Source of the DNA: Candidatus Pacearchaeota archaeon
Lineage (GTDB): Archaea; Nanobdellota; Nanobdellia; Pacearchaeales; GW2011-AR1
DNA: 42,630 nt
Direction of reading: 5' to 3'
NCBI GenBank assembly: GCA_017609885.1
Contig: JAFCDB010000005.1
Location: 1 to 42,630 of the forward strand
Shown: positions 1-42,630 of the stretch, in pieces
Layout of the letters: every line of letters begins with the position of its first letter
Position numbering within the stretch: position 1 is the stretch's first letter
Program-made: the position numbers and the translations under genes
Notes under the pieces: model-generated
Databases searched by the model: none
What the model was told of the DNA's origin: nothing
The model's input: the letters and a program-made list of their open reading frames with translations, nothing else

Positions 1-207
1 AAAAATATTCGAAGCAGATTTAAGGATTTTGATGGTGCGAGAAATTTTATGGATTTGCGAAGAGTGATTTACAATTTTGTTAATCCGCATCAGGAATTGC
101 AGGGAAGAACTCCTTCAGAGGAAGCTGGGATTGATTTGGAGTTGGAGAGAAATAAATTGTTGAGTTTGATAGAATTTGTTAGATCTTGGGAAGTATCGTT
201 AACTTGA
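1..207 (+). CDS. Transposase, C-terminal end (cut by window edge)
   Basis: Frame 1 is open from the first base to a TGA at 205-207, giving 68 residues. It contains RRVIYNFVNPHQELQGRTP followed by EEAGI, the usual C-terminal end of DDE-type transposases of the IS6-like and related families (a Y-N-F-V-x-P-H block then G-x-T-P-x-E-x-A-G). The catalytic D and E residues would lie upstream outside the window, apart from the acidic residue expected just before this block. Bases 205-230 may carry the right end of the insertion sequence, but the left end is not visible so the terminal repeat cannot be confirmed. Whether the full gene is intact cannot be judged. Confidence 0.75.
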   Translation, partial: KNIRSRFKDFDGARNFMDLRRVIYNFVNPHQELQGRTPSEEAGIDLELERNKLLSLIEFVRSWEVSLT

Positions 208-236
208 CAGTATCAGGCTATCATAACATTTAAATA

Positions 237-1007
237 ATGAACATTCTCCCTATTTTTATGATAGGAATTATCTTTTACATATTAGGGGCAATTGCATTAT
301 TTATACTAACAGGACTAAAAATTGTTAAAGAATATGAACGCGGAGTTAGATTTACTTTTGGAAAATTCACAGGAATGATGAGTCCTGGATTAAGATTAGT
401 TATACCAATTATTCAATCATGGCAGAGAGTCGATATTAGGGTGAAAGTTGCAGATGTCCCTGACCAAGAATCTATTACAAAAGATAATATAACTGTCGGA
501 ATAAATGCAGTAATTTATTATAAAGTAATTGATGCAAAAAAGGCAATTATCGAAGTTGAAAAATTCAATTACGCGATTTCTCAGTTGGCACAAACAACAA
601 TGAGAAATATTATTGGAGAAGTTGAATTAGATGAACTATTAAGTAAAAGAGACGAAGTTTCAGAGAAGATTCGTGTTATTGTTGATAAGGAAACAGACCC
701 TTGGGGAATAAAAGTTAATAGTGTTGAATTAAAAGACATTACTTTAGCACAAGAAATGAAGAGAGTTATTGGTAAGCAGGCTGAAGCTGAAAGAGAAAAG
801 CGGGCAGTTATAATCAAAGCAGAAGGAGAAGTAATTGCGGCAAATAATATGGCAAAAGCTGCAAAGACTTTAGCAAGTGCTCCTGGAGCATTGCATCTTA
901 GAACTTTGCAAACCCTCAATGATTTAAGTTCCGACCAAAGCAACACTGTTGTCCTCGGAGTTCCCCTAGAAATCTTAAGGGCTTTTGAAGGTTCTAAGAA
1001 AAAGTGA
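237..1007 (+). CDS. SPFH/Band 7 (slipin/stomatin-like) membrane protein
   Basis: The 256-residue product has one N-terminal membrane helix (about residues 4-26), then an SPFH/Band 7 domain (VKEYERGVRFTFGKF, MSPGLRLVIP, VDIRVKVADVPDQ) and a charged helical tail (KQAEAEREKRAVIIKAEGE) typical of slipins. The family forms oligomers on membranes and scaffolds microdomains or proteases; the partner here is unknown, and the usual NfeD gene is not adjacent. The TATA-like ATTTAAATA at 228-236 abuts the first ATG, so a leaderless transcript would start near the second ATG at 258 (residue 8), which is a credible alternative start. The transposase end lies just upstream, so an insertion may have reset the promoter. 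Confidence 0.88.
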   Translation: MNILPIFMIGIIFYILGAIALFILTGLKIVKEYERGVRFTFGKFTGMMSPGLRLVIPIIQSWQRVDIRVKVADVPDQESITKDNITVGINAVIYYKVIDAKKAIIEVEKFNYAISQLAQTTMRNIIGEVELDELLSKRDEVSEKIRVIVDKETDPWGIKVNSVELKDITLAQEMKRVIGKQAEAEREKRAVIIKAEGEVIAANNMAKAAKTLASAPGALHLRTLQTLNDLSSDQSNTVVLGVPLEILRAFEGSKKK

Positions 1008-1061
1008 GTGAATAAGCACTGGCAGGGCTATTTTTATAAACCCCTTTAACTAATTAACTAA

Positions 1062-1688
1062 ATGATAAGCCAACTATTTGATAATCTCACGGAATTTCTT
1101 GTCACAACAATAGGAACTCTTGACTATATTGGAATTTTTCTTTTAATGATGATTGAAAGCTCCTTTGTCCCATTTCCAAGCGAAGTTGTCTTAATTCCTG
1201 CAGGAATTCTTGTTTCCCGAGGAGAAATGTCATTTATTCTTGTTTTCGCAGCAGCAGTTTTAGGGGCACTTGCAGGAGCATTGATAAATTATTCTATCGC
1301 ATTTTACCTTGGAAGAGGCACAGTAAATTTTCTAACTAAAAAATATGGAAAGTTCCTTTTCATTAATCAAGAAACTCTAATCAAATCAGAAAAATATTTG
1401 AAAGAACATGGCGAAATCATGACTTTCCTCGGAAGACTCATCCCAGGAATCAGGCAGCTCATATCACTGCCAGCAGGATTTGGTAAAATGAACCTATTCA
1501 AATTCTGTATTTATACAACACTTGGAGTCGCAATATGGTCGTTCATCTTAATTTACCTTGGAGTTGTGTTTGGGGACAACATGGAAATGATACACCTAAT
1601 TTTAAATACAATAACTTTCTGGGTAGTTTTTGGAGTTATATTAGTTGTGGGGGTTTATTTAATTATTAAGCATAGGAGAAAGAATTAA
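1062..1688 (+). CDS. DedA family membrane protein
   Basis: A 208-residue polytopic protein with the DedA/SNARE-associated signature: ESSFVPFPSEVVLIPAG near residues 27-43 and GRLIPGIRQLISLPAG near residues 124-139, with re-entrant and transmembrane segments around them. DedA proteins act as lipid scramblases or undecaprenyl-phosphate/lipid translocases in the cytoplasmic membrane; the archaeal substrate is not known. A TATA-like TTTTTATAAA near 1031-1040 is about 25 bases from the ATG, consistent with a nearly leaderless mRNA. This is the last host gene before the left end of the integrated element. Confidence 0.9.
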   Translation: MISQLFDNLTEFLVTTIGTLDYIGIFLLMMIESSFVPFPSEVVLIPAGILVSRGEMSFILVFAAAVLGALAGALINYSIAFYLGRGTVNFLTKKYGKFLFINQETLIKSEKYLKEHGEIMTFLGRLIPGIRQLISLPAGFGKMNLFKFCIYTTLGVAIWSFILIYLGVVFGDNMEMIHLILNTITFWVVFGVILVVGVYLIIKHRRKN

Positions 1689-1740
1689 AAATTTTCTCTC
1701 GAATTCTCCAAAGGCAAGTTCTTCGCGGGGGGAAAATTAA

Positions 1741-1778
1741 GTGGACAGCCCACGCCGCGGGTGGACTATCCTGCCACC
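1741..1778. repeat. GC-rich tandem hairpins at the element's left flank
   Basis: A GC-rich island inside AT-rich intergenic DNA. Two small stem-loops follow each other: GTGG (1741-1744) with CCAC (1750-1753), and GGTGG (1760-1764) with CCACC (1774-1778). The second arm runs into the left attachment-site candidate at 1775. It could be the end of the dedA transcript or part of the original attachment region. Stability was judged by eye only. Confidence 0.35.
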
Positions 1779-1786
1779 ACAGCCAA
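1775..1786 (+). repeat. Candidate attL core (12-bp direct repeat)
   Basis: CACCACAGCCAA, identical to 12886-12897. It lies between the dedA stop and the first element gene. The first nine bases also occur at 30941-30949, so part of the motif recurs in host intergenic DNA; the full 12-mer was seen only at the two element ends. Confidence 0.6.
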
Positions 1787-1810
1787 GTAAAACAACTTTT
1801 ACAAATTGTT

Positions 1811-1975
1811 TTAATGAATGGTGACATAATTATAAGCTAGATTTGGGTTAATAAATTTAACTATATAATATTCATTCCTACCTAACCTCGTTGCAGCAAC
1901 GACAATGCAACCTACATAATAGGAAATCCAACCAGCTACATGAAACCACTTTCCATCATTGATTAGGATTTTCAT
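1811..1975 (-). CDS. Possible small protein, 54 residues
   Basis: A minus-strand frame starts with ATG at 1975 and ends with TAA at 1811-1813. The 54 residues begin MKILINDGKWFHVAGWISYY and look like an alternating beta-rich or membrane-associated sequence with a normal composition. No homologous family was recognised and there is no clear Shine-Dalgarno site. Its 3' end overlaps the left arm-type site at 1818-1826. It sits alone in the 455-base gap between dedA and the first clear element gene, facing the attachment site as a left-end cargo or excisionase-like gene might, but that role is only positional speculation. Confidence 0.35.
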   Translation of the reverse strand: MKILINDGKWFHVAGWISYYVGCIVVAATRLGRNEYYIVKFINPNLAYNYVTIH

Positions 1976-2064
1976 TTTAATAAAAAGAGGGACGGAAAAC
2001 TTTTAGATAAACCACCCCTCTTAATGAAATGGGCTATTTAGATTTTGTGTTGGTTTGTTACTAC

Positions 2065-2103
2065 TATGAATTAATGAATTATCAATGAATTCATTAATTC
2101 ATA
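2065..2103. repeat. 16-bp perfect inverted repeat, operator or origin candidate
   Basis: Arms 2065-2080 and 2088-2103 are perfect reverse complements (core ATGAATTAATGAATT) around a 7-base loop. The half-element AATGAATT also repeats directly at 2073-2080 and 2084-2091. It lies immediately upstream of the TATA-like box of the gene at 2144, so it could be that protein's own operator or an iteron-like replication site. Confidence 0.55.
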
Positions 2104-2111
2104 AATAGAAA

Positions 2112-2121
2112 TGTTTAAATA
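2112..2121 (+). promoter_or_regulatory. TATA-like box for the gene at 2144
   Basis: TGTTTAAATA-type sequence about 24-30 bases before the ATG at 2144, the spacing expected for a leaderless archaeal transcript. It directly follows the inverted repeat at 2065-2103. Confidence 0.5.
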
Positions 2122-2143
2122 GTATTGTGTTTTTAGAAAACAC

Positions 2144-2437
2144 ATGGAAGACACAAGTAAAAAAGAAATTCAAGAAGATTTAGAGAAATGGAAAGCAGAT
2201 TTTGAGAAAGAGGCGAAGAAATATGTCGAGGACTTGAATAAATTAATGGAAGAGGCAGAGAAACAAAAAAACTATGTTGCAGTATTTGGAGGACTTGTTA
2301 AAAAGTGGGGCGGTTCTGCTCATATTCAAATCCCAAAAAAATATGTAGATCATGAGGCAAGGATTTTAATTACTAATAAAAAAGCAGTGAAGCCAAAAAA
2401 AGAGAATGATACAAAAAAAGAGGAGGGAAAAAATTAA
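2144..2437 (+). CDS. AbrB/SpoVT-like small DNA-binding protein (DUF2080-like)
   Basis: The 97-residue product has a charged, probably coiled-coil N-terminal half (residues 1-43) followed by VKKWGGSAHIQIPKKYVDHE near residues 52-71. This matches the K-W-G-x-S-x-H-I-x-I-P-K-K pattern of small archaeal swapped-hairpin (AbrB-like) proteins, often called DUF2080 or transposase-associated. Such proteins are usually dimeric repressors or antitoxin-type DNA binders. The tail is Lys/Glu-rich and probably disordered. A 16-bp inverted repeat and a TATA box lie just upstream, so autoregulation is a reasonable inference. First gene of the element's rightward replication module. Confidence 0.65.
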   Translation: MEDTSKKEIQEDLEKWKADFEKEAKKYVEDLNKLMEEAEKQKNYVAVFGGLVKKWGGSAHIQIPKKYVDHEARILITNKKAVKPKKENDTKKEEGKN

Positions 2438-2542
2438 AGAGATATGATACTTAAAATATAAATCCTAAATATCACACCTTTTTACATGAAAGTTAGGTTC
2501 TTGGGGTTTATAAAATTATCGTATTAAATATACTTTTTAATA

Positions 2543-2746
2543 ATGGTAAAAGAAATGGACTATAATTATCTAACTGATTACTTGAATAAGATTGTGAAAA
2601 TTATTCTTTTAAATCAATATTATTATATTGGAAAAGTTTTGAGTGTTAAAGAACACTCTTTTGTAATTCTTGACAAAACTAATAAACGAGTAACCTTAGA
2701 GCCGAGTTCAATAATTCTATGTGAGGAGGTGCAAAATGGTTACTGA
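2543..2746 (+). CDS. Sm/Lsm-like small protein
   Basis: A 67-residue protein with an N-terminal helix then a pattern compatible with the five-stranded Sm barrel: LNKIVKIILLNQYYYIGKVL, a turn, SFVILDKTNKRVTLEPSSII, and a final strand (ILCEEV). The spacing of V-x-I-x-L, Y-x-G-x-V and F-V-I-L-D resembles Sm1 motifs, and the I-I-L-C-E-E-V end resembles Sm2. If correct it would bind RNA as a ring. A TATA-like TTTATAAAAT near 2508-2517 precedes the ATG at leaderless spacing. It overlaps the next gene by 11 bases. The fold is inferred by eye and could also be another SH3-like barrel. Confidence 0.5.
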   Translation: MVKEMDYNYLTDYLNKIVKIILLNQYYYIGKVLSVKEHSFVILDKTNKRVTLEPSSIILCEEVQNGY

Positions 2747-3080
2747 TGAAGATATGCAAAAGGAATACATGAAACAAAAGGGCAAGAGAAAATTAACAAG
2801 AGCCAGAGCGATCCGCTTATACTGCAGGTATAATTGCTGTGCTAATGATGTAACAAGTTGGAGAAAATGCGAAATGAAGTATTGTTTTTTGTGGCAATAT
2901 AGGATGGGGAAGGAAATTAGTCGCAGAGATAGTAGTTTGAATAAAGCCCCTCTGAAAAAGGGCAGTTCTGAGCCAAATAATGATATTTCCATACCCTCTT
3001 TAAAAAAAACTATAGAGTGTGGTAGCAGTGAAATACCTGCTACTACCCCTAATATTTCTCAGGAGGTATTAAAGGTATGA
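2736..3080 (+). CDS. Cys-rich putative zinc-binding protein of the replication module
   Basis: The ATG at 2736 is preceded by a strong GAGGAGGT Shine-Dalgarno sequence (2723-2730), so I prefer it over the in-frame GTG at 2721. The product has 114 residues. Residues 22-60 hold RARAIRLYCRYNCC, then WRKCEMKYCFLWQYRMG: a C-x3-CC / C-x4-C arrangement ending L-W-x-Y-R-x-G. The same kind of Cys-rich domain is common in phage and archaeal-virus genomes beside primase genes. The remainder is Ser/Pro-rich and probably disordered. It overlaps the downstream replication gene by four bases (ATGA), so the two are translationally coupled. Confidence 0.6.
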   Translation: MVTDEDMQKEYMKQKGKRKLTRARAIRLYCRYNCCANDVTSWRKCEMKYCFLWQYRMGKEISRRDSSLNKAPLKKGSSEPNNDISIPSLKKTIECGSSEIPATTPNISQEVLKV

Positions 3081-5902
3081 TTAAAATAAAATTCCTGAAA
3101 GATACAGAATTGAAAAAGAAAGGTGATGTTGTGAGTTGTTCTAAAAAATCTGCTGAGAGTTCAATTTCTCAAGGTTATGCTGAATATGTTAAAGAGCCGA
3201 AAAAGAAAAAAGTTGTGAAAAAGAAACCAATTAAGAAAGTAGAAAAGATTGACAAAAATGATTTTGATGAAAAGAAGTTTTATGAAAAATACTCAGGAAA
3301 AATAACTTGTGCATTTAAGAAAAATATATTTTTAGACAAGAAGGAACATGAAAGATGTAATGCAAAAAGAACTGCTGAAAGAGATAAATATATTCTAAAT
3401 GAATTAACTGATGACATTTGTTTGATTGAAGTCCCAAAAGATTTAGTTGCTTTGGAATTTGAAAAAGAAGTTAAGATTAATGATGAACTAAAAACAGCGG
3501 ACGAAAAACAAAGAAAGAAATGGATTCAGGAAACTAAAGAAAACGCACAAGGGCATAAATTAGACTGGTGTATTGCAGGGCATGGCGGAACTTCAGACTA
3601 TCTTTATATCTGTAACATTGAAAATCTAATTGAGAATAAAGAACATGAATGTAAAAAAGAAATTGCTAAATTAATTGTGCCTAAAGATGCTTGGGAATTT
3701 CTTGATAAAAGTAATTTAGGAAATACTTTAATCCCAATAATCAATCGTCCACACTGGAAGATTAAAAAATATAATGGTGCAATTCATAAAATACTCGAAG
3801 GCAAAAATCCAGACAAACATAAAAACAAATGTCCTGATATTGTTATCCAAAGAGTTATCGATAATGAAAGACCAAACTTTCCTAAATTTAAAGTTGAAGC
3901 AGACAGCGATATAAATTCTATTCCAATAACTCAAGTAATTCCCATGAGTGGATTAAAGAAAAGAGGAGCTGAATATCAGGGGAGTAACCCTTGGCATGGA
4001 TCTACAACAGGGTTGAACTTTAATGTCAACCCTTCTAAGAATGCTTTTAATTGTTGGAGATGTGGAGGGGGAGGAGGTGTAGCAAAAGCTATCGGTTTAA
4101 ATAAAGGAATTATAAATAATTGCGACGAAGATTTAAGCACAGAACAATTTAAAGAAGTTTTAGAAATCGCAAGAGAAGACTATGGATTAAAGAAACCTGA
4201 GCCAAAGAAACCTGAAAAAAAAGCTCTGTCAAATGATTTGAAAACTTTTATTTTTGATGAATCCAAAATAGTTAAAACATTAGTTTTCACATCTCATAAA
4301 TTAAAAGATAATATTTTTGGGTTTGGAATCAAACTTCCAAGGACGGAAGATTATGAAGATAGTAAAGGGAAAATAATTGGCCAAAAGCAAGTATGGAGGC
4401 CTGTGATAATTACTTCCAATAAAAGAGGCCTTGTTATTTCTGAGTGGATGAAAAACGAATATAAAATACAATATGATTCAATTCCTTATGAAATGTCTTT
4501 AAGATGGGAATTAAAAGATGTTGATAATTATTTACATGGAGAAATCCAAAAGATTGATGGGAAAGAATTATTTGAAGAGATTGTTAATGAATATAAATAT
4601 TATTGTTATTACAGAGAAAAAAATTGGTATTCTGTTAATGCTCTTTGGGATACAGGAACTTACTTTCATCAACTTTGTTCGTCATTTCCTTTGAAAGAGG
4701 AAAGAGGAATTGCTTCAACAGGGAAAACAAAGGGCATGGTTGTTAGTTCTAACATTACATTAAACTCAACAGGGATTATGACTAACCCTTCTGAATCTAC
4801 TTTATTTAGGATAACTGAAGAGTTGAGGCCAACGAAATATATTGATGAGGCCGAGAAGTTATTTAAGTTTACTAAAGACGGGTTGGAAGCAGATAATAGA
4901 GTTGAATTAATTAATGCTTCATATACTAGAAATGGTGCAGTCCCAAGGCAAGAGAAGATAGGAAATAAGTATTTTACTAAATGGTATAGGGTTTATTCCC
5001 CAACAAGAATTGCAAGTATTAATGGATTATATGGTGCGACTGAAACAAGGGCGATTACTCAAATTCATACTAAATCTCCTGATTCTGATTGTCGAGGTGA
5101 AAGAGATCCTGAGGATGATGTAAATAATATTAAATGGAGAAAAATAAGAAATAAATTATATAGATTTACTTTACAAGAATGGGATAAATTTTATAGTAAT
5201 TATATTCAATTTGATATTAAATGTAAATTAAAAAAGAGAGATTTACAAATTTGGAAACCGCTTTTAGTTCTCGCTAAGATAATTGATGAAAAAGATTTGT
5301 TGCCTCAGATTATTGATTTTTCAGAAAAAATATCATTACAGAGAAAGAATGATTTAATTAGTGAAGGAACATTAGACTACAAATATCTGAAATGTCTTAA
5401 TGAATTATTGCTTGTTGCTAAGTCTGAGAGAATTTATGTTGAGGCCATCAGACAAAAATATAATTTATTATATGACGCAACTGATGAAAAAAAGTCAAAT
5501 AAGAGCATTTCAATAAGATTAGATAAATTAGGATTCAAAGAATTAAGAGCTAAAGATATGCATGGTGCTTATTATGATTTAACCAAAACTATCTTTGATG
5601 AAATCATATCCCCAATAACTAACGATTTTTCATCATATTCATCAGAACCATCAGATAATAAAGAAAGTAATAGTAATAGTAATGATGAATGTATGACGAA
5701 TGATGATGATAGTTCTAAAAAGGAAAAAATTAGAAATGACGAAAATGACGAATCTGATGAATATGACGATGGTTTAGGCAAGAATATTCTCTGTCCAAAT
5801 TGTAAAAAGTTTTTAACACCTGATGAAAAAGACAACTACAAGATTGGAGATATTGCTTATTGTTATGATTGCTTTGAAAAAAAACTCGGAGGCAAAAAAT
5901 GA
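3077..5902 (+). CDS. Putative primase/ATPase replication protein, 941 residues
   Basis: The largest element protein. Residues 1-50 form a small phage-type module (KIKFLKDTELKKKGDVV). Residues about 60-280 may be a primase-like domain (AGHGGTSDYLYI is a possible active-site strand). Residues about 300-340 look like a CHC2-type zinc finger: WHGSTTGLNF then CWRCGGGGG. Residues about 540-660 hold a P-loop ATPase: GIASTGKTK (Walker A, about 543-551), YIDEAE (Walker B, about 588), and ETRAITQIHTKSP. An acidic Ser/Asn/Asp linker follows, then a C-terminal zinc ribbon (CPNC about 905, CYDC about 930). Together this suggests a primase-helicase that starts element replication. The ATPase assignment is firmer than the primase one. 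It begins with an ATGA overlap and an AGGAGGT site upstream. Confidence 0.6.
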   Translation: MIKIKFLKDTELKKKGDVVSCSKKSAESSISQGYAEYVKEPKKKKVVKKKPIKKVEKIDKNDFDEKKFYEKYSGKITCAFKKNIFLDKKEHERCNAKRTAERDKYILNELTDDICLIEVPKDLVALEFEKEVKINDELKTADEKQRKKWIQETKENAQGHKLDWCIAGHGGTSDYLYICNIENLIENKEHECKKEIAKLIVPKDAWEFLDKSNLGNTLIPIINRPHWKIKKYNGAIHKILEGKNPDKHKNKCPDIVIQRVIDNERPNFPKFKVEADSDINSIPITQVIPMSGLKKRGAEYQGSNPWHGSTTGLNFNVNPSKNAFNCWRCGGGGGVAKAIGLNKGIINNCDEDLSTEQFKEVLEIAREDYGLKKPEPKKPEKKALSNDLKTFIFDESKIVKTLVFTSHKLKDNIFGFGIKLPRTEDYEDSKGKIIGQKQVWRPVIITSNKRGLVISEWMKNEYKIQYDSIPYEMSLRWELKDVDNYLHGEIQKIDGKELFEEIVNEYKYYCYYREKNWYSVNALWDTGTYFHQLCSSFPLKEERGIASTGKTKGMVVSSNITLNSTGIMTNPSESTLFRITEELRPTKYIDEAEKLFKFTKDGLEADNRVELINASYTRNGAVPRQEKIGNKYFTKWYRVYSPTRIASINGLYGATETRAITQIHTKSPDSDCRGERDPEDDVNNIKWRKIRNKLYRFTLQEWDKFYSNYIQFDIKCKLKKRDLQIWKPLLVLAKIIDEKDLLPQIIDFSEKISLQRKNDLISEGTLDYKYLKCLNELLLVAKSERIYVEAIRQKYNLLYDATDEKKSNKSISIRLDKLGFKELRAKDMHGAYYDLTKTIFDEIISPITNDFSSYSSEPSDNKESNSNSNDECMTNDDDSSKKEKIRNDENDESDEYDDGLGKNILCPNCKKFLTPDEKDNYKIGDIAYCYDCFEKKLGGKK

Positions 5903-6087
5903 AACGTAAAAACTACCGAATCAAACATGGAACAAAATGTCAAACAAGTTGCTGCAACAATCCAGCCAGAGCAATTTGGCGGAATAAAGTTGTCTGTTCC
6001 GATTGTTACTTTTTGAAGAGATTAAGAGAAAGAGCAGTGAGAAAATATAAATTAAATAAAAAGAAAAAAGACAATGACAATTATTGA
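5899..6087 (+). CDS. Small zinc-finger protein, 62 residues
   Basis: Basic 62-residue protein with C-x3-CC (TKCQTSCC, residues 13-20) and C-x2-C (VCSDC), a likely single zinc site, followed by a very basic helix (LKRLRERAVRKYKLNKKKK). It starts in an ATGA overlap with the end of the replication gene, with GGAGG just upstream. Nucleic-acid binding is likely from its charge; no specific role can be assigned. Confidence 0.6.
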   Translation: MKRKNYRIKHGTKCQTSCCNNPARAIWRNKVVCSDCYFLKRLRERAVRKYKLNKKKKDNDNY

Positions 6088-6208
6088 AAGATCAACTTGT
6101 GAGAAGTGTGGTAAAACAACAACTAAATGTTTCACATTTTTTATTAAGAATCGAAAACGTTGCATTTGTTTTCGGTGCTTTCGTAAAAAATTATGGGGGC
6201 GATCATGA
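6074..6208 (+). CDS. Small zinc-ribbon protein, 44 residues
   Basis: ATG at 6074, TGA at 6206-6208, overlapping the end of the previous gene by 14 bases. The sequence has two C-x2-C knuckles (TCEKCG and CICFRC) spaced as in a zinc ribbon, with basic residues throughout (KNRKRC, FRKKLWGR). It is one of three adjacent very small Cys-rich products made from this operon. It resembles short zinc ribbons of phage operons, but no specific family was recognised. Confidence 0.5.
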   Translation: MTIIERSTCEKCGKTTTKCFTFFIKNRKRCICFRCFRKKLWGRS

Positions 6209-6235
6209 TAATAAATAATAGGAGGTTTGTAAAAA

Positions 6236-6373
6236 ATGACTGATATAAATTGGGCTGAGGCAATAGTTGGAACGGTTGTAATATCTTTTGGAATTGTCGG
6301 GGGTTGTTTGATGTTAGCTTGGTTGGAAGCAAAGTTTAATGTCTTCTCTTCAATCTTAGATAATTTAAGATGA
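6236..6373 (+). CDS. Small single-span membrane protein, 45 residues
   Basis: ATG at 6236 with a clear AGGAGG (6219-6224 region) upstream, ending in a TGA that overlaps the next start (ATGA at 6370-6373). Residues about 9-30 (AIVGTVVISFGIVGGCLMLA) form one membrane helix. Strong Shine-Dalgarno plus coupled stop support real translation. Function unknown; a small membrane or virion component is possible. Confidence 0.5.
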   Translation: MTDINWAEAIVGTVVISFGIVGGCLMLAWLEAKFNVFSSILDNLR

Positions 6374-6615
6374 AACAAAACAGAACAACACCATTAAGTT
6401 TAAGTTTTGAAGTTAAGGATGTCTTAGTCAAACTTCGTAAGTTATCAGAACGAAACTGGAACTGGGACGTGGTGTTAATTGATATGATTAATGAGATTGT
6501 TAAGGCAAATAATCTTGACTTAGGATTAAGCGAAGAGCAAGAGAGACGACTACAAGCATTACAACAGCGTCCGCCACGAACAAGGAGGAAAACAGATCCA
6601 AAATGGAAAAGATAA
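6370..6615 (+). CDS. Ribbon-helix-helix-like DNA-binding protein
   Basis: 81 residues. TTPLSLSFEVKDVLVKLRKL then WDVVLIDMINEIVKAN matches the strand-helix-helix pattern of ribbon-helix-helix repressors (a short T-x-L-S-L strand, a K-x-x-L-x-x-L helix, then a W-D-x-V-L-x-x-M-I helix). The tail is Gln/Arg-rich. Translationally coupled to the small membrane protein upstream. Probably a dimeric transcription regulator or partition-type DNA binder; target unknown. Confidence 0.55.
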   Translation: MKQNRTTPLSLSFEVKDVLVKLRKLSERNWNWDVVLIDMINEIVKANNLDLGLSEEQERRLQALQQRPPRTRRKTDPKWKR

Positions 6616-6700
6616 ATGTGAAACTGCCATTGTGCAACACAATATTAATTATCTTATTAATCAATATCCTTAACCATTCCTAAATAATCAAAAAAATAAA

Positions 6701-6823
6701 ATGATAATCAAAAAATACCTAAGAAATGAAGGAATTGTCTCAATTTCCATAAATTCCCATACAATCCAAGTTAAATTGTTAGGATGCACATTATTATTGA
6801 TAACATTAGAAGACGACAATTAA
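6701..6823 (+). CDS. Possible small protein, 40 residues, overlapping the ParB-like gene
   Basis: ATG at 6701 to TAA at 6821-6823. The sequence (start MIIKKYLRNEGIVSISINSH) is hydrophobic-alternating and overlaps the ParB-like gene by 40 bases in another frame. No good ribosome binding site. It may be a real peptide, or the upstream half of a ParB-like gene separated by a frameshift. Both readings are weak. Confidence 0.25.
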   Translation: MIIKKYLRNEGIVSISINSHTIQVKLLGCTLLLITLEDDN

Positions 6824-7074
6824 ATGATATTGAGAAAGTTATGATTTGTAAAGAGGTGGAGAAGTTAGAAAAGGGTGAAGCAGAGAAGAGAAAAGCCACA
6901 TCTAATACGAATAGGGAAAATATTCCCTCTTCGGAAAAAGGTAAGGCATCAGATAAATCAGCAGACAAAGTTGGATGGACAGGAAAGACATTTAAGAATA
7001 AAGAAATGTTTGTGGATTTAGCAACAGAAACAGAATTAGAACAATGGAACATAAAGAAACAAAAGAAAAGATGA
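6784..7074 (+). CDS. ParB-like protein, short or truncated
   Basis: 96 residues. DNIRRRQLNDIEKVMICKEV then a KGKASDKSADKVGWTGKTF block matches the linker and helix-turn-helix part of ParB/Spo0J-type proteins (N-x-x-R-R-x-L-x-x-x-E-K, then S/A-D-x-A-x-x-V-G-x-S/T-G-K-T). The N-terminal CTP-binding part of ParB (with G-E-R-R) is missing, and only 96 residues are present against the roughly 250-300 usual, so the gene is either a minimal DNA-binding version or truncated. In an integrative element it would fit a plasmid-style partition or regulatory role. There is no ParA nearby. Confidence 0.45.
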   Translation: MHIIIDNIRRRQLNDIEKVMICKEVEKLEKGEAEKRKATSNTNRENIPSSEKGKASDKSADKVGWTGKTFKNKEMFVDLATETELEQWNIKKQKKR

Positions 7075-7177
7075 AATCGGAAATTGCCAATCGGCATACA
7101 TATTTTAATATCTTACAGAGCTACTGGTTAATTCGATTTCTTAAATACATTTTCAATTTTCCTAAGAGGTGGATGAG

Positions 7178-7675
7178 ATGAATTTGAAAATTCCTGATAC
7201 AATAACAGAAGAAGAAATGTTGAAAATAGTCAAGGCAACAAAACAACCAAGAACTAAATCAGCTTATAAGATTGCTTTCTATCAATGTCTAAGAGTTTCT
7301 GAAGTTCTTAACCTACTCCCTGAACACATTGATAAGGAGGGTGGTTGGATTCATGTAAAAAAAGGAAAGGGAAACAAGGACAGGGATATTCCAATTATGA
7401 AACCTGCTTTGAGTTCTTTGAACAATCTTCCAATTAAATTAACCAGACAAGCCCTACATAAATCAATTAAAGCAAAAGGGAAGAAAGTTTTACAGAAAGA
7501 TATTCACTTCCATACCCTCAGACATTCAGGAGCTTCAATGTATCTTACTGAAAAGGATGTCAATATAAAATTTATCCAACAACTACTAGGGCATTCAAGG
7601 TTGGCTACAACTGAGATTTATCTTCATGTAAACCCCAAACAATTAAAAAAAGGATTTCAAAATGTATGGAAATAA
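7178..7675 (+). CDS. Tyrosine recombinase, catalytic core only
   Basis: 165 residues from the ATG at 7178, chosen because GAGGTG (7166-7171) is at good spacing; an in-frame GTG at 7169 is the alternative. All catalytic residues are visible: R39 (CLRVSE), K67 (GKGNKDRDIP), H112/R115 (HFHTLRHSGAS), H139 (LLGHSRLATT) and Y148 (TEIYLHV). It lacks the N-terminal SAM-like arm/core-binding domain of XerC/D and phage integrases (usually about 300 residues). It is distinct from the larger integrase at 11690-12838, so the element encodes two recombinases. Possible roles are resolution of dimers, inversion, or assisting integration. Confidence 0.8.
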   Translation: MNLKIPDTITEEEMLKIVKATKQPRTKSAYKIAFYQCLRVSEVLNLLPEHIDKEGGWIHVKKGKGNKDRDIPIMKPALSSLNNLPIKLTRQALHKSIKAKGKKVLQKDIHFHTLRHSGASMYLTEKDVNIKFIQQLLGHSRLATTEIYLHVNPKQLKKGFQNVWK

Positions 7676-7726
7676 CAATAAATGTAAACTTTCGAGTATA
7701 TCGTTTCAGAAGGAAAATGGAGGTAG

Positions 7727-7756
7727 TGGTTTACAAAGTAATCACTATGTAAACCA
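7727..7756. repeat. Inverted repeat TGGTTTACA / TGTAAACCA
   Basis: Perfect 9-bp arms at 7727-7735 and 7748-7756 with a 12-base spacer, in the gap just after the small recombinase gene. TGTAAAC also occurs directly at 7683-7689 and within the end of the recombinase gene near 7627. The cluster looks like binding sites for a dimeric protein, perhaps the recombinase or the RHH proteins. Confidence 0.45.
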
Positions 7757-7779
7757 AAATAACATTCGTGTGAACTAAA

Positions 7780-7968
7780 ATGAAAACGATAAAATTCCAA
7801 TTAGGAGATTCAGACTACAAACTATTCATGCAGAAAGTCCATGAGCAAGTAGGCGAGGGACGTGGAGATGTAAGAAAGTTCATTGAATGGATAAGCCGAA
7901 ACAACTTTGCAGTCTTAGACAGCAATTTGAAATCTATGCTTAAATGTCTCCCGCTTAATTCTGAATAG
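7780..7968 (+). CDS. Hypothetical protein, 62 residues
   Basis: Starts MKTIKFQLGDSDYKLFMQKV and continues with a helix-rich segment. The short N-terminal strand followed by helices could suit a ribbon-helix-helix or other small regulator, but this is not clear. No Shine-Dalgarno is evident; the inverted TGTAAAC sites lie directly upstream, so its expression could be controlled there. A new promoter follows its stop, so it ends its transcription unit. Confidence 0.45.
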   Translation: MKTIKFQLGDSDYKLFMQKVHEQVGEGRGDVRKFIEWISRNNFAVLDSNLKSMLKCLPLNSE

Positions 7969-7972
7969 TAAC

Positions 7973-7982
7973 ATTTAAATAG
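7973..7982 (+). promoter_or_regulatory. TATA-like box for the small-gene cluster at 8029
   Basis: ATTTAAATAG sits about 50 bases before the ATG at 8029. A transcript starting about 25 bases downstream would have a short leader that includes the AGGAGG ribosome binding site at 8018-8023. Confidence 0.45.
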
Positions 7983-8028
7983 GTTAATATCCTACATTTA
8001 ACATACATAAATCATACAGGAGGATAAA

Positions 8029-8196
8029 ATGGATATAGAAAAAGTAAAGAAAAAAGACAAGGGAAAAAGCTCAGTAATGTCAATTCGTGTAAACGAAGAA
8101 AATAGTGCATGGATGAAAAAGAATGAGATTTCACCCCAAGCCGTCTTTAATGAAGCTATAAAAGAGCTTCGTGAGAAAGTAAAAAAACAAAAGTAA
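8029..8196 (+). CDS. Ribbon-helix-helix-like protein, 55 residues
   Basis: ATG at 8029 with a strong AGGAGG at 8018-8023. The product is basic, with SSVMSIRVNEENSAWMKKNE then SPQAVFNEAIKELREKVKKQ: a short strand (VMSIRV) and two helices, the layout of ribbon-helix-helix repressors of plasmids and viruses. TAA at 8194-8196 lies one base before the next ATG, so the next gene is coupled. Likely a transcription regulator of the element. Confidence 0.55.
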   Translation: MDIEKVKKKDKGKSSVMSIRVNEENSAWMKKNEISPQAVFNEAIKELREKVKKQK

Positions 8197-8197
8197 A

Positions 8198-8326
8198 ATG
8201 GAAATCGAAATATATCAAGCGACACCAAAAGAACTAGAAAATCCAGAGATACCAGAACAGGACTTTGATTTTCTAGGAGTTCCAGTAATGGAACTACCAG
8301 TTTTTAATTTAGAATTTTGGGACTAA
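8198..8326 (+). CDS. Small acidic protein, 42 residues
   Basis: ATG at 8198, TAA at 8324-8326. The product is acidic and Pro-rich (EIEIYQATPKELENPEIPEQ, then DFDFLGVPV, ending NLEFWD). It begins one base after the stop of the basic RHH gene. A basic DNA binder paired with a small acidic protein suggests an antirepressor or toxin-antitoxin-like partner, but that is only inference. No family recognised. Confidence 0.45.
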   Translation: MEIEIYQATPKELENPEIPEQDFDFLGVPVMELPVFNLEFWD

Positions 8327-8357
8327 GTTAGTCCTAAACTTTTATATATTTTTTTGA
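8320..8357 (+). terminator. Hairpin with T-rich tail
   Basis: GGACTAA (8320-8326) pairs with TTAGTCC (8328-8334) across one base, overlapping the stop codon of the acidic gene, followed by T-rich DNA. The T-rich stretch also holds a TATA-like TTTTATATA near 8339-8347, suitable as promoter for the gene at 8370, so terminator and promoter appear to be nested. Confidence 0.45.
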
Positions 8358-8369
8358 TTTTTATTTGTT

Positions 8370-8480
8370 ATGACTAATAAAATTCCCAATTTTATGCGAC
8401 TTCGAATCAATATGCAAACAGGACAATTATTTCTCGAGAAATTTCCTAAACCTAAAAAGAAAAAGAGGAAAAGAAAATGA
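8370..8480 (+). CDS. Small basic protein, 36 residues
   Basis: ATG at 8370, TGA at 8478-8480. It begins MTNKIPNFMRLRINMQTGQL and ends in a Lys/Arg-rich tail (PKPKKKKRKRK). It starts about 25 bases after a TATA-like box (8339-8347) and ends in an ATGA overlap with the next gene. The overlap supports translation. Function unknown; nucleic-acid contact through the basic tail is plausible. Confidence 0.4.
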   Translation: MTNKIPNFMRLRINMQTGQLFLEKFPKPKKKKRKRK

Positions 8481-8608
8481 TTGATTTCGTTTTAATCGGC
8501 AGAGCATTTTGGAAAGGAAAAAAATACTTTTTACAAATTGAGAAAATAATTACTTCTGATAAAAGCAAACCAATAAACGCAGAAATTATCGAGGTGAAAA
8601 ATGAATAA
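8477..8608 (+). CDS. Hypothetical protein, 43 residues
   Basis: ATG at 8477 overlaps the previous stop; TAA at 8606-8608. The sequence (MIDFVLIGRAFWKGKKYFLQ, ending NAEIIEVKNE) looks like a small beta-rich protein. Coupled to the 36-residue gene upstream. No recognisable family. Confidence 0.4.
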   Translation: MIDFVLIGRAFWKGKKYFLQIEKIITSDKSKPINAEIIEVKNE

Positions 8609-8648
8609 TTATATTTCTTTAAAGTTGGATTTAAAGAAACCATTTGAT

Positions 8649-8680
8649 ACGGAGGGTTCTCTTTTACCCTCCGTCCTTTT
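8649..8680 (+). terminator. Strong hairpin before the large element gene
   Basis: ACGGAGGGT (8649-8657) and ACCCTCCGT (8666-8674) are perfect 9-bp arms around an 8-base T-rich loop, followed by a T-rich run. It sits 16 bases before the TGGAGGT ribosome binding site of the gene at 8696. It may be a terminator or attenuator isolating the structural-type genes; the right arm also contains an anti-Shine-Dalgarno-like CCTCC. Confidence 0.55.
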
Positions 8681-8695
8681 TCTTGGAGGTAAAAA

Positions 8696-9622
8696 ATGGT
8701 TTCGTTAACTGAGCGAATCACACAATGGAAAAGTCAGATTGGTGAAGCTGAAAGGAAGTTTGCAGAACAAACTGAACGAGTAGCTAGTGCAGAGACAGGA
8801 CTGAGCCAACAAGAGCAAGAATTCCGACAACAAACACAAGAAGAACCTCTAACTTTAGAAAGGCAATTTAGTTTTGCCGAAGCTGTAGGTATTGGAGGTG
8901 TTCAGCAAAGATTTAAAGAAATTAGAAGACAAAAAACAATTGCTCGAAAAGAAACCTTGCCAAAGTTTGCAAGAGCAAGGCAAGAAATCCAAACAGCAAA
9001 AGCTCAAATAGCTTCTAAGCGAAGTGAACTTGCAAGTTTTGAAAAACAAGTCGCAGATATTGAAGCTTTTGAAAGAGGAAGACAAATTGGTTTAAGTGGA
9101 AGACTTCGTCGTCCACTATCACGAGAAGAAAAGAAAGGTTTTTTTTCTGGAATCGGTTCTCGAAAAGCTTTTGAACAAGAACGAAAGCTAAGAGAAATCG
9201 GCAAACCTTTATTCGATGGTGGGCAACTAACAGGTTTTATCATTGGCGAAAAAGGACAAGAACAAAGTGTAGCTCTTTCTGCTTTAGATCAACCGAGTTT
9301 AACAAAATTAGAATCTGCTGGTGTAATTAAATTTCAAACAAAAGACGAAGCGTTATTGGGTGCAACAGATTTAGGAAAGTCATTCACAGGACAAGATGTT
9401 TTATTTGTTACTGGAAGACGTGGAGTTGATGTAGTTCCTGTTTCTGAATTTAGGGTAAAACAAGAATTACTAGATATAAAAACAGATACTGGAACAGGGG
9501 ACTTATTAGATTCAGTAAAAAGAACAGTAACAAAAACTGAAAGACAAAGAGACGAAGATATTTTAAGTAAGTGCAACAGACATTGGAAAGGGTTTGGCTT
9601 CAATTACAACAACTATAAGTGA
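8696..9622 (+). CDS. Coiled-coil protein, 308 residues (first part of a frameshifted protein)
   Basis: ATG at 8696 with TGGAGGT upstream. Residues about 1-140 are a long Gln/Glu/Lys-rich coiled coil; residues about 150-280 are mixed (a GTGDLLDSVKRTV segment near 265). The last 16 residues after ILSK are unlike the rest. The next frame, starting at about 9570, continues naturally as SATDIGKGLASITTT into the 636-residue frame. Deleting one A in AGTAAGTGC at 9566-9574 would join both into a protein of about 940 residues. So this is either a frameshifted gene, a sequence error, or a programmed +1 frameshift. Likely a structural or surface protein of the element; no family recognised. Confidence 0.6.
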   Translation: MVSLTERITQWKSQIGEAERKFAEQTERVASAETGLSQQEQEFRQQTQEEPLTLERQFSFAEAVGIGGVQQRFKEIRRQKTIARKETLPKFARARQEIQTAKAQIASKRSELASFEKQVADIEAFERGRQIGLSGRLRRPLSREEKKGFFSGIGSRKAFEQERKLREIGKPLFDGGQLTGFIIGEKGQEQSVALSALDQPSLTKLESAGVIKFQTKDEALLGATDLGKSFTGQDVLFVTGRRGVDVVPVSEFRVKQELLDIKTDTGTGDLLDSVKRTVTKTERQRDEDILSKCNRHWKGFGFNYNNYK

Positions 9623-11504
9623 ACCACCTCCATTAACTTTCGAACCAGCACCTCAACAGCAATTTGGAAAGTTAAAAACATTTATTCAAGAAAAAGAAAT
9701 AGCAGGTTTTCGAGGAGAAATAACTCCATCAGGAAGAGCTAATTTATTTGGTGCTTCAGTTCTACAATCAGTTATAGAATTTCCCTCAAGAACTTTTCAA
9801 TTTGGAAAAGCTATAGCAACTCAACCAGTAAAAACCATTACAGGTATTCCTTCTGGTGTTGTAGCTTCTGCTCAAGAGTTTGGAACTCAATTAGCTTCAC
9901 CCACACCAGAAACAGCATTAGGGACTTTGACAGGCGAGGTTTTGGTGTTAAAAGGAACAGGAAAAGCAATAGGCGTAGCAGGAAAGGGATTTGAGTTAGG
10001 TTCTGCTAGGTTCTCTACTAAGTTTGTATCTACTGGAGATGTTGCTCTTGGAACTGGAACGGGGCTTAAAGGAATTAAAATAAAAACAAAAGTTCCAGTT
10101 GTATTTGAGGCAGAGGGTTTTAGACAAAGTTTTAAGTTTGCCGATGATTTAGTTGTAACCCAAAAGTTTGATATTCCGTTTGCACCCTCACCAATTTCTA
10201 AAGTTGCTGAACCTGTAAGTCTTCAAATTGGTAGGGCAGGTGAAACAATAAAAGCAGTTTCAGCACAAACAGATTTTCCTTTAGGTGCTGAATTAGATAG
10301 GTTATTATTCTTTGATCCAAAAGGAAGATTAAGAACTTCGAGGTTAGGAATAGGTGTTCAAAAAGAAGCTAGTCTATCAGACATTTTTTCAGGTGACGTA
10401 ACATTTAGAAAAGGAAGACCCCAAGCTTTATTCGGAGATTTTCCAGTTGCTAAACCTCCTCAAGATATTTTAGCTAAATTATCTGCAGGGAAACCTCTAA
10501 CTCAAGCAGAACTTAAAAGGTTCGGACAATTTGTTGAAACCCCAACAGGACAATTAAAACCAGTTCCGCAATTTAGAGAACGTGGTTTTGGTGCTGTCGA
10601 ACCTGAAGTAACTTTTGGTACTGGTGAAATTCCTTTTAAGAAAGGACTTCGAGGTAAAGCAATTATCAAAGGTAGGCGAGTGGATATTATTGAAATTGGT
10701 GTAAAACAATTTACAAAAGAAACACAAAAAGCATTTGACGATATTGCAAAAGCTTTAGGGGGAAAAGATATTGGAGGACTTGGGGGAAAAGGGATTGACG
10801 ATTTAGGAAAGGGAGGATTAGGAACTGGAGGACTTGGAACTCTAAGCGAGAAACAATTACAAGCTTCACTTAAAACTTTATCAAAAGAAACTGGTTTTAG
10901 TGTTGGAGAATTATCTTCTCAATTTGTGTCACCTAAACCATTTGTTTCATTACCTAAACTATCAACTCTTTCAGGTTTGTCTTTATCGAGGTTAGGAAAG
11001 GGGAAGGGAGTTAGTGGAGGACTAGCTCCGCCCTCTAAAGTAACTCCCTCACTCAAAGTTTTTAAGACTACATTTACTCCAACTGGTTTTATTCCTTCTT
11101 CACCTAGAGTTCCACCACCTCCAATTTTAAAAACTGGAATTACAATCCCTACTTTTGAATTTGATCCATTTCAAACACAGCCAAGAAAAAAGAAAACACC
11201 TAAGAGGATTAGAGGTTCTGCTGAAAGAAAGAGAAGGCAAAGGGAAAGAAAACTATTAGGGAGAGAACGATTGATTAGACCGAGCTTTACTGCAATAGTT
11301 CAAGCTAGTGGGATACGTCCTAAAGGGCAAGGTAGGGAATTCGAACGTCCAGCATTTACAACTAAGGTCGGTAGGCGAGACGTGGGCATAAGTCCTTTTA
11401 GTTTGAGAGGCACGAAGACAGGTTTTGTGAAACAACGAAAAACTATAAAGAAAAAAGTTAGTAGAAAAAGAAGTTCCCTAGACTTTGGATTTACGAATCT
11501 TTAG
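9594..11504 (+). CDS. Large Gly-rich/basic protein (second part of the frameshifted protein)
   Basis: The frame is open from after a TAA at 9564-9566 to 11504. Its only possible starts near the beginning are weak (TTG at 9594), which supports expression as the continuation of the preceding frame. Visible regions are a Pro/Thr-rich N-terminus, amphipathic stretches (residues about 60-130), a Gly-rich stretch of GGLG/GGKG repeats (about 389-420), a Pro-rich segment (about 500-530) and an Arg/Lys-rich C-terminal 100 residues. No membrane span is clear. The size and composition suggest a virion, tail-like or nucleoid-type protein. I recognise no family. Confidence 0.5.
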   Translation: MASITTTISEPPPLTFEPAPQQQFGKLKTFIQEKEIAGFRGEITPSGRANLFGASVLQSVIEFPSRTFQFGKAIATQPVKTITGIPSGVVASAQEFGTQLASPTPETALGTLTGEVLVLKGTGKAIGVAGKGFELGSARFSTKFVSTGDVALGTGTGLKGIKIKTKVPVVFEAEGFRQSFKFADDLVVTQKFDIPFAPSPISKVAEPVSLQIGRAGETIKAVSAQTDFPLGAELDRLLFFDPKGRLRTSRLGIGVQKEASLSDIFSGDVTFRKGRPQALFGDFPVAKPPQDILAKLSAGKPLTQAELKRFGQFVETPTGQLKPVPQFRERGFGAVEPEVTFGTGEIPFKKGLRGKAIIKGRRVDIIEIGVKQFTKETQKAFDDIAKALGGKDIGGLGGKGIDDLGKGGLGTGGLGTLSEKQLQASLKTLSKETGFSVGELSSQFVSPKPFVSLPKLSTLSGLSLSRLGKGKGVSGGLAPPSKVTPSLKVFKTTFTPTGFIPSSPRVPPPPILKTGITIPTFEFDPFQTQPRKKKTPKRIRGSAERKRRQRERKLLGRERLIRPSFTAIVQASGIRPKGQGREFERPAFTTKVGRRDVGISPFSLRGTKTGFVKQRKTIKKKVSRKRSSLDFGFTNL

Positions 11505-11690
11505 ATATAATTTTTTAAGTCCGACTATTGCAGAAATTATTAAAATCCATATAATGAAAGTTCCTAATAATTCTCCAAAAAAACTTTCCCATATAAAATA
11601 AGTTTGATGTTCATAATAATAGAGAAAATAAACAATAGTCAAAGCATACAAATACCATCTCGTAAACAACCATTTCAAATATTTTTTCAT
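11478..11690 (-). CDS. Small two-span membrane protein
   Basis: 70 residues with two hydrophobic helices (about residues 14-25 and 40-57) and a basic C-terminus. Its ATG overlaps the integrase stop by one base (TAATG), so it is co-translated with the integrase. Its 3' end overlaps the end of the large Gly-rich gene tail to tail by 27 bases. Function unknown; a small membrane protein in an integrase operon could be a superinfection or lysogeny factor, which is only a guess. Confidence 0.55.
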   Translation of the reverse strand: MKKYLKWLFTRWYLYALTIVYFLYYYEHQTYFIWESFFGELLGTFIIWILIISAIVGLKKLYLKIRKSKV

Positions 11691-12838
11691 TACCCTATCA
11701 CCTCATTCATAAGTTCAGACATATCAATATCTTCGGTAAGAGTTTCCCCTCTAATTTTCACTTTTTTCATTTTGGTTTTGCCTAATCTTTCTTTAATTAC
11801 GACGTTAAGTATATTTTTAATTTTATCTATTTCTTTATTTTGTTTTGCAATTTCCTTTTCAAATTCTACTTTATCTTCAGGACTTAGTTCTTCAAACTTA
11901 TAAACTCTTGAAATGATATTGTTCTGCATATCTTTGTCGTCCATTGAATTATAGACAGCATCCATTTTGGAGTTTGCAGAATGTCCCCCAAACTTTAATC
12001 TATCTGCTGTATCAACATTAAATCTAATTTTCAATTCTGTTAATCTTGTGTGGCGTAGCAAGTAAGGATAAACATATTTTTTAATCTTGGCTCGTCTTGA
12101 CAATTCTTTAATTACATAACAGAAACTCCAAACACTAATCGGTTCTTCTTTATTGACAGGAGAATAAAAAATATAATCCTCGCCTTCAATATTTTCAGAA
12201 TAATTTTTCCAGTTCTTTAAATAAACAATACAATCTTCGTTTAAGGGGAGTTCTCGATTGCTGTTTGTTTTACTTGAATAGATATGGAAAGTTTTGTTGT
12301 CAAAATCTATCTGCTTCCATTTTGCTAACCTTAATTCATGTGGACGCAAAGCCAACATATACTCCACAACAAACTGAGCTTTTTCTCTTGGAGTTTTACA
12401 CGCTTTCAACATTCTTTCAATTTCTTTTTCTGTTAGTAAATTATTCTTATTGATTTTCTTCCTATTAACTACATGATTTTTTAATTTTAGTTCGTCTAAA
12501 ATATCTCGCATATCAATATCTTTTTTGTAATACCATTTTAGAAATCTTTTAACCGTGTGCTTTGCATGGTTCTTAGTATGGACTTCTCTGTCTGAATCAT
12601 TAACCAAAGCCCAGTATTTTTTTATGTCTTCAGGTTTAAGTTTGTCTAGTGGCTTTTCTATAATGTCAATGAAAGCCAAGAAGTTAGGGCGATAGATTTT
12701 GTATATTCTTGCCTTGCCTGAACCAGCTGAAGAAATCTCTGTCATATAATCCTCATAGATTTTTTTCTGCTTTCCTTTCAGTTTATCATAGACAAACATA
12801 GTTCCTGTTTTGCTGTAATTCGGATAGCTTGATTTCAT
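11690..12838 (-). CDS. Tyrosine-recombinase integrase
   Basis: 382 residues. An N-terminal SAM-like DNA-binding domain (about 25-115) is followed by a catalytic domain with R165 (LALRPHELR), K190 (SSKTNSNRELP), R262 (YLLRHTRL), H286 (GGHSANS) and Y296 (DAVYNSM). The first His of the H-x-x-R box is Y259 here. The last 75 residues are a charged coiled coil. A TATA-like TTATAAATAT (12861-12870) is 23 bases from the ATG, and a GGTGTCACC palindrome that contains the right arm site lies between them, so integrase binding could repress its own promoter. It is next to attR, as in most integrative elements. Confidence 0.85.
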   Translation of the reverse strand: MKSSYPNYSKTGTMFVYDKLKGKQKKIYEDYMTEISSAGSGKARIYKIYRPNFLAFIDIIEKPLDKLKPEDIKKYWALVNDSDREVHTKNHAKHTVKRFLKWYYKKDIDMRDILDELKLKNHVVNRKKINKNNLLTEKEIERMLKACKTPREKAQFVVEYMLALRPHELRLAKWKQIDFDNKTFHIYSSKTNSNRELPLNEDCIVYLKNWKNYSENIEGEDYIFYSPVNKEEPISVWSFCYVIKELSRRAKIKKYVYPYLLRHTRLTELKIRFNVDTADRLKFGGHSANSKMDAVYNSMDDKDMQNNIISRVYKFEELSPEDKVEFEKEIAKQNKEIDKIKNILNVVIKERLGKTKMKKVKIRGETLTEDIDMSELMNEVIG

Positions 12839-12848
12839 AAAAATAGGG

Positions 12849-12897
12849 TGTCACCATGCTTTATAAATATTTGTAGTTTAGCAATCACCACAGCCAA
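12849..12897. promoter_or_regulatory. Right end: arm site, integrase promoter and attR core
   Basis: From left: TGTCACCAT (12849-12857, reverse complement of 1818-1826) within the palindrome GGTGTCACC (12847-12855), a minus-strand TATA box (12861-12870), then CACCACAGCCAA (12886-12897), identical to 1775-1786. The core also forms the left arm of an imperfect inverted repeat reaching 12906 (TCACCACAG / CTGTGATGA, one mismatch). Confidence 0.6.
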
Positions 12898-12931
12898 CTG
12901 TGATGACAATTATCAAAGAAAATTCTATATT

Positions 12932-13315
12932 TTAAATTTTTCTAAAACTCAAAACTGCTAAATACCCTAACCCTGCAAGCAAAATTCCACTAACATCAAA
13001 TAAAACATCCGCAAAAGTGCAAAATCTTCCAGGAACAAAAAACTGATGAATTTCATCTGAAACCGCGTATAAAATTAAAATAATAAAACTTAAAAAAAGA
13101 AATTTTAAATTTTTTTCCTTTCCTTGAATAATAGAAATTAAAAAAAAGACCCCCAACAAAAAGAAAATAAAAGAGTGATAAATTATTGAATACGAATTTC
13201 CTTTTTGCGCAACAACAGGTTCAAAAGAAATAGATGAAAAACAAAAAATTATAATTGCAATTAAAATAGTTATGCCCAGAGATAATTTATTATGTTTTTC
13301 AAAAAATTTTATCAT
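12932..13315 (-). CDS. VanZ-like family membrane protein
   Basis: 127 residues with four hydrophobic segments and the VanZ signature SDEIHQFFVPGR followed by D-V-x-x-D (FADVLFDVSG) near residues 85-107. VanZ-like proteins are small four-helix membrane proteins; in bacteria VanZ gives low-level teicoplanin resistance, but most members, including archaeal ones, have no known substrate. Its start overlaps the stop of the MTAP-APRT gene by one base, so the two form an operon although no functional link is obvious. Confidence 0.75.
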   Translation of the reverse strand: MIKFFEKHNKLSLGITILIAIIIFCFSSISFEPVVAQKGNSYSIIYHSFIFFLLGVFFLISIIQGKEKNLKFLFLSFIILILYAVSDEIHQFFVPGRFCTFADVLFDVSGILLAGLGYLAVLSFRKI

Positions 13316-14580
13316 TATTCCCCCTTAAACTCCACAATACTAAACACCTCTCCTGATAATTTTCTTCGCCCTCCCAAATCCGGTAGTTCAATAATAAACC
13401 CTGTAGAAATTATCTCCCCTCCCAATTTTCGAATCAAATTCTGTGTTGCTCCTGCAGTCCCCCCAGTTGCAAGCAAATCATCAACTAACAAAACCTTCTG
13501 CCCAGGAGAAATTGCATCCTTATGAATCTCCACAGCGTCAGTTCCATACTCCAAAGAATATTCTTCCTTCAAAGTTTCCCGAGGCAATTTCCCTGGCTTT
13601 CTAATAAGCACAACTCCCTTGCCAAGACGCAAAGCCAAAGCACTGGCAACAATAAATCCCCGACTCTCAATCCCAGCAATCAAATCAATCTCTTTCTCCT
13701 CATAGCGCTTTTCAAAAATGTTAATCACCCTTTTCAAACCCTCAGCATCCTGAATCAAAGAAGTCACATCCCGAAAAATAACTCCTGTCTTCGGAAAATT
13801 CTTAATAGAAATAATCCGCGACTTAATAAAATCCTCATCCTCATTCACAATCTCAGGCAAAATCCCAATAATCAGCTTCTTAACTTTCTCAGAATTTTCT
13901 TTCATTCTCTGCATCACCATCTCAAAAGTTACTGGAGATTCATTTTCTTTCCAGCAGTCATAATCAGTTGACATTGCAACAGTTGCATATTCAATTCCCA
14001 GCTCCCTTGCCAGTGAACACTCAGGAACAGCAGTCATGCCAATTATATCAGCAAAATTTCTAAACATAAAGCTCTCTGCTTTTGTTGAAAACCTCGGCCC
14101 TTCAATAACAACAATCGTTGCCTTGTCATGTTTTGCAAATCCAAGTTCTTTCGCATTTCTAATCAAAATCTTTCTCAAATTCGAAGAAAATGGTTCAGCC
14201 ATCTCAGTATGCTTTACCTCTCCAGGAGAATCATGAAAAGTCAACTTCCGATGTTTTGTAAAATCAATAAACTGATCTGGAAAAACCAAATCCCCTGGTT
14301 TAATTTCTTCTTTCAAACTTCCAACAGCACTAGTTGCAATTATTTTTTCACAACCAAGAGATTTCAAAGCATAAATATTCGCACGATAATTAATTTGTGA
14401 AGGAGGAATTTCATGATTTTTTCCATGGCGAGCAAGAATGCAAACCTCTATCCCTGCGAGTTTCCCGCATACAATCTTAGAGGAAGGCTTTCCATAAGGA
14501 GTCTCAACTTCTTTTTCTTCATAATTCTTCAACAACTTAGAGTCATCTAACCCACTGCCTCCAATTATCCCAATTTTCAT
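13315..14580 (-). CDS. Bifunctional MTA phosphorylase / adenine phosphoribosyltransferase
   Basis: 421 residues in two joined enzymes. Residues 1 to about 245 are an S-methyl-5'-thioadenosine phosphorylase (IGIIGGSGLDD, RHGKNHEIPPSQINYRANI, EGPRFSTKAE, MTAVPECSLARELGI, STDYDCWKE). Residues about 255-421 are an adenine phosphoribosyltransferase (FPKTGVIFRDVTSL, GIESRGFI, and the PRPP loop VLLVDDLLATGGTAGA at 363-378). MTAP cleaves methylthioadenosine from polyamine synthesis to adenine and 5-methylthioribose-1-phosphate; APRT turns adenine plus PRPP into AMP, so the fusion would salvage adenine directly. The TATA-like box at 14601-14610 is at leaderless spacing. VanZ-like gene follows. Confidence 0.93.
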   Translation of the reverse strand: MKIGIIGGSGLDDSKLLKNYEEKEVETPYGKPSSKIVCGKLAGIEVCILARHGKNHEIPPSQINYRANIYALKSLGCEKIIATSAVGSLKEEIKPGDLVFPDQFIDFTKHRKLTFHDSPGEVKHTEMAEPFSSNLRKILIRNAKELGFAKHDKATIVVIEGPRFSTKAESFMFRNFADIIGMTAVPECSLARELGIEYATVAMSTDYDCWKENESPVTFEMVMQRMKENSEKVKKLIIGILPEIVNEDEDFIKSRIISIKNFPKTGVIFRDVTSLIQDAEGLKRVINIFEKRYEEKEIDLIAGIESRGFIVASALALRLGKGVVLIRKPGKLPRETLKEEYSLEYGTDAVEIHKDAISPGQKVLLVDDLLATGGTAGATQNLIRKLGGEIISTGFIIELPDLGGRRKLSGEVFSIVEFKGE

Positions 14581-14598
14581 AAAAAAACAATTAAAAAA

Positions 14599-14656
14599 GC
14601 GTTTAAATAAATTATTCGTCTAAAACATATATTTCAACTACAATATATTTTTAAAC
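14599..14656. promoter_or_regulatory. Divergent promoter region
   Basis: The 96 bases between the MTAP-APRT gene (minus) and the sugar-kinase gene (plus) hold a TATA-like GTTTAAATAA (14601-14610, minus) and a TATA-like ATTTTTAAAC near 14646-14655 (plus). Each lies about 21-30 bases from its ATG, so both transcripts are probably leaderless. Confidence 0.5.
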
Positions 14657-14676
14657 TAATTGAAATATTTTAATTA

Positions 14677-15618
14677 ATGGACTTAATTAATTTACAAAAT
14701 ATAGAAAAATTTTCTGAAAAAAATATATTAGTTGTAGGAGATCTCATGCTTGATAAACATATTCACGGAAAAGTTTCAAGAATCTCTCCTGAAGCTCCAG
14801 TAATTGTGCTAAAAGTAGAAAAGGAATCTTTTAATCCAGGAGGTGCAGCAAATCTGGCAAACAATTTAGTATCTTTAGGCGCAAAGGTTTTTGTTGCAGG
14901 AACAATTGGTGATGATAACTCAGGAAAAATTTTAAAAAATAAATTTCAAAAAAGTAATATTGACACTTCATTAATTCTAACAACTCAAAAACCAACAACT
15001 CAAAAAATTCGGGGAATGTCAAATCAGCACCTTTTTAGAATTGATTATGAAGATAATTCTCCTATAAATTCTCAGGAAGAACAAAAAATACTTTCCTTGA
15101 TAAAAGAAAAAATTCAAGAAATTAATGCAATTATCCTTAGCGATTATAATAAAGGAACACTAACAGAAAATTTAGTAAAAAATATAATTTCCCTGGCAAA
15201 ACAAAATAATAAGTTAATAACTGCAGATTGCAAGCCAAAAAATTTCAGATTTTACAAAAACATAGATTTACTTAAACCAAATAAAAAAGAAGCAATTGAA
15301 ATGACAAATCATGAAAATATAGAAAATGCCGGCAGAATTCTTCAAGAAAAATTAAATACAAATGTCATAATTACCAAAGGTTCAGAGGGAATTTCAATAT
15401 TTGAAAAAAACAACGGAACAATATACCTCCCCACAAATGTAAAAGAGGTTTATGATGTAGCAGGAGCAGGAGACACAGTTTTAGCAACCTTAACCCTATC
15501 ACTTATTTCAGGATACAATTTAGTAGAGTCAACAAAACTCGCAAACCGCGCAGCAGAAATTGTTGTAGGAAAACGAGGTGTCACCCCAATTAAGAGAGAA
15601 GAGCTTCAAAACAATTAA
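14677..15618 (+). CDS. PfkB-family sugar kinase, heptose-7-phosphate-kinase-like
   Basis: 313 residues in the ribokinase/PfkB fold. The start (VVGDLMLDKHIHGKVSRISP) and EAPVIVL plus PGGAANLANNL match the kinase half of HldE/RfaE, which phosphorylates D-glycero-D-manno-heptose 7-phosphate. The C-terminal DVAGAGDTVLA holds the catalytic Asp and anion hole. The nucleotidyltransferase half of HldE is absent, and no heptose pathway genes are adjacent, so the substrate may be another sugar phosphate. A nucleotide-activated sugar for surface glycans is the most likely end use. Confidence 0.8.
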   Translation: MDLINLQNIEKFSEKNILVVGDLMLDKHIHGKVSRISPEAPVIVLKVEKESFNPGGAANLANNLVSLGAKVFVAGTIGDDNSGKILKNKFQKSNIDTSLILTTQKPTTQKIRGMSNQHLFRIDYEDNSPINSQEEQKILSLIKEKIQEINAIILSDYNKGTLTENLVKNIISLAKQNNKLITADCKPKNFRFYKNIDLLKPNKKEAIEMTNHENIENAGRILQEKLNTNVIITKGSEGISIFEKNNGTIYLPTNVKEVYDVAGAGDTVLATLTLSLISGYNLVESTKLANRAAEIVVGKRGVTPIKREELQNN

Positions 15619-15643
15619 TTCTAGTATCCCGTGAATTTTTGTC

Positions 15644-15798
15644 ATTTTGGAATTCCGAATTCTCACTAACTTCGACTTCGTCGAAAACCCGCCCTTTCTC
15701 GCGACCTGACTCGCCTTTTTGCACTCTTTTGAAACTCGCTCGTCAAATCACTCACCACATCCCCTCATTCTTCCCCCAACTCTTGGGAATTCCAAAAT
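15644..15798. repeat. Inverted repeat enclosing an anomalous pyrimidine-rich block
   Basis: ATTTTGGAATTCC (15644-15656) and its exact reverse complement (15786-15798) frame about 130 bases that are richer in C and G than the surroundings and contain a TTCGAC-TTC-GTCGAA hairpin near 15671-15685. The arrangement resembles a small non-autonomous mobile repeat (MITE-like) or a long hairpin RNA. No target duplication was identified. Confidence 0.4.
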
Positions 15799-15835
15799 CA
15801 TTTATAACTATCGGAGATACTAAATTTTCCAAAAA

Positions 15836-15846
15836 CCTTATATATT
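15836..15846 (+). promoter_or_regulatory. TATA-like box for serS
   Basis: ACCTTATATAT-type sequence about 20-30 bases before the serS ATG at 15866, consistent with a leaderless transcript. Confidence 0.45.
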
Positions 15847-15865
15847 TACAATACCCTTCTAAAAC

Positions 15866-17149
15866 ATGATAGACATAAAACTAATAAGGGAAAATCCAGA
15901 ACTTGTAAAAGAAAATCAAAAACGCACAGGACAAAAATCAGAAGTTATAAATGCAGTATTAAAATTAGATGAACAATGGAGAAAGAAAAAACATGAAGCT
16001 GACAAACTCCGTTCAGAAAGAAATAAGATATCTAAGAAAATTAATCAAGCAAAAAAACAAAAAAAAGATTTTAAACAATTAATAAAAAAAGCAAAATTAA
16101 TTCCTGATAAAATCAAAAAAATTGAAGTTCAAACAAATGAATTAAAGAAAAAAAGAGACAAACTCCTTGCAACAATTCCAAATATTATTTCAGATAAAAC
16201 TCCTCTGGGAAAAGATGATTCAGATAATGTTGAAATTAAAAAATTCGGAAAAATTCCCAAATTCAATTTCAAAGTAAAAAATCATGTGGAGCTTGCAGAA
16301 AAACTGGGAATTGCAGATTTCGAAGAGTCAGCAAAAACATCTGGCAACGGATTTTATTATCTAAAAAATAAACTTGCAATTTTAAATCAGGCATTAATTA
16401 AATTTGGAATTGACTACATGGAAAAAAAGAAATACGAATATATTGAAACTCCTTTGATGATTCGAAAAGAAATTTTAACAACATCTGAAAGCGAGGAAAG
16501 TTTCACAAATTCTATTTACGCAGTTGAAGACACAGACCTTGCTCTGATCGGAACTGCAGAACATTCACTTATAGCAATGCACAAAAATCAAACTTTTAAT
16601 GAAAAACAGCTTCCGAAAAAATACTTTTCATACTCAATGTGCTTTAGAAAAGAAATCGGCTCTCACGGAATAAATGAAAAAGGCCTTTGGAGAACCCATC
16701 AATTTAACAAAGTCGAGCAGTTTATTTTTTGTCTTCCAGAACATTCAGAAAAATTCTACGATGAGTTATTAAAAAATTCAGAAGGAATTTTAAAAGAATT
16801 AAAACTCCCTTACAGAATTGTTGAAATTTGCACAGGCGACTTGGCAAAGTGGAAATTCCGAAGCGCTGACATTGAAGTCTGGCGTCCAACAACAAACTCA
16901 TACGGAGAAGTAATGTCCCTGTCAAATATTAAAGATTATCAGGCGCGCGACCATAATATAAAAGTTGTAAGAAAAAACGGAGAGAGGCAAATTATCCACA
17001 CTTTAAACAACACTGCACTTGCAACTTCACGAATCCTCGTCGCTATTTTAGAAAACAACCAGCAAAAAGACGGTTCGATAAAGATTCCAAAAGTTTTGTG
17101 GAAATATTGCGGGTTTAAGGAAATTACCTCAAAACAAACTTCCTCTTAA
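15866..17149 (+). CDS. serS: Seryl-tRNA synthetase (bacterial/common type)
   Basis: 427 residues, normal length. Residues about 28-110 form the antiparallel coiled coil that binds the long variable arm of tRNA-Ser. The class II catalytic domain follows: TAEHSLIA (serine pocket T-x-E), motif 2 FRKEIGSHG then LWRTHQFNKVE (about 260-285), and motif 3 NTALATSRILVAILENNQ (about 382-399). It charges tRNA-Ser (and tRNA-Sec if present) with serine. It is the common type rather than the rare methanogenic type. The 3' end overlaps the PAP2 gene tail to tail by 26 bases. Confidence 0.96.
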   Translation: MIDIKLIRENPELVKENQKRTGQKSEVINAVLKLDEQWRKKKHEADKLRSERNKISKKINQAKKQKKDFKQLIKKAKLIPDKIKKIEVQTNELKKKRDKLLATIPNIISDKTPLGKDDSDNVEIKKFGKIPKFNFKVKNHVELAEKLGIADFEESAKTSGNGFYYLKNKLAILNQALIKFGIDYMEKKKYEYIETPLMIRKEILTTSESEESFTNSIYAVEDTDLALIGTAEHSLIAMHKNQTFNEKQLPKKYFSYSMCFRKEIGSHGINEKGLWRTHQFNKVEQFIFCLPEHSEKFYDELLKNSEGILKELKLPYRIVEICTGDLAKWKFRSADIEVWRPTTNSYGEVMSLSNIKDYQARDHNIKVVRKNGERQIIHTLNNTALATSRILVAILENNQQKDGSIKIPKVLWKYCGFKEITSKQTSS

Positions 17150-17747
17150 AATACTTCTCTCCAAAAGAATAAATCGCATAAGAAAAAAGCAGAGCTGAAA
17201 AAATATCAATGCTGTAATGTCCTCTTCCAAGGAGTAATGTAGAAATTATTCCTAACATAAAAATAAAAATAACAAATTTCCACCAGCCAGTAGATAAAAG
17301 ATAAGAAAGAAAAGCAGAACCTGTGTGTCCTGAAGGATAAACTCCATCTCTAAATGCAGAACCCTTAAACAAACCAATTGCCCCATTATTTGGAGAACCA
17401 AAAGGAGTCAGCCCAATAAAAATTCCCCGCGTTAAATTCAAAATTCCAAAAAGCAAAATAAAATAAGGAATTTTATTAAAATCTTTTTTATAGGCATAAA
17501 AGATAATTAAAACAATAGGAAAAATCGACAATAAATCATAGAGCCAAATTACATTCCAATAAGGGAGAGTATCTAAAATAAAATCACTCAAAATAGGAAG
17601 TGTATCTCCATATTTTTGCCTAAGATGAAAACTTACTAATTGATTAACAGAAATTCCAACCATCAATACAATCAACGCAATCCAAAAATATTTACTCTTA
17701 AATAATTTCTTAAATCTATTCCTCTCTATCTTCTTAATAAATTTCAT
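17124..17747 (-). CDS. PAP2-family membrane phosphatase
   Basis: I place the start at the ATG at 17747 because GAGGTG lies just before it; an upstream in-frame ATG at 17771 would place that site inside the gene. The 207-residue product has several membrane helices and the PAP2 motifs: YPSGHTGSAF (P-S-G-H) and GRGHYSIDI (H-x3-D, the R-x5-H-x3-D box in shortened form). The first K-x6-R-P motif is not clearly present. Members dephosphorylate lipid phosphates at the membrane; substrate unknown. It stands alone and is convergent with serS. Confidence 0.75.
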   Translation of the reverse strand: MKFIKKIERNRFKKLFKSKYFWIALIVLMVGISVNQLVSFHLRQKYGDTLPILSDFILDTLPYWNVIWLYDLLSIFPIVLIIFYAYKKDFNKIPYFILLFGILNLTRGIFIGLTPFGSPNNGAIGLFKGSAFRDGVYPSGHTGSAFLSYLLSTGWWKFVIFIFMLGIISTLLLGRGHYSIDIFSALLFSYAIYSFGEKYFKRKFVLR

Positions 17748-17843
17748 TTTCACCTCTTTTATAATAAGCAAAGAGGGTTTTAAAAATTTGGCGGTTGTGG
17801 TGTCTGAGATTTAAGGGTTTTTTCAATAGGTAAATTTAAAATA

Positions 17844-18449
17844 GTGGTGTTTCTTGAAGATTATATGATAAGTCCTTTATTCAATGAAAAAACTCTTCAA
17901 AGAAAAATTTCGGAAATTAAGCTTAGTAACGATCAGAAAAAATCTGCAGAAGAATGGTTGAAATTATTAGAACAGGGAGAGTTAACCATCGAGAAAGAAG
18001 GATATATTAAATTTGCATCAATAATCTTAAATAAAATATTGGGATATGATTTAGTTGAGACAAATCATGAAAAGGGCAGGATTGATTTTTCATTTGATAA
18101 AATTGATGGGAGAAAACTAGGTATTGAAGTAAAGGGTTCAAAAAAGAAACTTGAGGAGAAACAACTTGGATATAGGGAAGGACAAGAAACTCCTGTAAAT
18201 CAATTATGGAATTATATGGGCAAGCTTAATTTAAATTGGGGTATTGCAACAAACTATCAAGAATTTATATTGATTGGAGATGCAAAGAAATTATCTGCTC
18301 AGCATAAATTTAATTTTTTAGATATTAAAGAAGATAAAGAAAAATTAAAAGATGAAATTGATAAGACTGACGATAAAATTAACAAAATGGTTTATGATTT
18401 ATATGGTTTGAGTGAGGAGGAGATAAGAGTTGTTGAGGGGGAAGCATGA
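17844..18449 (+). CDS. Restriction-modification-like nuclease domain, probably an internally deleted gene
   Basis: 201 residues; the first codon is GTG, with an ATG at residue 8 as alternative. Residues 60-140 match the nuclease half of type IIG/Eco57I-like restriction-methylation proteins: D81 (GRIDFSF), E95-x-K97 (GIEVKGSKK), then TPVNQLWNYMGKLN and NWGIATNYQEFILI. Residues about 165-199 (DEIDKTDDKINKMVYDLYGL then SEEEIRVVEG) match the extreme C-terminus of the same proteins. The methyltransferase core between them is missing. A clean in-frame internal deletion explains this, leaving either an inert remnant or a free-standing nuclease without its methylase. Confidence 0.65.
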   Translation: MVFLEDYMISPLFNEKTLQRKISEIKLSNDQKKSAEEWLKLLEQGELTIEKEGYIKFASIILNKILGYDLVETNHEKGRIDFSFDKIDGRKLGIEVKGSKKKLEEKQLGYREGQETPVNQLWNYMGKLNLNWGIATNYQEFILIGDAKKLSAQHKFNFLDIKEDKEKLKDEIDKTDDKINKMVYDLYGLSEEEIRVVEGEA

Positions 18450-18514
18450 TGAATTTTTCTCAAGTTATTATTTTGATAATTGTGATAGTTGCTTCAATAA
18501 TCTGTAAGAATTAG
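18446..18514 (+). CDS. Possible 22-residue hydrophobic peptide
   Basis: ATG at 18446 overlaps the stop of the restriction-like gene (ATGA), TAG at 18512-18514. The peptide MMNFSQVIILIIVIVASIIC is one membrane helix. Overlap with the upstream stop favours translation but the size is marginal and it may be incidental to the decay zone. Confidence 0.2.
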   Translation: MMNFSQVIILIIVIVASIICKN

Positions 18515-18689
18515 TTTTAAATTTGATTTTAATAGATATTTAGAGGATAAAAGAAACATAAAAATAAATCAACTGAAAAATATTTGTCCTCATGGAAGAA
18601 TTAATGAAATGTATATGAAGAATACAACATTAGCCTTCAAGAAACAAAAAAAATTTATTAAAAAAGCAAAAAAATTAAAAATTATTTAA
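18501..18689 (+). pseudogene. Gene fragment lacking a start codon
   Basis: An open stretch of 62 codons has no plausible start near its beginning, but reads like real protein (FKFDFNRYLEDKRN, then QLKNICPHGRINEMYMKN and a Lys-rich end). It is probably the C-terminal remnant of a lost gene downstream of the deleted restriction gene. No family recognised. Confidence 0.3.
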
Positions 18690-18741
18690 AGAGATTTCTT
18701 TAATAAAATTCAAGTAATTCCCCCCTCCCTAAACTAAAAAC

Positions 18742-18774
18742 CATTTAAACTCTAAAAACATTGTAATATTACAA
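18742..18774 (+). promoter_or_regulatory. TATA-like box with 14-bp palindrome
   Basis: A TATA-like CATTTAAAC at 18742-18750 is followed by the perfect palindrome TTGTAATATTACAA (18761-18774) at the expected start of transcription. No intact gene follows on this strand, so it may be the orphan operator of a lost regulator or toxin-antitoxin gene. Confidence 0.3.
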
Positions 18775-18820
18775 ATTCCTTCGGGATGTCTCCCTGTTCG
18801 CAAAGGCAGGGATTGAAAAA

Positions 18821-18904
18821 TCACAAATCTAAAACTTCTTTGATTTTATTTTTTATTTCTTCGAAATCCTTTTTTGATATCTTGCCTACTTTTTCATGGA
18901 ATGT
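18821..18904 (-). pseudogene. C-terminal remnant resembling a MazF/PemK-type toxin
   Basis: 27 residues end at a stop at 18821-18823 and are cut off by an upstream in-frame stop at 18905-18907. HEKVGKISKKDFEEIKNKIK then EVLDL resembles the last helix of MazF/PemK-like toxins (typical pattern I-G-K-[IL]-S-x-E-D-[FL]-x-x-[IV]-K-x-K-[IL]-K-E-[IV]-L). No start or body of the gene survives. The assignment rests on a short helix only. Confidence 0.25.
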
Positions 18905-18928
18905 TCAACGAATATTTGAGAGAATAGT

Positions 18929-21454
18929 TTAATCATCAATCCCCCCCAACCCCACAACATCTCCCACTTTATCCCCCACTTTCAATTTTATCACCCTAAC
19001 TCCCTGCGCAGTCCGTCCCATCACTCTAATATTTTTTACAGAAGTCCGAATAACAATTCCCTTTTTCGTCGTTATCACAATATTATCTTTTGGCATCACA
19101 GCAATAGTCCTAATTACATTCCCTGTCTTCTCACTAACTTTTAAATTTATCACTCCTTTTCCTGCTCTCCCTGTCCTCCGATAATCCTCAATCTTGCTTC
19201 TTTTTCCATAACCTTTTTCAGTTACAGTCAAAATCGTTTCATTTGTTTTTTCCAATGGAACAATTTCCATACTCACAACTTCGTCCTCTTTTGAAAACTT
19301 TATCCCATTAACTCCATAACTTGCTCTCCCCATTGAACGAACTTCATTTGAATTAAATTTAATTGCCTGCCCATTTGCGCTCATTAACATAACTTCCTGC
19401 TTCTCCTTTATCATCTTAACATCAACAACACTATCAGAATTATCATGCGGAAGATTAATTATCCGCACTCCTGTATTTCTCGGCTTTGAAAATAACTCTG
19501 TCCGAATTTTTTTAACCATTCCTTTTTTTGTCACAAGGAAAAGATAATCTTCAAAATTTTTAATAGATACAATACTTGTAATCTCGTCATCTTTAATATT
19601 CAACAAATTAATTATCGCCTGCCCTTTTCCTTGCCTCTGCATCTCTGGAATTTTATATGCCTTCAACCAAAACAATCTTCCACGTTTTGTAAAAAGCAAA
19701 AGATAATCATGAGTCGAACAAGTTATTAGCTGTTTCACAAAATCTTCAGTAGTAAGCCCAGCCCCAATAACTCCCTGCCCTCCGCGTCTCTGTTCATTAT
19801 AAGATTTAAACGGCATTCTCTTTATGTAGCCTTTTTCAGTAATTGTAATAACAACATCCTGCTTCAAAACTAAATCCTTTTCCTTAATATCCTTAACAGA
19901 TTTTATAATTCTCGTCCTTCTATCGTCGCCAAAATTTCTCTTCAATTCTTTCAATTCATCTTTAATTATTTTCAAAATTTCTTTTTCATCTCCTAAAATC
20001 TTTTTCAACTTTTTAATTTTCTCAATTAAATCTTTTTCTTCCTTTTGAAGTTTCTTTCTTTCTAAAGCAGTTAACTGCCGAAGTGCAATTTCCAAAATCG
20101 CATCTGATTGCTTCTTAGTTAGTTTAAATTTCTTCTGCAAATTTTCTGAAGCATCAGAAATTGTCTTGCTCTTTTTAATTGTCTCAATAACTTTATCAAG
20201 ATTTCTCTGCGCAATCAAAAGTCCCTTGACAATATGTTCTCTTTCTTCTGCTTTTTTCAAGTCAAATTCTGTCCTCTTTCTAACAATTCTTCTCCTGTGT
20301 TTCACATATGCTTCAAGAATCTGCTTTAAATTTAATTGTTTTGGTACACCATTAACAAGCGCGACTAAAACAGCATTGAATTTTGTCTGTAAATTCGTAG
20401 ATTTGAAAATCCGATTAATTGCAAACTTTGGTTCAACTCCTTTTTTTAATTCAACAACAATTCTGATTTTTCCTTTCGAAGATTCGTCTCTGATATCTGT
20501 TACATCAACAAGTTTTTTATCACGAGCCAAATTTGCAATATTTTTTACTAATTCTGCTTTATTTATCTGATAGGGAATTTCATTTATAATTACAAGTTCT
20601 CTTTTCTTTGTTGACTCATTTGTAACTTTTCCTCGAACAACAAAACCACCCCTTCCTGTTTCATACATTTCTTTCAATCCATCAGCAACAATTGTACCTC
20701 CAGTTGGAAAATCTGGCCCTGTGACAATCTCCATCAACTCATTAATTTCTGTTTTTGGTTTATCAATAATCTTAGCAATTGCATCACAAACTTCATTCAG
20801 ATTATGTGGCGGAATATTTGTCGTCATCCCAACTGCAATTCCATTTGCTCCATTAATCAAAAGATTTGGCAGCTTCCCTGGAAGAACAACTGGTTCCTTC
20901 AAACTATTGTCAAAATTAGGAGTATGTTTTACAGTATCTTTATCAATATCCTGCAAAAGCTCCATAGAAATCTTCGCAAGTTTAGCTTCAGTATATCTTG
21001 AAGCAGCTGCCTTGTCCCCGTCTAAACTTCCAAAATTCCCCTGCCCTTTAACAAGAGGATATCTCAAAGAAAAATCCTGCGCCATTCTCACCATCGCATC
21101 ATAAATTGCCATGTCCCCATGTGGATGATATTTTCCCATAGTATCCCCAACAATCCTCGCTGATTTTTTTGTCATGCCTTTTTCAAGTCCCATTAATTTC
21201 ATTGCATAAAGAATTCTCCGATGAACTGGTTTTAATCCATCTTCTACCGAAGGCAAAGCTCGAGAAACAATCACACTCATTGCATAATCAATATAACTTC
21301 TTTGCATCTCTGTACAAATCTCAGTATTAACAGTCCTGTCATCTCCAAGGTCCTTCAGATTAATTTCTTTCTTTTCCAAAGTCTCAACTTCGCCGTTTGT
21401 GTTTTCCCTCTTGCTATTTTCTATTTCAATCTCGTTTTGGTTTTGTTGTTCCAT
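18929..21454 (-). CDS. gyrA: DNA gyrase subunit A
   Basis: 841 residues, standard length. The breakage-reunion domain has the catalytic tyrosine Y154 in ASRYTEAKL, and [12 protein letters not shown] and [12 protein letters not shown] just before it. The beta-pinwheel C-terminal domain has the GyrA box QRRGGQG at 555-561, which wraps DNA and marks true gyrase rather than topoisomerase IV. With GyrB it introduces negative supercoils using ATP. Gyrase in archaea is of bacterial origin. It is the last gene of a minus-strand operon that begins with gyrB and starts one base after the nucleotidyltransferase stop. The first 38 residues are a charged extension. Confidence 0.97.
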
Positions 21455-21455
21455 T

Positions 21456-22157
21456 CTACATCTTAGTTATTTTATCAGTTAATTCTCTAGCTAGGCCATA
21501 ATAATCTTCAGCTTCTTCTTTAGATAAATCTTTAGCATGAACATAAGTATCGTATAATGACTTTAATTTTTCTGTCTCATCTAACCTTGAATTAGATAAA
21601 CAAACTTTATAATCAAAAATCAAATCTCCTGTTTTAAAATAATTAATAATTTGTAGTTTTCTTCTAATATGAGCCATTAATGCCTTTGTTAAATCAAATC
21701 CCTGTCTATCTCTAAAATAACCCTCTAATTCAAATTCATCTTTTTGTTTTAAGAACTCTTTAATCTCTTCTTTTGTAGGAGGGTTTTCTCTTAATTGTTT
21801 TTTCGTTTCTTCAAATTCAGAAGTAGAATATAAAACTCTTGATCCTCCCTCTCCTACAATGGTGATGTATGTAGAAAAACTTTTTCTTCTATTTATATAT
21901 TTTTTAATACTTTCCAATGTATAAAAATACTGATTTGCAAAATGCTCTGATTTTAATTTATCCAATAGAAATGTTCTTTCTTCATCTAAATCCAAATTAT
22001 TTTGTTCTTTTAAAAAAATCATTGTATCAATATCAGATCTTTCGTCTATAAAATGACCAGTGTTGGCAGAACCAAAAACTAAAAGCCCAGCTAAATTATC
22101 TTTATATCTATCTAATATAAATGTTCTTATTTTTAAAAAATGATTCTCAAGACTCAT
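21456..22157 (-). CDS. Polymerase-beta-type nucleotidyltransferase
   Basis: 233 residues. The N-terminal 100 residues form a minimal nucleotidyltransferase domain with G29-S30 ([10 protein letters not shown]) and the metal-binding D42-x-D44 ([10 protein letters not shown]). The rest is helical and could be a HEPN-like or substrate-binding domain ([20 protein letters not shown]). Family members transfer AMP or other nucleotides to RNA, proteins or antibiotics; MNT-type members are antitoxins that AMPylate HEPN toxins. It overlaps the NYN nuclease gene by four bases and abuts gyrA by one base, so it is expressed with both. Confidence 0.75.
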
Positions 22158-22759
22158 ATTTCTTCCCCCCTCTTAGATTTAATTAATTTAGCATCCTCAA
22201 AATCTTTTTTTGTTAACAAAACATATTTATGAACAGATTTTATTAAATTATTTGAAGTCGAAAATTTAGCAGTCCTTCTCTTTTCATAATATGTATAAAG
22301 AATTGTTTTAATGTTCAATTTATCTAATTCTTTTACTGCAGGAACAAAATCACTATCAGATGCAATCAAAATAACTTTTTTTATATTTGGATATTTTAAT
22401 GGAATACTCATTAAATCAATTATTGCCAATGTATCAACTGCTTTTTGTTTGTAAATATATTTACCATCAATTTTTAATCTTTGGCACCTTCCTTCTCTTA
22501 TGGAAATTAATTTATAATTGGATAATTTTCTCCTAAATTTTTCATATACTTTATATCTTCTTGATTCATCTTCAGTAGGCCTCGCACTTTGGAAAGGTGG
22601 CGCTGTGTAGTAGAAGATACGCTTACAAAATAAATTTTGTTTTTTGGCTATGTTTTTTGAGAAATTAATCAAATCATACTTTAGATATTTTCCACTACCA
22701 AAATGTTTAGATAATTTCGATAAAAATCCTCCATCTTGTAAAATTAAAGTATTTTCCAT
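22154..22759 (-). CDS. NYN-domain (PIN-like, LabA/DUF88) putative RNase
   Basis: 201 residues with the acidic triad of NYN/PIN-like nucleases: D9 (LILQDGGF), KAVDTLAIIDLM in the middle, and ILIASDSDFVPAVKELD near residue 130. These proteins cut RNA with metal ions. Its ATG shares the A of the TAA of the 40-residue gene upstream (TAATG) and its stop overlaps the nucleotidyltransferase start (ATGA). The tight pairing with a nucleotidyltransferase suggests an RNA-processing or toxin-antitoxin-like pair. Confidence 0.8.
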   Translation of the reverse strand: MENTLILQDGGFLSKLSKHFGSGKYLKYDLINFSKNIAKKQNLFCKRIFYYTAPPFQSARPTEDESRRYKVYEKFRRKLSNYKLISIREGRCQRLKIDGKYIYKQKAVDTLAIIDLMSIPLKYPNIKKVILIASDSDFVPAVKELDKLNIKTILYTYYEKRRTAKFSTSNNLIKSVHKYVLLTKKDFEDAKLIKSKRGEEI

Positions 22760-22881
22760 TAGAAAAACCTCTCCTTAATAAAATATTTAAAATAAAACTC
22801 ATCCAGCGACCCCGTAGGATCACTGGGGTTCATGTTAAAATTAATAATATTCTTCCATTTATAAATTTTACTATTCATCAT
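22759..22881 (-). CDS. Small protein, 40 residues, in the gyrase operon
   Basis: The ATG at 22881-22879 overlaps the TGA of the zinc-ribbon gene (ATGA) and the TAA shares one base with the NYN gene start (TAATG), so both ends are coupled to neighbours. The product (MMNSKIYKWKNIINFNMNPS, ending FYFKYFIKERFF) is basic and aromatic. GGAGAGG just before its stop would serve as ribosome binding site for the NYN gene. No family recognised. Confidence 0.55.
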   Translation of the reverse strand: MMNSKIYKWKNIINFNMNPSDPTGSLDEFYFKYFIKERFF

Positions 22882-23159
22882 ATTTCTTCCCCCTTCTCCA
22901 TTTTCTCTCTCAGCATTTCCTTATGCAATTTTTTCTTCTCAACTGTCTTTGGCTCTCCTAAATCAAACTCCCCACTACCTTTTTTCTCTTCATATTCTAA
23001 AAACTCTTCTTCATTCATTTCCCTTTCTAAAAACGAAGGCCCTCGAAAACCACAATCTTTGCACTCCCACATTCCCATTTGTCCGCCTATAATAATTCCA
23101 ATATTATCGCTTTTGCACTTAGGGCAGCTTCGCACTATGAATTTTTTTTGTTTTTTCAT
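22878..23159 (-). CDS. Zinc-ribbon protein, 93 residues
   Basis: CPKC (residues 12-15) and CKDC (about 33-36) form a zinc ribbon like those of archaeal transcription or RNA-binding proteins; the C-terminal half is strongly charged (EEEFLEYEEKK, KKKLHKEMLREKMEKGEE) and helical. It starts directly after the stop of the 53-residue gene with no gap and ends in an ATGA overlap with the 40-residue gene. A nucleic-acid or ribosome-associated role is plausible; nothing specific is visible. Confidence 0.7.
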   Translation of the reverse strand: MKKQKKFIVRSCPKCKSDNIGIIIGGQMGMWECKDCGFRGPSFLEREMNEEEFLEYEEKKGSGEFDLGEPKTVEKKKLHKEMLREKMEKGEEI

Positions 23160-23321
23160 TTAATTTTCTAACCTCTGGAAAATTGCTTTTTCTGTCCAAG
23201 TATAATCTAAACATTCTGGAATTGCATAACAACCAGTTCCAATTATAGTTTCTCTAATAATTTCTCCTCTTTCTATTTGTCTTTCAACTAAAAACTCTTC
23301 TGGATGTTCTTCAATTTCCAT
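23160..23321 (-). CDS. Small acidic protein, 53 residues, after gyrB
   Basis: ATG at 23321, one base after the gyrB TGA, with GGAGG about 12 bases upstream inside the end of gyrB. A longer frame begins at 23384 within gyrB but would need a 62-base overlap. The product (MEIEEHPEEFLVERQIERGE, then IIGTGCYAIPECLDYTW) has two Cys and no known fold. It abuts the zinc-ribbon gene with no gap. Confidence 0.5.
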   Translation of the reverse strand: MEIEEHPEEFLVERQIERGEIIRETIIGTGCYAIPECLDYTWTEKAIFQRLEN

Positions 23322-23322
23322 C

Positions 23323-25212
23323 TCAAATATCAACCTCCGCAATATTGGCGTTCTGCTCAATAAACTTTCGCCTGGGTCCAACAACCTCTCCCATTAGCAT
23401 TGAAAAAACTTGGTCTGCTCGAATAGAGTCATCAATTGAAATTTTTTTTAAAATCCGCGTCTTTGGATTCATCGTAGTATCCCAAAGCTGCTTTGCATCC
23501 ATTTCCCCAAGCCCCTTAAATCTCTGAACATCTGCCTTACCAATCTTCGCCAAAACCTTCTCCAATTCCTCGTTGCTATAAACATAATTATCTTTTCCTG
23601 ATTTTCTAATTCTATAAAGGGGGGACATCGCAACAAAAATATTACCATTTTCAATTAGCTCAGGAACATATCTAAAAAAGAAAGTCAAAAGTAGCGTAGC
23701 AATATGCTGTCCGTCAACATCAGCATCTGTCATAATTATAATTTTACTATAACGCAACCTATTTAAATCAAAATTTTCTTTAACATTTGTTCCAATCGCA
23801 GTTATTAAATTTGTAATTTCCTCACTTGAAAGAACTTTCACAGGATTTGCTTTCTCAACATTCAAAATTTTTCCCTTAAGCGGTAAAATTGCCTGGGTCT
23901 CTCTGTCACGTGCGTTTTTCGCAGTACCTCCAGCAGAATCTCCTTCAACAATATAAACTTCAGTCCTTTCCATCTTCTTCGACGAGCAATCAGTCAATTT
24001 TCCAGGCATTCCTGAAAATCCTATAACATTTTTTCTTCTAACCAAATCCCGCGCCTTTTTCGCAGCAGAACGTGCCTTTGCAGAATCAACTGCTTTGCTC
24101 ACAATTTTGTTCGCAACAACAGGATTTTCTTCAAGATATTCACTCAATGCAACACTCACCATTGAATCAACATAACCCTTAACTTCAGAGTTCCCAAGTT
24201 TCGTCTTTGTCTGCCCTTCAAACTGCGGATCTTTAATCCTAATACTAATAACAGCTGTCAGTCCTTCACGAACATCATCTCCAGAAAGTTTCTCATTTTT
24301 CAGCATTGCTTTTTTGCTCGCATAATCATTAACAGCTCTTGTCAAAGCTGTCTTAAACCCAGAAATATGTGTTCCTCCCTCAATAGTATTGATTGTATTC
24401 ACAAAACCAAAAATATTCTCCTTGTAACTATCAACATACTGAATCGCAACTTCTAAAATAGTAGAATTAATTTCCTTCTTAAAATAAATCGGCTTGCTGT
24501 GTAAAATTGTTTTGCTTCTATTTATCCATTTTACAAATTCAGAAATCCCACCATCATATTTGAAAACATCTTTTTTAACTTCAGATTTTCTCAAGTCCTT
24601 TACAACAATTTGCACTCCAGGATTCAAAAATGCTAATTCACGAACTCGCGCAGAAATAACACTAAAATCAAAAACCAATGTAGAAAAAATATCTTTATCA
24701 GGCCAGAAAGTTACAATTGTTCCTGTATCATTTTTATCAGTATTTCCCACAATTTTAATCTTTCCTTTTGGATTTCCCCTCAAGTATGTTTGCTCATAAA
24801 TTTTCCCCTTTCTCTTCACCTGGACAACAAGTTTTTCAGAAAGTGCATTTACACAACTAACACCTACCCCATGCAAACCTCCTGAAATTTGATATGCTTT
24901 GTTTTCAAACTTTCCTCCAGCATGCAATTTTGTCATCACCACTTCCAGAGCAGATTTTCCAGAGGAGTGTTTTTCAACAGGAATCCCCCTGCCGTCATCG
25001 ACAACTGTTAAACTCTCATCTTTATTTATACTTACTTCAATCTTAGTACATTCACCTGCTTGTGCTTCATCAACAGCATTGTCCACAATTTCATAGACAA
25101 GATGATGCAAACCATCCTTGCTCGTGCTACCTATATACATTGCCGGTCTCTTGCGGACTGCTTCAAGTCCTTCCAAAACTTTGATACTCTTCGCACTATA
25201 TTGCTCTGTCAT
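23323..25212 (-). CDS. gyrB: DNA gyrase subunit B
   Basis: 629 residues, the short GyrB form. The GHKL ATPase domain has RKRPAMYIGS, EIVDNAVDEA, VVDDGRGIPV and GGLHGVGVSCVNAL; the transducer has QFEGQTKTKLGN; the TOPRIM domain has EGDSAGG and DADVDG; the C-terminus has QRFKGLGEMDA. It drives strand passage by GyrA with ATP. It is the first gene of the operon; a TATA-like TTTATAAAGG near 25256-25265 lies about 45 bases upstream, leaving a short leader. Confidence 0.97.
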   Translation of the reverse strand: MTEQYSAKSIKVLEGLEAVRKRPAMYIGSTSKDGLHHLVYEIVDNAVDEAQAGECTKIEVSINKDESLTVVDDGRGIPVEKHSSGKSALEVVMTKLHAGGKFENKAYQISGGLHGVGVSCVNALSEKLVVQVKRKGKIYEQTYLRGNPKGKIKIVGNTDKNDTGTIVTFWPDKDIFSTLVFDFSVISARVRELAFLNPGVQIVVKDLRKSEVKKDVFKYDGGISEFVKWINRSKTILHSKPIYFKKEINSTILEVAIQYVDSYKENIFGFVNTINTIEGGTHISGFKTALTRAVNDYASKKAMLKNEKLSGDDVREGLTAVISIRIKDPQFEGQTKTKLGNSEVKGYVDSMVSVALSEYLEENPVVANKIVSKAVDSAKARSAAKKARDLVRRKNVIGFSGMPGKLTDCSSKKMERTEVYIVEGDSAGGTAKNARDRETQAILPLKGKILNVEKANPVKVLSSEEITNLITAIGTNVKENFDLNRLRYSKIIIMTDADVDGQHIATLLLTFFFRYVPELIENGNIFVAMSPLYRIRKSGKDNYVYSNEELEKVLAKIGKADVQRFKGLGEMDAKQLWDTTMNPKTRILKKISIDDSIRADQVFSMLMGEVVGPRRKFIEQNANIAEVDI

Positions 25213-25304
25213 TTTAAAATTCTCATCAGAATTTCACTATAAAAAAGTCACTTTCCTTTATAAACTTTTCGATGCAAAAATTGCGTTTATCGACGATAAA
25301 ATTA

Positions 25305-27542
25305 CTATCTAAACAACCCCTTAACCCAATCAACAAATCTCTCAAAAAAGTTTCTTTCAACAATAGGCGAAAGCAAAATTTCAGGTTCATAAGCTCCAAT
25401 ACTCTCGCTTCCAGAAGAAATCGCATTGCTGTCAAAATCTTCTGTTAATTCAACGCTTGTTCCAGCTCCAAATGCCAAACTCAAAATATCCAAATGAAAA
25501 ACTTCATCAATAAACAAAGGGTCTTCATTAATTGAATTAGCATCCTGTCCTGGCAATGCACTCCAACTTTCCCCCCAATACAAATTATAATCAATTTCCT
25601 CATCCCCCAAAGTATCAATTAATTCAATCCAAGAATTATTTGCCTCAGAAAAAATATTATTTTTAATCTTTGTATTTGCAGTAGTATGTCCATTCAAACC
25701 ACTCACAACAATTCCATATTCAAAAGTATTGTTAAAGACGTTATTATAAATTTCAGTATTATCATAATTCACAACCTCCAATCCATACCGTTCATTGTAA
25801 ACTAAATTATGGTGTGCAATATTTCCTAAAGAATCTCCATACCAATGATGCTGAAATTCAGGTAAGGTCTCGTCGCTGCGAATTCCATCAAATCTTATTC
25901 CCCCATTTCCCAATGCCTCAGCAGCCTCGCAGGCAGGAGTAATTCCAGGATCAGACTTGCTATCATGCTGGTCATGCACAACATTATATCTAACAATATT
26001 ATTCTCTTCAATTGCAATTAAATCAATTCCGTAGGCATCATCTAACCCTTGGGAATTTTCATAAACAACATTTCTCTCAATAACAGTTTCAGAAGTTTCT
26101 GCAACATGAATTCCATGGGCATTATTGTTGTAAATTTCATTTCCTGAAATATAAGTTTTGGTTGTGTTTCCGTTGACTGTAATTCCTCCGCCATCATTAT
26201 CATAAATCATATTATTAATTAATTTATTTCCAGAACATCCTTCATCAGACCATCCAGCAATTAAAATTCCATGCCCCTCAATAGTAACGCTACATCCTCC
26301 CTCTTGCCAAATACCTCCATGAGTTGAAATTATTTCAGAATTCTTAACAATATTATTTTTACATCCTGAAGAAGTTGAAGCAATCAATATTCCTGCAGGA
26401 GACAGCTCGCCTCCATTAATGATTGTTACATTATCTAAAACAATTTCCTCTGTCCCAATTAATTTTATTGTAAACCCCAACCACTGAACAGTAAAATCAC
26501 TTAAATTAATGTATTTATTCCCTGTAAACTCAACTCCTGTAGGGAATATAGGTTTATTCCCAAGCCCATAAGATTCAATTTTAATTGGATTTCCAAGTTC
26601 TCCTGAGCTTCCTAGCAAAGTTAAAGTCTGATCTGCTTGTCCTCCTCTCACAAATTTAATACTATCCCCTGCAACAAAACTCTCGCTATTTACTTTACTA
26701 ACTGTTTGCCACGCGCTGTCAGAGCAGGTTCCATTATTTGCATCATTTCCATTAACAGAATCAACATAATAAGTATTTGGCTCGCAGATAACTGCTCCTT
26801 CTTCTTCGCAGTTAGGTGAGCATCCGTCACCACTTATAAAGTTTCCATCTTCACAATCTTCATTTCCATTCACAATTCCATCTCCGCAATATTCAGTTGT
26901 AACACATGTATCAAATCCAGAACAATCACTTAAACAATTTTGTGTTCCTAGGTAACCATTAATTGTGCAGCTCTGTGAATTTGAATCGCAAAACTCTCCT
27001 CCTTCAACAGCTCCATCTCCGCAATTGTTTCCACTGCCTCCATCTCCACTTCCACCACTTCCCCTGCTGCAAATCCCGCAATCCTGCTCACAAGTCCAAC
27101 ATGTTTCATTTTCAGTGCAATTTCCATCTCCACAAAGCAAAATAAGTCCATGAGAGTCTGCTGAAAAAGTTGGGAAAATAGAAATCTTTGCAATATTCTC
27201 CAAAGAACTGTTTGAAATATCAACTGAAATCACATCTGTTTCTAAAGGTCTAATTAAAACCTCAAGATTATATCTTTCTTCATTTTCATTCTCAAGAACA
27301 AACTCAAGACTTTCAACATTTTTATCATTCCGAAGGTTTTTAATAGAAAAACTAATTAAATCACTTTCAAAATTTATAATCGAAACTTCCAGTTCTTCAG
27401 AAACTAATTCGATACCAAATTGCTCTTCAACATACTTAGGAAGAAGATTGAAAAAAACAATCAAGAAAATCATAATTGCACAAATAACTGCTATAGCTAT
27501 CAAAATCACAATAAAACTTTTTGACACTCCCTTTTTATCCAT
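25305..27542 (-). CDS. Surface protein with pilin-like N-terminus, Cys-rich repeats and parallel beta-helix
   Basis: The ATG at 27542 is preferred (TTG at 27551 is the other in-frame start) because a TATAAAAA box lies about 24 bases upstream. The 745-residue product begins MDKKGVSKSFIVILIAIAVI, like archaeal type IV pilin leaders or an N-terminal anchor. A beta-sandwich (about 45-135), Cys-rich blocks (CGDGNCTENETCWTCEQDCG, and a DUF4215/Myxococcus-type repeat CGDGIVNGNEDCEDGN) and a Ser/Gly linker follow. Residues about 255-700 form a pectate-lyase-like beta-helix with repeated N-x-I-x-x-N turns. It ends FFERFVDWVKGLFR. Probably an anchored cell-surface or adhesion protein. It is a paralogue of the next gene. 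Confidence 0.75.
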   Translation of the reverse strand: MDKKGVSKSFIVILIAIAVICAIMIFLIVFFNLLPKYVEEQFGIELVSEELEVSIINFESDLISFSIKNLRNDKNVESLEFVLENENEERYNLEVLIRPLETDVISVDISNSSLENIAKISIFPTFSADSHGLILLCGDGNCTENETCWTCEQDCGICSRGSGGSGDGGSGNNCGDGAVEGGEFCDSNSQSCTINGYLGTQNCLSDCSGFDTCVTTEYCGDGIVNGNEDCEDGNFISGDGCSPNCEEEGAVICEPNTYYVDSVNGNDANNGTCSDSAWQTVSKVNSESFVAGDSIKFVRGGQADQTLTLLGSSGELGNPIKIESYGLGNKPIFPTGVEFTGNKYINLSDFTVQWLGFTIKLIGTEEIVLDNVTIINGGELSPAGILIASTSSGCKNNIVKNSEIISTHGGIWQEGGCSVTIEGHGILIAGWSDEGCSGNKLINNMIYDNDGGGITVNGNTTKTYISGNEIYNNNAHGIHVAETSETVIERNVVYENSQGLDDAYGIDLIAIEENNIVRYNVVHDQHDSKSDPGITPACEAAEALGNGGIRFDGIRSDETLPEFQHHWYGDSLGNIAHHNLVYNERYGLEVVNYDNTEIYNNVFNNTFEYGIVVSGLNGHTTANTKIKNNIFSEANNSWIELIDTLGDEEIDYNLYWGESWSALPGQDANSINEDPLFIDEVFHLDILSLAFGAGTSVELTEDFDSNAISSGSESIGAYEPEILLSPIVERNFFERFVDWVKGLFR

Positions 27543-27572
27543 ATAAAACAAAGAGAAACAGTTTTTATAAAT

Positions 27573-30500
27573 TTAACTAAATAAATTTTTTATCCAATCA
27601 ACAAATCTCTCAAACAAGTCTTCTTCCTTAATTTCCGGAGAAAGAGAAATAGAATTTTCATAAAGCTGAGCAACTTGTCCTGCATCTAAAGCAATATCAT
27701 AAATCCTAACTTCATCAATAGTTGCATCCATGTATCTATTTTCCTCAGACATTCCAATTTTCAAAACATCACCCCCAGTAATAGTTGTTAAATCTAACCC
27801 TGTTCTGTTCAAATATTCGGCCCCATCCACATACAAATAAATATCTTCATTTGAACCAGTATTGTCTCGAACTCCCACAACATGATGCCACTCACCTGCA
27901 GTCATTGGAGAACTACTCCATTGAGCAACGCAATTTTCCTGCTCGTTTCTTACACAAAATTGCAATGTATTTCCAGTTGAATATTTTCTTAGTCCATAAC
28001 CATTTCCAAATGGACTTCCATAATAAATAAATCCGTTGTATCCCAAAGGATTAACCAAAGAATCTGCTCTTATCCAAGAAGCAACTGTGAAATCATCTGT
28101 TCCAAAAACAAGAGAATCTGCCCCGCCAGCATTAAGATAATCATTAACACCATCAAAATCATAAGCTCCTGTGCCATCGTGGCTTGTTGTATAAACAGGG
28201 CACTCTATACAAGAGCCATCATTCCCATTCCCAGATTCATCATTGTAATCATCTACATTATCAAAAGGATAATATAAAACTAAATTATCATCAAATGGAA
28301 GTGGAGGAGGAGAAGGACAATCAGAATACTCGCAATTTCCAGATACACACTCAATAATACCACAGCCGTTTGGATTTGTGCAGTAACTTGTGCTTGGATT
28401 TTGATTTTCACACCCCGTTATAGAGTCTCCACCAACACCCACACAAACATCAGGAAAACAATCATTTGGATTTTCACACACACCATCATCTGCGATATTG
28501 CATTCTTGAGTAGCTTCAACACAAGTTACAAGACAACTAAGTTCATGATTAGTACAAGGAGCAGTTCCTAATTGGCATTTATTGCTCCCATCACAAGTTT
28601 CAGCTCCATTGCACCAAACTCCATCATCACACTCGCTGTCAAAATCACATTCATGAGAATCATAAACAAACGCTCCAATTTCCCAGCCAGTTTCATAAGA
28701 GTTTTGATTAAGTAATTCAACTGCCTCAGGCCAATTTGATAAAGCTCCAAGCTCCATTTCAAATTCAGAACCAAGATTTAGTCCAACATCTTTACAAGGT
28801 GAATCTGAAGTTAAACGCAAATCCCCTGGATTTGTGGGATTGCTGTTGAAAATAAGCGGATTATCTGTGATTGTGTTTGTAATCTCTCCAACATTTGTGC
28901 CTCCAATAGCATCTGCTCCGTCTAAAGGAAAAACACAATTATTATCAATTACAGCTCCGTTGTGCGAATCCAAAGTCAACCCAGTTCCAATGCTTATAAT
29001 CAAATTATTTTTCACTTCTGTTCCTTCATTAGTCCCTCCCCAAACTTTTACTGCTCCGCTTCTTCCGCCTGAACCATCATACCATGTATTATAAATAACA
29101 TTATTATAAATATGAGTCCCAGTCACAGGGTTGTCTTTTCCATCAGACTGCATAATCGGCCCGCGAAGCTGCATCAAAACATTTCCATAAATATAATTTT
29201 CAGAAGCTCCATCTCGAACCTGAATACCAATTCCTCCTCCATAATAAGTTTCACTAAAAATATTGTGAATGTAATTATAACGAATATGGTTGTTTGAATT
29301 TGCACTACTCGTTCCTCTTATATAAATTGCATTTGCACATGGCCCAGAAATCTCGTTATATTCTACATAATTATAACTCGAACCTTCTGCAAGATACATA
29401 CAATCAGAGCCGAGCGGATTATTTGAAATCAAATTCTTTGAAATATTATTATTATCAGAATCTGTAAGAGTGACAATATTTCTCGTAAGGTCATTATTAT
29501 AATAATTTTCCCTCCTTAAATTTCTTATAGTATTATTAACAAGGAATGAATTTGTCAATCTCCTTGTGAATACAACTGCATAATCGCTCGCCTCTTCAAT
29601 AATGCAGTTCTGAACAACTGAACTATCAACATCTCTCATTGTTAAAGTCCCCCGATAATCCAAACCTCGATAAAGATTCCTGTTTCCATGTTTGAGGTGG
29701 AGATTATTTAAAACAACGTTTGCCTTGTTCATCATAAAAACCGCGCTGTCTTTCTGCGCAATCTCAATTAAACCAGCTCCATTTGGGTCAGTTCCTCCTT
29801 CTAATTTTAAATAAACTGTATCATCTGCCCATGCCCATTGATTATCCGGCAAACTCCCAGGAACATTTGCATAAAGATGGTTAGCTAAATATTCTCCATC
29901 CATCCAAACCCCGTCTGTCTGAATTATCCCAGGACTCCCGCCTCCAATAGATTCAAATTTATACTCGTTATTAGTTCCTGTTGCTGTCCATTGATATCTT
30001 GAAGAATCAGTTGCATCAATTGCTCCTGATATAATTGGTTTATCTTTAGTACCATAAAAAGTATAAGTAACTCCACTAACCGGAAATAACGTAGCATATT
30101 CATTTGTCTCTTCATATCCCCTAAAAACTTCTCCGCTCCTGAATTTAACAAAATCTCCTGAATTAAAAATAAAACTATTTACTTTGCTTGTTGTCTTCCA
30201 AGGTCCAATTCCTGTTCCATTTTGTTTGGAACATTTTCCATCATTTGAATCATCTCCGTTTGTACTATCAACATAATAAGTATTTTCCTCACAAATTATT
30301 TCTTCCTCACAAATTGCAGAACATCCATCTCCACCCCTATTATTCCCATCATCACATTCTTCGTTTCCATTTGTAATTCCGTCGCCACAATACTCTGTTT
30401 CACCGCTTCCGCCACTTCCACTACTGCTACCACTTCCGCCCCCTCTGCTACTGTATTCTCCATCATCAGGAGTTGGAATCATTTCTGCAAGTGCTCCTCC

Positions 30501-30890
30501 TGAAAAAGTCGCATAAACAGAAATTTTTACAATTTCACCGAGAGAACTGTTTGAAATATTAATTGAAACTACTTTTGTCTCAGAAGGCCCAATTACCACC
30601 ATAACATTATACGATTCCACAGTGCCATTTCCATCTTCAAAGACAATCTTTAAACTTTCAATATTCTCTTCTCCTGCTGTTCTCCTAATTGACAGTTTTA
30701 AAATTCCTTCTTCAAAACTGACAATTGAAAGCTCCATATTCTCAGCAATAAATTCTGGAGAAATTGTTTCTTCTTCAAAAATTTCAGGAGCAAATTTAGA
30801 AACAATAATCCAAAAAATCGCAACAGCACCAATAATAACTACTATCATCAAAACCGCGACAAAAATCGCCGACATCCCTTTTTCATTCAT
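27573..30890 (-). CDS. Large surface protein with beta-helix, Cys-rich repeats and LamG domain
   Basis: 1105 residues. The start MNEKGMSAIFVAVLMIVVII is a pilin-like leader/anchor, followed by a beta-sandwich, a Ser/Gly linker, a Cys-rich repeat (CGDGITNGNEECDDGNN) and a parallel beta-helix (about 210-730). A second Cys-rich region (about 750-870) comes next, then a LamG/concanavalin-like domain (about 885-1085: LVLYYPFDNVDDYNDESGNG, VASWIRAD, EWHHVVGVRDN, IDEVRIYDIAL). It ends LFERFVDWIKNLFS, nearly the same as its paralogue. LamG domains bind glycans or proteins, so a role in contact with a host or partner cell is a reasonable guess. It probably forms a two-gene array with the neighbour. 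Confidence 0.8.
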   Translation of the reverse strand: MNEKGMSAIFVAVLMIVVIIGAVAIFWIIVSKFAPEIFEEETISPEFIAENMELSIVSFEEGILKLSIRRTAGEENIESLKIVFEDGNGTVESYNVMVVIGPSETKVVSINISNSSLGEIVKISVYATFSGGALAEMIPTPDDGEYSSRGGGSGSSSGSGGSGETEYCGDGITNGNEECDDGNNRGGDGCSAICEEEIICEENTYYVDSTNGDDSNDGKCSKQNGTGIGPWKTTSKVNSFIFNSGDFVKFRSGEVFRGYEETNEYATLFPVSGVTYTFYGTKDKPIISGAIDATDSSRYQWTATGTNNEYKFESIGGGSPGIIQTDGVWMDGEYLANHLYANVPGSLPDNQWAWADDTVYLKLEGGTDPNGAGLIEIAQKDSAVFMMNKANVVLNNLHLKHGNRNLYRGLDYRGTLTMRDVDSSVVQNCIIEEASDYAVVFTRRLTNSFLVNNTIRNLRRENYYNNDLTRNIVTLTDSDNNNISKNLISNNPLGSDCMYLAEGSSYNYVEYNEISGPCANAIYIRGTSSANSNNHIRYNYIHNIFSETYYGGGIGIQVRDGASENYIYGNVLMQLRGPIMQSDGKDNPVTGTHIYNNVIYNTWYDGSGGRSGAVKVWGGTNEGTEVKNNLIISIGTGLTLDSHNGAVIDNNCVFPLDGADAIGGTNVGEITNTITDNPLIFNSNPTNPGDLRLTSDSPCKDVGLNLGSEFEMELGALSNWPEAVELLNQNSYETGWEIGAFVYDSHECDFDSECDDGVWCNGAETCDGSNKCQLGTAPCTNHELSCLVTCVEATQECNIADDGVCENPNDCFPDVCVGVGGDSITGCENQNPSTSYCTNPNGCGIIECVSGNCEYSDCPSPPPLPFDDNLVLYYPFDNVDDYNDESGNGNDGSCIECPVYTTSHDGTGAYDFDGVNDYLNAGGADSLVFGTDDFTVASWIRADSLVNPLGYNGFIYYGSPFGNGYGLRKYSTGNTLQFCVRNEQENCVAQWSSSPMTAGEWHHVVGVRDNTGSNEDIYLYVDGAEYLNRTGLDLTTITGGDVLKIGMSEENRYMDATIDEVRIYDIALDAGQVAQLYENSISLSPEIKEEDLFERFVDWIKNLFS

Positions 30891-30982
30891 CTTTTAAAAT
30901 AGAAAATAAACTTAATAAAGGTTTTGTGAAAACCTAACTCCACCACAGCAATCTTTTTAACCTACACTAATTTCAAATTTCT

Positions 30983-31942
30983 ATGGACAGCGAAATCTGG
31001 ACTGAAAAATACCGCCCTGTAAAATTCGAAGAAATGGTTGGGCAAGACGACATAATAAAAAGAGTAAAATCACTGACAAATGCAATGAACATTCCTCATT
31101 TGCTTTTTGCAGGTCCGGCAGGCGTTGGAAAATCTACATTAGCACTTGTCGTAGTAAAAGACCTTTTCGGAGATTCATGGAGAGAAAATTATTTAGAACT
31201 AAATGCTTCAGATGAAAGAGGAATCGACGTTGTAAGAGAAAAAGTAAAGGACTTTGCAAGAACAAAGGCAATTTCAAAAATTCCTTTCAAAGTAATTTTC
31301 CTCGACGAAGCAGACGCCCTCACAAATGAAGCGCAAAACGCACTAAGAAGAACAATGGAAAACTACACTGCAAACTGCAGATTCATTCTCTCATGCAATT
31401 ACAGCAGCAAAATTATCGATCCAATCCAATCACGATGCGCAGTTTTCAGATTCCGGCTTTTAGAAAAAAAAGATATAGAGAAAGTCGTAACAAGAATCTG
31501 CTCAAATGAACATCTCGAAATTGATGAAAAAGCAGTCGAAACTCTTTTCGAAGTTTCAGAAGGCGACTGCCGGCGTGCAATAAATTTGTTGCAGACAACC
31601 GGCTCAATAAGCAACTCTATAACTCCTGACTTAATTGAAACAATTGTCCCAAGTGCAAGACCAAGTGATATCAAAGTTGTCTTAGAATATGCTCTGGCAG
31701 GCGACTTCACAAATTCACGTGAAAAACTCCTCGACATAATGCTAAAAGAATCAATTTCAGGTTCAGATGTTATTAAATCTATTCAGAAAGAGATTTGGAA
31801 TCTGACAATTGAGCCAGAATTAAAGGTAAGATTAACTGAAAGAACAGGCGAAATTGAATTCAGATTAACAGAAGGAGCTGATGAGTTTATTCAATTAGAA
31901 TCTCTGCTTGCAAGTTTTGTCATGGCAGGACGGGGGAAATAA
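30983..31942 (+). CDS. rfcS: Replication factor C small subunit
   Basis: 319 residues, typical length. AAA+ clamp-loader motifs: EKYRPVKFEEMVGQ at the start, Walker A GPAGVGKST (44-52), Walker B with D108-E-A-D111, sensor 1 around LSCNYSSKI, and the SRC motif (150-152) that supplies the arginine finger. With RfcL it loads the PCNA sliding clamp at primer ends. It begins the operon rfcS, unknown gene, rfcL. The start is divergent from the large surface-protein gene. Confidence 0.96.
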   Translation: MDSEIWTEKYRPVKFEEMVGQDDIIKRVKSLTNAMNIPHLLFAGPAGVGKSTLALVVVKDLFGDSWRENYLELNASDERGIDVVREKVKDFARTKAISKIPFKVIFLDEADALTNEAQNALRRTMENYTANCRFILSCNYSSKIIDPIQSRCAVFRFRLLEKKDIEKVVTRICSNEHLEIDEKAVETLFEVSEGDCRRAINLLQTTGSISNSITPDLIETIVPSARPSDIKVVLEYALAGDFTNSREKLLDIMLKESISGSDVIKSIQKEIWNLTIEPELKVRLTERTGEIEFRLTEGADEFIQLESLLASFVMAGRGK

Positions 31943-31943
31943 A

Positions 31944-32309
31944 ATGGGCTTTGAAAAATTATTAAATGATGAACTAAATTTTTTTGGAATTGAAGTTACT
32001 AAACTAAAACATAAAGATTATCCAATTGAATCAGAAGGATTTGAAGGAAGAGATAAACCAGGATTTAATGAAGAGATTCACTGCAGTTCTCTTCGAATTC
32101 GAACAGAAAGGCATGATTGGGAAACAGGGCATAGTTATTGGACAATAATTTGGGATGAAATTAAAAGAAATCTAAAAATTCCTTATCTCCATGATCCTGG
32201 AGTAGAAGCACATGTTGTACATAAATCCTCAAAATTTGAAGAGGCATTAGGATATCATTATGCTTTAATAAAAGCTTTCCAAGAAGCTGGAATTACAACT
32301 CAAAAATAA
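31944..32309 (+). CDS. Hypothetical protein between the RFC subunit genes
   Basis: 121 residues from the ATG at 31944, one base after the rfcS stop, with GGGGG just upstream; an in-frame start at 31908 would lie within rfcS. The sequence is soluble and mixed (KLLNDELNFFGIEVTKLKHK, IRTERHDWETGHSYWTIIWD, KSSKFEEALGYHYALIKAFQ). The W/H-rich middle and the final helix suggest a small alpha/beta domain. No family recognised. Its position inside an otherwise conserved clamp-loader operon hints at a replication- or repair-related role. Confidence 0.6.
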   Translation: MGFEKLLNDELNFFGIEVTKLKHKDYPIESEGFEGRDKPGFNEEIHCSSLRIRTERHDWETGHSYWTIIWDEIKRNLKIPYLHDPGVEAHVVHKSSKFEEALGYHYALIKAFQEAGITTQK

Positions 32310-32320
32310 AAAGAGGCAAA

Positions 32321-33520
32321 ATGCAAAACCAAGAATTCAAAAATTGGAGTGAAAAATATCGCGCGCAGAAATTTTTAGACATAAAAGGACAGGAACTTGC
32401 AGTCAGCAAATTAAAAAACTTTTTTGCAGGATTTCCAAAAGGAAAAAAATCAATTCTTCTTCACGGCCCGGCAGGCGTCGGAAAAACAAGTTTAGCTCAT
32501 GTCATCAGCAACGAATTTGATTTGGAAATCTATGAATTAAATGCGTCAGATTTGAGAAATAAAGAACAACTTGAACAAAAATTAAAACCTGCATCAGAAC
32601 AGAAAAGTCTATTCAAAAAAGGAAAAGTCCTTCTTGTTGATGAAGTTGATGGACTTTCAGCAAGAAAAGACAGGGGTGGAATTCCAGAACTAATCTCTTT
32701 AATAGAAGAAACACAGTTCCCGATGATTGTTACTGCAAATGATATTTGGGACAAAAAATTTGCAGGATTAAGAAAGAAATGTGAACTAATAAATCTTACA
32801 GATCTCGACTATAAAATAATATCATTAATCTTAAAAGAAATAGCGCAAAAAGAAAATTTCCCAATAAATGACCAAGTTCTTGTTTCAATTGCAGTGAGAA
32901 GTAAGGGCGATGTTAGAGCAGCAATTAACGATTTGCAGACATTAGCATTTGCAGAATCTCCAATGTCAGAATATTTAAACATCGATGAAAGAAATCGCTC
33001 TCAGGATATTTTCAACGCTCTAAAAATAATTTTCAAGAATTTATTGAACAAAGAAACATTAAGAATCTACGACACAGTTGACATGCCACTTGAAAAAATT
33101 TTCCTTTGGGTTGAAGAAAACATTCCTTATGAATATTCTGGGCAGGAACTTTACAAAGCTTATGAAATCTTAAGTCTTGCAGATGTTTTCAGGGGAAGAA
33201 TAAGAAGACAAAGACACTGGCGTTTTCTCCTTTACCAAAATATTTTCCTAAGTGCAGGAATTGCGCTTTCGAAAAAAAATCCGAAGTCAGGATTCACCCA
33301 TTACCAAAAACCAACAAGAATTTTAAAAATCTGGATAAATAATAACAAAAATAAACATAAAAAAACAGTAATTACAAAATATGCAAAAAGAATTCACTGT
33401 TCAAAAAAGAAAGCAAACAAAGAATTTAACATTATCAAACCTGTTTTGATAAATCCTAAAGTTCAAAAAGAACTTAATCTAAGCGAGCAGGAGATTGAAT
33501 GGCTGGAAAAAATTCAATAG
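32321..33520 (+). CDS. rfcL: Replication factor C large subunit
   Basis: 399 residues, somewhat short for archaeal RfcL (usually 400-500). SEKYRAQKFLDIKGQE, Walker A GPAGVGKT (49-56), Walker B LLVDEVDGL and sensor 1 (VTANDIWDK) are clear; residues 190-205 (SKGDVRAAINDLQTLAF) are the sensor 2 region typical of clamp loaders. The large subunit lacks the arginine-finger SRC motif, as expected. The C-terminal helices and Lys-rich region form the collar. GAGGC precedes the ATG. Works with RfcS. Confidence 0.95.
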   Translation: MQNQEFKNWSEKYRAQKFLDIKGQELAVSKLKNFFAGFPKGKKSILLHGPAGVGKTSLAHVISNEFDLEIYELNASDLRNKEQLEQKLKPASEQKSLFKKGKVLLVDEVDGLSARKDRGGIPELISLIEETQFPMIVTANDIWDKKFAGLRKKCELINLTDLDYKIISLILKEIAQKENFPINDQVLVSIAVRSKGDVRAAINDLQTLAFAESPMSEYLNIDERNRSQDIFNALKIIFKNLLNKETLRIYDTVDMPLEKIFLWVEENIPYEYSGQELYKAYEILSLADVFRGRIRRQRHWRFLLYQNIFLSAGIALSKKNPKSGFTHYQKPTRILKIWINNNKNKHKKTVITKYAKRIHCSKKKANKEFNIIKPVLINPKVQKELNLSEQEIEWLEKIQ

Positions 33521-33527
33521 AACATAA

Positions 33528-33594
33528 AAGGTTGAAAATCCGAAGATCAACAACCTTACTTAACCGAAGTTAAGCATAATTATGTGTTTTTTTT
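33528..33594 (+). terminator. Double hairpin with T8 tract after rfcL
   Basis: AAGGTTG (33528-33534) pairs with CAACCTT (33551-33557); then CTTAAC (33559-33564) pairs with GTTAAG (33569-33574) around a CGAA loop; then eight T residues (33587-33594). It lies between convergent genes and ends the rfc transcript. The two adjacent stems could alternatively be a short structured RNA or 3' UTR. Confidence 0.55.
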
Positions 33595-33613
33595 AGTTTA
33601 TAAAACTTTCTAA

Positions 33614-34660
33614 CTACTCAAGGGTTGGGAAATATTCCACAATCTCGGTCTCCAATTTTTCATACCCAAAAAAATCAGTCGCATAATTATAAGCCCCTGC
33701 ATTCAAAAAAACAATTTTATCCCCAACCCTCACTTCATTTAAAAAAATACTATAACGAAAAATGTCATCCCTTGTCGGAGAATTTCCCTTTATTAAATAA
33801 TTCTTGCCTTCTGAAATCTCTCCTTCAACAAGCATCCTTGTATTTGTCAACAAAGTATCCAAAGCACAATTATAAATCGTCGTATTCAAAACAACATTTC
33901 CCTCAGAAACCCGAATAACTTCTGTCTCTAATTTTACAGCAGGAGCTGCAATAAACCTTCCTGGTTCAATATAAATCTCAATCCCTCTCTCCCCCAGCCA
34001 TTTTTTCGTCTCCTTTATTTTTTCAAATATATAATCTAAGATTTTAATATTCGAATTTTTATACTCTGCAGGCAATCCTCCTCCAAGATTCACAAAATCA
34101 ATTCTCTTCAAAAACTCATCACTCAACGAATCCCTCAAATCTTCAACAATTTCCCACTCGCTTGTATTTTGAGTTTTCCTATGAATGTGAACGCCTAATT
34201 TTTCAACAAATTCATTATTTTCTAGTTTTTTTATAATTCTATTTACTTTTTCAGAAGAAAATCCGTAAACAAAATATTTCCCAGTGCCAATCCGGTGTTC
34301 AAAAAATTTCATTCTTAAACTTAAATTAATCTTAACTTTTTCTTCTTCCAAAACATCCAATAAAATTTTTAAATCATCTTTACTGTCAATCACAAAACTT
34401 CTTACTCCAATTTCAATCAGATTGCAAACTTCTTCTCTACTCCATGCCTGAGAAAAAAACCAAATTTTCGATTTATCATTTATTTTCTCAATCTCCTTAA
34501 AATTGTGAATAGAAAAATCACAATTAGCAAATTCCTGCAAAACATCTCCAACAATTTGATTTGTTTTATAGCTGTATGAAACTTTCAATCCTAAATCAGC
34601 AAGTGATTTATACTGTTCCAAAACTTTTTTCTTAGATAAAATAAATTTTGCCTTGCTCAT
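33614..34660 (-). CDS. PLP-dependent decarboxylase (ornithine/DAP/carboxynorspermidine decarboxylase family)
   Basis: 348 residues from the ATG at 34660, chosen because GGGGGG precedes it and it overlaps the deoxyhypusine synthase stop (ATGA). Fold type III PLP motifs: K32 (SYSYKTNQ) for the Schiff base, HIHRKTQN, NLGGGLPAEY for the phosphate, and EPGRFI. The catalytic Cys region, usually C-D-S/G-x-D, reads GNSPTRDDIF, with no Cys. The terminal AGAYNYATDFFGYE segment matches the last active-site block. Substrate could be ornithine, lysine, carboxynorspermidine or diaminopimelate; the missing Cys argues for an unusual variant. Coupling to deoxyhypusine synthase suggests polyamine supply. Confidence 0.75.
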   Translation of the reverse strand: MSKAKFILSKKKVLEQYKSLADLGLKVSYSYKTNQIVGDVLQEFANCDFSIHNFKEIEKINDKSKIWFFSQAWSREEVCNLIEIGVRSFVIDSKDDLKILLDVLEEEKVKINLSLRMKFFEHRIGTGKYFVYGFSSEKVNRIIKKLENNEFVEKLGVHIHRKTQNTSEWEIVEDLRDSLSDEFLKRIDFVNLGGGLPAEYKNSNIKILDYIFEKIKETKKWLGERGIEIYIEPGRFIAAPAVKLETEVIRVSEGNVVLNTTIYNCALDTLLTNTRMLVEGEISEGKNYLIKGNSPTRDDIFRYSIFLNEVRVGDKIVFLNAGAYNYATDFFGYEKLETEIVEYFPTLE

Positions 34661-35592
34661 ATAATTCCCCCCTTTTTCAACAAATCCAAACTCCTGCACA
34701 TTGCCAAGGGAAAATTCACAGTTACATCCCCAATAACAGTAACAGCATCAGAATCATCTTTTATTTTCCCCCAAGATTTTGCTTCTTGTGTTGTTGCACC
34801 TGACATACTTCCGCTACTTGCATTAGCAGTTGTCATATAAAGCGCATAATCGAATCCCCCATTTAACAAACCAGACAAAATCGCATGATGTTTTGAAATT
34901 CCTCCTCCCAAAGAAATAATTGCCTTTTTTTCATCGTGGTTTGAAGCAAATACAATATTTTTAAAATCCCCCGCAACATCTATCACAAAATCAGGATGCT
35001 TCTCTTTAAACATAAAAAGATGAAATCCAATCGCCCCGTCAGTAATTCCAGGACAAAAAACAGGGACATTATTTCTTTCTGCTTGATGCAAAATTGAATT
35101 CTCATCATCAATTATTTTACCCAGTTCACTAATTAATTCACAAGGAGTCCAAACTTTTTTCTTTTCATATAATTCATTCAGAATAGAAAGCATTTTATCT
35201 TCAAATTTTGTGTAATCTTCATTTCTAATTATTAAGTTTCCTACTCGGTTTTCTCCTTTTTCATGAAGAGCATAATCGTCAGTATTGAAGTTTTTTATTG
35301 TGAAGTTTGCTCCAGTTGCCTTCATAAAATCTTCTTCAATTGCTCCTGCAGTTGTTACAATTATGTCTGCCATTTTTAGGTTAATTAATTGAGCAAAGAA
35401 TCCTCTTAAACCAGAAGTCACCATATTCGAAGTAAATGTCAAATAAATCTTAGCTCCAGAACCCTTCATCTTAACAATTAAATCACTGGCATTTTTTAAT
35501 TCGACGCTTTGAAATCCGATGCTGCCTATTTCACTAAGAAAATCCTTGACACTTGTATTGTGTTTCCATAAAAAATCTTTAACAATTTTCAT
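34657..35592 (-). CDS. Deoxyhypusine synthase
   Basis: 311 residues, usual for archaea. Motifs include LTFTSNMVTSGLRGF, TTAGAIEEDF, CPGITDGAIGFHLF and the active-site region QEAKSWGKIKDD with K276 (the lysine that forms the enzyme-butylimine intermediate). The enzyme moves the aminobutyl group of spermidine to a lysine of aIF5A using NAD. It lies upstream of a PLP decarboxylase with a 4-base overlap, so polyamine synthesis and use are coupled here. Some family members act in polyamine synthesis (homospermidine-type) instead of aIF5A modification, which should be kept in mind. Confidence 0.9.
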   Translation of the reverse strand: MKIVKDFLWKHNTSVKDFLSEIGSIGFQSVELKNASDLIVKMKGSGAKIYLTFTSNMVTSGLRGFFAQLINLKMADIIVTTAGAIEEDFMKATGANFTIKNFNTDDYALHEKGENRVGNLIIRNEDYTKFEDKMLSILNELYEKKKVWTPCELISELGKIIDDENSILHQAERNNVPVFCPGITDGAIGFHLFMFKEKHPDFVIDVAGDFKNIVFASNHDEKKAIISLGGGISKHHAILSGLLNGGFDYALYMTTANASSGSMSGATTQEAKSWGKIKDDSDAVTVIGDVTVNFPLAMCRSLDLLKKGGII

Positions 35593-35701
35593 TTTAATAA
35601 AAAGAATTTATTTGTAGAACTAGCAAATCGGAATTGCTTGCGAATCATTCAACTGTTCTACTGTTTTCATGTCAGAAATAGTTTGAAAGGGTTTTTAAGT
35701 T

Positions 35702-36244
35702 TTACTTCTTCACCTTTATCGGCTTTTTAACTTCCTCTTCTTTCAAAATAGTTTTCTTTAGTCCTTTCTTTTCTTTCCCCTTCTTAAACCATCCAGAAAA
35801 CCAATTTCTTTTTTTCTTAACCTTTCTTCTCTTAATTTTCTTAGAAATTTTTTTATCAACCATCTTGCTAAGTTCTTTTAAATCATCTTTGTGCAACCTG
35901 CCAGAAGACTGTGCTGGTTGAGATTGAGAATCAGGATGATGATAATAGTTTTGTATTACATTTTTTGTCCCCCCGCTTCCACCGGCCCAGACAAATAAAA
36001 TTCCAAGGATAAAAAACAAATCATAAAACCAGCCGGAGTTATTAACTTCATAAATTCCATAATCACTGAAAACACCGACGACAATTATCACAGGTGCAAT
36101 TGCTCCATGAATAAAACCTGTTGGAAAACCTGCCCTGTCAGTTGCCCAATAAACATCTCCTGCATAATATGTAAAAACACCTGAAGCTAAAAAAAGCCCT
36201 GTTGCAACAACTATCAAACTAACAATAAAACCAAATCCTCTCAT
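35702..36244 (-). CDS. Membrane protein with basic cytoplasmic tail
   Basis: 180 residues from the ATG at 36244, which lies about 25 bases after a TATA-like TTTATAAAAT (near 36263-36272 on the minus strand); an in-frame TTG at 36262 is less likely. Three hydrophobic helices (about residues 5-25, 45-60 and 75-92) precede a linker (YYHHPDSQSQPAQSSGR) and a Lys-rich tail (SKKIKRRKVKKKRNWFSGWF and onward). The tail could bind nucleic acid or membrane lipid heads. No family recognised. Confidence 0.65.
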   Translation of the reverse strand: MRGFGFIVSLIVVATGLFLASGVFTYYAGDVYWATDRAGFPTGFIHGAIAPVIIVVGVFSDYGIYEVNNSGWFYDLFFILGILFVWAGGSGGTKNVIQNYYHHPDSQSQPAQSSGRLHKDDLKELSKMVDKKISKKIKRRKVKKKRNWFSGWFKKGKEKKGLKKTILKEEEVKKPIKVKK

Positions 36245-36294
36245 TTCAAAGTAAGGAAACAATATTTTATAAATGCTTTCATCTTAAAATAAAT

Positions 36295-36972
36295 ATGAAA
36301 AGGAAAAAAAAGAAATTAAAAATTTATCTTTTCAGGCATGGAGAAACAAGTTATAATGAGAAAGGAATCTTCACGGGCTGGGAAAATCCGAAATTGACAA
36401 AAAAGGGAATTAAAAGTGCAAAAAAAGTAGCTCAAAAACTAAAAAATAAAAAAATTGACATTGCATTTCAGACAGAACTTATTAGAAGCAAACAAACTCT
36501 AAAAGAAGTTTTAAAATTTCATCCTGAAATTCGCGAAATAATAACTGCAAATCGAATGGTTGAGAGAAGCTACGGCGATTTTGAGGGCACAACACACGAG
36601 AGTTTTATTAAGAGAGTTGGAAAGCATGCAGTTAATTTACGGGTTGAAGGAGATGCTATGGAAAATCTATCTCCTAAAGATAGAAAAAAACTCATAAGAT
36701 TTCTTGGAAAAAGGGAATATGATATAATTCACAGAGGATGGGACAATCCGCCGCCAAACGGCGAGTCATTTAAAATGGTTGAAAAAAGAGTGAAAAAATT
36801 CATTAAAAATCTAAAGAAGTTTATGAAAAAGGAAAAAGTCAATGTTGCAATCTCAGCTCATGGAAATTCAATCCGTCTTTTCAGATATATTTGGGAGCAA
36901 GCAAGTGTGGCAGAGACTGTGAAATGGTTCATTCCGTATGATAAAGTTTTTGTTTATGAGGTTGAGGTTTGA
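36295..36972 (+). CDS. Histidine-phosphatase / phosphoglycerate-mutase-like enzyme
   Basis: 225 residues. RHGETSYNEKGIFTGWENPK near residues 14-33 carries the catalytic His and R-H-G motif, ERSYGDFEG the family's glycerate-binding element, RGWDNPPPNGESF the substrate loop, and SAHGNSIR the second His. This is the pattern of 2,3-bisphosphoglycerate-dependent phosphoglycerate mutase, which converts 3- to 2-phosphoglycerate in glycolysis. Similar phosphatases exist, so the mutase call is probable but not certain. A basic N-terminal stretch (KRKKKK) precedes. The MFS gene follows within two bases. Confidence 0.8.
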   Translation: MKRKKKKLKIYLFRHGETSYNEKGIFTGWENPKLTKKGIKSAKKVAQKLKNKKIDIAFQTELIRSKQTLKEVLKFHPEIREIITANRMVERSYGDFEGTTHESFIKRVGKHAVNLRVEGDAMENLSPKDRKKLIRFLGKREYDIIHRGWDNPPPNGESFKMVEKRVKKFIKNLKKFMKKEKVNVAISAHGNSIRLFRYIWEQASVAETVKWFIPYDKVFVYEVEV

Positions 36973-36973
36973 A

Positions 36974-38167
36974 ATGAGCATCATCTTACGAAAACACCAC
37001 GGCGAACTCGAGATGACAAAAATCGCAAAACTTAGCACAATAGGATTGTTAGTCGCACTTGCAACAAGTTTCGTTACAACAATCTGGGCAGTTTATCTCG
37101 ACAGTTTTCTGAATAGCGTCGCACTCGTAGGATTAATCTCCGCCCTGCTCACCCTTGTTGGAATAATTTCATATTTTTTCTTTATCCCGCTCGTAGAAAG
37201 AACAAGCAAATCAAAAATCTTTTACTATACCCTTTTCCTATTTGGAATAACTTACATTTTATTTGCAATAAATAAAAATTTCTATATTTTTGTCATACTT
37301 GCATTTTTCATGACTCTAATTTACGCACTAAGAATAACAAGCTTTGGAATAATTATTAAAGATTTCTCAAAAAACTCAAAACTCTCAAAAAACGAGGGGC
37401 TAAGATTCACATTTATAAATTTTGCATGGATTATCGGGCCTCTAATTGCTGGTTTTGTTTCAAATCAATACGGGATAAATATGATATTTGTTATATCTGC
37501 AGTTTTCATATTTCTCGCACTTATTTTAGGAAAATTTATGGACTTAAAAGACCACCATACTCAGAAAAAAATTGACAGAAACCTGATAAAAAACTTCTTC
37601 GCATTTTTCAAAGACAAAAACAGAATAATTACCTACATTCTCGGCGGCGGCGTAAGTTTCTGGTGGGTATTAATCTATCTCTATACCCCCTTATTCATAA
37701 TCAGAAACAACCTAAGCAATCTCTGGGTAGGATATTTCCTTTTTGCAATTCCAATTCCCCTAATTTTGTTCGAATATAAATTTGCAAACATTGCAGGACG
37801 AAAAGGATTCAGAAAATTATTCAAATTAGGATACCTAATCCCTGCAATCGCAGCATTAATTTGTTTTTTCACACCAAATGTTTATTCAGTTCTTGGAATT
37901 TTAATTTTTGCAAGTGTCGGATTGGCAATGCTTGAACCAACAACAGAAGCATACTTCTTTGATGTTTCAAAGAAAAGAGATCAGCAGAGATTTTACGGCC
38001 CATACAACACAAGAATTGAACTTGCAGGACTTATTGGAAAATTCATCCCATCATTATTAGTTATTTTCCTTCCATTTAAATCAATCTTTTTATTTTTCTC
38101 AGCAGTTATGTTTATGTTATTTTTAGTTTCCTTTAAGGCAAAGAAGATTGTTGAGAGGAGGAAATAA
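36974..38167 (+). CDS. MFS transporter
   Basis: 397 residues from the ATG at 36974, with GAGG at correct spacing; a start at 36938 would overlap the previous gene. About twelve hydrophobic helices and loops of an MFS fold are visible: the N-terminal half to about residue 185, a loop (MDLKDHHTQKKIDRN), then the second half, with a charged loop YKFANIAGRKGFRKLF of the family's G-x-x-x-D-R-x-G-R-[KR] type between helices. An ERTSKSK motif occurs after helix 2. Substrate unknown. Tandem with the mutase, so possibly exporting or importing a related metabolite, but that is only positional. Confidence 0.8.
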   Translation: MSIILRKHHGELEMTKIAKLSTIGLLVALATSFVTTIWAVYLDSFLNSVALVGLISALLTLVGIISYFFFIPLVERTSKSKIFYYTLFLFGITYILFAINKNFYIFVILAFFMTLIYALRITSFGIIIKDFSKNSKLSKNEGLRFTFINFAWIIGPLIAGFVSNQYGINMIFVISAVFIFLALILGKFMDLKDHHTQKKIDRNLIKNFFAFFKDKNRIITYILGGGVSFWWVLIYLYTPLFIIRNNLSNLWVGYFLFAIPIPLILFEYKFANIAGRKGFRKLFKLGYLIPAIAALICFFTPNVYSVLGILIFASVGLAMLEPTTEAYFFDVSKKRDQQRFYGPYNTRIELAGLIGKFIPSLLVIFLPFKSIFLFFSAVMFMLFLVSFKAKKIVERRK

Positions 38168-38190
38168 TCATTAAAAACAAGTAATAAGAA

Positions 38191-38200
38191 AAGTATATAA
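38191..38200 (+). promoter_or_regulatory. TATA-like box for the gene at 38225
   Basis: GTATATAAAT-type sequence about 25-33 bases before the ATG at 38225, at leaderless spacing. Confidence 0.5.
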
Positions 38201-38224
38201 ATAAAATCAATCCCTTTAAACTAA

Positions 38225-38509
38225 ATGGATAAACAATTTTACGAACAAATGATAGGAGCAACAGAAAAAATAAGAACTGCTAACGCTCCATTAAAAGAAA
38301 AAAGAAAACTTTATGATTTAGTAGTCGAAACAATAGAAAGATACGAAACATTAGAGGAAAATAAGAGGATTCAATTAGAAAAATTGACTAAGCTCAGAGA
38401 ATCAGAAAGACAATTCAGAGAAGAAATTACCTCATTAAAACTCGAAGCAACAATAACTCTATTTAATTTAGAATGCACAGCAAGAGAATTAAAAGATAAA
38501 TCTACTTAA
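38225..38509 (+). CDS. Coiled-coil hypothetical protein, 94 residues
   Basis: Nearly all-helical, with heptad-type Leu spacing (residues about 25-85: LKEKRKLYDLVVETIERYE and QLEKLTKLRESERQ). No signal or membrane segment. Its stop lies within the end of the convergent methyltransferase gene (8-base tail-to-tail overlap). No family recognised; probably oligomeric. Confidence 0.6.
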   Translation: MDKQFYEQMIGATEKIRTANAPLKEKRKLYDLVVETIERYETLEENKRIQLEKLTKLRESERQFREEITSLKLEATITLFNLECTARELKDKST

Positions 38510-39008
38510 CATACAATCTAACCTTCCCTTTCTGTTCAGAAATTTTCCAATTTTTAAATCTCCATTGATGCGAAATCACTCGCGCTCCTTTTTTCAATTC
38601 TTTTTTCAATTTCTTTTGTAAGCGATTCATAATATAACCAATTTGAAAAGTCACAACAACATCAAAATCTTTTAAAGAAATATTCCAAAAACTTCTCCAA
38701 TAAATTTTAGCTCTATTTTTCAAACCTTGTTTCTTAATCTGCCGACGTGAATACAAAACTAACCAAGGATTTATTTCATAACCAACTGCTAGCGTTCCTT
38801 TTTTTGCAAATGCAATTACAATCCTGCCATCTCCAGAACCTAAATCAACTATCCTTTTTCCTTTTTTCACATTTGCCAAATCTAAAATTTGTTTCAAAAC
38901 TTTTTTCCTGCTTGGCTCAAACGGCGCACCAAAAATTAAAGGCACAAATGCAAAAAGCGAAAGTCCGAGGACAAAACACAAAATTGCGAGTGTTAGTTCT
39001 AGTATCAT
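38502..39008 (-). CDS. Membrane-anchored class I SAM methyltransferase (FAM173-like)
   Basis: 168 residues. One N-terminal membrane helix (about 4-28), then SAM motif I VDLGSGDGRIVIAF and motif II GYEINPWLVLYSR, then DVVVTFQIGYIM. The combination of an N-terminal membrane helix, P-x-x-P-S-R-K/x-like linker (GAPFEPSRKK) and a compact methyltransferase is that of FAM173/ATPSCKMT, which trimethylates a lysine of the ATP synthase c-subunit. A lysine methyltransferase of a membrane protein is the natural hypothesis; the substrate here is unknown. Confidence 0.75.
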   Translation of the reverse strand: MILELTLAILCFVLGLSLFAFVPLIFGAPFEPSRKKVLKQILDLANVKKGKRIVDLGSGDGRIVIAFAKKGTLAVGYEINPWLVLYSRRQIKKQGLKNRAKIYWRSFWNISLKDFDVVVTFQIGYIMNRLQKKLKKELKKGARVISHQWRFKNWKISEQKGKVRLYVK

Positions 39009-39058
39009 AATGTAAAAAATAATGTTGCTTTAATATAATTTACTATAATAATATTTAT

Positions 39059-39552
39059 AAGCTCAAAAGTCATATTAAAAAGATAACTAATATTTTCGAA
39101 GACCAAAGGGCAGGAGATGCATTTTGGACAAGTTGTCAATTACTAAATAGTATAAGCTCATTAGAAAAATTAGCTAATGAACAATCTTTAAGTAAAAAAG
39201 AAGTACATAATTTGGACTGGACAGCAAATTTATGGTCGGCAATGGATAGGGATTCTAAATATCATGAAAAATCAGAAGAAGATGTTTCATTGGCAACAGG
39301 GGTAAAACCTTATTTTATGAATTTTTAATAAAAACACCTGAAGGAAAATCTCTACTTGGAGAATTTCAGAAATATGAAAATAGACATGAACGACTACAAT
39401 CTTTCCAAGACAGAATTTATGAATATCTTGCATCAGGAGGAAAATCAGCAACACTTGATAAAAAAGAATTATCTACAGCAAGAACTTGGTTAAAATATAT
39501 TTCCAAAGAATTACTTATAGTAGCAAAAGGAAATGAACCTCCAGCAGCATAA
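39059..39552 (+). pseudogene. Frameshifted gene without a start codon
   Basis: One frame reads from about 39059 (KLKSHIKKITNIFEDQRAGD, then WTSCQLLNSISSLEKLANEQ) to a stop at about 39327. The -1 frame continues as EFLIKTPEGKSLLGEFQKYE and DRIYEYLASGGKSATLDKKE to TAA at 39550-39552. Both halves look like genuine helical protein and together make about 165 residues. No ATG, GTG or TTG begins the first frame near the TATA-like TTTATAAG at 39054-39061. So two lesions or a non-canonical start plus frameshift are needed. Function unknown. It occupies most of the 585-base gap before the cyclophilin gene. Confidence 0.6.
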
Positions 39553-39565
39553 CTAATCCTAAAAA

Positions 39566-39575
39566 TTTAAAAACC
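39566..39575 (+). promoter_or_regulatory. TATA-like box for the cyclophilin gene
   Basis: A TTTAAAAACC-type sequence about 20-29 bases before the ATG at 39595, at leaderless spacing. Confidence 0.4.
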
Positions 39576-39594
39576 AATTTAAACTTTCCTATCA

Positions 39595-40167
39595 ATGGTA
39601 ACAATCAAAAAGAAAAATTTATATATTGCCCTTGCAGTTATTGCAATAATTATTGGAGGATATTATTTCATGAACCAACAAAACACAAACCAAGACACAA
39701 AAGTCCTGCTCCAGACAACAAAGGGGGATATAACAATACAACTCTATCAAAATTCTCCAATCACAGCAGGAAATTTTGAAAAACTTGTAAGAGAAGGTTT
39801 TTATAACAGTATAATTTTCCATAGAGTTATTAAAGATTTCATGATTCAGGGTGGAGACCCAACAGGCACAGGAACAGGAAACCCAGGATACACAATAGAA
39901 GATGAATTTATTAAGGGAAACTCAAATCTCCGTGGGACAATTGCAATGGCAAACTCAGGGCCAAATTCTGGAGGCAGTCAATTTTTCATAAATCTCGTCG
40001 ATAACACTTACTTAGATTGGGATAAACAACCACCAACAAGCAAACATCCTGTTTTCGGAAAAGTCATTGAAGGAATGGATGTAGTTGAAGAAATTGCAAA
40101 AGTCCAAGTTGACGAAAACGCCCGCCCGCTTGAAGAAGTAAAAATTATTAAAGCCCAAATTCTTTAA
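39595..40167 (+). CDS. Membrane-anchored cyclophilin-type peptidyl-prolyl isomerase
   Basis: 190 residues. Residues about 8-25 form an N-terminal membrane anchor or signal (LYIALAVIAIIIGGYYF), then a cyclophilin domain: TTKGDITIQLYQ, FHRVIKDFMIQGGDP (catalytic Arg in F-H-R), GTIAMANSGPNSGGSQFFI and HPVFGKVIEGMDVVE. It speeds cis-trans isomerisation of proline bonds, here outside the membrane. It is short and lacks the tryptophan of the cyclosporin site in the human form at the usual place. Next gene follows in 6 bases. Confidence 0.92.
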   Translation: MVTIKKKNLYIALAVIAIIIGGYYFMNQQNTNQDTKVLLQTTKGDITIQLYQNSPITAGNFEKLVREGFYNSIIFHRVIKDFMIQGGDPTGTGTGNPGYTIEDEFIKGNSNLRGTIAMANSGPNSGGSQFFINLVDNTYLDWDKQPPTSKHPVFGKVIEGMDVVEEIAKVQVDENARPLEEVKIIKAQIL

Positions 40168-40173
40168 TAAAAC

Positions 40174-40836
40174 ATGGACAGATACCAAAAAGCAAAAGAG
40201 GACTTGAAAGATACAAAATTCAAACACTTCGGAATCGCACTCATTCTTGGAATTCTTTTAATCCTAATCGCACTTGGCTTCATTGTATTTTCAGAAATTC
40301 CCCAATTATTTTTAGTAATTTTAATTGTAATCTTCCTTGTTTTCTACTCAATAGTTTTATTTTTCCTAATAGAACAGATAAAAGTTATGGAAATCGAAGT
40401 TGAAAAAATCAAAACAATTGAAAAATACAAATATACAACTATAGACAATCCAATAATTGAAAGAGTTGAAGTTGAAAAGCCGATTCTCAAAGACATTAAA
40501 ATCCCTGTTTATGTAAAAACCAAAGCAAAAGTTCCAAGAGGACATAGATACAAATACCTTGCTTCAGAAAAAGGGAAAATATTCCACTACGCTTCTTCAA
40601 GGTTGGCGCGGTTGATTCGTCCAAAGAATAGGATTTACCATGATTCACCAAGCTATTTCATCAAAAAAGGATTTAAACCCTCTGTGCGACTTTTGAAAAG
40701 ATGGAAAAAAGAAGAGAAAGTGCTTTATAAAAAATATGGACCAAAAAAGAAAAAAGAAAAGAAAATTGAAAAGAAAAGAAAGGTGAAGAGGGTTGCGAAA
40801 AAGAAAGGAAAAAAGAAAGTAGGAAAGAAAAAATAA
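40174..40836 (+). CDS. Two-span membrane protein with degenerate Ada-like module
   Basis: 220 residues: two membrane helices (about 20-43 and 45-68), a coiled linker (KVMEIEVEKIKTIEKYKYTT), then KYLASEKGKIFHYASSRLAR and RPKNRIYHDSPSYFIKKGFK near residues 125-165. This second part matches the pattern of Ada metal-binding-like modules (Y-x-A-S-x-x-G-x-x-F-H-x-x-x-C-x-x-A-x-x-I-x-P-x-N-R-I), but the usual Cys is replaced by Ser, so zinc binding is unlikely. The tail is extremely Lys-rich. Adjacent to the cyclophilin gene in the same direction. Function unknown. Confidence 0.55.
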   Translation: MDRYQKAKEDLKDTKFKHFGIALILGILLILIALGFIVFSEIPQLFLVILIVIFLVFYSIVLFFLIEQIKVMEIEVEKIKTIEKYKYTTIDNPIIERVEVEKPILKDIKIPVYVKTKAKVPRGHRYKYLASEKGKIFHYASSRLARLIRPKNRIYHDSPSYFIKKGFKPSVRLLKRWKKEEKVLYKKYGPKKKKEKKIEKKRKVKRVAKKKGKKKVGKKK

Positions 40837-40850
40837 ATTTTAAGAAGATA

Positions 40851-40879
40851 AATTTTTGTTTCGGGGCTCAACAAAAATT
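40851..40879 (+). terminator. 10-bp perfect hairpin after the membrane-protein gene
   Basis: AATTTTTGTT (40851-40860) and AACAAAAATT (40870-40879) are exact reverse complements around a GC-rich nine-base loop. It lies 15 bases after the stop at 40836, so a terminator or 3' end structure. The following bases to 41052 hold no recognisable gene. Confidence 0.5.
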
Positions 40880-41052
40880 CTAGGAAATAAGCAAATTTAA
40901 AGAATTCTATTACAATTTGTATTTACTATTTTATCTAATTAAATATTGTTCCATCGATTTGCAGAATTCCCAGTGGAGAATCGTGGCGAAGCCAGATTTG
41001 AGAGCAAGTTCCCCTTTCCCAAAAAGAAATATTTATACAATCAACCACAATA

Positions 41053-41733
41053 TCATCTCTTTCTCAAACCCATTCTTCTTATTTTAATCTCTACTTGATT
41101 TTTATTTAATCCTAGATCCTCGGCGATCACTCTATAAGGTTTAGTAAGATAGTTATCCAAAACGAAAGTAGTCTCCTCGTCAGTCCATACATGTTCATCA
41201 AATTTTTTCATTCCCATAAAATAAGCTCTCTCACGTACTTGCCTTACTCTCAAACCCAAATGCTTGGCAAGTTCTTTATGAGTTTTATTATGGTAATTTT
41301 TTTCTAAATATTTTACAGCACCAGGATTACCTTCCCAATCAAATTTTTCTTTATTAAGTTCTACACAAATTCTCTTAGTCCGATTTCTAATATTATACTC
41401 TCTAGTATAAAATCTCTTAGCAATCCACTTTGTTCCTCGATAAGCATTCTTTTTAATAAACTCATCTGCATCCTCATCATAAATTATTACTCTAGTTGCT
41501 TTTCCCCCAATAATCTCAACAACCTCCTTAGGAACATACATCCCTATCCTAGATTCATTTTTGAAAACTTTGGCGTAAAAATGTCCTATTTTGCTTAGAG
41601 AAGTCTTTTGGGCTTGACAGATATATTCTTCTAATGTCACTGCCCTGTCTCCGAGAATCCTTTCTCTGACCTTGTTTGCAATTTCTTCAAGTTGTCCTCT
41701 TGTCCAAATTTCTTCTTGGTTAGGTTCCATCAC
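41053..41733 (-). CDS. Helix-turn-helix DNA-binding protein
   Basis: 226 residues with a possible SANT/Myb-like or HTH unit at each end: residues about 145-180 (VKYLEKNYHNKTHKELAKHL, GLRVRQVRERAYFMGM) and 185-226 (TDEETTFVLDNYLTKPYRVI, AEDLGLNKNQVEIKIRRMGL). The central part (residues about 30-135) is mixed, with KVFKNESRIGMYVPKEVVEI resembling a small beta-domain. Its ATG overlaps the stop of the phosphoesterase gene (ATGA), so they are expressed together. Probably a transcription regulator; no ligand or target is evident. Confidence 0.65.
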   Translation of the reverse strand: MMEPNQEEIWTRGQLEEIANKVRERILGDRAVTLEEYICQAQKTSLSKIGHFYAKVFKNESRIGMYVPKEVVEIIGGKATRVIIYDEDADEFIKKNAYRGTKWIAKRFYTREYNIRNRTKRICVELNKEKFDWEGNPGAVKYLEKNYHNKTHKELAKHLGLRVRQVRERAYFMGMKKFDEHVWTDEETTFVLDNYLTKPYRVIAEDLGLNKNQVEIKIRRMGLRKR

Positions 41734-42473
41734 AACTTTCCCAAAACCCCAAAATCAAAAATCTTATTTTCCCCAACAGCATGAACCTTAAATTTCTTCA
41801 AAATCTTAACAGGAACAATACAATAATTATTGGTCAAATGCATATTAACTGCCGTCCCTTCCAAGTTCGGCAAAAAACTCGGCAAAATAATAAAATCTTT
41901 CCTCTTAAATCTCCCTGTCAAAAAACACTTATACTTCTCCTGTTTCACCTTCTGCGAATCTTTCAAAATCACAGCCGGATGCAAATGACTCATAACAATT
42001 GTCTTAACTTTTTTTCCTAAAACTTTATTGAACAAAATATCTCCGTGGATAAAGGCAATATCTTTTTCAATATAAAAATCCAATAATTTTTTATCAGCAA
42101 GATTTGCAATCTTTTCATGATTCCCTTTAACAATAATTATATTCTTGCGATTCACATACTTTGAAAGCAGTAACATAATCTCCAAAAACCGATTTCTCTC
42201 ACTATTTTGATAATGAAAAAAATACTTCACATCTCCAAGAAAAATAACCCTTTTAACTTCTTTCTTTTCTTTTTTCAACTTCTTAAAAATTTCATCAATA
42301 TCTTTCTTAGTTTCCCGCATCTGCATTAAGGGAAAACTTCCTTTAACTCCTAAAAGCAAAAATTCATGCCCAAGATGCAAATCCCCTATTGCAAGAGTTT
42401 TAATTTTTGGCAAATAAAGTGCCTTGTCTACAAATTCATATTTAGCCGGAGGATAAAGTTTCTTTTGTTTCAT
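41730..42473 (-). CDS. Calcineurin-like metallophosphoesterase
   Basis: 247 residues with the metallophosphoesterase motifs D-x-H (GDLHLGH, about 29-36), G-D-x-x (LGDVK), G-N-H-E (KGNHEK) and H-x-H (SHLHPA). The order and size match the archaeal YfcE-like/MJ0037-type group that often occurs with nucleic-acid enzymes. It hydrolyses phosphodiesters or phosphomonoesters with two metals; the natural substrate is unknown. The HTH gene is coupled downstream; the upstream region is shared with the gene at 42582. Confidence 0.8.
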   Translation of the reverse strand: MKQKKLYPPAKYEFVDKALYLPKIKTLAIGDLHLGHEFLLLGVKGSFPLMQMRETKKDIDEIFKKLKKEKKEVKRVIFLGDVKYFFHYQNSERNRFLEIMLLLSKYVNRKNIIIVKGNHEKIANLADKKLLDFYIEKDIAFIHGDILFNKVLGKKVKTIVMSHLHPAVILKDSQKVKQEKYKCFLTGRFKRKDFIILPSFLPNLEGTAVNMHLTNNYCIVPVKILKKFKVHAVGENKIFDFGVLGKL

Positions 42474-42530
42474 AAATTAATAGGAAAATTAGGGTTTAAA
42501 TTATTTATCTTTAATAGCTTTGGTGAAACC

Positions 42531-42580
42531 CTATATAAAATAAAGTGACTTACCACTTTAACTAAAAAGGAGGTAAGTCA
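42531..42580 (+). promoter_or_regulatory. TATA-like box and inverted repeat over the ribosome binding site
   Basis: CTATATAAAA (42531-42540) is a TATA-like box; TGACTTACC (42546-42554) and GGTAAGTCA (42572-42580) are perfect 9-bp inverted arms, the second containing part of the AAGGAGGT ribosome site (42567-42574). The first arm lies between TATA and the expected start (around 42562), so it looks like an operator more than an mRNA hairpin. Confidence 0.5.
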
Positions 42581-42581
42581 A

Positions 42582-42630
42582 ATGAAACAAGAATCTGAAC
42601 TTTATAAATTTCTTGCTTCTGCAAGAAATT
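42582..42630 (+). CDS. Start of an unidentified gene (cut by window edge)
   Basis: ATG at 42582 with AAGGAGGT eight bases upstream; the visible residues are MKQESELYKFLASARN. The frame is open to the window end. Sixteen residues are not enough to identify it. A promoter and an inverted repeat precede it. Confidence 0.6.
   Translation, partial: MKQESELYKFLASARN

Follow-up and report, generated by a model that had tools for sequence, protein, structure and literature searches.

What does the integrase of a small mobile element take as its target in a little-studied archaeal lineage, and what becomes of that target once the element is in place? The question is raised by a window of 42,630 nucleotides (the whole stretch of DNA that was analysed) from a Candidatus Pacearchaeota archaeon, in which the initial annotation had placed an integrase-bearing element of about 11.1 kb between two copies of a 12-bp repeat. 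Taken as a whole, the best explanation of this locus, and one that we hold with considerable confidence, is that the element's own tyrosine recombinase inserted it within the first stem-loop of an RNA gene that is both conserved and structured, and that the gene was probably rebuilt. The host is archaeal, as had been proposed, given a match to the archaeal 16S model (805 bits) in the assembly, and its genome of 0.75 Mb (about 89% complete) makes membership of the DPANN group plausible.

Boundaries and empty sites of the element

The two copies of the repeat and the integrase gene are located as follows.

1775-1786: attL copy of the 12-bp repeat CACCACAGCCAA, joining the host RNA-gene half to the left end of the element
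12886-12897: attR copy of CACCACAGCCAA, within the dyad TCACCACA-GCCAAC-TGTGATGA (12885-12906)
11690-12838, minus strand: tyrosine recombinase (integrase) of 382 aa (Pfam PF00589, E 2e-22)

The sequence shows that a mobile element of about 11.1 kb is integrated here with the boundaries given, the proposed ends being borne out both by empty sites in relatives and by the RNA gene that they split. Repeats of 12 bp are common across the window (144 pairs lie 5-15 kb apart, four of them with at least seven G+C), but dinucleotide shuffles of these particular boundary regions yield a match of 12 bp in only 14 of 5000 cases. When used as a query, the left flank leads to a genome of the same genus (G118, which represents another species and not an element-free strain of the same species), where the same GC-rich hairpin is immediately followed by an uninterrupted TCACCACAGCCAATGCGTGATGA adjoining VanZ and serS. 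When compared with this empty site, the rejoined flanks score 93, as against 60 for attL and 62 for attR. Empty-site counterparts, for which the initial annotation had suggested a search, are thus present beside VanZ/serS in G118 and in two further genomes of the genus (G050 and G139), all three of which have the gene order serS-VanZ-RNA-rpsJ in common. The element-free arrangement in the window's genome would be a joined TCACCACAGCCAACTGTGATGA between the second hairpin and VanZ. The predicted empty-site junction is ...CTGCCACCACAGCCAA joined to CTGTGATGACAATT..., and that of the circle is ...GCAATCACCACAGCCAA joined to GTAAAACAACTTT... (12897 to 1787). Elsewhere in the window, a single ORF at 13315-14580 encodes an S-methyl-5'-thioadenosine phosphorylase fused with an adenine phosphoribosyltransferase.

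A conserved two-hairpin RNA gene as the target

Judged by sequence comparison among relatives, the 12-bp repeat sits in a conserved, single-copy, two-hairpin RNA gene of roughly 65 nt on the minus strand, the two parts of which are now separated by the element.

1733-1786, minus strand: 3' portion of the host's split RNA gene, with the 3' strand of hairpin 1 (1772-1780) followed by the GC-rich hairpin 2 (1743-1771)
12885-12918, minus strand: native 5' half of the host's RNA gene, which has come to lie upstream of the integrase gene and points towards it

In many genomes of the host's family, a pattern search returns a single site, cross-hits to 16S aside. Covariance model R2 matches 54 of 180 genomes of the family (model R1 matches 46 of 180 at the level of the order), and 52 of these 54 contain exactly one match. 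Two matches are seen only in the window's genome (G000) and in G128, in both of which they are the two junctions of an element; in the window, they lie at 1733-1807 (attL, minus strand, E 2.4e-10) and 12865-12918 (attR, minus strand, E 2.4e-6). By these model matches, an RNA gene that is split, with an element between its halves, is shown for G000 and G128 only. In a sample of the phylum, 9 of 279 genomes give matches, two of which are outside the family and one of these two is apparently spurious. An apparent false positive (G361) was excluded from use, and the unrelated locus L109 was dropped from the RNA set together with L110, which by eye is a tRNA-Pro.

The proposed structure is supported by covariation. 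Among 39 element-free copies, 95% of cells are paired and two-sided changes are seen in 17 of 18 pairs, with a covariation score of 0.75 compared to 0.22 in shuffles (none of 500 reaches the score) and to 0.13 at most when partners are slid. Because this alignment was fitted to the model, the 14 of 18 pairs with two-sided changes in an independent MAFFT/RNAalifold analysis provide the safer figure. The hairpin 2 loop CGCGGCG is conserved, and both GGCTG and CGCGGCG are invariant in the aligned copies. Moreover, TATA-like hexamers at 33 native loci peak at -24 to -21 relative to model position 1, and this fixed upstream distance establishes which strand is transcribed (minus in the window).

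Several other identities for the target were considered. A tRNA gene is ruled out, given that ARAGORN and Rfam find no tRNA at the boundaries in the window; more distant relatives of the integrase adjoin tRNA genes (L011 Glu, L012, L019 Gly). The complement of the conserved loops shares GCCGCG and CAGCC with the 530-loop of 16S rRNA, which is the source of most raw pattern matches. A role for the RNA in pairing with 16S rRNA was set aside, however, because divergent members do not retain GGCUG. The dyad, with arms of about 8 bp, a 6-bp spacer, and a single copy per genome, also resembles a chromosomal dif/Xer-type recombination site, and the element encodes an Xer-like short recombinase. That the dyad is such a site rather than part of an RNA gene is nevertheless scarcely credible, as both hairpins covary, including the second, which lies outside the dyad, and a TATA box is found at a fixed upstream distance. 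In addition, loop lengths vary from about 8 to more than 30 nt across element-free genomes, which would be intolerable for a dif site.

It also seems unlikely that the two-hairpin sequence is the 5' leader of rpsJ (ribosomal protein S10) and not a free-standing RNA gene, even though many genomes, the three of the same genus among them, have the start of rpsJ a short distance downstream in the same orientation. The gene downstream of the RNA varies, many other genomes having no rpsJ at this position, and the next gene downstream of hairpin 2 in the window is a convergent dedA. At several loci, a separate TATA-like box is seen by eye between hairpin 2 and the start of rpsJ, as is a T-rich stretch after hairpin 2. 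Taken as a free-standing gene, the RNA has no match among the 4227 models of Rfam 15, whether in the window or in intact copies. It is conserved and structured, is present as a single copy in about 30% of the family genomes sampled, and has its foldability kept even by the elements that interrupt it. We consider this new RNA family to be the most valuable by-product of the analysis, and with a 5' end, promoter, and loops that can be predicted, its function becomes a well-defined question.

The left junction and the 9-bp inverted motif

Two features on the element side of attL bear on how the gene is restored.

1787-1835, minus strand: element-supplied replacement 5' half, with the 5' stem strand UGUCACCAU (1826-1818) and an extra inner hairpin
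1848-1860, minus strand: TATA-like box TTAAATTTATTAA carried by the element; its distance to the rebuilt stem downstream is 34 nt, which is the native spacing

That the element brings a replacement 5' half (TATA box, stem strand, and inner hairpin), thereby reconstituting a chimeric gene for a foldable RNA at attL, is supported but not proven by predicted folds. In the predicted structure, UGUCACCAU pairs over 9 bp with host GUGGUGGCA (1780-1772), and an equally stable fold with the host half is obtained for 7 of 600 other element segments, so that the chimera beats 593 of the 600. The nearest relative of the integrase (52% identity) is encoded by an element of the same layout in G128 (L056, 9590-17395 of G128:C4), for which the corresponding number is 17 of 600 (583 beaten); shuffles of the stem only give about 4% for each of the two elements. 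Each of these restoration tests is moderate on its own, and the outcome is the same in two elements. The element side of L056 carries TCATATTCATCTC, which is identical to the native 5' sequence in three other species, and by eye it has no TATA box at the native spacing. The folds formed by UGUCACCAU and by L056, together with TCATATTCATCTC, therefore suggest that each of the two elements brings its own replacement for the 5' half, one that enlarges the loop; in the window, the rebuilt RNA has a first hairpin much longer than the native one. Since enlarged loops are also present in element-free genomes, a host copy of this kind may be the origin of the supplied half or, alternatively, these copies may be scars. 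Native copies with an enlarged first hairpin (L171, L172, L173, L176, and L132) have no integrase in the fetched flanks, and the same is true within the flanks fetched for enlarged-loop copies in G098, G108, G053, G034, and others.

A different account of this region had been given in the initial annotation, in which a 9-bp motif inside both ends was read as the arm sites of attP. The coordinates of ATGGTGACA (1818-1826) and of its reverse complement (12849-12857) are exact, as are the gaps of 31 (left) and 28 (right) bases to the core, and the right copy does belong to the integrase promoter region, with the TATA-like TTTATAAA (12860-12867) on one side and the ATG at 12838 on the other; the integrase gene is likely leaderless behind this box. 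Many tyrosine integrases bind arm sites, and a nearly symmetric motif pair with one copy in the promoter might mark an ordinary element, in which paired 9-bp arm sites flank the attP core, the right one autoregulates int, and the target is an unremarkable intergenic sequence. We regard this explanation as very improbable. An inverted match of 9 bp or longer is seen in 649 of 5000 shuffles (13%), and is therefore no evidence by itself. Moreover, the host stem strand is the pairing partner of the left copy, the element lies in a conserved RNA gene rather than in a plain spacer, and the arrangement and its spacing are not kept in the closest relative, the attP of L056 having instead a 13-bp inverted repeat that hugs the core. 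Hence, the motif pair is real but the arm-site architecture read from it is not supported. The left copy is better explained, on the basis of the predicted fold, as the 5' strand of the rebuilt RNA stem, and the right copy may be due to chance or may be an integrase arm site.

For integration into the RNA gene, the empty site is the dyad TCACCACA-GCCAAC-TGTGATGA, with CACCACAGCCAA common to element and host. The integrase would recognise this dyad and most likely exchange strands in the loop/spacer GCCAAC, as is the case for archaeal and bacterial integrases that act in anticodon loops (PMC8371274). Since the exchange affects the 5' half, the promoters would be swapped: integration would put the host RNA promoter and a half-hairpin before the integrase gene, and the element promoter, which in the circle would read through attP towards the integrase, would take over the rebuilt RNA. 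This swap would be reversed upon excision. It is conceivable, although we advance the idea tentatively and with some doubt, that this undescribed conserved small RNA is a hotspot for integrases that rebuild and remodel it, swapping promoters and enlarging the first hairpin, and that the enlarged hairpins in element-free genomes are integration scars.

Gene content and comparison with known systems

In addition to the integrase, in which alignment reveals conserved R165, K190, R262, H286, and Y296, the main genes of the element are the following; several further small proteins are encoded on the plus strand.

2144-2437, plus strand: small DUF2080-type protein of a transposon-associated family (Pfam PF09853, E 1e-5; NCBIfam)
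2543-2746, plus strand: 67-aa protein with weak LSM (Sm-like) similarity (E 0.006, below cut-off)
3077-5902, plus strand: 941-aa replication protein with a DnaG-type CHC2 zinc ribbon (Pfam PF01807, E 2e-7) and an ATPase region with Walker A (GIASTGKTK)
7169-7675, plus strand: second, short tyrosine recombinase of 168 aa, the catalytic part alone (PF00589, E 2e-26; XerA/XerD-like in NCBIfam)
8696-11504, plus strand: large late protein gene, split into ORFs of 308 and 636 aa by a tandem AAGTAAGT at 9565-9572
11478-11690, minus strand: 70-aa hydrophobic protein adjoining the integrase

Relatives of the 941-aa replication protein are found in 15 other genomes, and homologues of the 67-aa protein adjoin a primase homologue in two elements (L066 and L067), with one more in L064. 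In other family genomes, each homologue of the large late protein is encoded by one uninterrupted ORF (660-1100 aa); the split by AAGTAAGT may be a real mutation, a programmed shift, or an assembly error. A contig that encodes one such homologue also encodes a reverse transcriptase (L193, 2333-3391 of G164:C63; phrog_1423, E 1e-118), which is possibly part of a diversity-generating retroelement. A like layout of replication genes, large late protein, and reversed integrase is seen at L058 (5312-15016 of G148:C45), where the short tyrosine recombinase is replaced by a serine resolvase and the right end has another GC-rich hairpin. By eye, this locus has a possible 13-bp repeat after an S27ae-like gene and, at the position of the 70-aa protein, a similar protein of 81 aa with TRWY in common. 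A sub-threshold match to a CRISPR repeat (CRISPR-DR7) adjoins another integrase relative (L016, 3654-3690 of G146:C18).

In agreement with the initial annotation, neither a capsid nor a terminase gene is recognised among the main element proteins using Pfam, PHROGs, and NCBIfam. The same searches give no matches among the element proteins to the portal, terminase, or major capsid protein of a Caudoviricetes provirus, or to the VP3/VP4-like proteins and rolling-circle Rep of Pleolipoviridae, and the viral contigs searched contain no relatives with the primase or the large late protein. Among phage records, the best integrase match (28% identity, E 4e-21) is in the Geoglobus pleomorphic virus GacPV1 (BK065156), which is similar in size (13.4 kb). 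The integrase is the only protein matched when its ORFs are compared by BLAST, however, and its record lists VP3/VP4-like proteins and a rolling-circle Rep; in the element of the window, by contrast, the replication protein contains a DnaG-type zinc ribbon.

The closest known counterpart, L056, uses the same RNA gene as target in the same orientation and also supplies the 5' half. Its repeat of 17 bp, which is 37 bp from the integrase start, is centred in the dyad TTCATCTCA-GCCTTG-TGAGATGAA. L056 differs, however, in being about 7.8 kb long and in encoding a terminase large subunit and an AAA-type ATPase, and the integrase region is the sole BLAST match among the element genes of the window. 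Members of this targeting group therefore differ in gene content.

Integrases of the pTN3 type in Thermococcales have the 5' half of a tRNA-Leu gene as attB, and integration rebuilds the RNA gene, which loses the promoter that it had before and is expressed from that of the integrase (PMC8371274; PMC5495485). The window element resembles pTN3 in having the 5' half of an RNA gene as its target, in the probable rebuilding of that gene, and in the exchange of promoters that we infer. pTN3, however, has a tRNA target, shares 41 bp with it, and breaks up its own integrase gene when it integrates; for the window element, the target is not a tRNA, 12 bp are shared, and the supplied half is longer and different in sequence. 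Nor is its integrase of the suicidal pTN3/SSV type, in which attP lies inside the integrase gene, as the ORF is unbroken and attP is 48 bp upstream of the integrase start. With the SSV1 and lambda types (PMC8371274), the element has in common a dyad with a loop of 6-7 bp as the overlap region and the restoration, probable here, of the target RNA gene. The stem-loop in the window belongs to a non-tRNA RNA, however, and the element side keeps the pairing but not the sequence.

Prophages in small-RNA genes are reported for Salmonella and E. coli (PMC5502288, citing Bobay et al.); here, too, the attachment site is a small non-tRNA RNA gene, but the hosts are bacterial and the sRNAs are known. A 2021 review of archaea gives tRNA genes, protein-coding genes, and intergenic regions as the only integration targets (PMC8371274). 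Within the open papers covered, an integrase aimed at a non-tRNA RNA gene is new for archaea. With sRNA targets known in enterobacteria and absent from the archaeal list, the present case is therefore a variant of known targeting. It adds a boundary-proven integrated element from a little-studied archaeal lineage, and extends the list of archaeal targets beyond tRNA, protein-coding, and intergenic sites.
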